NCBI GenBank assembly: GCA_041874725.1
Contig: CP097466.1
Coordinates: 2,852,001-2,916,000 of the forward strand
Length of the DNA stretch: 64,000 nt
Origin: Duganella sp. BuS-21
GTDB lineage: Bacteria; Pseudomonadota; Gammaproteobacteria; Burkholderiales; Burkholderiaceae_D
Direction of reading: 5' to 3'
This document shows, piece after piece, positions 1 through 64,000 of this stretch. Both the position numbers and the translations under genes were made by a program. The first letter of the stretch is position 1; each line of letters begins with the position of its first letter. The notes beneath the pieces are model-generated. The model was given only the letters and a program-made list of their open reading frames with translations, was not told the DNA's origin and made no database searches.

Positions 1-2
1 TG

Positions 3-974
3 CGGCAAACCCTGTTCAGCGCCAACCGCCCCGGCTACATCAATCTCGCCGTCGCCAAGCAAGCCATCAAGCCGCGCATCTACGAGCATCCGGAGTTTGT
101 TACCTTCATCGACGGCATGAATGCCCTGTTTGCCGACTGGCAACAGCGCAGCACCCAAACGCTGAAGGGCCTGCAAGCTGGCTGTCATCCGAAGCTCATC
201 ATCAACGACCTTGCCGAAGACCTGCTCGGACACTACGCTGAAAAACCGCTGATCGACAAATACGCCGTCTATCAGCACCTCATGGACTACTGGGCCACGA
301 CGATGCAGGACGATTGCTACCTGATCGCCGCCGACGGCTGGAAGGCCGAGACCTACCGCATCATCGAAACCAACAAGAAAGGCAAGGACGTCGACAAGGG
401 CTGGGCCTGTGACCTCGTGCCCAAGCAACTCGTCGTCAATCGCTACTTCGCCAAGCAGCAAGCCGCCATACGCGAGCAGGAAACGGCGCTGGAAAGCGTT
501 GCCGCGCAAATGGCCGAGATGGAAGAGGAACATGGCGGGGACGATGGCGCCTTTGCCAAACTCGACAAGGTGAACAAGGCCAACGTCAGCGCCAGCCTGA
601 AAGAAATCAAGGGTGACAAGGAAGCCAAGGACGAAGCTGGGGCTCTTCATGCCTGGCTGAAACTCTGCGCGCAGGAAGCGGACCTCAAAAAATCCCTGAA
701 AGAGGCCGAGGCCGAACTCGACGCGCTGGCCTATGGCAAGTACCGGACGCTAGTCGAGGCCGACATCAAGACGCTGGCGGTCGAGGACAAATGGATGGCT
801 GCGATCTCCGCCGCCATTCATGGCGAAATGGACCGCATCAGCCAGACACTGACCCGGCGCGTCAAGGAACTGGCCGAACGCTACGAGACGCCGCTGCCGA
901 AACTGGTCGACAAGGTTGCCGACCTGAGCGAGAAGGTGGTGGCGCACCTGAAGAAAATGGGGTTCCAGCCATGA
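3..974 (+). CDS. hsdM: Type I restriction-modification methyltransferase subunit HsdM, C-terminal part (5' end outside window)
   Basis: This open frame enters from the left edge without a start and ends in a TGA that overlaps the next gene by 4 bp. The visible 323 residues are the C-terminal third of an HsdM: a helical region with a charged, coiled-coil-like stretch (about window positions 450-740) followed by a second helical part ending in KKMGFQP. In type I systems HsdM carries the adenine methyltransferase and binds HsdS through this C-terminal region. The SAM-binding and NPPF motifs would lie upstream of the window, so catalytic integrity cannot be judged. The identification rests on the C-terminal character plus complete hsdS and hsdR downstream in the same operon. 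Confidence 0.88.
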   Translation, partial: RQTLFSANRPGYINLAVAKQAIKPRIYEHPEFVTFIDGMNALFADWQQRSTQTLKGLQAGCHPKLIINDLAEDLLGHYAEKPLIDKYAVYQHLMDYWATTMQDDCYLIAADGWKAETYRIIETNKKGKDVDKGWACDLVPKQLVVNRYFAKQQAAIREQETALESVAAQMAEMEEEHGGDDGAFAKLDKVNKANVSASLKEIKGDKEAKDEAGALHAWLKLCAQEADLKKSLKEAEAELDALAYGKYRTLVEADIKTLAVEDKWMAAISAAIHGEMDRISQTLTRRVKELAERYETPLPKLVDKVADLSEKVVAHLKKMGFQP

Positions 975-1816
975 GCAAGGACAAGAAAGCAATCATCGAG
1001 GTGCAAGGTGCGGCGATCACCATACTGTCCCGCGATAACGTGGATTACATCTCACTGACCGACATGCTCCGCGCCAAGGACGGCGATTTTTTCATCTCCG
1101 ACTGGCTGCGCAACCGCAATACCGTTGAGTTTCTCGGTATCTGGGAGCGGCTCTACAACCCTGATTTTAATTCCGGCGAATTCGCCACAATTAAAAGTCA
1201 GGTGGGCCTGAACAGCTACAAGCTGAGCGTCAAGGACTGGGTGGAGAAAACCAAGGCCATTGGACTTCGCGCCACAGCGGGGCGCTACGGCGGTACCTAT
1301 GCCCATCCGGATATCGCGTTCGAGTTCGGCATGTGGATCAGCCCCGAATTCAAGCTTTATCTGGTCAAGGAATTCCGTCGCCTCAAGGAAGACGAAAACA
1401 GTCGCCTGTCGCTGGCGTGGAACCTCAACCGCACGCTCTCCAAGCTCAACTACCGCATCCACACCGATGCGATCAAGGCGCACCTGATTCCAGCGGAGAT
1501 CACGCCCGAACAGACGCGCATCACCTACGCCAGCGAGGCCGACGTACTCAACATCGCCATGTTCGGCCAGACGGCCAAGGCGTGGCGTGACACTCACCCT
1601 AAGGCGGCCGGCAACATGCGCGACGAGGCCAGTGTCGAGCAATTGCTGGTGCTCGCCAACCTTGAAAGCCTGAACGCCGAGTTCATTCACATGGGCTTGG
1701 CGCAGGGCGAGCGTCTGCAAAAGCTTAATGCCATCGCCATCCGCCAGTTGCGGAGCCTGACGAGCCATATTGCCCTGCGAGCTTTGGGCGCTGCAGGAAC
1801 TGAGGGCGAAGCATGA
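971..1816 (+). CDS. KilA-N domain protein inside the type I R-M operon
   Basis: The ATG at 971 overlaps the hsdM stop (ATGA), and its own stop overlaps the hsdS start in the same way, so it is translationally coupled between M and S. The product is 281 aa. Its N-terminal half looks like a KilA-N DNA-binding domain: ISLTDMLRAKDG near residue 30, WLRNRNTVEFLGIWE near residue 47, and the typical RYGGTYAHPDIAFEFGMWIS block near residue 100. The C-terminal half is helical with no recognised catalytic motif. KilA-N domains occur in phage and large DNA virus proteins and occasionally beside hsd genes. A role as regulator or accessory DNA-binding subunit of the R-M complex is inference. Confidence 0.85.
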   Translation: MSKDKKAIIEVQGAAITILSRDNVDYISLTDMLRAKDGDFFISDWLRNRNTVEFLGIWERLYNPDFNSGEFATIKSQVGLNSYKLSVKDWVEKTKAIGLRATAGRYGGTYAHPDIAFEFGMWISPEFKLYLVKEFRRLKEDENSRLSLAWNLNRTLSKLNYRIHTDAIKAHLIPAEITPEQTRITYASEADVLNIAMFGQTAKAWRDTHPKAAGNMRDEASVEQLLVLANLESLNAEFIHMGLAQGERLQKLNAIAIRQLRSLTSHIALRALGAAGTEGEA

Positions 1817-3081
1817 GCACGTCAATGCCGCTGTACAAGCAGACTGAGGTCGGGGCGATTCCGGAGGATTGGTGCGTGGCGCAAATTGGCGACTTGGAGC
1901 CTTTTGTCACAAGTGGCTCTCGTGGTTGGGCCGCGTATTACTCAGAACATGGTTCGCCATTCATTCGCATAACCAACCTCTCGCGAGAGTGTGTCTACCC
2001 TGACCTTAAAGACTTGCGTTATGTGAATGTGGCAACAAATGACAGCGAGGCAGCCCGAACCCAGCTTCGCGATGGAGACATTTTGATCTCTATTACGGCC
2101 GACATCGGAATCGTCGGCCTTGTTACTGGAAAACTGCCGAAGCCTGCCTATATCAACCAGCATATTGCGCTTGTGCGATTCGATGCCGCAGAGACGGATT
2201 CAAGATTTGTTAGCTATTTTCTGGCATCTGAGACCTCTCAGAAACTTTTCCGAGCATTAACGGATTCAGGTGCCAAGGCAGGAATGAACCTAACGACAGT
2301 CCAGCAGACTCGTATCGCATTCCCGCCCACCAAAGCTGAGCAAGAAGCCATCGCCGAGGCATTGAGCGATGCGGATGCCCTCATCGAGTCGCTGGAACAA
2401 CTGGTCACCAAAAAGCGCCACCTCAAACGAGGTGCCATGCAGGAATTGCTCACCGGCAGAACGCGCCTGTCGGGGTTCAGGGGGGATTGGAAAATAGCTC
2501 GGTTGGATGAGCTAGGCACATGGAAAGGTGGCATGACGCCATCAATGCAGAACTCGAGCTATTGGCACATAGGAACGATACCTTGGATTTCATCAGGAGA
2601 CGTTAAGTCAGTGCTGCTGACGACTACAGGCTTCTCCATAACTGCTGCTGCAATCAAACAAGGAACAACAACTCTTCTGCCAGCGAATTCAATCGTTGTC
2701 GTGACCCGCAGCGGAATTCTGCGAAAGTATCTGCCGATTGCTATGAACATGATCCCCATGGCGATCAATCAGGATATCAAGGCGCTCATCCCGAATGACC
2801 AGGTTATTTCAAGTTACCTGTTACATACGCTCATCGGGCATGGTGATGAAATTCTTGCGCGATGCATGAAGGCAGGAACAACAGTCGAAAGCATTGAATT
2901 CCCTTGGATGAAAGCTTTTACCATTCCGCTTCCGCCGCTATCTGAACAAACCGCCATCGCCGCCGTCCTTTCCGACATGGACGCTGAGATTGTCGATCTT
3001 GAGTCACAGCTCGCCAAGGCCCGAAGCATCAAGCAGGGCATGATGAACAAGCTACTCACCGGAAAGATTCGCCTGATATGA
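1813..3081 (+). CDS. hsdS: Type I restriction-modification specificity subunit HsdS
   Basis: The 422-aa product has the two-fold layout of HsdS: target-recognition domain 1 (about residues 5-180), a conserved helix (AEQEAIAEALSDADALIESL), target-recognition domain 2 (about 220-375), and a second copy of the helix (EQTAIAAVLSDMDAEIVDLE). Each repeat ends in a similar LLTGKIRL/LLTGRTRL phrase. HsdS sets the bipartite DNA target of the methylase and nuclease complexes. It starts with an ATGA overlap with the KilA-N gene and overlaps hsdR by 4 bp. GC is visibly lower in the recognition domains than in the flanks, as usual for these exchangeable segments. The target sequence cannot be read from the protein. 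Confidence 0.95.
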   Translation: MSTSMPLYKQTEVGAIPEDWCVAQIGDLEPFVTSGSRGWAAYYSEHGSPFIRITNLSRECVYPDLKDLRYVNVATNDSEAARTQLRDGDILISITADIGIVGLVTGKLPKPAYINQHIALVRFDAAETDSRFVSYFLASETSQKLFRALTDSGAKAGMNLTTVQQTRIAFPPTKAEQEAIAEALSDADALIESLEQLVTKKRHLKRGAMQELLTGRTRLSGFRGDWKIARLDELGTWKGGMTPSMQNSSYWHIGTIPWISSGDVKSVLLTTTGFSITAAAIKQGTTTLLPANSIVVVTRSGILRKYLPIAMNMIPMAINQDIKALIPNDQVISSYLLHTLIGHGDEILARCMKAGTTVESIEFPWMKAFTIPLPPLSEQTAIAAVLSDMDAEIVDLESQLAKARSIKQGMMNKLLTGKIRLI

Positions 3082-6000
3082 CCATCGGCCAGCCCGAACG
3101 CGCCACGCAAAACCGCGTCGCCACCCTGTTTAGTGCCGAACTGGGCTATCGCACACTCGGCAATTGGGCTGACCGCTCGAACAATAGCAACGTCGAAGTG
3201 GCGCTGCTCACGACCTACCTGACCAGGCGTGGCTACAGCGCGGCGCAGATCGGGCGCGTCCTCGACCGATTGCGTGCCGAGGCGGGTAACCCCAACCGCA
3301 GCCTCTACGACAACAACAAGGCGGTGTACAGCCTGTTGCGTTACGGCGTGCAGGTGCAGGCGGCGGTGGGCGAGAATACCGAGACGGTCTGGCTGATCGA
3401 CTGGAACGATCCGACGCTGAACGACTTCGCCATCGCCGAGGAAGTCACACTACATGGCAACCACGAGCGACGGCCTGATATTGTCATCTACGTCAACGGC
3501 ATTGCTGTCGGTGTGCTGGAACTCAAGAACAGCCGCGTCGATATTGGCGAGGGCATCCGGCAGAACCTGTCCAACCAGCAAGCGGCGTTCAATGAATGGT
3601 TCTTCAGCACGGTGCAGTTCATCTTCGCCGGCAATGACTCCAAAGGGCTGAAATACGGAACGATCAAGACCGAGGAAAAATACTTCCTGAGCTGGAAGGA
3701 AGATGAGGCGGACAACAGCCGCTTCAAGCTCGACAAATACCTTCTGAAGATGTGCAACAAGACGCGCCTGATCGAGTTGATGCACGACTTCGTACTGTTC
3801 GATGGCGGCGTCAAGAAGCTGCCCCGTGTGCACCAGTATTTCGGCATCAAAGCGGCGCAGGCGTATGTGCATCGCCGCGAGGGCGGCATCCTCTGGCACA
3901 CGCAGGGCAGTGGCAAGAGCATCGTCATGGTTTTACTCGCCAAGTGGATTTTGGAGAACAAGCCCAACGCCCGCGTCGTGATCGTTACCGACCGCGATGA
4001 ACTGGACAAGCAGATTGAAGGTGTTTTTATCACCGCAGGTTACCCGATGACCCGCGCCGGCAGCGGACGCGACCTGATGGCCCGGCTCGGCCAAGCTACA
4101 CCGCGCCTGCTATGCTCGCTAGTGCACAAGTTCGGCAAGAAAGGCGTCGACGATTTCGAGCAGTTCATCAAGGAACTGGAAACACAACCCTGCCCGACAG
4201 TGGGCGAGATTTTCGTGTTCGTCGATGAATGCCACCGTACCCAGAGCGGCAAGTTGCACCGTACGATGAAGGCGCTGATGCCCAATGCGGTGTTCGTCGG
4301 CTTTACCGGCACGCCGCTGCTCAAGCGGGACAAACAGACCAGTCTGGAAGTGTTCGGCGGCTACATCCATACTTACAAGTTTAGCGAGGCGGTCGAGGAT
4401 GAAGTGGTGCTTGACCTCGTCTATGAGGCGCGTGACATCGACCAGCGCCTTGGTTCGGAGGAAAGGATCGACGCGTGGTTCGACGCCAAGACCAAGGGCT
4501 TGAACGATTGGCAAAAGGCGGCCTTGCGCGAGCAGTGGGGCACGATGCAGAACGTACTTAGCTCGAAGGCCCGCATGGATCGGGTGGTGGCCGACATCGT
4601 TTTCGACTTCTGTGTCAAGCCTCGCCTGTCCAACCAGCGCGGCAATGCCATCCTCGTCGCCTCCAGCATTTACGAGGCATGTAAGTATTTCTATCTGTTC
4701 CAGAAAACCGTCTTCAAGGGTAAGTGCGCGGTCGTCACTTCATACAACCCGCAAGCGCAGAACATCACGCTGGAAGACACCGGTGCCAATACCGAGACCG
4801 ACAAGCAGTTCATCTACAACAGCTATACGGCATTGCTGCAAGACGTCGAGACGCTACCCGGTAAATCCAAGACCGAAAGCTACGAGGACCAAGCCAAGAA
4901 GCTGTTCAAGGAGCAACCGGCAAACATGCGCTTGCTGGTTGTGGTCGATAAGCTATTGACTGGCTTCGACGCGCCAAGCTGTACCTACCTGTATATCGAC
5001 AAGAGCATGCAGGACCACGGCTTGTTTCAGGCGATCTGCCGGACCAACCGGCTTGACGGCGGCGATAAGGACTTTGGCTATGTGGTCGACTACAAGGACT
5101 TATTCAAGAAGGTCGAGAACGCCATTGCAGTGTATACGTCCGAACTGGACAGGAGTGCTGGCGGTGTCGATCCCGATGTGCTGCTGCAAGACCGTCTGAG
5201 CAAGGGTCGCGAGCGGCTCGATAATGCTTTGGAAGCTGTCGCGCTGCTGTGTGAGCCGGTGGCATCGCCCCAGGGCGAATTGGAGCACATCCATTACTTC
5301 TGCGGCAATACCGAAATTGCTGACGACCTGAAGGCGCACGAAACCCAACGTGTGGCGCTCTATAAGGCGATGGTAGCGCTAGTGCGCGCTTACGCCAATA
5401 TCTCAGACGACCTCAGCAGGGCTGGTTACGGCGACGCCGATGTCGAGCGCATCAAACAGGCGATTGACCGTTACCTGAAGCTGCGCGAGATTATCCGCAA
5501 CGCCGCCGATGAAAAACTGGACATGAAAGCTTACGAGGCCGACATGCGCCACCTGATCGATACCTATATCGAAGCGAGCGAGCCAAGGACGATTTCGCCA
5601 TTCGACGGCATGCCGCTGCTGGAATTGATCGTCAAGACAGGTATCGCAAGCGCCATCAACAGTCTGCCTGCGGGGCTAAAGGGCAACAAGGACGCGGTTG
5701 CCGAAACCATCGAGAACAACGTCCGCAGCAAGATCATCAAGGAGCACCTGAACGATCCGGCCTATTACGCAAAGATGTCGGCGTTGCTCGACGAGATCAT
5801 CGCGGCGCGCAAGGCCAAGGCAATTGAGTACGAGGAGTATCTGAAGCAGGTCGCGGAATTGGCGAAGCGGGTCGAGGCCGGACAGGCCGATGATGCACCG
5901 GAGCAACTGAACACGCCCGGACGGCGAGCACTTTATAATTTGCTGCGGCAGGACGCCTCCGGCCCAGCCGCACTTCATGTGGCGGAATCTGCCACGCATT

Positions 6001-6197
6001 ATGAGGTTTCCGGATCAGATGACGTGCTGGCGCTCGCGCTTAAGATCGATGAAGCCGTCAAACACTCCCGGCCCGATGGCTGGCGCGGCGTTCAGTCCAA
6101 GGAAAACGTAATCAAGGCGGCCTTGTATGCGATCTTGCCAGATGTGGACGAGGTCGAACGTATTTTTCTCATCATTCGACAGCAGAAGGAATATTGA
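3078..6197 (+). CDS. hsdR: Type I restriction endonuclease subunit HsdR
   Basis: This is a full-length 1039-aa motor/nuclease subunit. An Mrr-like PD-(D/E)xK nuclease lies near residues 130-152 (RRPDIVIYVNG then LELKNS). The superfamily 2 translocase follows: Walker A TQGSGKS near 275, motif II VFVDECHRTQSGK near 382, motif III FTGTPLL near 410 and motif VI QAICRTNRLDGG near 650. The C-terminal helical domain would contact the methylase core. The start ATG overlaps the hsdS stop, and the TGA overlaps a TTG start of the next gene. All motifs are intact and no frameshift is seen, so the restriction subunit looks functional. Confidence 0.96.
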   Translation: MTIGQPERATQNRVATLFSAELGYRTLGNWADRSNNSNVEVALLTTYLTRRGYSAAQIGRVLDRLRAEAGNPNRSLYDNNKAVYSLLRYGVQVQAAVGENTETVWLIDWNDPTLNDFAIAEEVTLHGNHERRPDIVIYVNGIAVGVLELKNSRVDIGEGIRQNLSNQQAAFNEWFFSTVQFIFAGNDSKGLKYGTIKTEEKYFLSWKEDEADNSRFKLDKYLLKMCNKTRLIELMHDFVLFDGGVKKLPRVHQYFGIKAAQAYVHRREGGILWHTQGSGKSIVMVLLAKWILENKPNARVVIVTDRDELDKQIEGVFITAGYPMTRAGSGRDLMARLGQATPRLLCSLVHKFGKKGVDDFEQFIKELETQPCPTVGEIFVFVDECHRTQSGKLHRTMKALMPNAVFVGFTGTPLLKRDKQTSLEVFGGYIHTYKFSEAVEDEVVLDLVYEARDIDQRLGSEERIDAWFDAKTKGLNDWQKAALREQWGTMQNVLSSKARMDRVVADIVFDFCVKPRLSNQRGNAILVASSIYEACKYFYLFQKTVFKGKCAVVTSYNPQAQNITLEDTGANTETDKQFIYNSYTALLQDVETLPGKSKTESYEDQAKKLFKEQPANMRLLVVVDKLLTGFDAPSCTYLYIDKSMQDHGLFQAICRTNRLDGGDKDFGYVVDYKDLFKKVENAIAVYTSELDRSAGGVDPDVLLQDRLSKGRERLDNALEAVALLCEPVASPQGELEHIHYFCGNTEIADDLKAHETQRVALYKAMVALVRAYANISDDLSRAGYGDADVERIKQAIDRYLKLREIIRNAADEKLDMKAYEADMRHLIDTYIEASEPRTISPFDGMPLLELIVKTGIASAINSLPAGLKGNKDAVAETIENNVRSKIIKEHLNDPAYYAKMSALLDEIIAARKAKAIEYEEYLKQVAELAKRVEAGQADDAPEQLNTPGRRALYNLLRQDASGPAALHVAESATHYEVSGSDDVLALALKIDEAVKHSRPDGWRGVQSKENVIKAALYAILPDVDEVERIFLIIRQQKEY

Positions 6198-6913
6198 CAG
6201 TGATGCAATTCAAACTGGGCGACATTGCCGTTGAAGTCGTGCAGAAGGACATCAAGAACCTCCACTTGAGCGTTCACCCCCCCGCTGGCAAGGTGCGCAT
6301 CGCTGCCCCTCTGCGCATGGACCTCGATACGATCCGTGTGTTTGCCATCACCAAGCTCGCCTGGATCAAAAACCAGCAGCAGAAGCTGCGCGAGCAAGAA
6401 CGTGAAACCCCGCGCGAATACCTCGACCGGGAGAGCCACTACGTTTGGGGCAAGCGTTATTTACTCCAACTGGTCGAGAAGGACGCGACACCGACCGTTG
6501 AGCTCAAACACAACAAGATGATTCTTCAGTTGCGGCCCGCAGCCAGCCATGAGAAAAAGCAGGAAGTGCTTGATGCGTGGTATCGCGAGCAGCTTAAAGA
6601 AGTCGTCCCGCCGCTGATTGACAAGTGGGAAAAGGTTGTAGGCGTGAAGACTGGAAAGTTCTTCGTGCAAAAGATGAAAACGAAATGGGGCAGTTGCAGC
6701 CCCGGACCCAAAAATATCCGCATCAACACCGACCTGGCCAAGAAGCCGTTGCAGTGCCTTGAATATATCGTCGTGCATGAACTCACGCATCTGCTGGAGC
6801 GGCACCACAACGACAATTTTACTGCGCTGATGGATGCCCACATGCCGCAGTGGCGGCAGTATCGCGAGATGCTGAATAGTTTGCCGCTGGCGCATCAAGA
6901 GTGGAGATATTGA
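6194..6913 (+). CDS. YgjP/SprT-like zinc metallopeptidase (DUF45 type), fifth gene of the R-M operon
   Basis: The product (239 aa from a TTG overlapping the hsdR stop; 236 aa from the in-frame ATG at 6203) has the zinc motif HELTH in YIVVHELTHLLERHH, with a further His shortly after. Upstream is the KWGSCS phrase typical of the YgjP-like metallopeptidase family. Members are frequently the last gene of type I R-M operons, but their substrate is unknown. The TTGA overlap with hsdR suggests translational coupling, so the operon has at least five genes. A role in processing or turnover of the R-M subunits is inference only. Confidence 0.87.
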   Translation: MTVMQFKLGDIAVEVVQKDIKNLHLSVHPPAGKVRIAAPLRMDLDTIRVFAITKLAWIKNQQQKLREQERETPREYLDRESHYVWGKRYLLQLVEKDATPTVELKHNKMILQLRPAASHEKKQEVLDAWYREQLKEVVPPLIDKWEKVVGVKTGKFFVQKMKTKWGSCSPGPKNIRINTDLAKKPLQCLEYIVVHELTHLLERHHNDNFTALMDAHMPQWRQYREMLNSLPLAHQEWRY

Positions 6914-6969
6914 TGAGGAAGTGGCTGCGGCCTTAAGAGATAAACACGCGCTCTCTTCCGGTCCCCCTA

Positions 6970-7120
6970 CTGCTTTGGGTGACGACGTCGATCACGTTGT
7001 TGCGCCAAGCCGCCACGCGTTCGTTGTTCCAAGGCTTCGCGCCCTCGCGTGGCGGGAGCGACGTTGTGGCCTTGTGCGTGGCGATGACCGCGTGGCATTG
7101 CCGGGTGTCGTAAGCGGGCT
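6970..7120 (-). pseudogene. IS5-family transposase fragment
   Basis: Read on the minus strand, this segment encodes AYDTRQCHAVIATHKATT, then LPPREGAKPWNNERVAAWRN and VIDVV. The spacing of AYDTRxCH, (I/L)PPRxxAKPW and the following ARNxxI-like helix is that of the central catalytic region of IS5-type DDE transposases. Only about 50 residues remain. No inverted repeats or other transposase parts are visible around it, so it is a scar. The match is from memory of the family consensus. Confidence 0.6.
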
Positions 7121-7188
7121 CAATCCGTACCGTAGGCCACTTGAGTCGACGGTTGGCGTGCTGGTGTGAGAATCTGAGCATTTTTCAT

Positions 7189-7217
7189 TTGGGCAAGATG
7201 GTATTCTTGGCTATAAG
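7189..7217 (+). promoter_or_regulatory. Candidate sigma-70 promoter for the TrlF gene
   Basis: TTGGGC at 7189-7194 and TATAAG at 7212-7217 are separated by 17 bp, about 110 bp upstream of the TrlF start and in otherwise gene-free DNA. This is a sequence match only. Confidence 0.4.
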
Positions 7218-7324
7218 ATTGATTACATGTCGAAACCGGCCGGAGGTGACGGGCACGAACGTCTTGCCTTCGTGTAGGTTCCGCCGAACCCGTCATCAGC
7301 GACACCGATTAAAACTCAGGAGGA

Positions 7325-10303
7325 ATGATGATTACGCGCGGATCCGAGTGGCATCGCTGGGAACCCCATATTCACGGACCTGGTACCGTGCTAAACAACC
7401 AGTTTGGAGGGGACGATTCCTGGGACCCCTATCTGGACGCCTTAGAGGCCTGCTCGCCGGTGATCGAGGCTCTTGCCGTGACCGACTACTACACTACGGA
7501 TACATATGAGGAAGTTGTCCGCCAAAAGGCCGCTGGTCGGTTACCCCAAGTCAAGCTCCTGTTCCCTAACATCGAGCTGCGACTCGACGTTGCCGCTAAG
7601 ACGGGCTTTGTGAACCTGCACCTCCTCGTCAGCCCACAGGATCCCGAGCATGTCGAGGAAATCAAGCGATTTCTTTCGCGATTGCAGTTCAACGCGTTCG
7701 ATGACAGATTTGACTGTACAAAATCGGACTTAATTCGCCTCGGGAAAGCTGCTAAGAGCTCGATAAAGGAGGATAGGCCTGCGCTCGCGCATGGGGCCAC
7801 TCAGTTTAAGGTCAACTTCGATTCACTTCGTAAGGCGTTCAAGGAGAGTGCCTGGGCGAAAAACAACATTTTGATCGCCATCGCTGGCGGAGAAGGTGAT
7901 GGTACATCCGGTGTGCGCCAGGCGGCTGACCAGACCATCAGGCAAGAACTTGAGAAATTCTCCCACGTCATATTCGCGAGCAGCGCAGCACAGCGAGAGT
8001 TTTGGCTGGGCAAGCGCATAGTCAGCGTCGAGCAGCTCCATGATAGATATGGCGGCTGCAAGCCGTGCCTGCATGGGAGCGATGCACACGACTTGGCGAC
8101 TATTGGACAGCCGGAGGATGACCGGTTTTCTTGGCTCAAGGGCGCATTAACCTTCGATGCCCTCCGGCAGGCATGCATCGATCCTGAAGGGCGTGCTTAT
8201 GTGGGGCGTGAGCCACCAAGGGGCGCGATGCCTTCGCAGGTGATATCCGACGTGCAAATCTTGGACGCCTCATGGGCAGTCACGAATTCGGTACCGCTGA
8301 ACCCAGGCTTGGTAGCGATCATCGGCGCGCGCGGCTCGGGCAAGACCGCGCTGGCAGACGTGATCGCAGCTGGATGCGACGCCATCTCCGAGGCAGCGTG
8401 GAATGTGGACGGCGACATCAGCCCGTCATTCTTAGTTCGTGCGCGGCCGCTGATCGGCGACGCGATGGCCGAACTCACATGGGGAGGAGGCGGAAAGTCA
8501 AGCTGTCACCTCGATGGTCGAGATGTTATCGATGTTTTGGCCTACCCTCGCGCGCGATACCTATCCCAACAATTCGTTGAGGAACTTTGCTCTTCAAAAG
8601 GAGCCTCGGAGGGGCTGGTACGGGAGATAGAGCGTGTGATTTTCGAGGCGCATGCAGCTAAGGGACAAGAGGGGGCATACAGCTTCGAGGAACTTCGCGA
8701 CCAAAAGACGGCTCGGTTCCGGCAAGCACGCCGCATGGAATCAGAGGCTATCGCGGCATCGTCAGACCGCATTGCGGATGAGCTTGAAAAGGAGGCGATC
8801 ATTGGTAGTCTGACTAACCAGGTTGCAGCTAAAGAGAAGTTGATTGCCGACTACACGCTGGATTTGGCAAAGCTCGTGGTCAAGGGAGCCGAAGCGCAGG
8901 TTCAGCGACATACCGATCTCACCGAAGCGGCTGAGGCGCTAACGACGCGTACAAATACGCTGGCCAGCCAGCGCAGAAGCTATGGGGCGTTGCAAGATGA
9001 AGTCAAGAACACGCGGGCGGCGAAGGCCCCGGAGATGCTGCGACAGGCAATCGCGCGTCATCCAAGTAGTGGCCTCAATCCCCAGCAGTGGAATGACTTT
9101 CTCCTTGTCTATCAAGGCAACGTCGACACGGCACTCAGCGGTTACATCGCGTGGGTAGACCAGGAGCTTGCGAACCTTAACGGCGCTATCCCAGCCGAGC
9201 GGGATCCAAATGTACCACTGATACCTGCGGACGCGGACTTAAAGACAATTCAACTTGCCGTGCTGAAAGCGGAGATGGCTCGGCTTGAAAAGCGCATAGG
9301 CGCAGATACTGTTATACGTAACCAGTACACGACGCTGTCAAAGAAGATATCGACCGAGAAAGCCGGCCTTCAAGCATTGAAGACGCGACTGGAAGACGCG
9401 AAGGGTGCGGCGGAGCGACGCAAGGTCTTACAGCAAGAACGGGATGCAGCCTATGGTCGGCTGTTTGAAGCGCTGGTCAAGGAACAGAACGCGCTGACCG
9501 AGCTGTATGCGCCGCTCATGGAGCGGCTTTCCTCCATGGACGGTACGTTGAAAAAGCTTAGCTTTAAAGTCTCGCGGACCGTTGATGTAGTAGCGTGGGC
9601 AAATATCGGTGAGGACAACTTGATTGATTGCCGCAAAGCCGGCGAATTCTACGGGCGCGGATCATTGGAAAAGCTGGTGCGTGCCAAACTCCAGCCGTCA
9701 TGGCAGGATGGCAGCGCCGAAGAGGTGCAAACGGCCATGAGCGAGTTTATCGGGACTCATTTCAAGGGGCTGCGGGCCCATGCGCCGCACGCTCCGGCCG
9801 AGCAGGTGGCCTTCAGAGATTGGTCAAAGCGCTTTGCGCATTGGATCTTTAGCACGGATCACATCTCGGTAAAGTACGAGATTCTGTATGACGGCATCGA
9901 CATACGAAAACTTTCGCCTGGTACTCGCGGCATTGTGCTTCTGCTTCTCTACCTAGCGTTGGATGATGCCGATGACCGACCGTTGATCATCGATCAACCT
10001 GAAGAGAACCTGGATCCGAAATCGGTCTTCGATGAGTTAGTTTCACTTTTCATTGCGGTCAAGTCCAAGCGCCAAGTAATCATGGTCACGCATAACGCAA
10101 ACTTGGTGATCAACACCGATGCGGACCAAATCATCGTGGCCAGCGCCGGCCCGCCTGAGGGGGGCGGGCTTCCGTCTTTTACGTATTCCGCTGGTGGTTT
10201 AGAAGACGCTGAAATCCGCAAGGTGGTCTGCGATATTCTCGAAGGAGGCGAAAAGGCGTACCGAGAGCGCGCGCGTCGATTACGAGTTCGCCTTGAGAGG
10301 TAG
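7325..10303 (+). CDS. TrlF-family protein: PHP phosphoesterase domain fused to an SMC-like ATPase
   Basis: The product is about 992 aa. The N-terminal third is a PHP-type metal-dependent phosphoesterase: the HxH motif in WEPHIHGPGT near residue 16, DYYTTDTY near 60 and the late HGSDAHDL near 252. Next comes an ABC/SMC-type ATPase with Walker A IGARGSGKTAL near 338, a long coiled coil (about 450-760), and a signature plus Walker B LSPGTRGIVLLLLY / PLIIDQPEENLD near 865-895, ending with the switch His in VTHNANL. This architecture is the TrlF family, often found in defence islands; its biochemical target is not known to me. The AGGAGG at 7318-7323 leaves almost no spacer to the ATG at 7325, so the ATG at 7328 may be the true start. 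It stands alone between two other defence modules. Confidence 0.8.
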   Translation: MMITRGSEWHRWEPHIHGPGTVLNNQFGGDDSWDPYLDALEACSPVIEALAVTDYYTTDTYEEVVRQKAAGRLPQVKLLFPNIELRLDVAAKTGFVNLHLLVSPQDPEHVEEIKRFLSRLQFNAFDDRFDCTKSDLIRLGKAAKSSIKEDRPALAHGATQFKVNFDSLRKAFKESAWAKNNILIAIAGGEGDGTSGVRQAADQTIRQELEKFSHVIFASSAAQREFWLGKRIVSVEQLHDRYGGCKPCLHGSDAHDLATIGQPEDDRFSWLKGALTFDALRQACIDPEGRAYVGREPPRGAMPSQVISDVQILDASWAVTNSVPLNPGLVAIIGARGSGKTALADVIAAGCDAISEAAWNVDGDISPSFLVRARPLIGDAMAELTWGGGGKSSCHLDGRDVIDVLAYPRARYLSQQFVEELCSSKGASEGLVREIERVIFEAHAAKGQEGAYSFEELRDQKTARFRQARRMESEAIAASSDRIADELEKEAIIGSLTNQVAAKEKLIADYTLDLAKLVVKGAEAQVQRHTDLTEAAEALTTRTNTLASQRRSYGALQDEVKNTRAAKAPEMLRQAIARHPSSGLNPQQWNDFLLVYQGNVDTALSGYIAWVDQELANLNGAIPAERDPNVPLIPADADLKTIQLAVLKAEMARLEKRIGADTVIRNQYTTLSKKISTEKAGLQALKTRLEDAKGAAERRKVLQQERDAAYGRLFEALVKEQNALTELYAPLMERLSSMDGTLKKLSFKVSRTVDVVAWANIGEDNLIDCRKAGEFYGRGSLEKLVRAKLQPSWQDGSAEEVQTAMSEFIGTHFKGLRAHAPHAPAEQVAFRDWSKRFAHWIFSTDHISVKYEILYDGIDIRKLSPGTRGIVLLLLYLALDDADDRPLIIDQPEENLDPKSVFDELVSLFIAVKSKRQVIMVTHNANLVINTDADQIIVASAGPPEGGGLPSFTYSAGGLEDAEIRKVVCDILEGGEKAYRERARRLRVRLER

Positions 10304-10727
10304 CGTCTTCGAGTCTAGCTTGAGCCGTACAGGGGCTGTCTAGCGCGACCTCGTACGGCGCTCCATTCAGTAAAATGAGATTCGTTTGACGTTAGTCGAA
10401 AGTCGCTAACTAGCGAAAAGCCACCATTATCGATAGTCAGCCATGCACCTCAAACGCCCCATACCGACTATGGCGCACGCTGGAATTAGGTTCCATACCG
10501 TCGAGGTGAAACGTCATGAAGCGGTACGTAAAGAGTAGTAGTTGGTCCTTGAAGCAAAGGTTGCTTGTGCAAGACGGCCTATGGGTAAATCGACGCAAGC
10601 TGATATCTCAGCCTTAGGCATTGCTCGCAAGCACTTGGATTACGTTAAACTATAGGCAAGCCTACAGAATACTTCGGGTATTTGCTCGGCGTTCGCATTC
10701 AACTGAAAAATCGAGGTAGAAATCAAC
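10304..10727. other. Gene-free stretch upstream of the NERD/kinase/helicase gene
   Basis: I see no gene, RNA or transposase remnant in these 424 bp; short frames here are broken by stops on both strands. GC is lower than in the flanks. The 3' part presumably holds the promoter of the next gene, but no convincing -35/-10 pair was found. A GAGG at 10713-10716 is the likely ribosome binding site for the TTG at 10728. Confidence 0.6.
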
Positions 10728-13700
10728 TTGGACATCGAAATCTGGGACGGCGGTCTACAAGAAGAAGAGATCGAAGCAATCGAGAAAATCAAGATCGCCT
10801 TCACGGACGTTCCTTCTGAGGGCAAGTCGCCTAGCCGGGGTGGTTCGCTACGGGATCAACTTCAAAGCAAGATTGCGCGTAATGGTATGTACCCTTGGAA
10901 GGGCTACGCGGGCTTCCGGTTTGTTGACGCCAAGGGCAAGGAGGGGGAGTTCGACCTAGTGATCGTTACGCACTGTAACGTCATTATTGTCGAATTGAAG
11001 GATTGGAACCATGCACCGGTCACGTCGCGCAATGACATCTGGTTCAAAGGTGATAAGAACATGGGGCGGTCGCCTGTCTCAGTCACCCGGAACAAGAAAT
11101 TTTTATTGGAAAATAAACTAAAGCGGCTTTCATCCCGATTTACCAATAAGAACTACGCCCCCCGCGTATATTTTTTCGTCGTCATGACCGGAAACGCGGA
11201 TTTCACTCGACTTCCGGAAGTGGATTTGCAGCATACCAAGTCTTTGACGGAATTCTTGAAGTTTTCGGACAAGGGGCACTTCAACGATTTCTTCCGTCCA
11301 CACCCCGATGCGCAAGTGCTGAATCAGGACTTTTCGATCTTCGATGAATTATTCCTAAGCTCTAATATCGGACCGAAGGCATTGAAAATCGGCGGCTATA
11401 GCGCGGTCGAGGAAATATTTGAGCACCCCAAACACATCTACAAGGAGTATTTGGCAACTTCCGAGCTTTCAAAAACCACCGGGGCGCTGCTCCGTGTCTG
11501 GAATTTCAAGAAAGTTGAAGGCAATAAGTCCTTTACTCCTCAGGGTCGGGCCGAGATTGTTTCGCGCGAGCGCGAGGTACTGCAGTTTATTAACCATCAA
11601 AACCGTGACCTGTATCACCATTGCCTCCGTTCGCTCACCAGTTTCGAGAAGGATGAAGTTACATCGCAGTACAGCGAAGTTTATGAGCTCCCACCGGGAC
11701 ACGTGAGGTTCAATGAATTCGTTGGCAAGTACGGGCCGGCGCTACACGCGACCGACCGGCTGAACCTGGCTAAGCTACTGCTTGCAAAATTTAGCGACCT
11801 GCACGAAATCAGGATTGCCCACCGCGACATCGCCGACCATAGCCTCTGGCTGTCGCCGTCCAAGGAAATAGCCCTTTCCAGCTTTATCTCGGCTTACCAC
11901 CAGCCGATCGGCACGGTTGGGGATTACCGCAGCAGTCTATCGGTTGGTGCCGTTGAGGTGAAGGAAATGCTCGACGGTGTGTCGTTGACTCCATTTCAGC
12001 AGGACGTTCATGCTCTCGGGCTCGTCTGTTGGCACCTGCTGAATGGGCAGCGAATGTCTCCCAAGAGCTTAGCGAGTGTCCAAGACGCCATGCTGGCAAG
12101 CAGCGAGTGGTATGCCGGCGTGTTGCTCAATGCCGTAACTGCAAAGTTCAAGGATGCGGAGACATTCTTCGATGCGCTAATGCGCGCCGAGCCCCAGAAA
12201 GAAATCGCTCCGACCTTTGATGAAAGTGAGTTGGACGTCTACCGCCGTCCGATCAATCACTCTCGTCAGTATCGGGAGGACGGCGATTTCCTGCGCGAGA
12301 CGACTGACAAGGAAGTCTACCTCTCAGGTGGCAAATTGGTTAAAGCCTGGCTGAACGTCGGGGGCGAAGGAAGCGACCCTGTCGTCAATTTCCGCGTGCT
12401 GTCGTTTTTAAAGCGGGTTGATAAACTTGCGGCCGTCAACCCAGTATACCTGGCCCGGATTCTCGAGTACGGCCTCGCATCCAAGTCGTCTAGTCTGTAT
12501 CTGGTGACAGATTTCATCGACGGAACGACTTGGGCAGAGGCAGTAGTCCAAGACGCAAAAAAAATGGACATCATTGGCAAACTGGCGTCTGCCGTCGAGC
12601 ACCTTCATGGGCTTGGAATTTCCCATGGCGACATCCATCCCGGCAATGTCATGCTCGGAGGAGAGGGCAGCGTTTACCTGATCGACGTCCCGGACTTCTC
12701 ACCTGACACGGCGGAGGTCAAAAACCAGCAGTACAGCCCTGAGCAGGTTGATGGGTGCTCGTCATTCCAGCGCGACATTTTCGCCGTGATTAAAATGTCC
12801 AGCGAGTTGCTTGGGATCGCGTGGGGGGAGGAATCCAACGCATACCCCGTGCTCGCCGGTGCAATTAGCGCGGAACTGGAAGATGTCGAGTTCGGCTTCA
12901 AAGACCTAGGCCGTTTCAAAAAGGCGCTAACGCGGGGCGCAGACGCAGAGGCACAGCAGCTTGTCGATGTTGCTGTGCCCAATGTCGACGGCATAATCAC
13001 GATCTTGCCCGACAACGGCCGCCTGTATGTTAAGGTCGAAGCATCCTTGAAAGACGCGGGCGAAGTGATGGTGACCTTTAGCGGTATTGGTGGGACGTTC
13101 TCGGCGTTCTACAACAAGGACCAGCGCTGCTTCTTGGGAGGATATCCGCCCCATGTACGTTCCAGCGTCCATTTCAGGGAAGCCCAGGAAAGCCAGCTCG
13201 AAATAGGTACCGCAATCCGCATCACGGCGGGTCGTCCTGCCCAACTATCCGAATTGTCTGAGCTTCTCCGCAATGACGAAGCGTTCGAACGGGCAATCGA
13301 AATACTCCAGGAATCGCAGCCCAAAGCCGTTGATGCTGAACTGAGCCAACAAGTTCAGGAAGCATTCGACCGAGCCGGAGATCCGCAGGACACGGAGAGT
13401 ACTGAACTTTCAGTCGAAATTTCGACGCCGGCACTGTGGCGGGCAATTCTTGACACGGAGACAGAATCCAGTCCGCATGTTGAGTTGAACGGGACGGCGT
13501 TAGCACCTACCGATGCGGATGGAGAACTCATCCTTCCGTACGAAGCGGACATCGACCCGCTGGGTTCATTCGCAAGCACGGACGAGGTCGAAGCACTCCT
13601 GATTGACCAAGATGGAAACGAGAAAAACCTCGGTGAGGTCTCACTCAAGAAATCCGCGCTGAACGAGGTGAGATTGACCAGGATCAGGTCTGCCGCCCGC

Positions 13701-15680
13701 AGCCTCGGTGATGGCGACACCATCTTCTTCCGGACTAAGCAGGATCGCGCATCCTACCGGAAGCGGAAAGTCGCCCTGGAAAGGCTGCTGGACCGGGAAG
13801 GAGTCGTGCGAGACCTACTTGACTTGTTCGACCCTGGGTGTCGAACGGCAGCGACGAGGTATGACATTGACGTCACCGACACGGATTTCGCAAGGTACGA
13901 CCGAGAAGACCAGCACGGAAACAAGATCAGCCTGAACGAGCAACAGCGCGAAGCTTTCAAGAAGCTGCTCAATTTTGGCCCGCTGTCCCTTTTGCAGGGG
14001 CCGCCTGGTACGGGAAAAACGGAGTTTATCGCCGCCTTCGTGCACTTCCTGGTCGAGAAACTGAATGTGAGACGTATTCTTCTAGTGAGTCAGTCTCATG
14101 AAGCTGTGAACACCGCAGCGGAACGCATCCGGAAGCACTGCGCAAGGCTCGGTACGTCGCTAGAAGTAGTAAGGTTCAGCAACCGAGAGGGCGCGGTATC
14201 CAATGGACTCAAAGATGTCTATTCCCATGCCATCACGGCTGAAAAGCGGGAATTATTCAATGCCGAGTACCGCTACCGCGTCGCGGCCCTTTCGGATGCG
14301 CTTGGGCTCGAGGCTGAGTTCATCTCGAAGGTGGTCGATGCTGAGCTGAAGCTGTTCAAGCAAATTGACCACCTTGAATCCTTGCTTGCGCGCCTCGCTG
14401 GCATTGACGACAAGGAAGACATTAAATCTCTCAAGATGATTGTGGCCGAGCTGGACGAGACCATCCGCGCGAAGCTATCGGCAGACTACGGTATCACCCT
14501 GCCGAGGGAATCCAAGCTCTCGGACGCTAAGACTATACTGCTGTCACAGTTTTGCGCAGAACACGGCGTGCGCCCTAACGAGGCGAGAAGAGTGCGCGCG
14601 CTGGCTAAGATTTCCGGGGATATGCGGGATGCCCTCTCAGCTGAGAGAGTCAACTGCGATGAGTTCTACGCGCGTTCAAGGCAGCTTGTCACGGGCACTT
14701 GCGTCGGCATTGGGCAGGGACACATCGGAATTCACGACAACGTTTATGACTTTGTGATTATCGACGAGGCAGCGCGCTCCATCTCCAGCGAACTGGCGAT
14801 CGCAATGCAATCTGCGAAGCGCGTGCTGTTGGTAGGTGACCACCTGCAGTTGCCGCCGCTGTATTCCGATGCACACAAGACGGCCCTTGCGCGACGCCTG
14901 GGCATCAATGATAAGAACACGGAACTTGATGTTGTACTGCGAAGCGACTTTGCGCGGGCATTCAATTCCGAATACGGCAGCCAAACCAGTGCCGCCCTGC
15001 TGACCCAGTATCGCATGGCTCCGCCCATCGGCAACTTGGTGTCGACTACGTTCTACGGCGGGAAACTGTACAACGGTGCTCGGGCAATTCCCGACCTCTA
15101 CCAGCACTCGCCAGAAGCGCTCAGGTCAGCTGTAACTTGGCTCGACACCTCGCCGCTCGGAGGGCGTGCGTATCACCAGAGCGACCGCGGAGTAAGTATC
15201 TACAACCGGTGCGAAGCCGAGCAGGTCATCGAAGTCCTCAAACAGATTTCATTGAACGGCCCGTTCCTCGCCAGCCTTTGCGAGCTCAAGGATAAGGAGG
15301 ACGCACTTGTCGGCGTCATCTGCATGTATGCGGAACAAAAGCGGTTGATCCGGCAGAAGTTCAACCAAGAGATCTGGACAGATGGCTTCAAGGAACTGGT
15401 GAAGATCGATACTGTCGACAGTTACCAAGGCAAAGAGAACAGGATCATCATTCTGAGTCTTACACGTTCTGATAAAGCCCGGACGCCCGGCTTTCTGCGG
15501 ACGCCGAACCGGATCAATGTCGCGATGTCGCGCGCAATGGACAGGTTGCTAATTATCGGCAATGCCGACATGTGGAGCAATCATAACAAGGACAAGCCGC
15601 TCGGTCAGGTTGTTTCCTACATGAGCGGTATGGGCGAGGGAGCCGGATATCGGTTCGTGCCCGCACTAAAGAAGCACTAA
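10728..15680 (+). CDS. Large putative defence protein: NERD nuclease + two kinase-like domains + SF1 (Dna2/Upf1-type) helicase
   Basis: The product is 1650 aa from a TTG start (GAGG 11 bp upstream). Domains in order: a NERD nuclease-like domain (about 45-165) with GEFDLVIVTHCNVIIVELKD, the D...ExK pattern near residues 75-90; a degenerate protein-kinase domain (about 240-480) with HRDIADHSLW near 364 but no Asn and no DFG; a second kinase domain (about 515-720) keeping HGDIHPGN near 630 and an Asp in LIDVPD near 650; a linker; and an SF1 helicase with Walker A LQGPPGTGKTEF near 1090, motif II IIDEAARS near 1343, GDHLQLPP near 1370, QYRMAPP near 1427, VDSYQGKENRIIILSL near 1562 and NVAMSRA near 1596. 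Kinase plus COG1112-type helicase recalls MkoA of type I Mokosh, and NERD plus kinase recalls PglW of BREX type 2. The next gene begins 1 bp after the stop. Confidence 0.78.
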   Translation: MDIEIWDGGLQEEEIEAIEKIKIAFTDVPSEGKSPSRGGSLRDQLQSKIARNGMYPWKGYAGFRFVDAKGKEGEFDLVIVTHCNVIIVELKDWNHAPVTSRNDIWFKGDKNMGRSPVSVTRNKKFLLENKLKRLSSRFTNKNYAPRVYFFVVMTGNADFTRLPEVDLQHTKSLTEFLKFSDKGHFNDFFRPHPDAQVLNQDFSIFDELFLSSNIGPKALKIGGYSAVEEIFEHPKHIYKEYLATSELSKTTGALLRVWNFKKVEGNKSFTPQGRAEIVSREREVLQFINHQNRDLYHHCLRSLTSFEKDEVTSQYSEVYELPPGHVRFNEFVGKYGPALHATDRLNLAKLLLAKFSDLHEIRIAHRDIADHSLWLSPSKEIALSSFISAYHQPIGTVGDYRSSLSVGAVEVKEMLDGVSLTPFQQDVHALGLVCWHLLNGQRMSPKSLASVQDAMLASSEWYAGVLLNAVTAKFKDAETFFDALMRAEPQKEIAPTFDESELDVYRRPINHSRQYREDGDFLRETTDKEVYLSGGKLVKAWLNVGGEGSDPVVNFRVLSFLKRVDKLAAVNPVYLARILEYGLASKSSSLYLVTDFIDGTTWAEAVVQDAKKMDIIGKLASAVEHLHGLGISHGDIHPGNVMLGGEGSVYLIDVPDFSPDTAEVKNQQYSPEQVDGCSSFQRDIFAVIKMSSELLGIAWGEESNAYPVLAGAISAELEDVEFGFKDLGRFKKALTRGADAEAQQLVDVAVPNVDGIITILPDNGRLYVKVEASLKDAGEVMVTFSGIGGTFSAFYNKDQRCFLGGYPPHVRSSVHFREAQESQLEIGTAIRITAGRPAQLSELSELLRNDEAFERAIEILQESQPKAVDAELSQQVQEAFDRAGDPQDTESTELSVEISTPALWRAILDTETESSPHVELNGTALAPTDADGELILPYEADIDPLGSFASTDEVEALLIDQDGNEKNLGEVSLKKSALNEVRLTRIRSAARSLGDGDTIFFRTKQDRASYRKRKVALERLLDREGVVRDLLDLFDPGCRTAATRYDIDVTDTDFARYDREDQHGNKISLNEQQREAFKKLLNFGPLSLLQGPPGTGKTEFIAAFVHFLVEKLNVRRILLVSQSHEAVNTAAERIRKHCARLGTSLEVVRFSNREGAVSNGLKDVYSHAITAEKRELFNAEYRYRVAALSDALGLEAEFISKVVDAELKLFKQIDHLESLLARLAGIDDKEDIKSLKMIVAELDETIRAKLSADYGITLPRESKLSDAKTILLSQFCAEHGVRPNEARRVRALAKISGDMRDALSAERVNCDEFYARSRQLVTGTCVGIGQGHIGIHDNVYDFVIIDEAARSISSELAIAMQSAKRVLLVGDHLQLPPLYSDAHKTALARRLGINDKNTELDVVLRSDFARAFNSEYGSQTSAALLTQYRMAPPIGNLVSTTFYGGKLYNGARAIPDLYQHSPEALRSAVTWLDTSPLGGRAYHQSDRGVSIYNRCEAEQVIEVLKQISLNGPFLASLCELKDKEDALVGVICMYAEQKRLIRQKFNQEIWTDGFKELVKIDTVDSYQGKENRIIILSLTRSDKARTPGFLRTPNRINVAMSRAMDRLLIIGNADMWSNHNKDKPLGQVVSYMSGMGEGAGYRFVPALKKH

Positions 15681-15681
15681 G

Positions 15682-17127
15682 GTGGCCACATTGGAAAACA
15701 AAACGACTTATTGTGAGATAGATTTTCTGTTGCCGGCCCAGCGCTTCAGCATCAGTTTTTCGTACATCACCCAGAAAGGCTTACCCTTCGTCCGCGAGTT
15801 CGTCCTGCGCCTGCTCCATATGGCACCGATGACGAAATCGCAGCTTGCCACTTACTTCGGGTTCAGCCGCAACGAAACCGAGGAAGCAATTGCCGATCTG
15901 GTTGACCGGGGAGAGCTAACGCTGTCCGACAGCGGCCGGTTGATGCTTACCGAGAAAGCCGCCGGGTATTTCAACGACATTGGAGAGGCACCACGCCTAT
16001 CCCAACTCCAAGACAGTGGAGCTTTCCTAGCCTTCGATCTGGCAACCTTTACTTGCCTCGGCAAAGACATCCCCCCAGATAAATGGAAGAATGGAATACC
16101 CATCCGGGTGGATGACGAGAACGCGTCAAGAAGCGAGACACTGGCAGAAAAACACTTTCAACGGCAGTTCCATGACATTCTGGATAAGGGGCTGCTTTCA
16201 AAGTCCCTAGTGCAGGACGAGAAAGATTCACTGACCGTGTACACGGTAAATTCGGTCATCAAGATCCGTCAGATGCCGTTCAGGCTTACCGTAAGGTTTC
16301 AGTTGGACGAGGAGGGCCGAAGCGTGGAACGCGAAGACTTCGAGTTGCTTAATAGCTCCGACCAAGTCCACGAAAAAATCACCGTGGAACTTGATCGCCT
16401 GACGCGGCCGAGCAATGTGATGGAAATTGCCAAGGCCATGCTTGAAATTGGGGACGGCGACACGCTCAAGTTGTTCGATTCGAAAAGCAATGCTCTCAAC
16501 CTGCAGTTCCTAGATGATCTCAGGCGGCTTGAGGAAAACAGCGGCAAGCAAAGGACCACATTTGTTGGCCCGATCTATTCGGCCGCGAACTGGGATCTGC
16601 TGCAAAAAGTCTTGGCGCCTATGCTCGCATCTCGAATCAAGAGCAAAGCGGATGCAGGGCAGCCTCGGTTCCTATGGCTGGCACCGAGCGATACGTATTG
16701 GTGCAAAAGCGCACGGCTGTCGGTTGCCCTGAGCGACTTTCTTAACAAGGCAAGCACGAAAGAGAAAAAACTCTATTCGCCCATAGTCTATTTGCCAGTC
16801 TCGGGGAAGGATGACCGAAGGACCGCCAGGCAGTGGGAACATGAGCTTGACCTACATGTGGCTAAGGCGTACGGGCTGGTCGAGGGTTTCCTTGGCGGCA
16901 ATGTAGAGATTTTGCACTTCGATGAGGAGTTTGTCGCTGTCGTGTATCACTTCTCGGTTCCCTCGGTTTACCCGGTGACCTTGCCACTCGGGTTCATGAG
17001 CACCGATAAACAGGTGGTTTCGGAAATAGGTCGCCTCGTCCAGGCGCATGTGGAGGGGAGTGCTGGGTATGAGCGGAAGAATGATTGCGGCCCAATAGCT
17101 AGACTTGGCCGGAGTGAAAAAAATTAA
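15682..17127 (+). CDS. Winged-helix protein of unknown function, partner of the NERD/kinase/helicase protein
   Basis: The GTG start lies 1 bp after the preceding TAA, so the two genes form one unit. The 481-aa product has an N-terminal winged-helix-like segment (about 28-90: VREFVLRLLHMAPMTKSQLA, then FSRNETEEAIADLVDRGELT), a middle beta-rich part, and a C-terminal alpha/beta part (about 290-450) starting TTFVGPIYSAANWDLLQKVL. The C-terminal layout could be a phospholipase-D-like fold, as expected if this were MkoB of a Mokosh system. I see no HxKxxxxD motif, so nuclease activity is not supported by sequence. No signal peptide or membrane segment is present. I do not recognise the protein with certainty. 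Confidence 0.75.
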   Translation: MATLENKTTYCEIDFLLPAQRFSISFSYITQKGLPFVREFVLRLLHMAPMTKSQLATYFGFSRNETEEAIADLVDRGELTLSDSGRLMLTEKAAGYFNDIGEAPRLSQLQDSGAFLAFDLATFTCLGKDIPPDKWKNGIPIRVDDENASRSETLAEKHFQRQFHDILDKGLLSKSLVQDEKDSLTVYTVNSVIKIRQMPFRLTVRFQLDEEGRSVEREDFELLNSSDQVHEKITVELDRLTRPSNVMEIAKAMLEIGDGDTLKLFDSKSNALNLQFLDDLRRLEENSGKQRTTFVGPIYSAANWDLLQKVLAPMLASRIKSKADAGQPRFLWLAPSDTYWCKSARLSVALSDFLNKASTKEKKLYSPIVYLPVSGKDDRRTARQWEHELDLHVAKAYGLVEGFLGGNVEILHFDEEFVAVVYHFSVPSVYPVTLPLGFMSTDKQVVSEIGRLVQAHVEGSAGYERKNDCGPIARLGRSEKN

Positions 17128-17670
17128 TCGCCTCTGTTGTCAAGATAGCGCGTCAGCCCTCGTCAACGTCCCAAGCTGCGATTGATGGCTTTTGTCGTCG
17201 CACTGCTCTGCGGCATCCGCTGCCGTTGTGCCAGTAGCCAACTTACAAAAGACGGGTATTGAGATGGATCTACAGCCGACTTAGAATGCGAAGTATGTAC
17301 CCTTAATCTCGTTCCCAACAGATGATATATGCCAACTGCGCGCCGACGTGGCACTACCGCCGGTCAACTCAACGGTTTCTGCTCTTGAGCCAAGCCCCCC
17401 GTAGGCTGGCTTTGCTTGATCTCTACCGAAATCGCAATGAATGGCAACGGGCGGGTAGCCGGGTGGGTTAAGAAAATCGAACTATTGACTCAGCCATGCT
17501 GGAGTTGCGGCTTGGAATGCATGTTTTTGGGGTATTTTTTATTGCCACTGCGCATAAGTCAAGCAAGCCGATTTTCGTTGGCCGGGAGCAAAAAAACATC
17601 AAACCGCGCCCGCCGTTATTGAAGCGAGCTTCAACGGGGGGGTAGTAGTGGGGGGGGTAGAAGCTTTTCC
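17128..17670. other. Non-coding right edge of the defence island
   Basis: No intact gene is supported in 543 bp. It contains an IS66-like transposase fragment (separate entry) and two G-runs near 17634-17658 just before the 43-bp repeat. The mixture of fragments and low-complexity sequence fits the decayed end of an integrated island. Confidence 0.6.
17163..17267 (-). pseudogene. IS66-family transposase fragment
   Basis: On the minus strand this encodes YPSFVSWLLAQRQRMPQ followed by SSATTKAINRSLGR, which matches the IS66 TnpC block of the form LxxWLxxQRxxxxxxSxTAKAIDYSLKRW just before the catalytic Glu region. A stop follows where KRW would continue. Only about 35 residues survive. The match is from memory of the family. 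Confidence 0.6.
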
Positions 17671-17713
17671 GCCGTTTTCCCATAGTAGAGTTAAGAAAAC
17701 ACCGTCTCCGCCA
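17671..17713 (+). repeat. 43-bp direct repeat, copy 1: island end plus tRNA-Ser-like 3' end (att scar)
   Basis: This copy is identical to 19663-19705 except at one base (C at 17680, T at 19672). The first part contains a small dyad (GTTTTC ... GAAAAC); the last 12 bases, CCGTCTCCGCCA, correspond to the acceptor 3' end of the tRNA-Ser at 18040-18132 (CCGTTTCCGCCA). A tRNA-type terminator follows at once. This is what is left when an element integrates into a tRNA 3' end. It is taken as the right att site of the defence island. Confidence 0.72.
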
Positions 17714-17721
17714 TAACACCT

Positions 17722-17746
17722 AAAACCCGCTTCGGCGGGTTTTTTC
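17722..17746 (+). terminator. Rho-independent terminator following the tRNA-like 3' fragment
   Basis: The stem CCCGC-ttcg-GCGGG is preceded by AAAA and followed by a run of T. It sits 9 bp after the CCA of the tRNA-like fragment, the position a tRNA terminator would have, which suggests it once ended a tRNA gene now split by integration. Confidence 0.8.
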
Positions 17747-17944
17747 ATGTCAACGTTCCGGGACTGGGCCGTCGAGGCGCCCGGCAACAGCTTTCCGCGT
17801 GAGGTTTGCGAGCACGCCCTGGCTCACAGCCTGCCGGACCGCGTGGAGGCCGCCTACCAGCGCGGCGACCTGTTTGTGAAGCGGATTGCGCTGATGCAGG
17901 CGTGGGCAGACTACTGCCTGGCAAATGATGTGATGTCGGACTGA
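17747..17944 (+). pseudogene. Tyrosine recombinase (P4-type integrase) C-terminal fragment
   Basis: The 65-residue frame reads STFRDWAVEAPGNSFPREVC then EHALAHSLPDRVEAAYQRGD. This is the end of a P4-family integrase: the FRDWA block after the catalytic Arg, the LAH(S/T) block with the third-box His, and the catalytic Tyr in VEAAYxRGDLF, followed by the usual LMxAWADYC tail. The N-terminal domains and the HGxR box are missing, and the frame begins directly after a terminator, so it cannot be active. It marks an integrative element that used the neighbouring tRNA gene. Confidence 0.8.
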
Positions 17945-17961
17945 CATTCTTGCCGTTCACC

Positions 17962-17990
17962 TTGACCAAAATCGATTCAGTCGATAACAT
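17962..17990 (+). promoter_or_regulatory. Promoter of tRNA-Ser
   Basis: TTGACC (17962-17967), a 17-bp spacer and TAACAT (17985-17990) lie 50 bp upstream of the tRNA. A GC-rich discriminator (GCCCG at 17994-17998) follows, as is common for stringently controlled stable-RNA promoters. Confidence 0.6.
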
Positions 17991-18039
17991 AATGCCCGTC
18001 TACCCATCCACTCGTGGGGGATAGTTGAGCAATCGACTT

Positions 18040-18132
18040 GGAAACGTGGCCGAGTGGCCGAAGGCACATCCCTGCTAAGGATGCATACGGCTTATACCTG
18101 TATCGTGGGTTCGAATCCCACCGTTTCCGCCA
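18040..18132 (+). tRNA. tRNA-Ser (anticodon GCU)
   Basis: The acceptor stem pairs GGAAACG (18040-18046) with CGTTTCC (18122-18128), followed by G and an encoded CCA (18130-18132). The anticodon GCT is at 18074-18076 within the stem CATCC...GGATG. A long variable arm typical of serine tRNAs and a T-arm with GTTCGAATC are present. It decodes AGC/AGU. The gene is intact and is flanked on both sides by copies of a repeat that ends in a near match to its own 3' end. Confidence 0.96.
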
Positions 18133-18139
18133 GGACACT

Positions 18140-18167
18140 AAAAACCCGCCCCGTGCGGGTTTTTTTC
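18140..18167 (+). terminator. Rho-independent terminator of tRNA-Ser
   Basis: The stem CCCGC-cccgt-GCGGG is preceded by a run of A and followed by seven T, starting 8 bp after the CCA. Confidence 0.85.
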
Positions 18168-18232
18168 ATTTTTCGCCGCAATGACACCAACGCGGCGCGA
18201 GTTATGTCTGTGATAAAACGGAGGAGTGCGCT

Positions 18233-18925
18233 ATGTGGGACGAAGTGAATCAAGTACTGACAACACTGCATCAACAGCCGGCGCTGTCGACAGAGATGCG
18301 TCAGACAGACTTCGAAAAGCTCATTACGCGCGTGACCAATTTCTTGCGATGGCTTGCCGTGGCAATGATGGTGCTGTTGCTGATACTCGTTGTGGTTAAA
18401 ATCACTGGCTCAGTCTCGCAGTTCTGGGCCGACGTCGCCATTTTCCTTGCGGTTGCTCAAATGTGCCTGGCGGCCATCTGGCTCGTCCTTGACACCTTAC
18501 CGGCGATAGTTTTCGTACTCTTCCTGAACAAGCAGTTGTTCGTTATCAGGCAGCGAGAATCGAAACACGAGTTTGGCCAAGCGGCGCAACTAAAGCGCCA
18601 TAGCGTTAAAACGCTGAAATTGACATTGATATGGCTGGAGATCCGCATAGAACGGATGAAATTAGGCTTGGTGTTTTTTGTTGGTGGTTCCGATAAGGTC
18701 GCGATTCTTATGCTTGCCGCAAGCGGTTGGGCGGTGTGGCACAACATGCCCAGTGACCAGCCGTCTTGGATACAGGAAGCGTACTTATACGGTGCGGCTT
18801 TCTGCGGCGGCTTGGCAATCGGAGGTGTATTGTCGAATATCGTCGTTAAAAAACTGAGCTACCAAAAAGACCTCCTGACGCTGGCTATCGCGCTAGCCGA
18901 GTCGGATGCCGGCGACTCCTGCTGA
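18233..18925 (+). CDS. Hypothetical inner-membrane protein inside the integration scar
   Basis: The 230-aa product has four hydrophobic segments (about residues 37-60, 66-95, 140-162 and 180-200), with a basic, helical cytoplasmic stretch between the second and third. No conserved domain is recognised. GAGG lies about 10 bp before the ATG. It sits between the tRNA-Ser terminator and the parB/brxD fragments, so it is probably cargo left from an integrated element. It could be an accessory defence or conjugation membrane protein, but nothing in the sequence decides this. Confidence 0.65.
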   Translation: MWDEVNQVLTTLHQQPALSTEMRQTDFEKLITRVTNFLRWLAVAMMVLLLILVVVKITGSVSQFWADVAIFLAVAQMCLAAIWLVLDTLPAIVFVLFLNKQLFVIRQRESKHEFGQAAQLKRHSVKTLKLTLIWLEIRIERMKLGLVFFVGGSDKVAILMLAASGWAVWHNMPSDQPSWIQEAYLYGAAFCGGLAIGGVLSNIVVKKLSYQKDLLTLAIALAESDAGDSC

Positions 18926-18933
18926 CCGACTGC

Positions 18934-19243
18934 TTGATGTTGTGCTGGGTGATAGCTGACGTCGTGGCAGGCAAAGTGCAATTGCTGGCGGCAGAAGTGG
19001 CGCGTGGCGGGCCGATTGCATTACCCTTGGATCTGGTAGACGAAGATCCCCTACAGCCGGGCACGAAGGACAGTCCTGGATTCTCCGCCAAGAGCCTGAC
19101 CGAGCTCGCCGCAGCGATTTGTCTGCGCGGCGTGAAGACACCCATTTCGGTTCGGCCCAATCCTGCAGCGCCAGGGCGATCAATGAACTCACCGCTCGCG
19201 AGATCGCCGACTACATCGGCCGTGAGCTGGCCAAGGGATTGCG
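18934..19243 (+). pseudogene. ParB/KorB-type partition protein, degraded fragment
   Basis: One frame encodes PLDLVDEDPLQPGTKDS then SLTELAAAICLRGVKTPISV and RPNPAAPGR, the start of a ParB nuclease-like N-terminal domain. The next recognisable ParB block, INELTAREIADYIGRELAKG (about 19182-19241), is in another frame, and the residues that should lie between (the GxxRxRA box) are deleted. The frame then runs into a BrxD fragment. Plasmid and ICE partition genes of this type are common in integrative elements, so it is read as a remnant of one. Confidence 0.65.
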
Positions 19244-19662
19244 CGGCTGATTGAGCGATTAGGAACGGCCGTCAGTAGCACTCGGGCATTTCGCAGCGTC
19301 ATCGATAGCTGGTTTTTCTCGTTGGAACAAGACGTGCTCGCGGATGGATCTGTCGATGCAAGCGACTCAGCCGAATTGATGACACGCACCGACACATTGA
19401 TGGAAGCGCAACTGACAAACATCAGCAAGACAGCACCCGCGTTTTCAGCGGTTCTGCGAACCTATCGCAGGGCGCTGGCCGAGGGTGACAATATGCTCGC
19501 CGAAGGATTGATCAGCTGGCTTGCCGGCCAACCGAATATTGCGGCAAGCGTAAAGCGCGCGGCCAGCATCAAAGGAGAGCTTGATCATTTCGGCGCCGCC
19601 AATTTTCTAATCGGCTTGCTGACGATCCTGCGCGACAGCGGCTTTCCAGGCCTCTACTTGGT
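19244..19662 (+). pseudogene. BREX ATPase BrxD, internal fragment with a deletion
   Basis: From 19244 the frame reads RLIERLGTAVSSTRAFRSVI, DSWFFSLEQDVLADGSVDAS, and later SWLAGQPNIAASVKRAASIK and GLLTILRDSG. This follows the middle of BrxD (the DUF2791 ATPase of BREX types carrying brxD and brxHI) closely as I remember it. The N-terminal Walker A part is absent. After LRDSG the frame jumps to FPGLYLV, which in intact BrxD follows the Walker B segment (LVLDEVETL); the intervening part is missing. The 43-bp repeat then truncates it. No other BREX gene is seen in the window. Confidence 0.68.
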
Positions 19663-19705
19663 GCCGTTTTCTCATAGTAGAGTTAAGAAAACACCGTCTC
19701 CGCCA
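19663..19705 (+). repeat. 43-bp direct repeat, copy 2: island end plus tRNA-Ser-like 3' end
   Basis: This is the second copy of the repeat at 17671-17713 (one mismatch), again ending in CCGTCTCCGCCA. The sequence after it is different from that after copy 1 but is again a terminator, here split by a MITE. Both copies lie on the same strand as tRNA-Ser, as expected for successive integrations at serine tRNA 3' ends. Confidence 0.72.
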
Positions 19706-19733
19706 GAACAAAAGAAAAAGCATCCCGCAAGGG

Positions 19734-19867
19734 TAATGCCGTTAAGTTAAGCTGAAAATAGGCTTCGTCATTCCCGCGAATGCGGGAATCCATGAGGCGC
19801 ATGCCTGGCTAACTCAGCATGGATCCCGGCTTTCGCCGGGACGACATCGCTTAACTTAACGGCATTA
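19734..19867. mobile_element. IS4-type MITE (134 bp) with 19-bp inverted repeats and target duplication
   Basis: The terminal inverted repeats TAATGCCGTTAAGTTAAGC (19734-19752) and its complement (19849-19867) are perfect over 19 bp. The element is flanked by CTCCCGCAAGGG on the right (19868-19879) and the same 12-mer with one change on the left (19722-19733). The TAATGCC...TTAAG end sequence and a duplication of 11-13 bp are those of IS4-group elements. There is no transposase inside; most of the interior is a REP-like repeat (19767-19845). Confidence 0.75.
19767..19845. repeat. REP-like inverted repeat, copy 1 (inside the MITE)
   Basis: The left arm is GTCATTCCCGCG, then GCGGGAATCCAT; a mirrored right arm ATGGAT...CCGGG.CGAC closes it, with a 22-bp unrelated centre. 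Two further copies lie at 33171-33249 and 45807-45885. The right arm of this copy has diverged more than in the others. Confidence 0.75.
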
Positions 19868-20004
19868 CTCCCGCAAGGGAGGCTTTTTCTTTACAGGCAG
19901 TCAATCGGTCCCGGTACCGATCCGCATAAGGGGTGTTCTCGACTAGCCGCCGATTGTAGTCGGTCTTCACCCCTCTAACAGGTCCGGCGCTCAAGCTGAA
20001 GCGC

Positions 20005-20682
20005 CTAGACCTCGCTCCACTGGCGCAGCAGGTTATGGTAGTGGCCGGTGAGGCCGACCATTTCCTCGCTGTCGCCGAGGCGCGTGCGCAGCGCCTGGAT
20101 GTTGCGATCCAGTTCCAGCAGCATGGCGCGGCGGCCGTCGTCGCGCACCATGCTCTGGGTCCAGAAGAAGGAGCAGACGCGGACGCCGCGCGTGACCGGT
20201 TCCACCCGGTGCACGCTGGTCGACGGGTACAAAATCAGGTCGCCTGCGGGCAGTTTGACTTCGTGGACGCCGTAGGCGTCGTCGATGATCAACTCGCCGC
20301 CATCGTACTCTTCCGGCTCGCACAGGAACAAGGTGGAGGAAACGTCGGTGCGCATCCACTGCTTGTCGGCGGTGCGGCGCATGGCGCCGTCGATGTGGTT
20401 GCCGTAGTGCTCGCCGCCGGCGTAGCTGTTGAACAGCGGCGGGCAAGTGCGCAGCGGCAGCGCCGCCGAAAAGAACAGCGGGCTGGCGGCGAGGGCGTCG
20501 AGCACGATCTGGCCCAGCTCGCGCGACAGCGCCGACGATTCCGGCAACTGGCGGTTTTGCTTGACCTGCGCGCCTTGCGATCCAACGGTGGCGCGGCCGT
20601 CGACCCAGTCGGCTTGGTCGAGGCGTTGGCGGATCAGGGCAAGCTGGGCAGGGGAAAGGACTCCGGGAATATGCAGCATCAT
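20005..20682 (-). CDS. Fe(II)/2-oxoglutarate-dependent PKHD-type hydroxylase (PiuC/YbiX family)
   Basis: From the ATG at 20682 the product is 225 aa, the usual family length; an in-frame start 13 codons earlier would add a tail not seen in relatives. The jelly-roll iron site is visible as HIDGA in [10 protein letters not shown] (HxD), the distal His in [13 protein letters not shown] and the 2-oxoglutarate Arg in [10 protein letters not shown]. Family members lie near TonB siderophore receptors in many genomes, but no iron-uptake gene is next to this one. The physiological substrate is unknown. It is transcribed away from the tRNA scar's right edge and probably belongs to the core chromosome. 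Confidence 0.9.
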
Positions 20683-20761
20683 GGCGGGATTATGTTCAGT
20701 GATAAGGCTGGCGCTTAGCATAATGGAATATGCCGCGTTTTGCCACGGCCGGCGCCGCCTT

Positions 20762-21007
20762 TTATGGTTTGGTGGAGCGCAGTTGCGCCAGGGTGAGAGC
20801 GCCGGCCTTTTCGGCCTCGGCTTCAGCCGCCGCTTCGCTGGCGAAACTCTGGTCCGCCGCTACCCGGTGCTTGGGATACACCGTCGCCAAGTGCATCGGG
20901 TTGGCCGATTGCGTGTGGATGGTGACATACGCTCCCCATTTATTGGTCCCCGGCAATGGTTCCGCAGTGAATTCGATTTCGAAGTCATCCACATATCTGG
21001 TTGGCAT
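20762..21007 (-). CDS. Small conserved hypothetical protein (81 aa)
   Basis: A short acidic protein starting [20 protein letters not shown] with an alanine- and glutamate-rich helix near the C terminus ([20 protein letters not shown]). An AGGA lies a few bases upstream of the ATG, and GC bias by codon position fits a real gene. No domain is recognised and no signal peptide is seen. It lies between the hydroxylase and the RsbQ-like gene, divergent from the latter. Confidence 0.65.
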
Positions 21008-21105
21008 GGCGTCCTCCTTGTCCTGGCGCGTATCGTACAGCAGATCGGTGATAAGATCGCGCGTCGGTCACGCCGCGTGGCCTCCAACATTGATTGCGAT
21101 CCAGG

Positions 21106-21906
21106 ATGACCTTGCAGCACCGTAACAACATCAATCTCCATGGGACGGGCAAGCCCACCCTGGTGCTGGTTCACGGCTTCGGCTGCGACCAGAGCATGTG
21201 GCGCCATATGGTGCCGGCGTTCGAGGCGACGCACCGCATCGTCCTGTTCGATCTGGTCGGCAGCGGCGCCTCGGACCTGACTGCCTACGACAAGACCCGA
21301 TACGCAACGCTGCATGGCTATGCAACGGACCTGCTGGAGATCCTGGACGAGTACGCCGACGGCCCGGTGGTGTTGGTCGGACATTCGGTGAGCGCCATGA
21401 TCGGACTGCTGGCCGCCAACGTGGCGCCGCACCGGTTCGCGGCGCAGATCATGGTCGGGCCGTCGGCCTGCTATATCGACGACGACGGTTATCGCGGCGG
21501 CTTTGCGCGCGCAGACATCGACGATCTGCTCGATACCATGGCCGGCAACTATCTCGGCTGGTCCAGCACCATGGCGCCGGCCATCATGGGCGCGCCCGAC
21601 AAGCCGGAACTGGGCGTGGAACTGACCAACAGCTTCTGCCGCACCGATCCCGACATCGCCAAGCATTTCGCGCGCGTCACGTTCCTGTCCGACCACCGCG
21701 CCGACCTGGCCGCGTGCACCGTTCCCACCTTGGTCATGCAGTGCAGCGACGACCTGATCGCACCGAGGGAAGTGGGCGAGTTCATCCAGCGCGCCATCGC
21801 CGGCAGCAAGCTGGTGGTGATCGACAACACCGGCCATTGCCCGCACCTGAGTGCGCCCGACGCCAGCATCGCCGCCATGCGGGCCTTCCTGGCCGGGCTG
21901 CCGTAA
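21106..21906 (+). CDS. RsbQ/KAI2-like alpha/beta hydrolase, partner of a PAS kinase
   Basis: The 266-aa product has the full alpha/beta-hydrolase triad: Ser94 in GHSVSAMIG, Asp in QCSDDLIAP near 217 and His in NTGHCPHLSAP near 245, plus the oxyanion HGFG near 23. The GHSVSAMIG elbow and overall length match RsbQ, the hydrolase that supplies a signal to the PAS domain of RsbP in Bacillus and is related to the plant receptors KAI2 and D14. Only 3 bp separate it from a PAS-domain histidine kinase, so the pair probably works as hydrolase plus sensor. The ATG at 21106 is preferred to an upstream TTG. Confidence 0.88.
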   Translation: MTLQHRNNINLHGTGKPTLVLVHGFGCDQSMWRHMVPAFEATHRIVLFDLVGSGASDLTAYDKTRYATLHGYATDLLEILDEYADGPVVLVGHSVSAMIGLLAANVAPHRFAAQIMVGPSACYIDDDGYRGGFARADIDDLLDTMAGNYLGWSSTMAPAIMGAPDKPELGVELTNSFCRTDPDIAKHFARVTFLSDHRADLAACTVPTLVMQCSDDLIAPREVGEFIQRAIAGSKLVVIDNTGHCPHLSAPDASIAAMRAFLAGLP

Positions 21907-21909
21907 GCG

Positions 21910-23490
21910 ATGGACGACTGGCAAGCGGCCGGCCCGGACCTGTGGGAGCACGCTCCCTGCGGCCTGCTGATCGCCGCCGCCGATGGCGTGGTACTGCGCG
22001 TGAATGCCACCTTGTGTCGCTGGCTGGGCTACGAGCTGGCGGAACTGGTCGGCGTCAAGCGCTTCCCGGAGCTGATGCCGATGGGCGCGCGGGTCTTTCT
22101 TCAGACCCACTGGACGCCGCTGCTGCAGATCCAGGGCTCGGTGTCCGAGGTGCAACTGGATCTGCTGCACAAGGACGGCCACCGCGTGCCGATGATGCTG
22201 AGCGCCATGCGGCGCGAGCGCGACGGCCGTCTGCAGGATGAAATCGCCGTGCTGGTCGCTGCCGACCGCAAGCTGTATGAACGCGAGCTGCTGGCGGCGC
22301 GCGCCAAGGCGGAGGCGGTGGCCCTCGACCTGGAATTGGCGCAGTCCAAGCTGCGCCAGGCCAACGAGGCGCTGTCCGCCGAGCATCTGCGCAAGGATGA
22401 ATTCCTGGCGACCCTGGCCCACGAGCTGCGCAATCCGCTGGCGCCGCTGTCGAATGTGGTGGAGACGATCAAGTTGCGCAGCGGCGCGGCCCAGCTGTCC
22501 GAACGCGAGCTGCAGGTGCTGTCGCGGCAGGTGGCGCAGATGGCGCGGTTGGTCGACGACCTCATGAATGTGTCGCGCATCAGCCTGGGGCGCATCGACT
22601 TGCGGCTGGAGTCGGCCGATCTGGTGCAGTTGCTGAGATTTGTGGCCGAGGAAGCCTCGGCCGCCGTGCAGGCGGCCGGCCTGAGCCTGCGGGCCGAGTT
22701 GCCGTCCGCGCCGCTGTGGGCCAGCGTCGACCGTGCGCGGCTGACGCAGATCGTCGCCAACCTGCTGAACAATTCCGTCAAGTACAGCTTGCCCGGCGCG
22801 CGCATCGGGCTGCGCGCCACGGCGTCCGACGGCGAGGCCGTGATCGAGGTCAGCGACACCGGCATCGGCATCCCGCCCGATCAGCTGACGAAAATTTTCA
22901 GCATGTTTTCCCAGCTGACGCCGGCGCTGGAGCGCTCGCAGGGCGGGCTGGGCATAGGGCTGGCGCTGGTGAAGGGGCTGGTCGGACTGCACGGCGGTAC
23001 GGTCGAGGCGTATAGCGAAGGCGTGGGCAAGGGCAGCCGGTTTACGGTGCGCCTGCCGCTGATCGCGCCGCCAGTGGTGGAAGCGCAGGCAGTGCCGGCC
23101 CCGGCGCCCGGCGTGCGGGCCGACGATGCGGTTGCGGTGATGATCGTCGACGACAATGTCGATGCGGCCGAAACCCTGGGAGCGGTGATGGAGCTGTTCG
23201 GTTACCGGATCAACGTGGCCCACAGCGCGCTCGACGCTTTCCGGGCGATGGCGGCGTCGCCGCCGCGCGCGGCCGTGCTCGATATCGGCCTGCCCGATAT
23301 GAACGGCTATGAACTGGCGAAGAAAATCCGCAGCCAGCCGTGGGGCGCGGACCTGGTGCTGGTCGCAGCCACCGGCTGGGGGCAGGAGTCCGACAAGCAG
23401 GCCGCCCGGGACGCCGGCTTCGACCTGCACTTCACCAAGCCGCTCGATTTTATCGATCTTGACAGGCAGTTGCGCGCCATATTGCCATGA
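21910..23490 (+). CDS. PAS-domain hybrid sensor histidine kinase with C-terminal receiver
   Basis: The 526-aa soluble protein has a PAS domain (about 12-115: LWEHAPCGLLIAAADGVVLR), a short coiled coil, HisKA with phospho-acceptor His171 in TLAHELRNPL, HATPase_c (NNSVKYS N box near 298, DTGIGIP near 320, GGLGIGLAL near 345) and a receiver domain with Asp458 in VLDIGLPDMNGYEL and a conserved KPLD. There are no membrane segments, so the signal is cytoplasmic, most likely what the upstream RsbQ-like hydrolase produces. It replaces the PP2C phosphatase of the Bacillus RsbP/RsbQ pair with a phosphorelay output. No DNA-binding regulator lies nearby. Confidence 0.92.
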   Translation: MDDWQAAGPDLWEHAPCGLLIAAADGVVLRVNATLCRWLGYELAELVGVKRFPELMPMGARVFLQTHWTPLLQIQGSVSEVQLDLLHKDGHRVPMMLSAMRRERDGRLQDEIAVLVAADRKLYERELLAARAKAEAVALDLELAQSKLRQANEALSAEHLRKDEFLATLAHELRNPLAPLSNVVETIKLRSGAAQLSERELQVLSRQVAQMARLVDDLMNVSRISLGRIDLRLESADLVQLLRFVAEEASAAVQAAGLSLRAELPSAPLWASVDRARLTQIVANLLNNSVKYSLPGARIGLRATASDGEAVIEVSDTGIGIPPDQLTKIFSMFSQLTPALERSQGGLGIGLALVKGLVGLHGGTVEAYSEGVGKGSRFTVRLPLIAPPVVEAQAVPAPAPGVRADDAVAVMIVDDNVDAAETLGAVMELFGYRINVAHSALDAFRAMAASPPRAAVLDIGLPDMNGYELAKKIRSQPWGADLVLVAATGWGQESDKQAARDAGFDLHFTKPLDFIDLDRQLRAILP

Positions 23491-23492
23491 AT

Positions 23493-23526
23493 CTTAATTC
23501 TGCCTTAAGTATCAGCCTCGTATACT
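23493..23526 (+). promoter_or_regulatory. PmrA-box-like site and -10 of dedA
   Basis: CTTAAT-N5-CTTAAG at 23493-23509 matches the published PmrA box (YTTAAK-N5-YTTAAK). An 11-bp gap leads to TATACT at 23521-23526. This is the best match of six sites with identical geometry in the window. Confidence 0.8.
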
Positions 23527-23555
23527 TGTCGCTATTTTAACTAATGGAGTTCAAG

Positions 23556-24197
23556 ATGGAACAGTTGCTGGCCACCTTTATAGCGTGGTTCCTCCACCTG
23601 GATGTGCACTTGGTCGAGTTGATCGAGTTGCACGGCAACTGGGTTTATCTGATTTTATTCTTGGTGATTTTCATCGAAACCGGCGTGATCGTGATGCCTT
23701 TCCTGCCGGGCGACTCACTGCTGTTCATCGCCGGCGCGCTGGCGGCCAAGGGCTTGCTGGATCCGTTGACCTTGTGCGTGCTGCTGTTTATCGCCGCCGT
23801 GGCCGGCGACTCCCTGAATTTCAGCATCGGTGCTTGGTTCAGGCGCAAGGCCCTCGATACCAGCAAAATACCGTTCGTGAAAGCCGAGCACCTCCAACAT
23901 ACGCATGACTTCTTTACTAAGCACGGCGGCAAGACCATCATCCTCGCGCGCTTCGTGCCCATCGTGCGCACTTTCGCACCGTTCGTTGCCGCCTTGGGCG
24001 CCATGCCGCGCCGCGTGTTCCTGACGTACAACGTCACCGGCGCCTTCCTGTGGATCGGCAGCCTGATTGCGGCGGGTTATTTATTCGGCAATATTCCTTG
24101 GGTCAGCCGCAACCTGACGGCCGTGGTGATGGGCATCGTGGTGATCTCGATCCTGCCGGCGCTGGCCGGATGGCTGCGCTCGCGCCGCCTGGCGTAA
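23556..24197 (+). CDS. DedA-family inner-membrane protein
   Basis: The start chosen is the ATG at 23556, with GGAG 6 bp upstream; an earlier in-frame ATG contains that ribosome binding site. The 213-aa product has the DedA/VTT signature: ETGVIVMPFLPGDSLLFIAG near residue 42 with the membrane-embedded acidic and Pro residues, GDSLNFSIG near 90, and ARFVPIVRTFAPFVAALG near 133. DedA proteins act in lipid-carrier (undecaprenyl phosphate) and phospholipid flipping, and their loss sensitises several Gram-negatives to polymyxin. A PmrA-type box precedes the gene, so it is placed in the same regulon as the ugd/arn genes downstream. Confidence 0.93.
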   Translation: MEQLLATFIAWFLHLDVHLVELIELHGNWVYLILFLVIFIETGVIVMPFLPGDSLLFIAGALAAKGLLDPLTLCVLLFIAAVAGDSLNFSIGAWFRRKALDTSKIPFVKAEHLQHTHDFFTKHGGKTIILARFVPIVRTFAPFVAALGAMPRRVFLTYNVTGAFLWIGSLIAAGYLFGNIPWVSRNLTAVVMGIVVISILPALAGWLRSRRLA

Positions 24198-24233
24198 CGG
24201 CCGGCGCAAGGCGAGGCGAGAACACGCGGCGTC

Positions 24234-24267
24234 TTTAACGCTGCGTTCATTTTCGCCTCGCTATCAT
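24234..24267 (+). promoter_or_regulatory. PmrA-box-like site and -10 of ugd
   Basis: TTTAAC-N5-GTTCAT at 24234-24250, then 11 bp, then TATCAT at 24262-24267. Same geometry as the dedA site. The implied transcript start near 24274 favours the ATG at 24308 over the one at 24284. Confidence 0.72.
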
Positions 24268-24307
24268 TCGCTTCATTCGTGCAATGTCCCGAGAAGCGTC
24301 TTATCCT

Positions 24308-25699
24308 ATGAAAATTACCATTATCGGCACCGGCTACGTTGGCTTGGTGACCGGCGCCTGCCTGGCGGAGTTGGGCAACGATGTGTTTTGCCTCGACCTT
24401 GACCAGGGCAAGATCGATCTGTTGAACCAGGGGGGCATCCCGATCCACGAGCCGGGCCTGGATCAGGTGGTGGCGCGCAACCGCGCCGCCGGCCGCCTGC
24501 GCTTCTCGACCGACGTCGCCGCTTCGGTGGCGCACGGCGACGTGCAGTTCATCGCGGTCGGCACGCCGCCCGACGAGGACGGCTCGGCCGACCTGCGCTA
24601 CGTGCTGGCCGCCGCCCGCAACATCGGCCGCCACATGGGCGGTTTCAAAGTCATCGTCGACAAGTCCACCGTGCCGGTCGGCACCGGCGAGCGCGTCGCG
24701 GCGGCGCTGCGGGAAGAACTGCAAACGCGCGGCGCGCGCCAGGATTTCTCGGTGGTGTCGAATCCCGAATTCCTGAAGGAAGGCGCGGCGGTGGAGGATT
24801 TCATGCGTCCCGACCGCATCGTCATCGGTCATGACGCCACGCCGGCCGGCCTCAAGGCCGCCGCCACCATGAAACTGCTGTACGCGCCGTTCAACCGCCA
24901 CCACGAGCGCACCTTCTGGATGGACCTGCGTTCGGCGGAGTTCACCAAGTACGCGGCCAACGCCATGCTGGCCACCCGCATTTCGTTCATGAACGAACTG
25001 GCCAACCTGGCCGACCATGTCGGCGTCGATATCGAAGCCGTGCGGCGCGGCATCGGCTCCGACCCGCGCATCGGCCACAGCTTCCTGTACGCCGGCGCCG
25101 GTTACGGCGGCTCCTGCTTCCCCAAGGACGTGCAGGCGCTGGAGCGCACCGCGCGCCACTACACCCAGGACTTGCTGATCCTGCGCGCGGTGGAGGCCGT
25201 CAACGACAAGCAGAAGCTGGTGTTGGGCCGCAAGGTGCTGTCGCGCTTCGGCGCCAACCTGGCCGGCAAGCACTTCGCCATCTGGGGCCTGGCCTTCAAG
25301 CCCGACACCGACGATATGCGCGAAGCGCCGGCGCGGATGCTGGTGCGCCAGTTGCTCGACGCCGGCGCCACGCTGGCGGTGTACGACCCGGTGGCCATGG
25401 CCGAAGCCAGGCGCGTGCTGGCGCTCGACCTGAGCGCCGCCGAACTGGCGCGCGTGCGCTTCGCCGACAGCCCGATGGATGCGCTGACCGGCGCCGAGGC
25501 GCTGGTCATCGTCACCGAATGGAAGGCCTTCCGCAGCCCGGATTTCGACCAGATCAAGGCCGCGCTCCGTCAGGCGGTGATTTTCGACGGCCGCAATCTG
25601 TTCGAGCCGCTGGCGATGTCCGAGGCCGGCTTCGAATACCACGGCATCGGCCGTTCCGTCTTGACCAGCAGGAAATATCAACCACGGCTGGCGGCATAA
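24308..25699 (+). CDS. ugd: UDP-glucose 6-dehydrogenase
   Basis: This enzyme oxidises UDP-glucose to UDP-glucuronate with two NAD+, the entry step to UDP-pentoses used on lipid A and in capsules. The 463-aa protein begins [18 protein letters not shown] (NAD-binding Rossmann motif) and has the catalytic Cys270 in GGSCFPKDV, with NPEFLKEG near 158 and [12 protein letters not shown] near 334. Its length is that of bacterial Ugd. A PmrA-box promoter precedes it and the response regulator gene begins 62 bp after it. With the decarboxylase at 32114-33154 it would supply UDP-4-keto-pentose. Confidence 0.95.
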
Positions 25700-25761
25700 C
25701 TGGTCACATCAATGCCCGGCGCGGTAAGATGACCGTGTTCGGCCTATAGGGAGATGATGCG

Positions 25762-26424
25762 GTGCGCCTGTTGCTGGTGGAAGACGATCCGATGATCGGT
25801 GAAAGTATTGAAGACGGCTTGCATGGCGAGAGTTATGCGGTCGACTGGGTGCGCGACGGCCATGCGGCCGAACTGGCGCTCACCACGATTTCCTACGACC
25901 TGTTGCTGCTGGACCTGGGCTTGCCGCGCAAGCAGGGCATGGAGGTGTTGCGCACGCTGCGTGCGCGCGGCGCCGATCTGCCGGTGCTGATCATTACCGC
26001 GCGCGACGGCACGCCGGCGCGCGTGGAAGGCCTGGACGGCGGCGCCGACGACTACCTGGTCAAACCGTTCGATCTGGATGAACTGCTGGCGCGCATCCGC
26101 GCCCTGTTGCGGCGGCGGGTGGCGCGCACCGCCTCGCTGGTGGTGCACGGGCCGCTGACGCTGGACCTGGCCAGCCATGAAGCCCATTTCGAGGGTGAGC
26201 CGGTCAAGCTGTCGGCGCGCGAATTCGCGGTGCTGCGGGTGCTGCTCGACAATCCCGGCAGCGTGGTCTCCAAGAGTCAGCTGGAGGACAAGCTGTACGG
26301 CTGGAACGCGGAAGTCGAGAGCAACACGGTCGACGTCTACGTGCACCGCCTGCGCAAGAAATTCGGCGCCGACTTTATCCGCAATGTGCGCGGCGTCGGC
26401 TACAAAGTCGGGCCCGCCGCATGA
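25762..26424 (+). CDS. OmpR-family response regulator (PmrA/QseB type)
   Basis: The 220-aa protein starts at a GTG (GGGAG 8 bp upstream; nearby ATGs are out of frame). Receiver domain 1-115 with acidic pocket ED8-9, phospho-acceptor Asp51 in LLLLDLGLPR and Lys101 in DYLVKPFD; winged-helix output 125-218 ending RNVRGVGYKV. It is of the PmrA/QseB/TctD branch. It overlaps the downstream kinase gene by 4 bp, and is the natural candidate to bind the six PmrA-box-like sites around it. No box was found directly in front of it, so it is likely read from the ugd promoter. Confidence 0.92.
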   Translation: MRLLLVEDDPMIGESIEDGLHGESYAVDWVRDGHAAELALTTISYDLLLLDLGLPRKQGMEVLRTLRARGADLPVLIITARDGTPARVEGLDGGADDYLVKPFDLDELLARIRALLRRRVARTASLVVHGPLTLDLASHEAHFEGEPVKLSAREFAVLRVLLDNPGSVVSKSQLEDKLYGWNAEVESNTVDVYVHRLRKKFGADFIRNVRGVGYKVGPAA

Positions 26425-27722
26425 AAACCATCCGTCAGCAATTGCAGATCGGCCTGTTGTGGGCGACGCTGGCTTGCGTGCTGGGCGCCGGCACCATGCT
26501 GTACGTGTCGCTGCTGGCCGAGACCAACGAGCTGGCCGACCTGCAGTTGCGGCAGTTGGCGGCGGCGCTGCCGAATGATGTCGGCAGCGCCGCCCACCAC
26601 GCCGGCCGTCACGATCCGGAAGAAGAGTTCGTATTGCAGGCCTGGAGCAGCGACGGCGCGCTGATGCACGTGGCGGCCGCGCCGGCGCTGGCGCCCTTGC
26701 CGCGCTACGCGGTGGATGGCTATACCGACGTGGTGCTGAACGGGACGGAATGGCGCATCTTCGGTCACACCGAAGATGGGCGCTATGTACAAGTCGGCCA
26801 GCCGCAGGACGTGCGCGACGGGCTGGCGCTGGGCATGGCCCTGCGCGCCGGCGCGCCGCTGCTGGCGATTGCGGTGCTGTTTTCGGCGCTGGTGCTGGCG
26901 GTGGTGGGACGCGCGCTGCGCCCGCTCGACCGGCTGGCCAGCGCGGTGGTGGGGCAGTCGCCGACGGCGCTGCAGCCGCTCGATCCGGACACCATGGCGC
27001 CGGACCTGCGGCCGGTGGTCAGTGCGCTCAACGGCTTGATGGGCAAGTTCGAAGAGGCGTTGGCCGCGCAGCGCACTTTCGTGGCCGACGCCGCGCACGA
27101 ACTGCGCTCGCCGTTGACCGCGCTCAAGCTGCAGCTGCAGCTGGTGGAGCGGGCCGAGAGCGACACGGCGCGCGCGCAGGCGCTGGTCAAGATGCACGAG
27201 CGGCTCGATCGCGGCAGCCATCTGGTGCAGCAGTTGCTGAGTCTGGCGCGTCACGAGTCGGGTCTGAGCCGCACGCAGTTGCGGCCGGTGGACCTGAACG
27301 CGCTGATCGCCAGCGTGGTGTCCGACCATTCGGCGCTGGCCGACAGCCGCGATATCGACCTCGGCATGGAAAACTCCGACGCCGTGGTGCTGCAAGCCGA
27401 GAAGGAGGGTCTGCTGGTGCTGCTCAACAATCTGGTGGACAACGCCTTGCGCTACACGCAGCGCGGCGGCCGGGTCGACCTGCTGGCCGGTGTCGCCGAG
27501 GGCAAGCCTTTCCTGCGCGTGCGCGACAACGGTCCGGGCGTCGCGCCCGAGCACCGCAGCCGCTTGTTCGACCGCTTCTTCCGTCCCGATGGCAACGAGG
27601 TCTGGGGCTGCGGCCTGGGCCTGTCCATCGTCCGCAATATCGCCGATCATCACCGCGCCGAGATCCGCCTGGAAGAGGGTGAGCACGGCCGGGGACTGAG
27701 CGTCACCGTGCTGTTTCCCTGA
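26421..27722 (+). CDS. Sensor histidine kinase (PmrB/QseC type), cognate to the response regulator
   Basis: The ATG overlaps the response regulator stop. The 433-aa protein has a first membrane segment (about 9-32), a periplasmic domain of about 120 residues rich in acidic residues and His (HHAGRHDPEEE), a second membrane segment (about 140-163), a HAMP-like linker, HisKA with His226 in DAAHELRSPLTALKL, and HATPase_c with NNLVDNALRYT, RDNGPGV and WGCGLGLSIV. The periplasmic acidic/His cluster could sense metal or pH as in PmrB; that is inference. A paralogue of the same layout follows at 27834. Confidence 0.92.
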   Translation: MKTIRQQLQIGLLWATLACVLGAGTMLYVSLLAETNELADLQLRQLAAALPNDVGSAAHHAGRHDPEEEFVLQAWSSDGALMHVAAAPALAPLPRYAVDGYTDVVLNGTEWRIFGHTEDGRYVQVGQPQDVRDGLALGMALRAGAPLLAIAVLFSALVLAVVGRALRPLDRLASAVVGQSPTALQPLDPDTMAPDLRPVVSALNGLMGKFEEALAAQRTFVADAAHELRSPLTALKLQLQLVERAESDTARAQALVKMHERLDRGSHLVQQLLSLARHESGLSRTQLRPVDLNALIASVVSDHSALADSRDIDLGMENSDAVVLQAEKEGLLVLLNNLVDNALRYTQRGGRVDLLAGVAEGKPFLRVRDNGPGVAPEHRSRLFDRFFRPDGNEVWGCGLGLSIVRNIADHHRAEIRLEEGEHGRGLSVTVLFP

Positions 27723-27728
27723 CCGTTT

Positions 27729-27762
27729 ATTCATGCGCCGTTAACGAAGCGCTCCGTACACT
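27729..27762 (+). promoter_or_regulatory. PmrA-box-like site and -10 of the second kinase
   Basis: ATTCAT-N5-GTTAAC at 27729-27745 has the half-site types in the opposite order from the other arn sites. It is followed by 11 bp and TACACT at 27757-27762. It gives the second kinase its own promoter in the regulon. Confidence 0.6.
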
Positions 27763-27833
27763 GGGGGTCGGATAATTCACCGGGGTGCGGTAATGCGGTT
27801 GTTTGTTGATGTAGAGGAACGCCGGGTGTACGC

Positions 27834-29150
27834 ATGAGGACCATGCGCACGCGTTTGCTGCTGGGGCTGACCGGCGGCACGCTGGGCTGCGTGCTGGCGG
27901 CCGCCATGCTGCTGTACGCGCTGGCCGACCGCGAGGCCGACGTCCAGTCCGACCAGCGCCTGCGCGAGCTGGCCTGGGCGCTGCCGCTGCAGGCGCCGCC
28001 GGCCTGGCATTTGCCGCCGCAGCGCGATCCCGGCGAGCACTTCGATGTCCAGGCCTGGGATGCGGCCGGGCGGCCGGTGCACGTCACGGACGCCGCGCCG
28101 GTGTTGCCGCTGACGCAGCCGCTCGGCTATGCCGTGGTGCGTTTCCATGGCGAGCGCCGGCGCGTCTACACCGATCTGGTGAACGGCTTTCACATTCAGG
28201 TGTCCCAACCCGTTGCATTGCGCCAGCGCGCCGCCGCCCACATGGCGATGCGCATCGCGCTGCCGCTGCTATTGCTGGTGCCGGCCATGGCGCTGCTGAT
28301 CTGGCTGGTGGTGGGGCGCGCCATGCGCCCGCTCGACCGCTTGACGCAGGCCGTCAGCGGCCGCACGCCGGCCGCGCTGCAGCCGCTGCAGCCGCTGGAG
28401 ATGGGCGGCTTGCCGCCCGAGCTGCATCCGATCGTGGCCGCGCTCAACAGCCTGTTGACCAAGATCGAGGGGGCCATCACCGCGCAACGCAATTTTGTCG
28501 CCGACGCCGCGCACGAGCTGCGTTCGCCGCTCACGGCCTTGAAGCTGCAGCTGCAGCTGGCCGAGCGCGCCACCGACGACGAGGCCCGCAAGATCGCCTT
28601 CCGCAAGTTGCACGAACGGCTAGACCGGGCGGTCCATCTGGTGCAGCAGTTGCTGACGCTGGCGCGTCAGGAACACGGTCTGGCGCCGCCGGCGTGCGCC
28701 GATTGCGACCTGGCGCAGCTGGCGCGGCGCGCGGTGGCCGACCATGCCTTGTATGCCGGTAGTCGCCAGGTTGAACTGGTGCTGGCCGCTGGCGCTGACA
28801 CGATGGCGACGCGGGTACATGGTCATCAGGAAGGATTGGCCGTCATGCTCGGCAATCTGGTCGACAACGCGCTGCGCTATACCCAGGCCGGCGGCCGGGT
28901 CACGGTGGCCGCAGGAATGGAGCAGGGCAGTCCTTATCTGGAAGTGGCCGACAACGGCCCCGGCGTGCCGGAGGCCAGCCGCGAGCGCCTGTTCGACCGC
29001 TTTTATCGGCCGGACGGCAACCAGGTGTGGGGCTGCGGCCTCGGCCTGTCGATCGTGAAAAGCGTGGCCGACGCCCACCAGGCCAGGCTGGCGCTGCGCG
29101 CCAACGGCGACCGCGGACTGGTGGTCACGGTGCGCTTCCCGCCGGCCTGA
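27834..29150 (+). CDS. Second PmrB/QseC-type sensor histidine kinase (paralogue, no cognate regulator gene)
   Basis: The 438-aa protein repeats the layout of its upstream neighbour: membrane segment 8-30, periplasmic domain, second membrane segment about 142-165, HisKA with His227 in DAAHELRSPLTALKLQLQL and HATPase_c ending WGCGLGLSIVKS. The kinase core is closely similar to the first while the periplasmic domain has diverged (it lacks the HH/EEE cluster), which points to duplication with a changed input. No response regulator accompanies it, so it probably feeds the PmrA-like regulator. An ATG three codons later (27843) is an alternative start. Confidence 0.9.
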   Translation: MRTMRTRLLLGLTGGTLGCVLAAAMLLYALADREADVQSDQRLRELAWALPLQAPPAWHLPPQRDPGEHFDVQAWDAAGRPVHVTDAAPVLPLTQPLGYAVVRFHGERRRVYTDLVNGFHIQVSQPVALRQRAAAHMAMRIALPLLLLVPAMALLIWLVVGRAMRPLDRLTQAVSGRTPAALQPLQPLEMGGLPPELHPIVAALNSLLTKIEGAITAQRNFVADAAHELRSPLTALKLQLQLAERATDDEARKIAFRKLHERLDRAVHLVQQLLTLARQEHGLAPPACADCDLAQLARRAVADHALYAGSRQVELVLAAGADTMATRVHGHQEGLAVMLGNLVDNALRYTQAGGRVTVAAGMEQGSPYLEVADNGPGVPEASRERLFDRFYRPDGNQVWGCGLGLSIVKSVADAHQARLALRANGDRGLVVTVRFPPA

Positions 29151-29157
29151 CGCCAGT

Positions 29158-29191
29158 TTTAATGCGGCGTTCATGATCGGGGCCGCACAAT
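29158..29191 (+). promoter_or_regulatory. PmrA-box-like site and -10 of the ArnC-like gene
   Basis: TTTAAT-N5-GTTCAT at 29158-29174, 11 bp, then CACAAT at 29186-29191. The ATG at 29173 lies inside the box and is therefore not the gene start. Confidence 0.72.
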
Positions 29192-29214
29192 CGAGGCTCT
29201 ACTTTGGAGTGCGC

Positions 29215-30186
29215 ATGAACCGAGAACCTACCCGCCCGGAATTGTCGATCGTGATCCCGGTGTATAACGAAGAGGCCGGCCTGCCGCGCCTGTTCGCCCG
29301 CCTGTACCGCGCGCTGGACCAGCTTGGCGCCAGCTACGAAATCGTGTTCGTCAACGACGGCAGCCGCGATCAATCCGCATCCATTCTGGCCGCGCAGTTC
29401 CGCCGCCGGCCGGACGTCACGCGCGTGGTGCTCTTCAACGGCAACTACGGCCAGCACATGGCCATCCTGGCCGGCTTCGAGGCGGCGCGCGGCGAGATCA
29501 TGATCACGCTCGACGCCGACCTGCAGAATCCGCCCGAGGAAATCGGCAAGCTGGTGGAGAAGATGCGCGAGGGCTACGACTACGTCGGCTCGATCCGCCG
29601 CAAGCGCCAGGACGCCGCCTGGCGCACCTGGGCCTCCAAGGCCATGAACCGCCTGCGCGAGCGCATCACCAACATCAAGATCACCGACCAGGGCAATATG
29701 CTGCGCGCCTATCGCCGCAACGTGGTGGACCTGATGAACCAGTGCGCGGAGGTGAATACCTTCGTGCCGGCGCTGGCCTACCGCTACGCCCGCAAGCCGG
29801 CCGAGATCGTGGTCGAGCATGAGGAGCGCGCGGCCGGTGTATCCAAGTATTCCTTGTACAGCCTGATCCGCCTGAACTTCGACCTGGTCACCGGTTTCTC
29901 GCTGGCGCCGTTGCAGTTCTTTTCCATGCTCGGCATGGTGATGTCGTTCGGCTCGGCGGTGCTGGTGCTGGTGCTGCTGGGACGCCGCCTGTTCCTCGGC
30001 GCCGAGGCCGAAGGCGTATTTACCTTGTTCGCGCTGTCCTTCTTCTTCATGGGCATGATCCTGTTCGGCATCGGACTGTTGGGTGAGTATGTCGGGCGCA
30101 TCTTCGAGCAGGTGCGTGCGCGGCCACGCTATGTGGTGCAGACCGTGCTCCAGCAGCCGCTGGAATCCATGGCGGAGCGTCCTTAA
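29215..30186 (+). CDS. arnC: ArnC-like polyprenyl-phosphate glycosyltransferase (GT2)
   Basis: The start at 29215 has TGGAG 5 bp upstream and lies downstream of the mapped box. The 323-aa enzyme is a GT2 family transferase: LSIVIPVYNEEAGLPRLF near residue 9, VNDGSRD near 45, the DxD-like LDADLQNPPEE near 100 and the QGNMLRAYRR acceptor motif near 160, followed by two C-terminal membrane segments (about 235-260 and 270-295). ArnC moves 4-deoxy-4-formamido-L-arabinose from UDP to undecaprenyl phosphate. A GtrB-type or other polyprenyl transferase cannot be excluded, but its neighbours support ArnC. It is followed directly by arnT. Confidence 0.85.
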   Translation: MNREPTRPELSIVIPVYNEEAGLPRLFARLYRALDQLGASYEIVFVNDGSRDQSASILAAQFRRRPDVTRVVLFNGNYGQHMAILAGFEAARGEIMITLDADLQNPPEEIGKLVEKMREGYDYVGSIRRKRQDAAWRTWASKAMNRLRERITNIKITDQGNMLRAYRRNVVDLMNQCAEVNTFVPALAYRYARKPAEIVVEHEERAAGVSKYSLYSLIRLNFDLVTGFSLAPLQFFSMLGMVMSFGSAVLVLVLLGRRLFLGAEAEGVFTLFALSFFFMGMILFGIGLLGEYVGRIFEQVRARPRYVVQTVLQQPLESMAERP

Positions 30187-30215
30187 TGCGCAGTTCATTA
30201 TTGCAGCCATATCGT
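30182..30215 (+). promoter_or_regulatory. PmrA-box-like site and -10 of the ArnT-like gene
   Basis: CTTAAT-N5-GTTCAT at 30182-30198, 11 bp, then TATCGT at 30210-30215. The box overlaps the stop codon of the ArnC-like gene and gives arnT its own promoter inside the run of genes. Confidence 0.7.
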
Positions 30216-30245
30216 GGCGCCACTTTTTCGTTCCCGCATCGCGTC

Positions 30246-31904
30246 ATGTCTGATTTTTTGCGATCCAAGGTGGCACTGTCGGTGCTTGCCGTTTGCTTTA
30301 TTCTGGGCTCGCTTTTTGTGCTGCACCTGCGCACCCTGATCCAGCCGGACGAGGGCCGCTATGCCGAGATGGCGCGCGAGATGCTGCTCAGCGGCGACTG
30401 GATCACCACGCGCCTGAACGGCATCAAGTATTTCGAGAAGCCGCCGCTGCACACCTGGATGAGCGCGGCCTCGTTCGCGCTGTTCGGCATCGGCGACTGG
30501 CAAGCGCGCCTGTGGAACGGCCTGTGCGGCGTGTTGACGGTGTTCCTGACCGGCTACACGGGGCAGCGCGTGTTCGGCGGCCGCGTCGGCGTGTACGCCG
30601 CGCTGGTGCTGGGCTCCACCCTGTTCTGGGCGGCGACCTCGCAATTCAATTCGCTCGACCTCGGTGTGGCGGCCACCATGGCGCTGTCGCTGTGCGCCTT
30701 GCTGATCGCCCAGCGCGACGAGGCCAGCGCGGCCGAGCGTTTGCGCTGGATGATGGTGTGCTGGGCCGGCATGGCCTTGTCGCTGCTGGCCAAGGGCCTG
30801 ATCGGCATCGTGCTGCCAGGCGGCGTGCTGTTCCTGTATGCCTTGCTGAGCGGCGACCGTTCAATCTTCCTGCGCCTGCATCCGGTGCGCGGCCTGCTGC
30901 TGTTGCTGGCGCTGGCGTTGCCGTGGTTTTTGCTGGTGGCGGCACGCAATCCGGAGCAGCCGCATTTCTTTTTCATCCACGAGCACTGGGAGCGTTTCAT
31001 GCTGAAGACGCACCACCGCGAGGGGCCGTGGTATTACTTCCTGGTGCTGCTGGTGCCGGCGGCGCTGCCATGGCTGCCGGCGCTGCCGGCCAGCCTGGCG
31101 CTGGCGGGCAAGCGTGTGGCGGGACGCTTCCAGCCGGGACGCTTGCTGTTGGTGTGGGTGGTGTTCATCCTGTTCTTCTTCAGCTACTCCAGCTCCAAGC
31201 TGCCGGGCTATATGGTGCCGATCTTCCCGGCGCTGGCGCTGCTGGCCGGCGTTTATCTGGAGCGGGCGTCGCGCGCGGCCCTGCTCGCGGTGGCGGCCTT
31301 GCTGGCGCTGGTCGGCGTGGTCGGCCTGGCTTATACGCCGTTTGTTAGCGGACTGGCCAATTCGGCCGGCGATGTCGCGCTGTTCGAGGCGACGCGGCCC
31401 TTCCTGTGGGCTGCCTTCGCGGCGGCGCTGGTGGCGGGCATGGTGGGCTGCTGGACCGCCTGGCGCGGGCAGCGCGATGCGGCGCTGCTGGCGGTGGCGC
31501 TGGGCGGCTGGCTGCTGACGCAGCTGATCATGGCGGGGCACGAGCCGTTCGGCCGGCAACGCTCGCTGGCGGACCTGGCGATGGCAATCCGGCCGGAGTT
31601 GAGCGCGGAGGCGCCGGTGTACTCTGTGGGCACTTATCGCCAGTCGATGACCTTCTACATGGGCCATACGGTGATTCCGGTCGATTACAAGGACGAGCTG
31701 GAATTCGGCCTGGAGCAGGAGCCGCAGCGCGGCATCGATACGCTTGAGGAATTCTATGCGCGTTGGAAGCAGGGCGCAGCGAGCGGCCAGCGGCAGTATG
31801 CGATCCTGCGCGAGGATTTATATCCTGAACTGCAGCGGCAGGGGCTGCCGATGACGCTGCGCGGCCGGGGCGACAATGTGGTGCTGGTGTCCTCGTTGCC
31901 GTAG
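30246..31904 (+). CDS. arnT: ArnT-like lipid A pentosyltransferase (GT39/GT83)
   Basis: The 552-aa integral membrane protein has about 12 membrane segments. The first periplasmic loop has the catalytic signature IQPDEGRYAEMAREML with the GT-C Asp, followed by YFEKPPLHTWM, as in ArnT. ArnT transfers aminoarabinose from undecaprenyl phosphate to lipid A phosphates on the periplasmic side, lowering net charge and giving polymyxin resistance. I place the start at the ATG 30246 because the box and -10 at 30182-30215 put transcript start near 30222; an in-frame ATG at 30186 would lie inside the box. Which pentose is transferred here is not certain. Confidence 0.88.
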   Translation: MSDFLRSKVALSVLAVCFILGSLFVLHLRTLIQPDEGRYAEMAREMLLSGDWITTRLNGIKYFEKPPLHTWMSAASFALFGIGDWQARLWNGLCGVLTVFLTGYTGQRVFGGRVGVYAALVLGSTLFWAATSQFNSLDLGVAATMALSLCALLIAQRDEASAAERLRWMMVCWAGMALSLLAKGLIGIVLPGGVLFLYALLSGDRSIFLRLHPVRGLLLLLALALPWFLLVAARNPEQPHFFFIHEHWERFMLKTHHREGPWYYFLVLLVPAALPWLPALPASLALAGKRVAGRFQPGRLLLVWVVFILFFFSYSSSKLPGYMVPIFPALALLAGVYLERASRAALLAVAALLALVGVVGLAYTPFVSGLANSAGDVALFEATRPFLWAAFAAALVAGMVGCWTAWRGQRDAALLAVALGGWLLTQLIMAGHEPFGRQRSLADLAMAIRPELSAEAPVYSVGTYRQSMTFYMGHTVIPVDYKDELEFGLEQEPQRGIDTLEEFYARWKQGAASGQRQYAILREDLYPELQRQGLPMTLRGRGDNVVLVSSLP

Positions 31905-31962
31905 AGAGTACGCGGCACCAACCCAACCCGCACACCGCTGCGGCCAGGGTGACCCTTTCGTT

Positions 31963-32022
31963 CGGGGTGCTTTTCAGGACGGTTGTTGCGTCGCTAACGA
32001 GTATTCATCCTGAGCACCCCGG
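31963..32022. repeat. Long imperfect inverted repeat downstream of arnT
   Basis: CGGGGTGCTTTTCAGGA at 31963-31979 pairs with TCCTGAGCACCCCG at 32008-32021, with a 3-base bulge and a 28-bp loop. No T-run follows, so it is not a classical terminator; it may act as an attenuator or mRNA-stabilising hairpin between arnT and the next promoter. Confidence 0.5.
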
Positions 32023-32045
32023 GAAGATAGTCAGTGCCGAACTCT

Positions 32046-32079
32046 TTTAATGCGCCGTTCATGATGGGGGGTGCAAAAT
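32046..32079 (+). promoter_or_regulatory. PmrA-box-like site and -10 of the ArnA-type decarboxylase gene
   Basis: TTTAAT-N5-GTTCAT at 32046-32062, 11 bp, then CAAAAT at 32074-32079. Nearly identical to the ArnC-like site, including GCG at the start of the spacer. Confidence 0.72.
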
Positions 32080-32113
32080 GAACGTCTTTTAATATCGTAT
32101 GAGCGGTGCATTC

Positions 32114-33154
32114 ATGAAGAAAGTCCTTATTCTCGGCGTCAACGGCTTTATCGGCCACCACCTGTCCAAGCGCATCCTGGAGACCACCGACTGGCACGTG
32201 TACGGCATGGACATGAGCACCGACCGCATCCCGGACCTGCTCGACCATCCGCGCATGCACTTCTTCGAAGGCGATATCACCATCAACAAGGAATGGGTGG
32301 AGTACCACGTCAAGAAGTGCGACGTGATCCTGCCGTTGGTCGCCATTGCGACGCCATCGACTTACGTGACTGCGCCGCTGCGCGTGTTCGAGCTGGACTT
32401 CGAGGCCAACCTGCCGATCGTGCGTTCAGCCGCCAAGTACGGCAAGCACCTGGTGTTCCCGTCGACCTCGGAAGTGTATGGCATGTGCCACGACGAGGAA
32501 TTCGATCCCGAGCATTCGGAGCTGATCTGCGGCCCGATCAACAAGCCGCGCTGGATCTATTCGAACGCCAAGCAGCTGATGGACCGCGTGATCTGGGGCT
32601 ACGGCATGGAAGGCTTGAACTTCACGCTGTTCCGTCCGTTCAACTGGATCGGCGCCGGCCTCGATTCGATCCACACGCCGAAGGAAGGTTCTTCGCGCGT
32701 GGTGACGCAGTTCTTCGGCCACATCGTGCGCGGCGAGAATATCTCGCTGGTGGACGGCGGCTCGCAGAAGCGCGCCTTCACCGACATCGACGACGGCATC
32801 GATGCGCTGATGAAGATCATCGCCAACAAGGATGGCGCGGCCAGCGGCAAGATCTATAACATCGGCAACCCGGTCAACAACTATTCGATCCGCGAACTGG
32901 CCGGCATGATGCTGGAACTGGCGCACGATTATCCTGAATACGCGGTCGGTGCGGCGCAGGTAAAGATTGTCGAGACCACGGCGGGCGCGTACTACGGCGC
33001 CGGTTACCAGGACGTGCAGAACCGTGTGCCGAAAATCACCAACACCTGCGAAGAGCTGGACTGGAAACCGTCCACCAGCATGGCGGCGGCGCTGAAGAAA
33101 ATCTTCGACGCCTACCGAGGCCAGGTCGCTGCGGCGCAGGCGTTGATGGAGTAG
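32114..33154 (+). CDS. UDP-glucuronate decarboxylase of the ArnA C-terminal / UDP-4-keto-pentose synthase type
   Basis: This NAD-dependent SDR enzyme of about 346 aa converts UDP-glucuronate to UDP-4-keto-pentose, and in some relatives on to UDP-xylose. The Rossmann motif [14 protein letters not shown] is at the N terminus, PSTSEVYGM near 118-126 and the catalytic YSNAK (Tyr149, Lys153) follow, with [10 protein letters not shown] and [11 protein letters not shown] typical of the ArnA decarboxylase domain. The N-terminal formyltransferase domain of bifunctional ArnA is absent. A start at 32099 is also possible. It has its own PmrA-type box. ArnB, ArnD and a formyltransferase are not in the window, so the final sugar is open. 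Confidence 0.88.
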
Positions 33155-33170
33155 GCCGGGCCGGCAGATC

Positions 33171-33249
33171 GTCATTCCCGCGAAAGCGGGAATCCATACG
33201 GCGTCTGCGGAGCAAATTTTCTATGGATTTCCGCGTTCGCGGGAATGAC
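33171..33249. repeat. REP-like inverted repeat, copy 2
   Basis: GTCATTCCCGCGAAAGCGGG followed by AATCCAT, mirrored at 33222-33249 as ATGGATTTCCGCG ... CGCGGGAATGAC. It sits at the 3' ends of the converging decarboxylase and GH43 genes, and the GH43 reading frame runs into it. It may serve as a bidirectional terminator or mRNA-end hairpin. Confidence 0.85.
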
Positions 33250-34270
33250 GGGTGGGGCTTGGAGCGGCGTCCGGCGTCGGCGTGCCGAAATCGGGCGTGC
33301 CGTCTGCGCGCCATTGAATCAGCTGGGCGCGCGTGTGGCGGTTGGGATCGTTCAGCGGGTCGCCGCTGATTTTCTCGACATTGCGCGCGTGGTAGACCAG
33401 CACATCCTGCTTGCCGTCCGGCGTGGTGGTGAAGGCGTTGTGGCCCGGGCCATACTGCCCGTTGCGCGCACTGCTGGAGAACACCGGCAGCGGCGACTTT
33501 CTCCACGCCTGCGGATCAAGCAGGTCGGCGTCGGCGTCGGCGGTCAGCATGCCGATGGCGTAGTTGGCGTCGGTGGCGCTGGCCGAATAGGTCAGGAACA
33601 CGCGGCCATTTTTTACCAGCGCCGCCGGCGCTTCATTGACGTCGAAACCAATTTTCTCCCACGCGAATTCCGGCTTGCTGAGCAGGGTGGCGGGGCCGCT
33701 GATGGCGAGCGGGCCATCCATCTTGGCCAGATAGATCGCGGTCAGATGTTTGGCGGAACTGGCCGGCCGCTGCGTCCAGGCCAGATAGCGCTGCGCGCCC
33801 ACCGTGAACGTGGTGGCGTCGAGCGCGAACGACTCCCAGCCGGTCTTCAATTGTCCGCGCTCGATCCAGTCGCCTTCCAACGGATTGGGCGAGGCGTTCT
33901 CCAGCACATACAGGCGGATATCGAACGGCGCGTCCGCGCGGCCGGCGGTAAAGTATAGATACCATTTGCCGTCGATGTGATGGATCTCGGGCGCCCAGAT
34001 ATTCCGGCTCATCACACCGCTGGCGTGCTGGCGCCACACGGTCTTCGCCTGCGCCGTCGCCAGACCGTTCAAATCCTTCACGCGGCGTAGTTCGATGCGG
34101 TCGTATTCCGGCACGGTGGCGGTGAAGTAATAATAGCCGTCCGTATGCAGCACGACCTGCGGATCGGCGCGCTGCATGAGCAAAGGATTCTGAAACGCCG
34201 GCGCAGCCGTCACATCGGCCATCAACAGCGCGGCGGCAAACACAGCAACCAAGTGGCAAGCAATCTTCAT
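33221..34270 (-). CDS. Secreted glycoside hydrolase family 43 enzyme
   Basis: The 349-aa protein begins with a signal peptide (MKIACHLVAVFAAALLMADV, likely cleaved after TAA). The five-bladed beta-propeller shows GH43 residues: catalytic base Asp in RADPQVVLHTDGYYYF, NIWAPEIHHIDGKWYLYFTA, the general-acid Glu in DVNEAPAALVKNG and the His in GQYGPGHNAF. Such enzymes remove arabinose or xylose from plant polysaccharide; the exact bond is unclear. The start at 34270 was chosen for the signal peptide; longer frames upstream add no homologous sequence. The last residues (TRHSRERGNP) are encoded by the REP-like repeat, so the original stop has been replaced. Confidence 0.85.
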   Translation of the reverse strand: MKIACHLVAVFAAALLMADVTAAPAFQNPLLMQRADPQVVLHTDGYYYFTATVPEYDRIELRRVKDLNGLATAQAKTVWRQHASGVMSRNIWAPEIHHIDGKWYLYFTAGRADAPFDIRLYVLENASPNPLEGDWIERGQLKTGWESFALDATTFTVGAQRYLAWTQRPASSAKHLTAIYLAKMDGPLAISGPATLLSKPEFAWEKIGFDVNEAPAALVKNGRVFLTYSASATDANYAIGMLTADADADLLDPQAWRKSPLPVFSSSARNGQYGPGHNAFTTTPDGKQDVLVYHARNVEKISGDPLNDPNRHTRAQLIQWRADGTPDFGTPTPDAAPSPTRHSRERGNP

Positions 34271-34555
34271 CGATAGTCTCCAACTATATTTTTCGACCAT
34301 GATGAGATCAAACCGCCCACCTAGCCAATAACTTTTTAGCGCCGAGCGATATTTTTGTTGAGATCCACGCCGCCGCCGTAAGTTTAGTCTTACTTTTACG
34401 CAGCAAGCGCCCCGATGCTGCATTTTGCGGCCAATGCCGCCATGCCCGTTGTGCAAATCTGGCGCCTGTGTGAAGCCGCGCACACAGGCACGCAAGGCAT
34501 TTACTTACCATGAGCGTCCATCGAAGTTTTTGTTAATAATATCTAAGGGGGTTAT

Positions 34556-34825
34556 ATGGGCTTCATTATCTGGTTGATTATTGGCGGTGTCCTGGGCTGG
34601 CTGGCGAGCATTGTGATGCGCACCGACGGACAGCAAGGTCTGTTTCTGAACGTCGTGGTCGGTATTATCGGCGCGGTACTCGGTGGCCTGATTCTGGCGC
34701 CGATGATCGGCAGCGGCACCATCAATGACGGCGACTACGGCGTGGCCTCGCTGGGCGTGTCGTTCGTCGGCGCCATCGTGCTGCTGGCGATTGTCAATCT
34801 GCTGTTCCGCGGTCGCGCGCGCTAA
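34556..34825 (+). CDS. GlsB/YeaQ/YmgE-family small membrane protein
   Basis: The 89-aa protein has three hydrophobic segments (about 3-21, 29-50, 63-83) with glycine-rich GGVLGWLAS and GIIGAVLGGLIL, the transglycosylase-associated (GlsB) family pattern. These are envelope stress proteins of unknown mechanism. GGGGG lies 5-9 bp before the ATG. It is divergent from the GH43 gene and 12 bp upstream of the uvrA-like gene. Confidence 0.9.
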   Translation: MGFIIWLIIGGVLGWLASIVMRTDGQQGLFLNVVVGIIGAVLGGLILAPMIGSGTINDGDYGVASLGVSFVGAIVLLAIVNLLFRGRAR

Positions 34826-34837
34826 GCGTTAAAAACA

Positions 34838-37354
34838 GTGAGCGCCTTCGACGGCTATGTCCGCGTGCGCGGTGCGCGCGAACACAATCTGAAAAATGTC
34901 GATGTCGATCTGCCGCGCAACGCGCTGGTGGTCTTCACGGGAGTTTCGGGTTCGGGCAAGTCGTCGTTGGCGTTCGGTACGCTGTACGCCGAGGCGCAGC
35001 GGAGGTATCTTGAGTCGGTGTCGCCTTACGCGCGCCGGCTGTTTCACCAGATGCCGGTGCCGGAGGTCGATTCCATCGACGGCCTGCCGCCGGCAGTAGC
35101 GTTGCAGCAGCAACGCGGCACGCCGACCACGCGATCCTCGGTCGGCAGCGTCAGCACCTTGTCCAATTCCTTGCGCATGCTGTATTCGCGGGCCGGCGAT
35201 TATCCCGACGGACAAGAGCTTCTCTACGCAGAATCCTTTTCACCAAACACGCCGCAGGGCGCCTGCCCGCAATGCCATGGCCTGGGCCGCGTGTACGAGG
35301 CGACCGAGCGTTCGATGGTGCCGGACGATAGTCTCACCATCCGCGAGCGCGCCGTCGCCGCCTGGCCCACCGCCTGGCACGGCCAGAACCTGCGCGACAT
35401 CCTGGTCACGCTGGGCTACGACGTCGATACGCCGTGGCGCGACCTGCCCAGGAAAACCCGCGACTGGATCCTGTTCACCGACGAACAGCCGACGGTGCCG
35501 GTCTACGCCGGCCTGACGCCGACCGAAACGCGCCGCGCGCTCAAGCGCAAGGAGACGCCGAGTTATCAGGGCACCTTCACCGGCGCGCGCAAATACGTGC
35601 TGCAAACCTTCGCCGGTACCGACAGCCAGTTGATGAAGAAGCGCGTGGCGCAATACCTGGTCAGCATGGCGTGTCCACTGTGCGAAGGCAAGCGCCTGCG
35701 CAGGGAAGCGTTGTCGATTACCTTCGCGGGCCACGACATCAGCGAGATCAGCCGCCTGTCGCTGCGCCAGCTGGCCGAGTTGATGGAGCCGTATGCGCAG
35801 CGCAAAGCGCCGGCCGGCAAGCGCGCCAAGGCGCACCCGGAAAAGCTCATGGTCACGCAGCGCATCTGCGCCGACCTGTTGGCGCGCCTGGGCGTGCTGT
35901 TGGATCTGGGCCTGGGCTACCTTAACCTGGAGCGCGGCACGCCGACGCTGTCGCCGGGCGAGCTGCAGCGCTTGCGGCTGGCGACGCAGGTGCGTTCCAG
36001 CCTGTTCGGCGTGGTGTACGTGCTCGATGAGCCTTCGGCCGGATTGCATCCGGCCGATACCGAAGCGTTGCTGCGCGCGCTGGACCGCTTGAAGGCGGCC
36101 GGCAATTCGCTGTTCGTGGTCGAGCATGCGCTGGAGGTGATCCGCCATGCCGACTGGATCGTCGATGTCGGGCCGAAGGCGGGCCAGCATGGCGGCGAAG
36201 TGCTGTACAGCGGCGTGCCGCAAGGTTTGAAGGCCGTTGCCGAATCACGCACCGCGCATTACCTGTTCGGCGCAGCGCAGCGCGAGGCGCGCACGCCGCG
36301 CGCGCCGAAGGGCTGGCTGAAGTTGCGCGACGTGGTACGCAATAATCTGCACAAGCTGGACGCGGACTTTCCGCTCGGCGTGCTGACCAGCGTGAGCGGC
36401 GTGTCCGGTTCGGGCAAATCCAGCCTGGTGAGCCAGGCGCTGATTCAGTTGGTGCAGGCGCAGCTTGGGCAAGCGCCCACGTCGGAGCCGGCCGACAGCA
36501 CCGAGGAATTGCTGGAACAGGACGACAAGAGCGAGCTTCAAGGGCACATCGTCAGCGGCATGGGCGGCTTGCGGCGGCTGGTGCAGGTGGACCAGAAGCC
36601 GATCGGCCGCACGCCGCGCTCCAACCTGGCCACCTACACCGGCCTGTTCGACCATGTGCGCAAATTGTTCGCGGCCACACGCGCCGCCAAGGCGCGGCAT
36701 TTCGACGCCGGGCGGTTCTCGTTCAACGTCGCCAAGGGCCGCTGTCCGCACTGTACTGGCGAAGGCTTCGTGATGGTGGAGCTGCTGTTCCTGCCCAGCG
36801 TGTATGCGCCGTGTCCGGAATGCGAGGGCGCGCGCTACAACCCGCAAACACTGGCGATCCGCTATCGCGAGCACAATATCGCCCAGGTGCTGGCCTTGAC
36901 GGTGGATGCGGCCTGGGAGTTCTTCGAGGATGTGACGCCGTTGCGCCATGCGCTGGACGTGCTGCGTGCGGTGGGCCTCGGTTATCTGCGGCTGGGCCAG
37001 CCGGCCACCGAGCTGTCCGGCGGCGAGGCGCAGCGCATCAAGCTGGCGACCGAGCTGCAACGCGCCAGCAAGGGCGACACGCTGTATGTGCTCGATGAGC
37101 CGACCACCGGCCTGCATCCGTCCGATATCGATTTGCTGCTGCAGCAGTTGCATACGCTGGTCGACGCCGGCAACACGGTGATTGTGGTCGAGCACAACGT
37201 GCAGGTGCTGGCGGATAGCGATTGGATGATGGATGTCGGCCCCGGAGCGGGCGAGGAGGGCGGCCGTATTGTCGCCAGCGGTCCGCCAGCAGAAGTGGCG
37301 GAGCAGCCGGCCAGCCGCACCGCGCCCTACCTGCGCGCGGTGCTTGCAGCGTAA
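34838..37354 (+). CDS. uvrA: Short UvrA-like excinuclease ABC subunit (class II type)
   Basis: The 838-aa protein has two ABC modules: Walker [14 protein letters not shown] near residue 35 and [13 protein letters not shown] near 522, and signatures [12 protein letters not shown] near 371 and [12 protein letters not shown] near 727. Zinc-finger Cys pairs are visible in CPQCHGLG near 146 and [14 protein letters not shown] near 638-663. At about 100 residues less than housekeeping UvrA it resembles UvrA2-type proteins, which lack part of the insertion used to bind UvrB and are linked to drug or DNA-damage tolerance. A GTG start with no strong ribosome binding site follows the GlsB gene by 12 bp. 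It is probably not the main repair UvrA; that is inference. Confidence 0.88.
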
Positions 37355-38656
37355 TTACTTGGTGTCGACGAAGGCGTTGGTGGCTTTCGAGCCCCATACT
37401 GCGTAGAACAGCACATACAGTTCGCAGGCAGCCGTCAGCAGGAAGGACAGTTGCAGGCCGATGGTATCGGCCAGCCAGCCTTGCACCACCACCAGCGCGC
37501 CGCCGGCGATCGCCATGATCAGCAGGCCGGCGCCTTCTTCGGTCATCGGGCCCAGGCCCTTGATACCGAGCGTGAAAATGGTCGGGAACATCACCGAGTG
37601 GAACAGGCCGACCGAGATCAGCGCCCACATGGCCACGCTGCCGGTACCCAGCGCCGCGACCAGCATCACGATGAATGCGCCGATCGAGCAGAAGGCCAGC
37701 ACGCGTTCAGCGGTGGTCTTGTTCATGGCCCAGGCGCCGATAAAGCGGCCGACCAGCATGCCACCCCACAGCAGGAACAGATAGTGCGCGCCTTGCTCGT
37801 GGCTGAGGCCACCGATTTCCGGCTGCGCGGTGAAGTTGATGAACAGGTTGGCCACGCCGATTTCAGCGATCAGGTAGATGAAGATGGCCGGAATGCCGAA
37901 CACCAGATTGCGGTGCTTCCACAGCGACAGCTTCTGACGCTCGGCGTCGGAGACGCGGGTGGTGGCGCCGTGGTGCATTTTCGGCATCGGGAAGCGTGAG
38001 ATGACCAGCGCCAGGATCACCAGCACGCCGGCCACGATCAGGTAGGGCAGCTGCACGGCCTGGGCGTCGGCCAGTTTTTCAGCCTGGGTCAGCACGTGGC
38101 CCGCTTCGGCGGTGCCGGAGGCCGAACGGCCCAGGATCAGGTAAGCGCCGAACAGCGGCGCCAGTGTGGCGCCCAGCGAGTTGAAGGCCTGCACCAGGTT
38201 GAGACGCGAGGACGCGGTTTCCGGCGAGCCGAGCACCGCAACGTAAGGATTGGCCGACACTTGCAGCAGCGTGATGCCGCAGGCGATGACGAACAGCGCG
38301 CACAGCGTGACGCCGTAGGACGGCAGGCGCGCGGCCGGAATCATCAAGAGGGCGCCGACGGCCATCATGCCGAGGCCGAACACCATCGATTTCTGGTAGC
38401 CGATGCGCTCGATCAGGCGGGCGGACGGAATCGAAGCGAAGAAGTAGGCGATAAACCACACCGATTCGATCAGCGTGGTCTGGGTGTAGTTCAGGTCGAA
38501 CACACTGCGCAGGTGCGGCAGCAGCGTATTGTTGATAACGGTGATGAAGCCCCAGGTGAAGAACAGGCTGGTGAGCAGCGACAGAACGGCGCGCGAACTG
38601 GCGGCGCCGGGCTGCGACAGCGTGGAACTGGAAGCGGTGGAGAGTGGAGCGGGCAT
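37355..38656 (-). CDS. FucP/GluP-type sugar:proton symporter (MFS)
   Basis: The 433-aa protein has twelve predicted membrane segments. SLLFFTWGFITVINNTLLPHL-like sequence near residue 30 and the GYQKSMVFGLGMMAVGALL loop are typical of the FucP/GluP (fucose, glucose/galactose) branch. QVSANPYVAVLG and RLNLVQAFNSLGATLAP near 130-165 are also family hallmarks. It likely imports a hexose or a sugar released by the nearby secreted hydrolases; the exact sugar cannot be told. It is convergent with the uvrA-like gene, with adjacent stops and no visible terminator. Confidence 0.88.
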   Translation of the reverse strand: MPAPLSTASSSTLSQPGAASSRAVLSLLTSLFFTWGFITVINNTLLPHLRSVFDLNYTQTTLIESVWFIAYFFASIPSARLIERIGYQKSMVFGLGMMAVGALLMIPAARLPSYGVTLCALFVIACGITLLQVSANPYVAVLGSPETASSRLNLVQAFNSLGATLAPLFGAYLILGRSASGTAEAGHVLTQAEKLADAQAVQLPYLIVAGVLVILALVISRFPMPKMHHGATTRVSDAERQKLSLWKHRNLVFGIPAIFIYLIAEIGVANLFINFTAQPEIGGLSHEQGAHYLFLLWGGMLVGRFIGAWAMNKTTAERVLAFCSIGAFIVMLVAALGTGSVAMWALISVGLFHSVMFPTIFTLGIKGLGPMTEEGAGLLIMAIAGGALVVVQGWLADTIGLQLSFLLTAACELYVLFYAVWGSKATNAFVDTK

Positions 38657-38776
38657 GGGGTGTCTCTGGAAGTTTTCTTAACCCGGTATCCTATCCCAGC
38701 GGTTGTATGATCTCCAATGCCAAAAATACAGGAATCAATAACATTTGCGCATAGCTGGGCCAAATTGCCGTCGGCG

Positions 38777-39679
38777 TCACCTCGCCATCAGGAAATCCAC
38801 GAAGGTGCGCACCCGCAGCGACAGGTGGCGCGCATGCGGGTACAGCAGGAAGAATGGCCGCGAGGCGCCGCCGTGCTGCGGCAGCAATTCGACCAGTGCG
38901 CCGCTGGCCAGATCCTGTTCCACGATGAAACGGTAGGTCTGCACCAGGCCGGCGCCGGCGCGCGCCAGCGTGACGACGCCCAGCACATCTTCGGAGCAGC
39001 TCAAGCCGCCTTCGGTCGCCAGATCGACCGCCGCGCCGTCCTGCATGAACGGCCAGGGAATGCGCTTGCCGGTGCTGGGCAGGTCGAACTGGATGCACTC
39101 GTGGCTGGCGAGGTCGTCCAGCGTTTGCGGCGTGCCGGCGCGCTTCAGGTAGGCGGGCGCGGCGACCAGCACCAATTCCGCGTCTTCCAGCTGGCGGGCG
39201 ATGAGGTTGGAGTCGGCCGGCGCGCGGCCGCGTATCGCCAGGTCATAGCCTTCGTCGGCGAAATCGATGTTGCGGTTGCTGACGTGGATGTCGATGGTGA
39301 CGTCCGGATATTTTCGGCGGAATTCGCCCAGCAGCGGCAACAGGCGGTAGTGCGCATATGGCGTGGGTGCGCTGATGCGCAGCGGGCCGGACGGCTGGAC
39401 CTGCGCGCCGGTGACCTGGCGTTCCGCCTCGGTCAGCTGGGACAGCGCCTGGCGGCACTGCCCAAAGTAGACGCGGCCGCTGTCGGTCAGGCGGATCTGG
39501 CGCGTGGTGCGCACGAACAGGCGCACGCCCAGCCGCTCCTCGAGCCGCGCCACCGAACGGCTGACGGCGGCCGGCGTGACCCCGGCCGCGGCCGCAGCGG
39601 CGGTAAAGCTGGACAGCTCGGCGGCCAGGCAGAACAGCTCTATGCTGCCGAGCAGAACATCATCGAATTGGCGTTTCAT
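38777..39679 (-). CDS. LysR-family transcriptional regulator (CrgA-like branch)
   Basis: The 300-aa protein has an N-terminal winged helix (AAAAAGVTPAAVSRSVARLE near residue 30) and a C-terminal periplasmic-binding-like effector domain from about 92. It is divergent from the SDR gene at 39792. The 112-bp gap contains a TACAT-g-ATGTA dyad at 39694-39704 that could be its operator. Regulation of the SDR/tautomerase/DsbA-like operon is the natural inference; the effector is unknown. Confidence 0.9.
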   Translation of the reverse strand: MKRQFDDVLLGSIELFCLAAELSSFTAAAAAAGVTPAAVSRSVARLEERLGVRLFVRTTRQIRLTDSGRVYFGQCRQALSQLTEAERQVTGAQVQPSGPLRISAPTPYAHYRLLPLLGEFRRKYPDVTIDIHVSNRNIDFADEGYDLAIRGRAPADSNLIARQLEDAELVLVAAPAYLKRAGTPQTLDDLASHECIQFDLPSTGKRIPWPFMQDGAAVDLATEGGLSCSEDVLGVVTLARAGAGLVQTYRFIVEQDLASGALVELLPQHGGASRPFFLLYPHARHLSLRVRTFVDFLMAR

Positions 39680-39791
39680 GGCGGCCTATAAGTTACATGA
39701 TGTATCAATTGTCTTGTTTTTCAGGCTGTTTATCAAGGATTAAAGCATAAGTATAGTGACTTCACTTACCCCAACCTTGAAAGGAAACATC

Positions 39792-40526
39792 ATGAACAAG
39801 ACTGTTATTGTTACCGGCGCATCGAGCGGCATTGGTTTTGCCATCGCCGAGGCTTACCTGAAACGCGGTTACAACGTGGTGGGCAACGCCCGCACCATCG
39901 AGCGCCTGAAAGTGGCGGCGGACAGGCTGGGCAATCCGGCCAACTTCGTGCTGGTGCCTGGCGATATTTCTCTGGCCGCCACCGCCAAGGCGCTGTTCGG
40001 GCGCGCCGTCGAGGCGTTCGGCAAGGTGGACATCCTGATCAACAATGCCGGCATCTTCATCGCCAAGCCGGTCACCGATTACACGGAACAGGATCTGGAC
40101 GACCTGCTCAACACCAACCTGAAAGGCGTGTTCTTCCCGACGCAGCAAGCGGCCGCCCACATGAGCGCCAACAAGTCCGGCCATATCGTCAACATCACGG
40201 CGTCGATTGCCATGCAGCCGAATGTCAAAGTGCCGGCCCTGTTGCCGGTGCTGATCAAGGGCGGCCTGAACAACGCCACGCGTGGCTTGGCCATCGAGCT
40301 GGCCGCGTCCAACGTCAAGGTCAACGCAGTGGCGCCCGGCATCATCGCCACGCCGATGCACAGCGAAGACGAAGCCACCCAATCGTTCTTCCGCACGCTG
40401 GCGCCGACCGGCACCAGTGGCGTGACCGACGACGTGGTGAACGCCGTGCTGTACCTGACCGAATCGAACTTCACCACCGGCACCATTCTGCCGGTCGATG
40501 GCGGCGGCAGCGCCGGCACCTGGTAA
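39792..40526 (+). CDS. Short-chain dehydrogenase/reductase
   Basis: A 244-aa classical SDR: cofactor motif TGASSGIGFA near residue 8, NNAGIF near 86, and NITAS followed by the catalytic region. The usual YxxxK is replaced in sequence by a segment reading KVPALLPVLIKGGLNNATRG near 150-170, where the conserved Tyr appears to be missing while a Lys remains. This makes activity uncertain, although relatives with this form are common. Start with AAGGAAA upstream; a GTG 12 codons earlier is unlikely. First gene of a three-gene unit with a tautomerase and a DsbA-like protein. Confidence 0.85.
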   Translation: MNKTVIVTGASSGIGFAIAEAYLKRGYNVVGNARTIERLKVAADRLGNPANFVLVPGDISLAATAKALFGRAVEAFGKVDILINNAGIFIAKPVTDYTEQDLDDLLNTNLKGVFFPTQQAAAHMSANKSGHIVNITASIAMQPNVKVPALLPVLIKGGLNNATRGLAIELAASNVKVNAVAPGIIATPMHSEDEATQSFFRTLAPTGTSGVTDDVVNAVLYLTESNFTTGTILPVDGGGSAGTW

Positions 40527-40542
40527 ATCAAAGGAGATCATC

Positions 40543-40755
40543 ATGCCATATGTAAATATTCGCGTTACCAATGAAGGCGTCACGCCCGCTCAGAAGCAGG
40601 AACTGATCGAAGGCGCCACCGACTTGCTGCAAAAGGTGCTGAACAAGGACCCGGCCACCACCTTCGTCATCATCGACGAGGTCGAGACCGACAACTGGGG
40701 TGTGAACCGGGAAAACATCACCACGCGCCGCCAGCGCGAGAAGGCGGCAAAATGA
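40543..40755 (+). CDS. 4-oxalocrotonate tautomerase-family protein
   Basis: The 70-aa protein starts MPYVNIRVTNEGVTPAQKQE; after Met removal Pro1 is the catalytic base of this family. TTFVIIDEVETDNWGVN matches the C-terminal half. AAGGAGA sits 5-12 bp upstream of the ATG. It overlaps the downstream gene by 4 bp. A close paralogue lies at 41741-41962 on the opposite strand. Confidence 0.92.
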   Translation: MPYVNIRVTNEGVTPAQKQELIEGATDLLQKVLNKDPATTFVIIDEVETDNWGVNRENITTRRQREKAAK

Positions 40756-41372
40756 AGCTGCTGTACGTGGGCGATCCCATGTGCTCGTGGTGCTATGGCT
40801 TCGGTAAGGAAATGAGCGAGCTGCTGGCCATGCACCCTGAGCTGGAACTGGAGATCATCGTCGGCGGCGTGCGCGCCGGCGCGACCGATGTGCTGGACCA
40901 GGCGGGCAAGGAATTCCGCCTGGAGCACTGGGTCAGGGTGGAGGCCAATAGCGGCCTGCCGTTCAACCGTGAAGCGCTGATGGCGCGCGAGAACTTTGTC
41001 TACGATACGGAGCCGATTTGCCGCGCCGTGGTCACGGCGCGCAGGCTGGCGCCGCAGGCTGATTTGCTGGCCGTGTTCCGCGCGTTGCAGCAGGCGTTTT
41101 ATGTCGATGGGCTCGACACCACCGATGGCCGCGTGCTGGCCGGCGTGGTGGGCGCGCAGTTGCGGCTGGATGTGGAGGCGGTATTGCGCGTCTGGGAAGA
41201 CAGCGCTACGGTGGCCGAAACCAAGGCCGACTTCGCCCGCGCCCGCAGCCTGGGCGTGCGCAGCTTCCCGGCCTTGCTGCTCGATACCGATAAAGGCATC
41301 GTGGAGGTAAGCGGCGGCTATGCGCATGTGGCGCAGCTGGAGCAGAATTTGCAAAAGGCGTTGGCACGCTGA
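40752..41372 (+). CDS. DsbA-family thioredoxin-fold protein (FrnE-like)
   Basis: The 206-aa protein begins MKLLYVGDPMCSWCYGFG with the redox CxxC (Cys11, Cys14) of a thioredoxin fold and a helical insertion as in FrnE/DsbA relatives; the cis-Pro motif is SFPALLL near 173. No signal peptide is present, so it is cytoplasmic. The ATG overlaps the tautomerase stop. Likely a thiol oxidoreductase or glutathione-linked isomerase accompanying the SDR/tautomerase pair; its substrate is unknown. Confidence 0.88.
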   Translation: MKLLYVGDPMCSWCYGFGKEMSELLAMHPELELEIIVGGVRAGATDVLDQAGKEFRLEHWVRVEANSGLPFNREALMARENFVYDTEPICRAVVTARRLAPQADLLAVFRALQQAFYVDGLDTTDGRVLAGVVGAQLRLDVEAVLRVWEDSATVAETKADFARARSLGVRSFPALLLDTDKGIVEVSGGYAHVAQLEQNLQKALAR

Positions 41373-41740
41373 TTCGTCGTGGAAAGGCCGCCGTCGGCGG
41401 CCGATCCTGCTTTCCTACCTCTGATTCTGATGTTGTCCTTGTCGGGCCTGGGCATCTGAGAAAAATCGTCAGCGTTTTGGTACGAGAACTTGATTTGAGG
41501 CGGAGTAGGGTATCGGTGTCTATATTCAGCGCTGACGAGCGTCTGGTCGGCGATATCGCTAGGATAAAGGTAGCCGTTTGTAACCGGAGCCGTGAGCGCG
41601 GATTGAGTGGTGACGCCACCCCAAAATGGCGGGGTCGGACCCCGTGCGGGGTCCGACCCCTGTTCGCCGCAGTGCGGGTTTTGCGATTCCCGCAAACCCA
41701 GCAGAAAAACACAAGCGCTTCCAGCTCGCGGGCTCGCCGA
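41373..41740. other. Gene-free stretch with a strong hairpin
   Basis: No gene is supported in these 368 bp between converging units. The only structure seen is the 13-bp-stem hairpin at 41631-41660 (separate entry). Confidence 0.65.
41631..41660. repeat. Perfect palindromic hairpin GGGGTCGGACCCC
   Basis: GGGGTCGGACCCC (41631-41643), a GTGC loop, and GGGGTCCGACCCC (41648-41660) form a perfect 13-bp stem; each arm is itself nearly palindromic. No T-run follows. It resembles intergenic repeats I recall from Massilia-type genomes; this is the only copy I noticed here. Confidence 0.75.
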
Positions 41741-41962
41741 TTATGAACCCGCCTTCGCCTCCGCCGCGCGCTTGCGCAGGGTGGTGACGGCGGTGCCGGC
41801 CACGCCCCAGTTGTCGGTTTCCACTTCGTCGATGATGACAAAGGTGGTGGCCGGGTTTTTATTCAGCACCTTTTGCAGCAGATCGGTCACGCCCTGAATC
41901 AGTTCCTGCTTCTGCTCGGCGGTTGCGCCTTCATTGGTGATGCGGATGTTGACGAATGGCAT
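41741..41962 (-). CDS. 4-oxalocrotonate tautomerase-family protein (paralogue)
   Basis: The 73-aa protein, MPFVNIRITNEGATAEQKQE onward, keeps Pro1 and is closely similar to the tautomerase at 40543-40755 over nearly its whole length (LLQKVLNK.PATTFVIIDEV in both). It diverges only in the last 20 residues. It lies 23 bp downstream of the MFS transporter gene on the same strand, so it is probably cotranscribed with it. Confidence 0.9.
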   Translation of the reverse strand: MPFVNIRITNEGATAEQKQELIQGVTDLLQKVLNKNPATTFVIIDEVETDNWGVAGTAVTTLRKRAAEAKAGS

Positions 41963-41985
41963 AGCTCTACTCCTTGGTTAAAAAA

Positions 41986-43380
41986 TCAGTTTGCGGTTTT
42001 CAGTGCTGCCGGCGCCGCGTGCGCGGCGATCCCGTACACCGCCAGCAGCGCGCCGGCCAGCAGCAGCGTGGTCGAGATGGCCATCGCCGCTTCGATGCCC
42101 GCAAGGATAGCAGCTGTGGCCGGCGTTGCCACCAAGGCGCCATACACCGCCACGCCCATGGCGCCGCCCACCTGGCGCGCCGTATTCAACACCGCTGAAG
42201 CGGTGCCGGCCTGCTGCTTGTTTACCGAGGCCAGGATGGCGGTGGTCATGGCCGGCACAGCCAAACCCATGCCGGCCGGGATCAGCGCCAGGCCAGGCAA
42301 CATGGCCCAGAAGCTCGCCGTTTCGGAAATGCCGAAGATGCCCAGCAGCGCGTAACCGCTGCCGCCGATCACGCCGCCGATGATCATCGGCTTGCGCGAG
42401 CCAACCCGCGCCTGCAGCCAGCCGCTGGTGATGTTGGCGAACAAAAAGGTTCCGGTCAGCGGCAGGAAGATCAGCCCGGCGTGCAGCACCGAAAAGCCGC
42501 GCACTGTTTGCAGGTAAAAACTCAGCACGAAGATTACGCCGTAGTAGGCGAAGTTGACAAACACGCCGAACAGCACCGCCGGCGTGAAGCCCGCCAGCTT
42601 GAACAGCTGCAGCGGCAGCATGGGCGCGGCGCTGCGTTGCTCGACGCGGATGAATTGCACGCCGGCCGCCACCGCCACCACCAGCGCAATGAGCACAGCC
42701 GGATGTGTCAGGCCCAGCGCATGGGTTTCAATCACCGCGCCGATGAAGGCGGTCAGCGCGATCACGGCCAGCAGTTGTCCCGGCAGGTCGAAGCTGCGCG
42801 CCGGGCCGCTGTGGCGTAGCGCCGGCACCACGCGCAAGGTCAGCCAGAAGCCGAGCACGCAGATCGGGATGTTGACCCAGAAGATGCTGCGCCAGCCGAA
42901 CACCGACATCAGCAAGCCGCCCAGCACCGGGCCGGCCGCGATCGAGACGCCGCCCGCCGCTGTCCACCAGGCGATGGCCTTGGCCAGCATCGTGCGGTCA
43001 TGCGCGTAGACGGCGTTGAGGATGGACAGCGAACTCGGCACCAACAACGCCGCGCCGACGCCTTGCGCCGCACGCGCCAGGTTGAGCGACAGTGCATCGG
43101 GCGCCACCGCGCAGGCCAGCGATGCCAGCGTGAACAGCGCAAAGCCGCCGAGGAATACGCGGCGCGAACCGAAGCGGTCGCCCATCGCCCCGGCCGAGAG
43201 CAGGCACACGGCAAAGCCCAGCGTATAGGCGTCCACCACCCATTGCAGCTGGCTGACGCCGGCCTGCAGTTCGCGGCCAATTTCCGGCAACGCAACGTTG
43301 ACGATGGTGACGTCCAGCTGGACGATGATGAAGGCGAAGCTGCAAGCCAGCAAAATGGCAAGGGAAGGCGAGGATTTCAT
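41986..43380 (-). CDS. DHA2-type multidrug MFS transporter (14 TM)
   Basis: The 464-aa protein begins MKSSPSLAILLACSFAFIIV and carries the DHA2 motif QLDVTIVNVALPEIGREL in the first helix, LQWVVDAYTLGFAVCLLSAG, and GDRFGSRRVFLGG. Fourteen hydrophobic segments are expected. Homologues export drugs, dyes or aromatic compounds by proton antiport. The start at 43380 has GGAG upstream; the longer frame lacks support. It is divergent from a LysR gene, the usual arrangement of regulator and target. Confidence 0.9.
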   Translation of the reverse strand: MKSSPSLAILLACSFAFIIVQLDVTIVNVALPEIGRELQAGVSQLQWVVDAYTLGFAVCLLSAGAMGDRFGSRRVFLGGFALFTLASLACAVAPDALSLNLARAAQGVGAALLVPSSLSILNAVYAHDRTMLAKAIAWWTAAGGVSIAAGPVLGGLLMSVFGWRSIFWVNIPICVLGFWLTLRVVPALRHSGPARSFDLPGQLLAVIALTAFIGAVIETHALGLTHPAVLIALVVAVAAGVQFIRVEQRSAAPMLPLQLFKLAGFTPAVLFGVFVNFAYYGVIFVLSFYLQTVRGFSVLHAGLIFLPLTGTFLFANITSGWLQARVGSRKPMIIGGVIGGSGYALLGIFGISETASFWAMLPGLALIPAGMGLAVPAMTTAILASVNKQQAGTASAVLNTARQVGGAMGVAVYGALVATPATAAILAGIEAAMAISTTLLLAGALLAVYGIAAHAAPAALKTAN

Positions 43381-43438
43381 GATGGCGCTCCGTGGTTCGA
43401 TATTGCCACTATAGGCCGTCTTACATATCATTAAAAAT

Positions 43439-43461
43439 GAATTATACTGAATGCATAATTC
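43439..43461. promoter_or_regulatory. Candidate LysR operator between the MFS and LysR genes
   Basis: A perfect inverted repeat GAATTAT-N9-ATAATTC lies 17 bp upstream of the LysR start and 58 bp upstream of the MFS start. It has the T-N11-A character of LysR sites. Confidence 0.55.
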
Positions 43462-43478
43462 TTAAATCGAGAATCGAC

Positions 43479-44393
43479 ATGGAACTCTCATCCCTGCGCA
43501 TCTTCAAAACCGTGGCCGAGGAGGGCGGCGTGACGCAGGCAGCCGCGCGGCTCAACCGCGTGCAATCCAACGTCTCCGCCCGGCTGACCCAGCTGGAGGA
43601 GTCGCTCGGCGTGGCGTTGTTCCACCGCTCCGGCCGGCGTCTGCTGATCACCGAGGAGGGCGCGCGCCTGCTGGCCTACACCGAGCGCCTGCTGCAACTG
43701 GCCGACGAAGCGCAGGAAGCCATGCGCGGCGACCGCCAGCCGTCCGGCCAGCTCAGGATCGGTTCCATGGAAACCACCGCCGCCGCGCGCCTGCCGCAGG
43801 TGCTGGGGCAGTTCCACCGCCAGTATCCGCAAGTCGACCTGATCCTTGATACCGGCCCCACCGATTACCTGGTGCAGGCCGTGCTCAACCATAGGGTCGA
43901 TATGGCGCTGGTGGCTGCGCCCATTGAGCGGCCGGAGCTGATGCAGCTGCCGCTGTTTGACGAGGAGTTGGTGTTGCTGACCGACAGCCTGCATGGCCCC
44001 GTGAAGTCGCCGGCCGACGTCGCGAGCCGCACGTTGCTGGGCTTTCGCAGCGGTTGTTCCTACCGGCGCCGGCTGGAGCGCTGGTTCGCCGAAGGCGGCG
44101 TGTCGCCGGCGCGCGTTGCTGAATTTGGCACGTTCGAAGCGATTATCGGCTGTGTGGCGGCGGGGATGGGCGTGGCGATGATGCCGAGGGAAGTGCTGAA
44201 ACAGCGGTCGCTGGCCAAGACGGTCCGCGTACACACGCTGGAGCCCGAGGTGGCGCACGTGCAAACCATGTTGGTATGGCGTCGCGACATCGTGCAGCAC
44301 GCTGCGCGCGACGCCTTTGCCGCGACATTTGGCGCTATGCAGATACCGTCGCGTGGTACGGAAGCCAACGCAAAGCCAACCGCCGCAGCCTGA
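43479..44393 (+). CDS. LysR-family transcriptional regulator
   Basis: The 304-aa protein begins MELSSLRIFKTVAEEGGVTQ, with AAARLNRVQSNVSARLTQLE as recognition helix, and an effector domain from about residue 90 (RIGSMETTAAARLPQVL). The start was chosen by family alignment; the longer frame overlaps the operator. It is divergent from the DHA2 transporter, whose expression it probably controls together with the tautomerase. Confidence 0.91.
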   Translation: MELSSLRIFKTVAEEGGVTQAAARLNRVQSNVSARLTQLEESLGVALFHRSGRRLLITEEGARLLAYTERLLQLADEAQEAMRGDRQPSGQLRIGSMETTAAARLPQVLGQFHRQYPQVDLILDTGPTDYLVQAVLNHRVDMALVAAPIERPELMQLPLFDEELVLLTDSLHGPVKSPADVASRTLLGFRSGCSYRRRLERWFAEGGVSPARVAEFGTFEAIIGCVAAGMGVAMMPREVLKQRSLAKTVRVHTLEPEVAHVQTMLVWRRDIVQHAARDAFAATFGAMQIPSRGTEANAKPTAAA

Positions 44394-44417
44394 TGGATGC
44401 GGCGTTGGCCTGGCTGA

Positions 44418-44666
44418 TTAGCGGGTGGCTGGCGGCGGCGTCTCGGTACTGCCTGGCGGCGTAGTAGTCGCCGGGGCCGGCGCGTTTGGATCGGTCGGCG
44501 TGGTCATTGCTGGCGCCGGCATCGGCGCCGGAGTGGTCGCAGGCGCAGGCGTGGCTTCGGGTACTGGTGGCGGGACGTCGGCGTTTTTCTTCTGGCAGCC
44601 GCTGATTACGGCAACCGTGGCGATCAAAGCAATAGCGAGCTTACCCGTCAGATGTAACGATTTCAT
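44418..44666 (-). CDS. Small Pro/Ala/Thr-rich lipoprotein
   Basis: The 82-aa product starts MKSLHLTGKLAIALIATVAV and has a lipobox ISGC at residues 22-25, so it is lipidated on Cys25. The mature part is low-complexity (PAPATTPAPMPAPAMTTPTD style) with no domain, suggesting a flexible periplasmic tether or structural lipoprotein. AGGAGG lies 7-12 bp upstream of the ATG. Confidence 0.78.
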   Translation of the reverse strand: MKSLHLTGKLAIALIATVAVISGCQKKNADVPPPVPEATPAPATTPAPMPAPAMTTPTDPNAPAPATTTPPGSTETPPPATR

Positions 44667-44820
44667 GGTAGATCCTCCTAAAAAGTGGACGAATCCCATC
44701 GTAGCCATTCCCTCAGCGGTGCCGTATCGGCGAGCTTGCAGTGCGTCTGTAGGACTACTGCCCGTCGAAACGCAACAGCTCGCAGGTAGAATGGCAGCTT
44801 TGATCAATTCGGAGGTCTTC

Positions 44821-45798
44821 ATGCGTCTTTACTTCGCAGCCGTGCTGCTGGCTTTTACCGTGCTGGACTGCAGCGCCAGTGAATCCGCCACCGGCAGTTT
44901 CACCGCCTCCAAAAGCTGCGAGGCGTTTTCCTCCTTCGCCAAGCGCACCAATCCGGGCGAGGTCAAGCTCGCCGCCGGCACGGCCTACACGGTGCGCGAA
45001 ATCAACAAGACCGATTACGACTGGGTGCGCGTGGAAGTGCCGGGCGCACAGCCTTCGCTGCGTTGGGTGCAACGCGACTGCGGCACGCCGGCGCTCGACG
45101 ACAAGCAGGCCGGCCGTCCGGACGAAGGCGTCAGCGGCGCAGTCTGCAGCGCGCCCAACCAGCAGGACAGTTACGTGCTGGCCATCACCTGGCAACCCGG
45201 CTTTTGCGAGCACGCCAAATACAACGGCAAGAAGCCGGAATGCGATGCCATGAACAGCGGTACGCTGGAAGCGAAAAACCTGAGCCTGCACGGCCTGTGG
45301 CCCAACAAGAAGGAATGTGGCACGCAATACGGCAGCTGCAGCGGCAAGCCCTTCGCGCTAAGCAAGGAAACCATCGACAAGGTGGCGCCATGGATGCCGA
45401 ATTTCTTCTTCGAGCGCACTTTCGGCGCCTACGAATGGAACAAGCACGGCAAGTGCCAGGCCTTGCCGCCGGATGAGTATTTCATCAAGGCCGTCTCGGC
45501 TGTAAAGGTGGTGAACGATTCGGAAGTGGGCAAGCTCGTGCTGGGCAATGCCGGCAAAAGCTTCAAGGTGAACGATTTCTTCGAGCGCGTCGCAGCGCGC
45601 CATGGCGAGAAGGCCGCCAACGCCATCACACTGGTGTGCATTCAGCGCAAATATTTGCAGGAGATTCGCGTGTCGCTGGCGCTGGACTTCAGCACCGAGC
45701 GCGATCTGCCGCAGATGGTGACGGGAGCCCGGCCGGCCGGCACCCGCGCCATCGGCTGCGCCGACGAAGTGTACGTCGAGGCAGCCGGCAAGGATTAA
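44821..45798 (+). CDS. Secreted ribonuclease T2 family protein (RNase I type)
   Basis: The 325-aa protein has a signal peptide (MRLYFAAVLLAFTVLDCSAS), an N-terminal extension of about 100 residues with an SH3-like look (AGTAYTVREINKTDYDWVRV), and an RNase T2 domain with both active-site motifs: CAS I LSLHGLWPN (about 155-163) and CAS II YEWNKHGKC (about 204-212). Cysteines for disulfides are numerous. It should cleave RNA in the periplasm to cyclic nucleotides. GGAGG is 6-10 bp before the ATG; the longer open frame upstream is antisense to the lipoprotein gene and is rejected. The N-terminal extension is unusual for RNase I. Confidence 0.91.
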   Translation: MRLYFAAVLLAFTVLDCSASESATGSFTASKSCEAFSSFAKRTNPGEVKLAAGTAYTVREINKTDYDWVRVEVPGAQPSLRWVQRDCGTPALDDKQAGRPDEGVSGAVCSAPNQQDSYVLAITWQPGFCEHAKYNGKKPECDAMNSGTLEAKNLSLHGLWPNKKECGTQYGSCSGKPFALSKETIDKVAPWMPNFFFERTFGAYEWNKHGKCQALPPDEYFIKAVSAVKVVNDSEVGKLVLGNAGKSFKVNDFFERVAARHGEKAANAITLVCIQRKYLQEIRVSLALDFSTERDLPQMVTGARPAGTRAIGCADEVYVEAAGKD

Positions 45799-45806
45799 GC
45801 AACCCA

Positions 45807-45885
45807 TCGTTCCCGCGCAAGCGGGAATCCATGCTGCGCCGGCAATCACGCGGCCTATGGATTCCCGCCTGCGCGGGAATGGCGA
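45807..45885. repeat. REP-like inverted repeat, copy 3
   Basis: TCGTTCCCGCGCAAGCGGG then AATCCAT, mirrored by ATGGATTCCCGCCTGCGCGG then GAATGGCGA at the right. It fills the space between the converging RNase T2 and SDR genes, as copy 2 does between its neighbours, supporting a bidirectional 3'-end role. Confidence 0.82.
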
Positions 45886-46629
45886 TTACGCTGCGAAGCC
45901 GCCGTCGATCACCAGGTCGGCGCCGGTCACGAAAGCCGCTTCCGGACCGGCCAGGTAAGCCACCATCGCTGCGATTTCTTCGGCTTTGCCATGACGTTTC
46001 AGCGCCATCAGGCCATGCAAACCGGTTGCGAAATCGCTGTCGGCCGGGTTCATGTCGGTATCGACCGGGCCTGGCGCCACGTTGTTGACGGTGATCTTGC
46101 GGCTGCCCAGATCGCGCGCCATGCCTTTCACCAGGCCGGTCAGGGCCGATTTGCTCATCGCGTAGACGGCGCCGCCTTCAAACGGCATGCGTTGCGCATT
46201 GGTGCTGCCGATGTTGATGATGCGGCCGCCATCCTTCATGTGCTTGGCGGCGGCCTGCGAGGCCACGAACACGGCGCGCACGTTGACGGCCACGGTTTTA
46301 TCGAAGTCTTCCAGCGAGAAGCTGTCGGTTGCGCCCAGCAGCAGCACGCCGGCGCTGTTGACCAGGATGTCCAGACGGCCAAAGCGTTCCGCCACGCTGT
46401 CGATGGCTTTGCTCAGGGCTGCGGCGTCGGTGGCGTCGGCCTTCAGGGCGATCGCTTCACCGCCGGCGGCTTTGATTTCTTCGACCAGCGCTTCAGCTGC
46501 GATGGCCGAGGCGGCGTAGCCGATGGCGACTTTGGCGCCTTCGCTGGCCAGGCGGCGAGCCGTTGCCGCGCCGATGCCGCGCGAACCACCGTTGATGAAA
46601 GCGACTTGACCGTTGAGTTTCGTGTTCAT
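45886..46629 (-). CDS. Short-chain dehydrogenase/reductase (3-oxoacyl-ACP-reductase-like)
   Basis: A 247-aa classical SDR with NGGSRGIGAATARRLASEG (cofactor), NSAGVLLLG near 90, the catalytic Ser in INIGSTNAQ and YAMSK (Tyr about 158, Lys about 162), and NNVAPGPVDTDM. All catalytic residues are present. It is divergent from the LysR gene at 46740, 110 bp away, which probably regulates it. Substrate unknown. Confidence 0.91.
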   Translation of the reverse strand: MNTKLNGQVAFINGGSRGIGAATARRLASEGAKVAIGYAASAIAAEALVEEIKAAGGEAIALKADATDAAALSKAIDSVAERFGRLDILVNSAGVLLLGATDSFSLEDFDKTVAVNVRAVFVASQAAAKHMKDGGRIINIGSTNAQRMPFEGGAVYAMSKSALTGLVKGMARDLGSRKITVNNVAPGPVDTDMNPADSDFATGLHGLMALKRHGKAEEIAAMVAYLAGPEAAFVTGADLVIDGGFAA

Positions 46630-46739
46630 GATTTGTTTCCTTTCGGGTTGGTTGATGAACACAGTATGTTCTCCACCACTTGATCGCGGTAGTCATTAAA
46701 ATACGTGAACAGTTTCAACCATTGGTATAAGATGGGAAT

Positions 46740-47669
46740 ATGCTTACCGAACTCAGCAGCTATCTCGACGCATTCATCGCCGCCGCCGACGAAGGCAGTT
46801 TCTCGGCCGCCGCCCGTCGTCTGGGGCTGACGCCGGCCGCCGTCAGCAAAAGCGTCAACCGGCTGGAAGTGCGGTTGGGCGTGCGCCTGTTCCAGCGCAG
46901 CACCCGCAGTCTGGCGTTAACTACCGACGGCGAACGCCTGTATGGGCAGGTGCGGCTGCCGTGGAGTGAGATCGGCGATGCGCTCACGGACCTGAGCCAG
47001 GGCGCCGGCAAGCCGGCCGGCACGCTGAAGGTGTCGCTGGCCTACACTGTGGGCCGCCAGTATTTCGTGCCGCTGCTGGAGGAATTCTCGCGCCGCTATC
47101 CAGACGTGGTGCCCGATCTGTATTTCGATAACCGCCAGGTGGACCTGATCGCCGACGGCTTCGACGTCGGCATCGGCGGCGGCATCGAGCTGACCGCCGC
47201 CCTGATCGCGCGCGAACTGGCGCGGGTCGATATCGTGCTGGCGGCGTCGCCGGACTACCTGGCAGCGCATCCGGCGCCGGAATCGCCGGCGGACCTGACG
47301 CGCCATCGCGGTCTGCTGCGTCGTTCCCTGAGCAGCGGACGCCTGGTGCCGTGGACCTTGAAGCACCGCTCCGGCAAGGAAGTGGTGGCGAGCGTGCGTC
47401 CGGTGGCGGTGCTGGACGACCCGGAAGCCATCGCGCGCGCGGCCGCCTGCGGCATGGGCATCGCCATGCTGCCGCTGCCGCACGCCTTGCCGCTGCTCGA
47501 CAGCGGAGAGTTGGTGCGCGTGCTGCCGGACTGGCATGCGGAGACGCGGCCGCTTTCGATATATTATTCCAGCCGCAAGCTGGTGCCGGCCAAGGTGCGG
47601 GTATTTGTTGACTATATGGTGGAGCAGTTCCGCGCCAGCGGCCACGCTGCGCGCTTCCGCCAACATTAA
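46740..47669 (+). CDS. LysR-family transcriptional regulator
   Basis: The 309-aa protein has a winged helix (SAAARRLGLTPAAVSKSVNR near 21-40) and an effector domain (LKVSLAYTVGRQYFVPLLEE from about 95). It is divergent from the SDR gene and is the third SDR/LysR or MFS/LysR divergent pair in 8 kb. Confidence 0.91.
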   Translation: MLTELSSYLDAFIAAADEGSFSAAARRLGLTPAAVSKSVNRLEVRLGVRLFQRSTRSLALTTDGERLYGQVRLPWSEIGDALTDLSQGAGKPAGTLKVSLAYTVGRQYFVPLLEEFSRRYPDVVPDLYFDNRQVDLIADGFDVGIGGGIELTAALIARELARVDIVLAASPDYLAAHPAPESPADLTRHRGLLRRSLSSGRLVPWTLKHRSGKEVVASVRPVAVLDDPEAIARAAACGMGIAMLPLPHALPLLDSGELVRVLPDWHAETRPLSIYYSSRKLVPAKVRVFVDYMVEQFRASGHAARFRQH

Positions 47670-47682
47670 AGGAGATGGTTCG

Positions 47683-48753
47683 ATGAAGTTCAAAGCAGGA
47701 CTTGCAGCGCTGCTGCTGGCCGGACAGGCATATGCCGGCGTGGCGATCAATCCCGATAACGCGCAGTTGCAGTACACGGGAAGGATAGACTTCGCCGACC
47801 GCGCGCGGCCGGTGCTGTCATGGCCCGGCACCAGCATTGAAGGGAATTTCAGCGGCGCCAGCCTGGCCGTCAAGCTGGACGACCAGCAAGGCAAGAACTA
47901 CTTCAACGTCTTCATCGACGGCGACCTGGCCAAGCCGGTGATCATCGAAGCGGCGCAGGGTAGCAAGTCCTATGTGGTGGCCAAGGGCCTGAAGCCAGGC
48001 CGGCACCGCTTCCTGATCACCAAGCGCACCGAAGGCGAGGAGGGCGGCACCGTGTTCCAGGGCCTGGAGCTGGATGACGGCGGCAAGCTGCTGCCGCCAC
48101 CGCCGCGCAAGCAGCGTCGGATCGAATTCTTCGGCGACTCCATCACCAGCGGCATGGGCAACGAGGCGCCGGACGATGGCCCGGACCATCTGCTGAAGGA
48201 AAAGAACAACTTCATGTCCTACGCCCCGATTACGGCGCGCGCCCTGGAGGCGGAAGCGCATATCACCTCGCAGAGCGGCATCGGCGTGATGATCAGCTGG
48301 TTCCCGTTCACCATGCCGGACTTCTACGACCAGCTGAACGCGGTCGGCAACAATGACAGCAAGTGGGATTTCAAATCGTGGACGCCGGACGTGGTGGTGG
48401 TTAATCTGTTCCAGAACGACCGCTGGCTGATCGACCGCGAAAAGCGCCTGTCGCCGATGCCGGACGACGCGCAGCGCGTGCAGGCCTATCGCACGCTGGT
48501 GCAGAAGATCCGCGCCCTGTACCCGCGCGCCTACATCGTTTGCGCCTTGGGCAGCATGGACGCGGTGCAGGAAGGCTCCAAGTGGCCGGGCTACGTGCGC
48601 ACGGCGGTGGACCAGATGCGCGACGGCGGCGACCAGCGCATCGACACCATCATCTTCCCGTGGAACGGCTTCGGCGGCCACCCGCGCGTCAAGCAGCACC
48701 AGGCCAATGCGGCGCTGCTGACGGCCTTCATCCGTCAGAAGACAGGCTGGTAA
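47683..48753 (+). CDS. Secreted SGNH/GDSL esterase (carbohydrate esterase family 2-like)
   Basis: The 356-aa protein has a signal peptide (MKFKAGLAALLLAGQAYAGV), an N-terminal jelly-roll-like domain (about 25-135) and an SGNH hydrolase domain: nucleophile Ser153 in FFGDSITSGMGN, Asn in NLFQNDRW near 246 and the catalytic His in GGHPRVKQH near 330. The two-domain layout is that of CE2 acetylxylan esterases, which deacetylate hemicellulose. AAAGGAG lies 7-13 bp upstream. With GH43 and GH127 nearby it fits plant-cell-wall breakdown. It is followed 1 bp later by the rhodanese gene. Confidence 0.88.
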   Translation: MKFKAGLAALLLAGQAYAGVAINPDNAQLQYTGRIDFADRARPVLSWPGTSIEGNFSGASLAVKLDDQQGKNYFNVFIDGDLAKPVIIEAAQGSKSYVVAKGLKPGRHRFLITKRTEGEEGGTVFQGLELDDGGKLLPPPPRKQRRIEFFGDSITSGMGNEAPDDGPDHLLKEKNNFMSYAPITARALEAEAHITSQSGIGVMISWFPFTMPDFYDQLNAVGNNDSKWDFKSWTPDVVVVNLFQNDRWLIDREKRLSPMPDDAQRVQAYRTLVQKIRALYPRAYIVCALGSMDAVQEGSKWPGYVRTAVDQMRDGGDQRIDTIIFPWNGFGGHPRVKQHQANAALLTAFIRQKTGW

Positions 48754-48754
48754 G

Positions 48755-49615
48755 GTGCTGGCCCGCGCGCGACAGCTGATGACGGCGGATCAGTTGGCGA
48801 CCTTGTTCGCCGGCGGCGTGCCGGCCAGCGTGTGTCTGCTGGAAGCCGGCTACGGCCTGCGCGCGCCATTCGAACAGGCGCACATACCCGGCGCCGCTTA
48901 TCTCGACACCGACGACATCGAGCACGCACCGCGCTGGCTCAAGGCGCCCGACCACGAACTGTTGACGGTGTTGCTGTCCCACGGCATCCGCCACGACACC
49001 ACCGTCATTCTCTACGGCCGCAACAACCTGGCCGCCGCGCGCGCGGCACAGCTCATGCTGTACATGGGCGTGGCGGACGTGCGCTTGCTCGATGGCGGCT
49101 TCGACGCCTGGCTGCGCGCTGGCCACGCCTGCGCCTGCGGCGCTGGCCTTGCTCCGGCATGGACGCTGACGCCGGCCGCCGATTTCGGTCGTGCCGTGCC
49201 TGCGCATCCTGAATACATCATCGACACCGTGCAAGCCCGTGCGCTGCTGGCGCGGACCGACGGCGCGCTGGCCAGCATCCGCAGCGAAGCCGAGCATCTC
49301 GGCAAAATATCCGGCTACAGCTACATCTCGCAGCGCGGCGACATTCCCGGCGCGCGCTGGGTGGCTGCCGGCGAAGACGGCGACATCCACAGCATGAGCG
49401 CCTACCAGCTGCCAAACGGCGCCATGAAGCCGGCCTCGGAAATCGAACAGCTGTGGCAAGCCGCCGGCATCACGCGCGAGCGGCAGGTGGCGTTCTACTG
49501 CGGCACCGGTTGGCGCGCCTCCATGGCCTTTTTCTACGCCTACCTCATGGGCTGGCCGCGCATCAGCGTCTACGACGGCGGCTGGTGCGCATGGGCGGCA
49601 GGCGGCGAGGCATAG
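48755..49615 (+). CDS. Tandem-rhodanese sulfurtransferase
   Basis: The 286-aa protein has two rhodanese domains. The N-terminal one (about 8-125) lacks the catalytic Cys (LYGRNNLAAARAAQ); the C-terminal one keeps Cys249 in FYCGTGWRAS, the loop of YnjE/thiosulfate sulfurtransferases. It transfers sulfane sulfur to a thiol acceptor. The GTG start lies 1 bp after the esterase stop, which suggests coupling, although the functions seem unrelated. No signal peptide is visible. Confidence 0.87.
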   Translation: MLARARQLMTADQLATLFAGGVPASVCLLEAGYGLRAPFEQAHIPGAAYLDTDDIEHAPRWLKAPDHELLTVLLSHGIRHDTTVILYGRNNLAAARAAQLMLYMGVADVRLLDGGFDAWLRAGHACACGAGLAPAWTLTPAADFGRAVPAHPEYIIDTVQARALLARTDGALASIRSEAEHLGKISGYSYISQRGDIPGARWVAAGEDGDIHSMSAYQLPNGAMKPASEIEQLWQAAGITRERQVAFYCGTGWRASMAFFYAYLMGWPRISVYDGGWCAWAAGGEA

Positions 49616-49716
49616 CGATTATGCCGATTTCGTCACGCTTTTAGCGGCCCGCAAGCAAGACGAAGGCGGGCCGCCGGACGTACATTATTGCCTGGACACT
49701 CACCGTGAGGGGATGT

Positions 49717-52095
49717 ATGCAACGCCGATTGATATTGCAGGGCGCCGCCAGCCTGGGACTGGTTTCCGGCTGGAGCGCAAATGCCAGCGCCGCCAGCGCC
49801 GCCACCACCGGCTTTCCGGCCACGGCGCGCGCGTTGCCGATGTCCTCGGTGCGCCTGCTGCCCTCGGTCTACGCCGACGCGCTGCAAGCCAATCAAGCCT
49901 ACCTGCTGCGCCTGAGTCCCGACCGCTTCCTGCACAACTACCACCGCTTCGCCGGCTTGCCAGTCAAGGGCGCCATCTACGGCGGCTGGGAATCCGACAC
50001 CATCGCCGGCGAAGCGCTCGGCCACTACCTGTCCGCGCTGTCGCTGATGCACGCGCAAACCGGCAACGCCGCACTGAAGCCGCGTATCGACTACATCGTG
50101 AGCGAATTGGCGCGCGTGCAGCAGGCGCAAGGCGATGGCTACATCGCCGGCTTCATGCGCAAGCGTAAAGACGGCAAAATCGTCGACGGCAAGGAGATCT
50201 TCCCCGAAATCATGCGCGGCGAAATCCACTCGGCCGGCTTTGACCTGAATGGCTGCTGGGTTCCGCTCTACAACTGGCACAAGGTATTCGCCGGCCTGTT
50301 CGACGCCCAAACCTACGCCGGCAACGACCAGGCGCTGCAAGTGGCGCTGGGCCTGGCCGGCTACATCGACAAGGTCTTCGCCGCCCTCGACGACGAACAA
50401 GTGCAGCAGGTGCTCAACTGCGAGCATGGCGGCATCAACGAAAGCTTCGCCGAGCTGTATGCCCGCACGCAGGACAAGCGCTGGCTGGCGTTGGCGCAGC
50501 GTCTGTACCACACCAAGGTGCTGGCGCCGCTGACGCAGGGTCGCGACGAACTGGCCAACCTGCACTCCAACACGCAAATCCCCAAGTTGATCGGCCTGGC
50601 GCGCCTGCACGAGCTGACCGGCCGCCGCAGCGACGCCGACGCCGTGGACTTCTTCTGGAAGCGCGTCACGCGCCATCACAGCTACGTCATCGGCGGCAAC
50701 GGCGACCGCGAATACTTCTCCGCGCCGGACGCCATCGCCGCCCACATCACCGAGCAAACCTGCGAGGCCTGCTGTAGCTACAACATGCTGAAGATGACGC
50801 GGCACCTGTACAGCTGGGCGCCGGACGCCGCCTACTTCGACTACTACGAACGAACGCACCTTAACCACATCCTGGCGCACCAGAATCCGCGCACCGGCAT
50901 GTTCACGTATATGACGCCGCTGATGTCCGGCGTAGCGCGCGAATACTCCAGCGAGGAGAACGATTTCTGGTGCTGCGTGCTGTCCGGCATGGAGAGCCAC
51001 GCCAAGCACGGCGACTCGATCTACTGGGAAAACGGCGACACGCTGTTCGTCAATCTCTACATCCCATCGACGGTGGAATGGAAGGGCGCCGGCGCGCAGC
51101 TGGAGTTGAACACACGCTATCCCTTCGAAGGCGATATCGACCTCAAGGTGCGCCGCCTGGCCGGGCAGCGCGACTACACGCTGGCGCTGCGCCTACCGGC
51201 ATGGGCCGCTGGCCACAAGCTGCTGGTCAACGGCAAGTCGCACAAGGCGCGTCGCGACAAGGGCTATGCATTGATCCGCCGCCGCTGGAAAGCCGGCGAC
51301 ACGGTGCGCCTGTCGCTGCCGCTGGAGCTGCGCATGGAGTCGGCCGCCGGCAACGAGCGCGTGGTGGCGCTGCTGCGCGGGCCGATGGTGCTGGCCGCCG
51401 ACCTGGGCGCGGCCGACAAACCGTTCAGCGGCCTGGCGCCGGCGCTGGTGGGTGCGAATATTCTCGGCTCGTTTGCGGAATCGGACAAGCCCAAGGCGGT
51501 GTACCGCAGCGTGGGCAGCGGGCGGCCGGGCGACATGAAGTTCACGCCGTTCTTTTCGCAGTACGAACGGCGCGCTGCGGTGTACTTCAACGCCTACAGT
51601 GAAACGGAATGGGCGGCCTCGGAAATGGCCTTCCGCAAGGAGGAAGCGCGGCTCAAGGATCTGGCCGACCGCTCGCTGGACGTGATGCACCTGGGCGAAA
51701 TGCAGCCGGAGCGCGACCACGAGCTGCAATCGGAGACGTCATATCCGGTGTCCTACCGTGGCCGCAACGGCCGCGATGCGCGTACCGGCGGCTACTTCGG
51801 CTTCCGCATGAAGTGCGGCGACGGCCCGCTGGTGCTGCAGGCCAGCTATTGGGGCGAGGAGCGCAACCGCGATTTCCACATCAGTGTCGACGGCGAACGC
51901 ATCGCCCGTGTCAAGCTCGATGGCGCCGATCCTGGCGTCTTCGTTGATCGTGAGTACCCGGTGCCGGAACGCCTCACCAGCGGCAAGGCCAGTGTGGTGG
52001 TGCGCTTTGATCCAGAGCCGGGCCACACGGCGGGGCCGGTGTTCGGCGTGCGGCTGTTCACACAGCGCGCCTCGTCCACCATTACTTCTTCTTAG
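49717..52095 (+). CDS. Glycoside hydrolase family 127 (beta-L-arabinofuranosidase type)
   Basis: The 792-aa protein starts with a Tat-like signal (MQRRLILQGAASLGLVSGWS) after a GAGGGGA site. The alpha/alpha barrel shows GH127 features: HGGINESFAELYART, then TCEACCSYNMLKMTRHLYSW with Cys349, and FWCCVLSGMESHAKHGDSIYW with Cys419-Cys420, the zinc/nucleophile cysteines of the family. GH127 enzymes release L-arabinose from beta-linked arabinooligosaccharides. The last 14 bp overlap the end of the convergent AsmA gene. With GH43 at 33.2 kb this supports arabinan or arabinoxylan use. Confidence 0.92.
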   Translation: MQRRLILQGAASLGLVSGWSANASAASAATTGFPATARALPMSSVRLLPSVYADALQANQAYLLRLSPDRFLHNYHRFAGLPVKGAIYGGWESDTIAGEALGHYLSALSLMHAQTGNAALKPRIDYIVSELARVQQAQGDGYIAGFMRKRKDGKIVDGKEIFPEIMRGEIHSAGFDLNGCWVPLYNWHKVFAGLFDAQTYAGNDQALQVALGLAGYIDKVFAALDDEQVQQVLNCEHGGINESFAELYARTQDKRWLALAQRLYHTKVLAPLTQGRDELANLHSNTQIPKLIGLARLHELTGRRSDADAVDFFWKRVTRHHSYVIGGNGDREYFSAPDAIAAHITEQTCEACCSYNMLKMTRHLYSWAPDAAYFDYYERTHLNHILAHQNPRTGMFTYMTPLMSGVAREYSSEENDFWCCVLSGMESHAKHGDSIYWENGDTLFVNLYIPSTVEWKGAGAQLELNTRYPFEGDIDLKVRRLAGQRDYTLALRLPAWAAGHKLLVNGKSHKARRDKGYALIRRRWKAGDTVRLSLPLELRMESAAGNERVVALLRGPMVLAADLGAADKPFSGLAPALVGANILGSFAESDKPKAVYRSVGSGRPGDMKFTPFFSQYERRAAVYFNAYSETEWAASEMAFRKEEARLKDLADRSLDVMHLGEMQPERDHELQSETSYPVSYRGRNGRDARTGGYFGFRMKCGDGPLVLQASYWGEERNRDFHISVDGERIARVKLDGADPGVFVDREYPVPERLTSGKASVVVRFDPEPGHTAGPVFGVRLFTQRASSTITSS

Positions 52096-54112
52096 CGGGA
52101 TACTGCGACTGGGTTTTCGCCACGGCGCGGGTATCGTTGGCTTGCGCCAGCGCGGCCGCGCAATCCACCGGCTCCACCTTGCCCGGATTGATCAGCGGGA
52201 TAATCGCGGCCAGGGGATTGACCAAGGTCGCCAGCGCCACGGCGGCGCCGGCCTTGAGCGCCAGCGGGCCTTTCTGCGGGCCGACATCCGGATTGGTGAA
52301 GGTGCCCTTGGCGTACAGCGGCGTGCGCAACGAGATGATGCGCACACCCTTGGTTTGCGGGCGCACGTCCAGGTCCAGCGTCTCCTTGGCCAGGTCCACA
52401 TTGCCGCTGACGTTGATGACGGCTTCCTGCGTGTCGACCACGAAGCGGCGGGTCTGCGCTTTGCCGTTTTCCACCACGAAGTCGCCGGCCAGGCAGTTCA
52501 ACTGGATCTGCTTGTCGCCGAACAGTTTGACGAACACCAGGTTGGCGATGTTCAGACCTGCCGCTTCCAGAATAAATTTGCTGACCGAGCCTTCGCTCAC
52601 TGTCGCACCCAATTCGCCGCTGGACGTGGCCAGCATGGTGGAGACGGAATTGCCCTTGCCGGCGAGCGCCGCATCGGCGCTGACTTCACCGACGCTGGCC
52701 TGCATCGATTCCAGTTTAGGGAACAGCTGGCGGATCTTCAGGTGGCGCGCCGCCATGCGGATTTGCGCGTCGATCTGCTTTTGACGGCCATCGAGCTTGA
52801 TGCTGGAGGTGATGTCGCCGCCGGCCATACCGAAGTTGAGCGGTGTCAGCGTCAGCACCTTATTGTTCATCTTGATGTGGGCTTCGATATCGGTGAGTGG
52901 AATATCGTGGGTACGGACCAGTTTCTTGCCGGTGAATTTGACGTCGGCGTCCAGCGCATCCCATTTGGCGGTGTTGAACTGCTCGACCGGCAGCGCCTTG
53001 TCGGTCGGCTGGTTCTGCGCCTTGCCACGCTTGGACTTGTCGCTATTGCTTTCGGCGCCGATGGTCGGGCCCAGGTCTTCCAGCCGCAGTTGGCGCGAGG
53101 TGACGGCGCCGGTCAGCAGCGCACGCGGTTTGCGCGGCGCATAGGCCAGCGTGCCTTCCAGGTCGCTGCCGCCGACGGTGCCGGTGAAGTTCTTGTAGGT
53201 CCAGTTCCACGTCGCGCCGGTCTTCTTGCCGATCAGGCGGCCGGTGGTGGCGTAGGACGGTGTTTCCGGCAGCAGTACGCCGGTCAGCGGATACAGGTCG
53301 GCCATGTTGGCGCCGCCCAGCGACAGCTTCAGATCGAGGCCGGCGGGCGAGCGTGGATCGGTCAGCGTGCCTTCGATGGCGATCTTGTTCTTGCCAAGAT
53401 TGGCGGCGGCCTGCAGCGGGAAGGTGGTGTGTTCGTCGCGCAGGGCCAGCACCTTGCCGACCTTGCCGCCGCCGGTGACGGGGGCGTTGCGGTAGCTGCC
53501 GCTCAAGTCGAAGCGCAGGCCATACTTTTGGGCGTCGGCGCCTTCGGTGATGCCGGTGGCCTTGGCGCGCAGATCGAGTTTGATGGCATCGTCAAGGTAG
53601 CGCAGGTCGCCTTCGCCCAGCGTCAGGCGCTGGATGTCGATCGCCCATTCGGACGGGCCGTTGTCCTTGAAGGTCCAGGTGTTGCTGCCGTCGGCGCGGC
53701 GCTGGGCCGCCACGGTGAGCTTGTCGACCGCGAGGTCGGTGATCGCCACTTCCTTGTGCAGCAACGGCAGCGGATGCAGGGCGACTTCGATGCTGCCGAC
53801 GTTTGCCAGGCGCGGGCCGCTGGTGGTCCACGTCGGGTTGGCGATGCTGACGTCGGCGGCGTTGATGCGCGGGTGCGGTATGTAGCGGCGCCAGCCGGCT
53901 GCCGTGTTGTCCTGTTCCCAGCGCACGCGCAGGTCGCCGTTGATGGCGAATTCGCGGCCGATGGTTTCGGAGACGCGGTGGTTGATCCAGGGGCGTGCGC
54001 GATTCCAGTCGAAAGTCAGGATGAAGATGACGATCGCCGTCATCACCAGCAGGAGCGTGGCGAGCAGGCCAAGCAGGATTTTGAGTGGACGCGATTTTTT
54101 CATGCTAGCCAT
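52082..54112 (-). CDS. AsmA-family envelope protein
   Basis: The 676-aa protein has one N-terminal membrane anchor (KILLGLLATLLLVMTAIVIF) and a long periplasmic beta-rich AsmA body, with the C-terminal AsmA_2-like region containing TLDLDVRPQTKGVRIISLRT and PLYAKGTFTNPDVG. AsmA-like proteins are bridge-type lipid carriers between inner and outer membrane. The ATG at 54112 has GAGG six bases upstream; ATG 54103 is an alternative. It is convergent with GH127 and overlaps it by 14 bp. Confidence 0.88.
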   Translation of the reverse strand: MASMKKSRPLKILLGLLATLLLVMTAIVIFILTFDWNRARPWINHRVSETIGREFAINGDLRVRWEQDNTAAGWRRYIPHPRINAADVSIANPTWTTSGPRLANVGSIEVALHPLPLLHKEVAITDLAVDKLTVAAQRRADGSNTWTFKDNGPSEWAIDIQRLTLGEGDLRYLDDAIKLDLRAKATGITEGADAQKYGLRFDLSGSYRNAPVTGGGKVGKVLALRDEHTTFPLQAAANLGKNKIAIEGTLTDPRSPAGLDLKLSLGGANMADLYPLTGVLLPETPSYATTGRLIGKKTGATWNWTYKNFTGTVGGSDLEGTLAYAPRKPRALLTGAVTSRQLRLEDLGPTIGAESNSDKSKRGKAQNQPTDKALPVEQFNTAKWDALDADVKFTGKKLVRTHDIPLTDIEAHIKMNNKVLTLTPLNFGMAGGDITSSIKLDGRQKQIDAQIRMAARHLKIRQLFPKLESMQASVGEVSADAALAGKGNSVSTMLATSSGELGATVSEGSVSKFILEAAGLNIANLVFVKLFGDKQIQLNCLAGDFVVENGKAQTRRFVVDTQEAVINVSGNVDLAKETLDLDVRPQTKGVRIISLRTPLYAKGTFTNPDVGPQKGPLALKAGAAVALATLVNPLAAIIPLINPGKVEPVDCAAALAQANDTRAVAKTQSQYPAKKK

Positions 54113-54143
54113 GCTACGCCTCACGCGGCCGGCGTTGTGTGCG

Positions 54144-57100
54144 CTATGCCACAGTAGCCGGAATGTGCGCGGTCAGCGGCGGCTTGCCGACCAGGTAGGC
54201 GTGCAGGGTTTCGCGGTCCTGGGTGTCGGGCGGGTAGTGGAATTTGCCGGCTACGAGCGTGGCGACCGGCACGCCGTCGCAGAACAGCAGGCGGTTACCG
54301 GCCAGCGCCGGGACCTTGTCGCCGGTGAGCAGGGTGCCGCAGAGGTTGAGCGGGTCGACGGCGGAGAGGCAGACGTAGCCACCGTCGTGCGGCCGGCGGC
54401 GCATGTCGCGCAGCAGCGGAATGGCTTCCGGCAGCGCGAACTGTTCGCCGGAGAGACCGGCCACGAAACGGCCGCCGCGAATTTCACCGCGCGCTTCGAG
54501 TCGGTGGTAGACCGGCAGCAGTTCGCGCCAGTTGGGCATCCAGGCCGCTTCACGTTCCAGCAACCGCCAGAACATGACGCCGTAGCGGCGCAGCAGCGTC
54601 ATGGCGATGTGCTCCAGCGTTTCAGGATCCGTGCGCGGCTTGCGCGTCGGCGGCGCTGCGCGTGCCGGGACGGCGGGCGGTGTCATGCTGGGCGCGTCGT
54701 CTGCGGCAGGCGGCACGGCGGTCTCGATGGCGCGCACGGTGATGGTGACGCCGTCGCCACGGCGCACTAGCGCCCAGCGGCCGGCTTCCTCCATGGTGGG
54801 GCCGGCGCCGCGACGACGACGGTCGTTGCTGGCGCGCTTATGGGCAGGGACCAGCATGGCGCGCAGGCCGGCGTAGCTGTCGGCGTTGACCAGTCCCGTG
54901 GCCACCAGCTCGCCCAGCGTGTTCTCCAGCTCCACCGGCAGCAGCCGCGCATCGCGCGACAGTTCGTCGAAGAACATCGCGCCATCGCGCCGCAGCGCCT
55001 CCAGCACGCGCGCCGCGCGCGGCGACACTTCCACTTCACCGGCTACCGCCGGCAGCGCATGCCAGACGCCGAGCTGGCGGCGCGGTAGCAGCACCAGCGG
55101 CGTGCTGCGCACCGGACCTCCGGCCGCGCTGGCCGGCGCACCGACGCGGGTCCAGACGATTTTGCCGGCCCGGCACAAATCGTCCAGCCACAGGGCCGAG
55201 TAGTCTCGCACGCGCAGCGTCAGCAGTTCGCTTTCCCAAGCGCCGGCGGCGGCTTCGTAACCTTCCAGCTGGGCCAGCGCTTCGGGCAGCGCGTCGGCGC
55301 CTTGCAGCTGCGCGTCCGGCGCCAGATGCTGCCATTCGAACAGGAAGCGCATGAAGTCCTGCCGCTCCACCGGCTCGATCTCGCGCCGCAGGCTCTTGAT
55401 GGTGTAGCGATGAATCCGCGCCAACAGATGCCGCTCGCACCATTCTTCCGCGCTCACGCCCGGCGTGAAGCGGCCGCGCATCACGTAGCCTTGGCTCTCC
55501 AGCTGCGTCAGCGCGATGACGATGGTGGAGGCGGGCAGCGCCAGGGGGCCGGCAATCGCCGCCACCGTCTGCGGCCCGAAGCCGCTCAGCCGCGCCCGCA
55601 GAATCTCCACCAGCGCCGCATCCCGCGTCCACGTCTCGCCGTCGTGCGCCGCGTCGTCCGGCGTGGCGCCCGTCACTGTCGCGGAGGGCCAGGCGGCTTG
55701 GGCGCAGGCCAGCCGTTCGCGTGCGACCCAGAGATCGGCGCCGCTGCCGACCTCGCGCAGGCGCATGGCGCGGCCGCCGGCGGCAAGGCTGTCTATCCAT
55801 TCCTGCCAGCCTGCCTCACACGAAATCTCCGCAGGCGTGATGCAGGCCAGCGACATCAAGGCCTCATGCATCTCATCGCTGCCGCGCACCGTCGGCCAGG
55901 CCTCGGCGGCCACCGCAGCAATCGCGCCCGTATCCAGCGCCCCCATATCATCGGTGGAGGCCGGATCGGTCCAGCGCCGGTTGATCACCGCCTGCGTGCG
56001 CCGCTCCTCCAGCGGCGCGTCGTCCAGAAACGCATATGGCCGCGCATTCAGAATCTCCATTGCCAGCGGCGACGGCGCCGGCAGATCGCGCGCCAGCAGG
56101 CGCACCTCGCCCGCCTCCATGCGCCGCAGCAGCGCCAGCCAGCCCTCGCTATCCATCGCATCGTGCAGACAATCATCCAAGGTCTGATCGACCAAAGGAT
56201 GGCTGGGCAACTCGCGCTCGCCGACGATATTCTCCAGGCACGCCGCCTGATCGGGGAACACCGCCGCCAGTAAATCGTCGCTCTTCATGCGCTGCAGCTG
56301 CGGCGCCACCTTGCGCCCGCCGGTAAAGCGCGGCAGGGCCAACGCCGTGGTGGCGTTCCAGCGCCACCGCACGTTGAACAGCGGCGCATCGAGCAACGCC
56401 TGCACCAACACCTGCTCCGCCGTGGTCGAACGCAGGTAGCGCCACACCTCATCCAGCGGAAAACTATGGCTGTCCGACAGCGACAGGACAATCGCATCCT
56501 CTGTCGCCGCAGCCTGCAACTCGAAATTGTACGTGCGGCAGAAACGCTTGCGCAGCGCCAGCCCCCAGGCGCGGTTGATGCGGCTGCCGAACGGAGAATG
56601 CAGCACCAGCTGCATGCCGCCCGATTCATCGAAGAAGCGCTCCATCACCAGCGTATCGCGGGTCGGCAGCGCACCCAGCGCGGCGCGCGAGCGCGCCAGA
56701 TACTCCACGATCTGCCGTGCCGCAGCCTCCTGCAAGCCCAGATGCCCGATCAGCCAGTCCACCGCGCTGTCGATGCCGGCCTCGCCATCGGGCGCCGCCG
56801 CCAGCAAGGCGTCGATCTCGCCGCGCAGGCGCGCCACGCCGATTGACAGCTCGTCGGTGCGGCCAGGCGCTTCGCCCAGCCAGAATGGAATATTCGGCGC
56901 GGCGCCGTGCGCATCCTCCACCCGCACCTTGCCGGCCTCGATGCGCTGGATGCGGTACGAAGTATTCCCAAGCTGGAAAACGTCGCCGGCCAGGCTCTCC
57001 ACCGCAAAATCCTCGTGGACGGTGCCGATGCTCTGGCCCTGCGGCTCCAGCAGCACCGTATAGTCGGCGTTGTCCGGGATGGTCCCGCCGGACATCACCG

Positions 57101-58574
57101 CCGTCATCTTGCCGCCGCGCCGGCCGCGCAGCGTGCCGTTCACCGTATCGCGATGCAGGTAGGAGCCGCGCACGCCCTGGCGGCTGGTGTAGCCGTCGGT
57201 GAGCATATGCAGCACCTCGTCGTAGCGCTTGCGCTCCAGTTGCGCGTAGGGCGAGGCGCCGCGTATCAGATCGTACAGCCCATTTTCGCTCCACTCGCGG
57301 CACGACACCTCCGCCACGATCTGCTGCGCCAGCACGTCCAGCGGCGCCGGCGGAATGCGCAGCGCATCGAGTTCGTCGCGCCGCACGCAGTCCAGCAGCG
57401 CCGTGCATTCGATCAGGTCGTCGCGCGAGGTCGGGAACAGCCGGCCCTTGGGCAGGCCGCCCACATGGTGGCCCGACCGGCCCACGCGCTGCAGGAAGGC
57501 GGCAATGCTGCGCGGAGAACCGATCTGGCACACCAGATCCACATCGCCGATGTCGATGCCCAGCTCCAGCGACGCGGTGGCGATCAACACCCGCAGCGCG
57601 CCGCGCTTGAGGCGCTGCTCGGCGTCCAGCCGGTATTCCTTGGCCAGGCTGCCGTGGTGCGCGGCCACGTGCTCGGGCCCGAGCCGGTCGGCCAGATGGC
57701 GCGCCATGCGCTCGGCCATGCGCCGCGTATTTACAAACACCAGCGTGGTGCGGTGCATGACCGTCAGCTCGGCCAGGCGGTCGTAGACGCGGTCCCACAC
57801 GTCGTTCGGCATCACCGCCTCCAGCGGCACCGGCGGCAGTTCCAGATTCAGGTCGCGTGCCCGCACATGGCCCACGTCCACCACCGCGCACGGCCGGCCG
57901 CTGCCGGCCAGGTACTGCGCCACCGCCGATATCGGCTTCTGCGTGGCCGACAGGCCGACCCGCACCGGCGGGCGAGGGCAGAGCGCATCGAGCCGCTCAA
58001 GGCTCAGCGCCAGATGGCTGCCACGCTTGCTGCCCGCCACCGCGTGGATCTCGTCGACGATCACCGTGCGCACGCCGGCCAGCATGGCGCGGCCGCTGTC
58101 CGAGCCAAGCAGGACGTACAGCGATTCCGGCGTCGACACCAGGATGTGCGGCGCGCGGCGGCGCATGGCGTTGCGCTCGGCCTGGGTGGTGTCGCCGGTG
58201 CGCACGGCGCTGCGGATGCCGTGCGGCGGCAGGCCCATGGCCTCCAGCTCGCGGCCTATGCCTTCCAACGGTGCCAGCAGGTTGAGGCGGATATCGTTGG
58301 ACAGTGCCTTCAGCGGCGACACGTACAGCACCCGGGTCTCATCGGGCAGCGGCGCTGCGCGGCTCTCGCACACCAGCGCGTCGATGGCGGCCAGGAAGGC
58401 GGTCAAGGTCTTGCCAGAGCCGGTGGGCGCGGCGATCAGCGTGGTGCGCCTGGCCTGGATCAGCGGCCAGGCCCGCCGCTGCGCCTCCGTCGCGCCGGGA
58501 AAAGCCGCGTCGAACCACGCGTCCACGGCGGGGTGGAAGCGCTGGACGGCGGCGGCGTGGAGGGCATCGGTCAT
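54144..58574 (-). CDS. lhr: Lhr-type ATP-dependent DNA helicase, long form
   Basis: The 1476-aa protein starts with SF2 motifs: Walker [14 protein letters not shown] (residues 48-60), [10 protein letters not shown] near 145, [20 protein letters not shown] near 170 and the motif [11 protein letters not shown] near 363. The Lhr winged-helix and beta-barrel core follow to about 860, then the long C-terminal Lhr extension ([26 protein letters not shown] and a final SRxxLLP-like region). Lhr is a 3'-5' single-strand-dependent translocase linked to crosslink and oxidative damage repair. The length is typical of Lhr from E. coli and mycobacteria. No phosphoesterase or ligase partner is beside it. 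Confidence 0.93.
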
Positions 58575-58649
58575 ACGTGTCAATCAGGCGCGATGTTGGT
58601 TGTAGGCATGATAAGCTTGGAATATTGTAAATCAATAGCCGCCGCACCC

Positions 58650-61600
58650 ATGTCCAACACAGCGCCGAACCCTATTCCGAGCTTCCTCACCGCACCCGGA
58701 GAGATGGGCGCGCGCATCTGGGCGCACGATTGGGACGCCACGCCGCTCGGCGCGATTGCCGCCTGGCCGCACAGCCTGAAAACCGTGATCAGCCTGATGC
58801 TCAATTCGCCGCAGCCGATGTGGATGGGCTGGGGCGAGCAGGTGACGTTTTTGTACAATGACGCCTACATCGATGTGCTGAGCATGGCCAAGCATCCGCA
58901 GGCGCTGGGCCGGCCGACCAAAGAGGTGTGGGCGGAGATCTGGGACATCTGCGGTCCGCTGGTCGATCGCGTGTTCGCGCACGGCGAAACCACCATGGCC
59001 GATGCCGTGCGGCTGTTCATGCGCCGTGGCGATTTTCTGGAAGAGACTTTCTACGCGTTTTCCTATAGTCCGGTGCGCGACGAGTCGGGCAGCGTGGCCG
59101 GCCTGTTCTGCGCCAATCTCGATGTCACCAGCCGTCAGCTGAACGCGCGTCGCCTGCACACGGTGTTCGACATCAGCACCAGCACGCTGCAGGAGCGCAC
59201 CGTGCACGCCGCCTGCACCACGGCGCTGGCGGCGATCCGCGCCAATCCCGACGACCTGCCGTTTGCGCAGCTGTACCTGGCCGGCGACACGCCGGCGACG
59301 CCGGCGCGGCTGCTGCAAGCCACCCACGCCGACATCGCCGGCGCCTGCGCCCTGTTCGAAGTGGACGCCGTGCTGGCCGACGCCACGGCGCGCGTGATCA
59401 CCTTGCCCGATCCGGCGCCGCCGGGATTGCCGGACGGCCTGGCGCAACAGCCCTTGCGGCAGGCGCTGGTGCTGCCGTTGCAGGGCCGTGGCGGCGCCTC
59501 GACGCTGGGGGTGCTGGTGCTGGGGGTGAGCGCGGCACGCCGCCTGGATGCCGACTACCGCAATTTCCTGGAACTGATTGCCACTCAGACCAGCAATGCG
59601 ATGCAGCAAGCGCGCGCCGCCGAGGATGAGCGCCTGCGGGCCGACATGCTGATGGAACTGGATCGCGCCAAGACGAAGTTCTTCAGCAACGTCAGTCACG
59701 AATTCCGCACGCCCCTCACCTTGCTGCTGGGCCCCGTGCACGACGCGCTGCACGACCATAGCGCGCCGCTGCCGCCGGTGCAGCGCGAGCGCCTGCAGCT
59801 CATGCAGCGCAATGCGCTGCGCCTGCAAAAGCTGGTCAATTCGCTGCTGGAGTTCTCGCGCGTGCAGGCCGGGCGGGCGCAAGCCAGTTTCGTCGCGGTG
59901 GACCTGGCGTCGCTGACGGCCGATCTGGCCAGCAGCTTCCGTTCCGCCATCGAGGGCGCCGGCATGCGCCTGCTGGTCGATTGCGCGCCGCTCGACGAAG
60001 CGGTGTACGTCGATCCGGCGATGTGGGAAAAAATCGTCCTGAACCTGCTGTCGAATGCCTTCAAATTCACCTTTGAAGGCGAGATCCGGGTGCGCCAGCG
60101 CGTGGTTGGCCGCCAGCTGCGCCTGGAGGTGGCCGATAGCGGCACCGGCATCCCGCATGACCAGCTGCCCCATTTGTTCGAGCGCTTCCACCGCGTCGAG
60201 GGCGCGCGCTCGCGCTCGCATGAAGGTTCGGGCATCGGCCTGGCGCTGGTGCACGATCTGGTGGCGCTGCACGGCGGCCAGATAGGCGTCGAAAGCGCGC
60301 TGGGACGCGGCAGCGTGTTCAGCGTCGCCATCCCGCTGGGCCGCGCGCACCTGCCGGCCGCGCAGCTTGACGCGCCGCCGGCGAGGGCGACGTCGTCGGC
60401 TGCCGCTTACGTGGCGGAGGCGGAGGGTTGGTCTACCGCGCGTGCCGGCGAAGCCGAAGCCGAAGCCGTGGCGCAGGCCGATGCCGCTGCGCCGGCGACG
60501 CCGCACGGCCGCCTGCTGGTGGTCGACGACAACGCCGACATGCGCGACTACCTGCAACGCCTGCTGCAGGGGCAATGGCAGGTGGAGGTCTGCAACAACG
60601 GCCTGGAAGCGCTGGCGGCCGTGGCGCGCCGTCCGCCGGACCTGATCCTGTCGGACGTGATGATGCCGCAGCTCGATGGCTTCGGCCTGCTGGCGGCGCT
60701 GCGCGAGCAGGCGTCCACGCGCGATATTCCCTTCATGCTGCTGTCGGCGCGCGCCGGCGAGGAAGCGCGGCTCGAAGGCCTGCAGGCCGGCGCCGACGAC
60801 TATCTGGTCAAGCCGTTCTCCGGCCGCGAACTGGCCGCGCGCATCGAAGTGCTGCGCCTGCGCCAGCGCATGCGCGTGGTGGAAGGCGTCGCCGCGCGGC
60901 GCCTGCGCAGCGTCTTCAGCCAGGCGCCGGTCGCCATCGCCATCCTCAACGGGCCCGAACATGTATTCGAGCAGGCCAACGACTACTACCATCAGTTGGT
61001 GGGCCCGCGCTTGCTGCTGGGCCAGACCGTACGCCAGGCCTTCCCCGAACTGGCGTCGCAGGGCATTTACGAACTGCTGGACGGCGTCTTGGCCAGCGGC
61101 CAGCCTTACGTCGGCCGCTCGGTGCAGCTGTGGATGCGGCGCATGCCAAACCAGCCGCCAAGCGAGTGCTGGTTCGACTTCGTCTATCAGCCCCTGAGCG
61201 ACGAAGGCGGCACGCCTTACGGCGTGGCGGTGGTGGCGTTCGACGTCACCGAACTGGCCAGCGCCAAGCGCGCGGCCGAATCGGCCAACCGCGCCAAAGA
61301 CGAATTCCTCGCCATGCTGGGCCACGAGCTGCGCAACCCGCTGGCGCCCATCGTCACGGCGCTGCAGCTGATGCGCATGCGTGGCGGCGACGTGGCAGTG
61401 AAAGAGCGCGCCGTCATCGAGCGCCAGACCAATCACCTGGTGGCGCTGGTGGACGATCTGCTCGACGTCTCGCGTGTGGCGCAAGGCAAGGTGCAACTGC
61501 AACGCAAGCCGGTGGAGATGGCGGAGGTGATCACCCGCGCCATCGAAACCGCCAGCCCGCTGATCGAACAACGGCAGCATGTCTTGACGGTGGCGGTGCC

Positions 61601-62402
61601 GCCGCGCGGCTTGACCGTGCTGGCCGATCCCATGCGCTGCGCGCAGGTGATCTCGAACCTGCTCAACAATGCCGCCAAATACACCGAGGCGGGAGGTCGG
61701 CTGGCGGTGCGCGCCCGCCTTGACGGCGACCACGTGGTGGTCGAAGTCGAGGACAACGGCATCGGCATCTCGACCGAGATGCTGGGGCTGGTGTTCGAAC
61801 GGTTTACCCAGGAACGGCAGGCGTTGAGCCGTTCCCAGGGCGGCCTGGGGCTGGGCCTGGCCATCGCCCGCAGCATGATGGCGCTGCATGGCGGCAGCGT
61901 GACGGCGCACAGCGGCGGCATCGGCTGCGGCAGCCTGTTCACGGCGCGCATGCCTGTGCATCAGGTAGCCGACGCGGCACCGCCCGGGCCTGCGGCGGCG
62001 CCCGCGACGCCGCAGGGCGGCTTGAGCATCATGGTGGTCGACGACAATGAGGACGCCGCGCGCGCGCTGGGCGAGGTGCTGGAGTTGTTCGGACACACGG
62101 TCAAGGTGGTGTTCGGGGCGCCGGAAGCGCTGGCGCTGGCGCCGGAGTTCCGCCCGCAGGTCGGGCTGCTCGACATCGGCCTGCCCGGCATGGACGGCTA
62201 TGAGCTGGCCGCGCGCCTGCGCGGCATGCGCTGCGGCGAGACAATGCGCCTGATCGCCATCACCGGTTACGGCCAGGAGGCGGACCGCCAGCAGGCCATG
62301 GCGGCCGGCTTCGAACAACACCTGACCAAGCCGATCGACCTGACGCGCCTCGACCAGTTGCTGAAAGGCGCCCAAGCCGTGTCAACCCATACTGGAGTAT
62401 AG
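58650..62402 (+). CDS. Large hybrid histidine kinase with two complete kinase-receiver modules
   Basis: The 1250-aa soluble protein has, in order: a PAS-like domain (about 25-150), a GAF-like domain (about 160-325), HisKA with His350 in SNVSHEFRTPLTLLLGP, HATPase_c (LLSNAFKFT, DSGTGIP), a receiver with Asp669 in LILSDVMMPQLDG, a PAS domain (about 755-875), a second HisKA with His892 in MLGHELRNPLAPIV, HATPase_c (LLNNAAKYT, EDNGIGIS) and a terminal receiver with Asp1175 in LLDIGLPGMDG. All four phospho-sites are intact. The start at 58650 follows the divergent Lhr gene by 75 bp; the far longer upstream frame is antisense to lhr and is rejected. The two modules resemble two different kinase families, suggesting gene fusion. 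Confidence 0.92.
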   Translation: MSNTAPNPIPSFLTAPGEMGARIWAHDWDATPLGAIAAWPHSLKTVISLMLNSPQPMWMGWGEQVTFLYNDAYIDVLSMAKHPQALGRPTKEVWAEIWDICGPLVDRVFAHGETTMADAVRLFMRRGDFLEETFYAFSYSPVRDESGSVAGLFCANLDVTSRQLNARRLHTVFDISTSTLQERTVHAACTTALAAIRANPDDLPFAQLYLAGDTPATPARLLQATHADIAGACALFEVDAVLADATARVITLPDPAPPGLPDGLAQQPLRQALVLPLQGRGGASTLGVLVLGVSAARRLDADYRNFLELIATQTSNAMQQARAAEDERLRADMLMELDRAKTKFFSNVSHEFRTPLTLLLGPVHDALHDHSAPLPPVQRERLQLMQRNALRLQKLVNSLLEFSRVQAGRAQASFVAVDLASLTADLASSFRSAIEGAGMRLLVDCAPLDEAVYVDPAMWEKIVLNLLSNAFKFTFEGEIRVRQRVVGRQLRLEVADSGTGIPHDQLPHLFERFHRVEGARSRSHEGSGIGLALVHDLVALHGGQIGVESALGRGSVFSVAIPLGRAHLPAAQLDAPPARATSSAAAYVAEAEGWSTARAGEAEAEAVAQADAAAPATPHGRLLVVDDNADMRDYLQRLLQGQWQVEVCNNGLEALAAVARRPPDLILSDVMMPQLDGFGLLAALREQASTRDIPFMLLSARAGEEARLEGLQAGADDYLVKPFSGRELAARIEVLRLRQRMRVVEGVAARRLRSVFSQAPVAIAILNGPEHVFEQANDYYHQLVGPRLLLGQTVRQAFPELASQGIYELLDGVLASGQPYVGRSVQLWMRRMPNQPPSECWFDFVYQPLSDEGGTPYGVAVVAFDVTELASAKRAAESANRAKDEFLAMLGHELRNPLAPIVTALQLMRMRGGDVAVKERAVIERQTNHLVALVDDLLDVSRVAQGKVQLQRKPVEMAEVITRAIETASPLIEQRQHVLTVAVPPRGLTVLADPMRCAQVISNLLNNAAKYTEAGGRLAVRARLDGDHVVVEVEDNGIGISTEMLGLVFERFTQERQALSRSQGGLGLGLAIARSMMALHGGSVTAHSGGIGCGSLFTARMPVHQVADAAPPGPAAAPATPQGGLSIMVVDDNEDAARALGEVLELFGHTVKVVFGAPEALALAPEFRPQVGLLDIGLPGMDGYELAARLRGMRCGETMRLIAITGYGQEADRQQAMAAGFEQHLTKPIDLTRLDQLLKGAQAVSTHTGV

Positions 62403-62466
62403 GATGCAAGCGGCGTCATCCACACTATAATCAGGGAGATTGCCACGATAACCCATAAGGATAGGC

Positions 62467-63927
62467 ATGTTACGGGTCCCCCGCACTCCCTGGATGTCTG
62501 CGCTGCTGATTTTACTGATGCTGTTGATCTTCACGATCGACACCTTCTCGCCGCTGGACATGGCCATCGCGGTGATGTACGTGGTGGTGGTGCTGCTGTC
62601 GGCCAGCATCTGGGCCCGGCGCGGCGTGCTGCAGGCCACCGGCGCCTGCCTGGCGCTGACCCTGCTGTCCTATGTGCTGACCCACAGCGAAGTGTTTTCT
62701 CCGGCCGCCGTCGGCCGCTTGCTGGTCGGGCTGCTGGCCATCAGCGTGACCTCGGTGCTGGTGCTGCGCGGCCAGGCCGCCACCAACCAACTGCTGGCGC
62801 GTGAAGACGCCTTGCGCCGCAGCGAAGCCTTCCTGGCCGGCACCCAGCGCATCAGCAAGACCGGCAGCTTCAGTTTCAAGGCCCACAGCGGCGCCATGTA
62901 CTGGTCCGACGAAGCGGCGCGCATCTACGGCTATCCGCTGGACGTGGAGCCGACCATGGAACGCATCCTGGCGCATACCGCGCCGGAGGACCGCCACGTG
63001 GTGCAGGTAGCAATCGACCAGTCGCTGCGCGGCGATGGCGTGGTAGACCTGCGCCATCGCCTGCTGATGCCGGACGGCGAACTTAAATACGTGCACGTGC
63101 TGTCGCATCCCCGTCAAAACAAGGATGGCGAATGCGAATACCTCGGCGCGCTGACCGACGTGACGGCGGCGGTGCTGGCCGAGCAGGCGTTGCACCGCTC
63201 GCAGGTGCAGCTGGCGCACGCCACCCGCGTCACCATGCTGGGCGAGCTGGCCGCCTCCATCGCCCACGAAGTCAATCAGCCGCTGGCCGCCATCGCCACC
63301 AATGGCGAGGCCTGCCTGCGCTGGCTGAACCGCCCGCAGCCCGAGCTGGACGAGGCGCGCACCACCGTGGCCAGCATCCTGGCGGCCAGCGCGCGCGCCA
63401 CCGGCGTGATCAAGCGCATCCGCGCGCTGGCGCGCCGCAGCGATCCGCAGTACGCGGAGCTGGACCTGAAAACAGTGGTGGAGGACAGCGTGGACCTGGT
63501 CCGGCGCGAATTGAACAACCATCACGTGGCCCTGATGCTGGGCCTCGCGCCCGACCTGCCGCCGGTGCGCGGCGACCGCGTGCAGCTGCAGCAGGTGTTC
63601 ATCAACCTGCTGATGAACGCCATCCAGGCCATGGCCTGCTGCCAGCCCGGCCAGGCGGTGCTGACGGTGCAAACCCAGCGCAATGCCGAAGGCGCGCTGC
63701 AGGTCCGGGTCAGCGATTCCGGCCCCGGTATTCCGGCCGCCGCCTTGCCGCGCCTGTTCGAAGCCTTCTACAGCACCAAGGAGGACGGCATGGGCATGGG
63801 ACTGCCGATCTGCCGCTCCATCATCGAAAACCACGGCGGCCGTATCTGGGCCAAGGCCGCCGCGGCGGACGGGCCGGTGGCCGGCGCCACCATATTTTTC
63901 ACACTGCCTTTCCATGAACCAGATTGA
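62467..63927 (+). CDS. FixL/TtrS-type membrane sensor histidine kinase with PAS domain
   Basis: The 486-aa protein has four to five N-terminal membrane segments (about 10-110), a PAS domain (about 125-235, SFSFKAHSGAMYWSDEAARI), HisKA of the HEVNQPLAAI type with His267, and HATPase_c (NLLMNAIQAM, DSGPGIP, GMGMGLPICRSII). HEVNQPL kinases pair with FixJ-type regulators, and one starts within its last codons (14-bp overlap). It is separated from the large hybrid kinase by 64 bp and may be cotranscribed with it. Confidence 0.91.
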   Translation: MLRVPRTPWMSALLILLMLLIFTIDTFSPLDMAIAVMYVVVVLLSASIWARRGVLQATGACLALTLLSYVLTHSEVFSPAAVGRLLVGLLAISVTSVLVLRGQAATNQLLAREDALRRSEAFLAGTQRISKTGSFSFKAHSGAMYWSDEAARIYGYPLDVEPTMERILAHTAPEDRHVVQVAIDQSLRGDGVVDLRHRLLMPDGELKYVHVLSHPRQNKDGECEYLGALTDVTAAVLAEQALHRSQVQLAHATRVTMLGELAASIAHEVNQPLAAIATNGEACLRWLNRPQPELDEARTTVASILAASARATGVIKRIRALARRSDPQYAELDLKTVVEDSVDLVRRELNNHHVALMLGLAPDLPPVRGDRVQLQQVFINLLMNAIQAMACCQPGQAVLTVQTQRNAEGALQVRVSDSGPGIPAAALPRLFEAFYSTKEDGMGMGLPICRSIIENHGGRIWAKAAAADGPVAGATIFFTLPFHEPD

Positions 63928-64000
63928 TTACGCCGACGCGCTGGTCTACATCGTCGACGACGAGGCGCCGCTGCGCGATGCCATCTCCAGTCTATTGCGC
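63914..64000 (+). CDS. Response regulator, probably FixJ family (N-terminal part, runs off the window)
   Basis: The ATG overlaps the kinase gene by 14 bp. The visible 29 residues, containing ALVYIVDDEAPLRDAISSLL, are the start of a receiver domain with the acidic DDE pocket. The HEVNQPL-type kinase upstream makes a FixJ/NarL-type output likely; the output domain is outside the window. Confidence 0.85.
   Translation, partial: MNQIDYADALVYIVDDEAPLRDAISSLLR

Follow-up and report, generated by a model that had tools for sequence, protein, structure and literature searches.

Do the two adjacent genes at positions 10728 to 17127 of the window (the whole 64,000-nt stretch of the Duganella sp. BuS-21 contig CP097466.1 that was analysed) form a new defence system, or do they belong to one that is already known? 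The first gene, mkoA (10728-15680, forward strand), encodes 1650 aa from a TTG start, which is credible because close homologs align from residue 1. The second, mkoB (15682-17127, forward strand), encodes 481 aa from a GTG start and is separated from the mkoA stop by a single base. Both open reading frames were present with the coordinates, lengths and spacing reported in the initial annotation, which had treated the pair as a candidate new defence system, with Mokosh, the system reportedly described by Millman et al. 2022, as one option.

Assignment of the pair to type I Mokosh

Both proteins matched curated Mokosh models of PADLOC over their full length. MkoA matched PDLC03921 with 2038.9 bits (residues 1-1647 on model positions 1-1601 of 1607) and MkoB matched PDLC03923 with 431.9 bits (residues 4-472 on positions 4-451 of 454), the runner-up models being those of the other MkoA (427.5 bits) and the other MkoB (45.9 bits, residues 16-251). 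No other curated system was seen to match either protein better over its full length; among NCBIfam models, no family reached its cut-off for MkoA in the best 25 of 26, and none matched MkoB. A scan of genome contigs with the MkoB alignment yielded 19 loci, and in all 19 a MkoA homolog lay immediately upstream of MkoB on the same strand.

A new system is not supported: the full-length matches to curated MkoA and MkoB, with the adjacency in every locus examined, are the outcome that the initial annotation had itself set as refuting its proposal, and they bear out its alternative, a defence system of the Mokosh kind. The argument that a NERD domain with tandem kinases is unlike Mokosh falls as well, since a table excerpted from a review (PMC10952713) lists NERD (PF08378) under both Mokosh type I and Nhi-like, and the 1607-position PADLOC model of MkoA spans the whole architecture. 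Judged from sequence, the pair probably (about 0.8) belongs to type I Mokosh as PADLOC defines it, an anti-phage system, in the form with a long, NERD-bearing MkoA. No difference from this form was found in the window pair: gene order, strand and adjacency are the same, and NERD, kinase and SF1 helicase are all present in MkoA. The kind of system is known, and the window pair is an additional member, ordinary as a single find.

Two other assignments within Mokosh were rejected. In type II, a single MkoC combines helicase and PLD; the MkoC model gave 112.3 bits on the best of three stretches (residues 1485-1631), and two genes are present here. A 1059-aa helicase encoded elsewhere in the genome (L101), considered as a second Mokosh, matched the Mokosh models only partially and showed none of the PLD, NERD or kinase families at E ≤ 1e-5.

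Domain architecture of MkoA

The NERD domain, degenerate kinase, second kinase and SF1 helicase that had been read from the letters of MkoA were each recovered by Pfam or by alignment, with a middle region of the protein lying between the second kinase and the helicase. The NERD nuclease-like domain (10884-11171, forward strand; PF08378, 35.7 bits, residues 53-148) carries E74, D76, E89 and K91, residues of the PD-(D/E)xK type that were conserved in 23 of 24 long-form rows, with a gap in L080. Kinase 1 (approximately 11400-12167, forward strand) is a predicted pseudokinase: in the window protein HRD is present at residues 365-367 and a serine occupies the position of the DFG aspartate, and across the long form the His and Asp of HRD were found in 24/24 aligned sequences, while the DFG aspartate is replaced by Ser in 23 and by Thr in 1. 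Kinase 2 (approximately 12285-12917, forward strand; Pfam Pkinase, residues 581-653) is predicted to be active, with HGDIHPGN at residues 633-640 followed by an aspartate. D653 was conserved in 24/24 long-form members and both D635 and the lysine K539 in 23/24, the exceptions being L086, which lacks catalytic loop residues including the catalytic Asp, and L082, which lacks the Lys; these two members count against our preferred explanation. The SF1 helicase core (13932-15566, forward strand) comprises AAA_11 (PF13086, 122.6 bits, residues 1069-1378) and AAA_12 (PF13087, 140.1 bits, residues 1405-1613), and its nearest solved relatives are NAM7/Upf1, Sen1 and Dna2. A MkoA is expected to carry an Upf1-like (COG1112) SF1 helicase and a Ser/Thr kinase domain, and both are seen here from the Pfam matches and, for the helicase, from the solved relatives.

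By their sequences, the NERD, kinase 2 and helicase motifs of the window MkoA are intact. This bears on the idea that the window copy is decaying and non-functional, which finds some encouragement in related loci: MkoA is an unbroken frame of 1650-1659 aa in 13 of the 19 loci, split or short in 5 (L052, L055, L057, L058 and L062) and cut by the contig end in one (L051), and it is also split in L080. However, both window frames are unbroken and the catalytic residues examined in these three domains are in place, making decay very improbable.

The N-terminal half of MkoA recalls PglW, which belongs to BREX type 2, and some DndF proteins, for which passages of PMC12839542 and PMC10853773 describe the same succession of NERD, inactive kinase and active kinase. 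This resemblance had been noticed in the initial annotation and is real: the PglW model matched residues 56-442 with 81.6 bits, and the NCBIfam PglW family NF033442 matched residues 56-441 with 73.4 bits. That the pair is a component of BREX type 2 or of a Dnd-like system is nevertheless hardly credible. The NF033442 score lies far under the cut-off of 990 and covers the N-terminal part only, the best 25 families for each of 8 window proteins included no further model of a BREX or DndFGH component, and the helicase half matches MkoA, a full-length match that contradicts this assignment. The C-terminal half of PglW consists of winged helices together with an ATPase domain that is inactive, according to a section of PMC12839542, whereas the window MkoA carries a helicase there.

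MkoB: a winged helix and a predicted PLD-like domain without the HKD motif

No Pfam family reached its cut-off in the 481-aa MkoB. The winged helix attributed to it in the initial annotation was located at about residues 31-102 (15772-15987, forward strand), in the predicted model and in the VIA-align rows, which covered only the winged helix and are thus neutral on a PLD fold. The first structural model of MkoB was poor (pLDDT 60.7); a second, built from a wider alignment, reached pLDDT 85.4 and gave the C-terminal domain (approximately 16549-17055, forward strand) a predicted PLD-like fold. The structural check of this part came out divided, as the model was accompanied by a weak Foldseek match to PLD-superfamily chains (E 3.6e-05; best single-domain TM about 0.48 among the matches listed), with seven chains at E ≤ 0.001. 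When the sequences of solved structures were searched with the profile of MkoB, two matches were obtained at E ≤ 1, the better at 0.25.

According to a portion of PMC11672841, type I Mokosh carries a PLD nuclease in its second gene, which counts against our preferred explanation. The HKD motif (HxKxxxxD) expected from this wording was found in none of the 24 long-form MkoB proteins, the window copy included, so the initial annotation was correct in seeing a partner without it. All 24 match PDLC03923, so this motif is not what defines the curated family. PLDc_2 was likewise absent from all 24, even at E ≤ 1, among the best 25 of 26 matching families. The predicted model thus portrays the C-terminal part of MkoB as PLD-like without catalytic residues, and the presumed nuclease of mkoB looks inactive.

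A divergent PLD nuclease that is still active through other residues, with MkoB as the effector of the textbook account, would agree with the predicted fold and with the invariance of E409 and H423 (possible substitutes) across the 24 members of alignment A5. It is improbable, however, given the absence of both motif and family in the long form, the weakness of the structural match, and the rarity of the motif among relatives: HxKxxxxD occurred in 2 of 214 listed database homologs of MkoB (at residues 122 and 375), and a bare HxK anywhere in 50 of them.

Two forms within PADLOC type I

Sequence comparison indicates that PADLOC type I is two forms, one with a long MkoA and a short MkoB (PDLC03921 and PDLC03923) and one with a short MkoA and an HKD-bearing MkoB (PDLC03920 and PDLC03922). 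The long-form set comprised 24 pairs: that of the window, those from 12 loci out of the 19 of the contig scan, L080-L083, and 7 of 17 annotated regions that were fetched. The short-form set comprised 8 MkoB and 9 MkoA proteins from 2 loci and 6 annotated regions, with L099 used for MkoA only. L051, L052, L055, L057, L058 and L062 (MkoA broken, short or cut), L068 (MkoB cut), L093, L095 and L098 (broken or short) and L079 (apparently the same record as L066) were excluded; the MkoA of L089 is annotated from a late start, and its N-terminus is missing. MkoB queries were used to gather all sets by similarity, which makes these sets non-random, and only some matches of the wider searches were fetched.

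In both forms a gene for an Upf1-like helicase with a kinase-like domain is followed by one for a winged-helix protein. The short form differs from the window pair as follows. NERD was found in 23/24 long-form MkoA proteins (in the 24th, the split L080, it is encoded in another frame just upstream) against 0/9 of the short form, whose MkoA has a single kinase-like domain without the HRD Asp (9/9) and with GFE for DFG (9/9). Conversely, PLDc_2 was found in 8/8 short-form MkoB proteins and in none of the long form, and by pattern two complete HKD motifs were present in 7 of these 8 and one in L077. The helicase tree (34 rows) separated the long from the short forms by one branch with support 100/99; its outgroup is a single very long branch, and the tree gives neither the rooting nor the relative age of the forms. 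Comparison of the MkoA profiles aligned the helicases (long-form residues 991-1644, probability 100), with nothing reported for the N-terminal parts, and comparison of the two MkoB groups gave a single alignment, of the winged helix only; common descent of their C-terminal domains finds no support in it, a point against our preferred explanation.

These results could mean that PADLOC type I lumps together two distinct systems with only a helicase and a winged-helix protein in common, so that the long form would deserve its own name. The single well-supported branch, the profile comparisons, which yielded one alignment each (winged helix with winged helix, helicase with helicase), and the consistent difference in nuclease and kinase content within the compared sets all speak for such a split. 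We nonetheless regard it as rather unlikely: gene order and partner types are alike in both forms, 22 of the 24 short MkoB proteins also match PDLC03922 (through the N-terminal part in the three with a stated range), and a name is a convention, the Mokosh label being already in use for both.

We give an even chance to the possibility that type I Mokosh consists of two catalytically exchanged forms, one with an HKD-PLD nuclease in MkoB, the other with a transplanted NERD-pseudokinase-kinase module of the PglW/DndF style on MkoA and with MkoB reduced to a dead, PLD-like adaptor. No report of a NERD/HKD exchange between Mokosh forms was found in the open-access literature searched, and the interest that remains in the pair lies in this consistent exchange of nucleases together with the likely loss of MkoB activity in the long form.

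Proposed mechanism of the long form

As the presumed nuclease of MkoB looks inactive, cutting in the long form is probably done by MkoA, and NERD is taken as the effector because it is the sole nuclease-like domain with intact residues there. We suggest that MkoB would use its winged helix to bind nucleic acid and would dock onto the Upf1/Dna2-like helicase of MkoA, which would engage phage RNA or single-stranded DNA; this engagement, gated by the pseudokinase-kinase tandem, would release the NERD nuclease, and the PLD-like domain of MkoB would serve as a scaffold or ligand-binding domain with no nuclease role. The anatomy of the two proteins, in which a helicase sensor is joined by a winged-helix partner and a kinase tandem gates the effector, suggests such a scheme, yet the whole of it, with NERD as effector and MkoB as adaptor, is offered tentatively, at somewhat less than even odds.

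Several published statements bear on the scheme. Mokosh is said to degrade viral transcripts in an excerpt of PMC11291487, which counts against the NERD mechanism, and this contrasts with the treatment of NERD as a DNase in part of PMC12839542. NERD may instead be regulatory, or a back-up effector, as proposed for PglW in the same part of that paper, a further point against our preferred explanation. The mechanism of Mokosh is listed as unknown in a section of PMC12926258. An analogy, and only that, is offered by the CnuH-CnuE pair of CoCoNuT types II and III, which, as described in passages of PMC11090510, couples an Upf1-like helicase with a nuclease-bearing winged-helix protein, the nuclease varying in type and being fused to the helicase in III-B. 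CoCoNuT systems differ in having at their base, according to the same passages, a McrB-type GTPase with its coiled-coil partner, and the Pfam tables for the 8 scanned window proteins name neither. The NERD-based scheme predicts that cleavage by long-form type I Mokosh depends on NERD and is independent of MkoB, which would matter for the description of Mokosh and for how defence systems swap effectors around a common core of helicase and winged-helix protein.

Genomic neighbourhood and spread

Upstream of mkoA lie TrlF (7325-10303) and the HsdS and HsdR genes, confirming TrlF and a type I restriction-modification system as neighbours. The "integration scar" of the initial annotation finds indirect support in a tRNA-Ser(gct) gene (18040-18132, forward strand; ARAGORN), a possible integration site of the stretch with mkoA-mkoB, and in a step in GC content near 20 kb, roughly 2 kb past this gene: GC is 51-58% over 1-20 kb, the part that holds the pair, and 61-70% beyond. 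Conjugation genes (TrbL, TrbI, VirB8 and TrbE-like) are found in the same genome within about 18 kb upstream of the window. The stretch is likely an integrated conjugative element with defence cargo, and mkoA-mkoB was probably gained horizontally. Among 41 relatives, a strong MkoB match (E ≤ 1e-12) was found only in the window's own genome, and its absence from 24/24 other genomes of the genus, together with the low GC, was counted in favour of a horizontally acquired Mokosh.

Beyond the genus, a match of this strength was obtained in 6 of 398 genomes of a phylum sample, the window's own included. In a class sample at E ≤ 0.001, PDLC03923 gave matches in 14 of 274 genomes, of which all 13 outside the window's own genome were weak (best 5.5e-7), and PDLC03922 matched 142 of 274; most listed matches of the latter fell on its PLD part, and strict limits were therefore used in later searches. 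No relative was found in viral_contigs. A translated search with the window MkoB matched 152 of 72,556 plasmid records. With the long-form mkoA of L064 as DNA query, at least 80% was covered in 309 of 5426 complete E. coli genomes; if the proposed exchange is true, the label "PLD nuclease" would be wrong for the long form, the mkoA of these genomes included. In one E. coli genome with an L064-like mkoA, mkoB is the next gene, and the pair lies in an integrase-bearing stretch beside a type I restriction-modification system and darTG.

Genomic neighborhood of the Mokosh pair

Conjugation genes (TrbL, TrbI, VirB8 and TrbE-like) were found immediately to the left of the window, in a region of the same contig (L102, G000:C1:2834000-2852500). 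The defence genes of the window may thus be carried by an integrated conjugative element. Amid the type I R-M genes of the window lies a gene encoding a 341-aa KilA-N protein (791-1816), which matched the candidate defence family PDC-S22 with 425.4 bits and whose frame partly overlaps an MTase-like frame (117-974). hsdR is followed at once, with a 4-base overlap, by a gene for a YgjP-like metallopeptidase (6194-6913, 202.6 bits). Likewise, in the E. coli stretch L084, where a long-form pair stands beside type I R-M genes, hsdR precedes a metallopeptidase gene, but there it is of the M48 family. The Mokosh pair itself begins approximately 0.4 kb downstream of a gene encoding a TrlF family ATPase (7325-10303; NF045780, 697.4 bits).

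The same genome encodes a further SF1 helicase of 1059 aa approximately 35 kb to the left of the window (L101:3092-6271). Its matches to the MkoA/MkoC models were partial, and no kinase, NERD or PLD families were detected in it at E-values up to 1e-5.

Related Mokosh loci

In six related loci (L052, L055, L057, L058, L062 and L080), MkoB is intact but MkoA is split or shortened. The mkoA gene may be decaying in these loci, it may be naturally divided, or the sequences may contain errors. Long-form pairs are also present in two records labelled as phages, L085 and L086. The former pair is flanked by integrases, and the latter by a sulfate transporter and a Tn21 resolvase; therefore, a bacterial or mobile-element origin of this DNA is suggested despite the label. 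A small, separate NERD gene was observed upstream of long-form MkoA in two other loci (L096:730-1347 and L093:81-740), and in L093 an IS element separates it from MkoA, which is shorter there.
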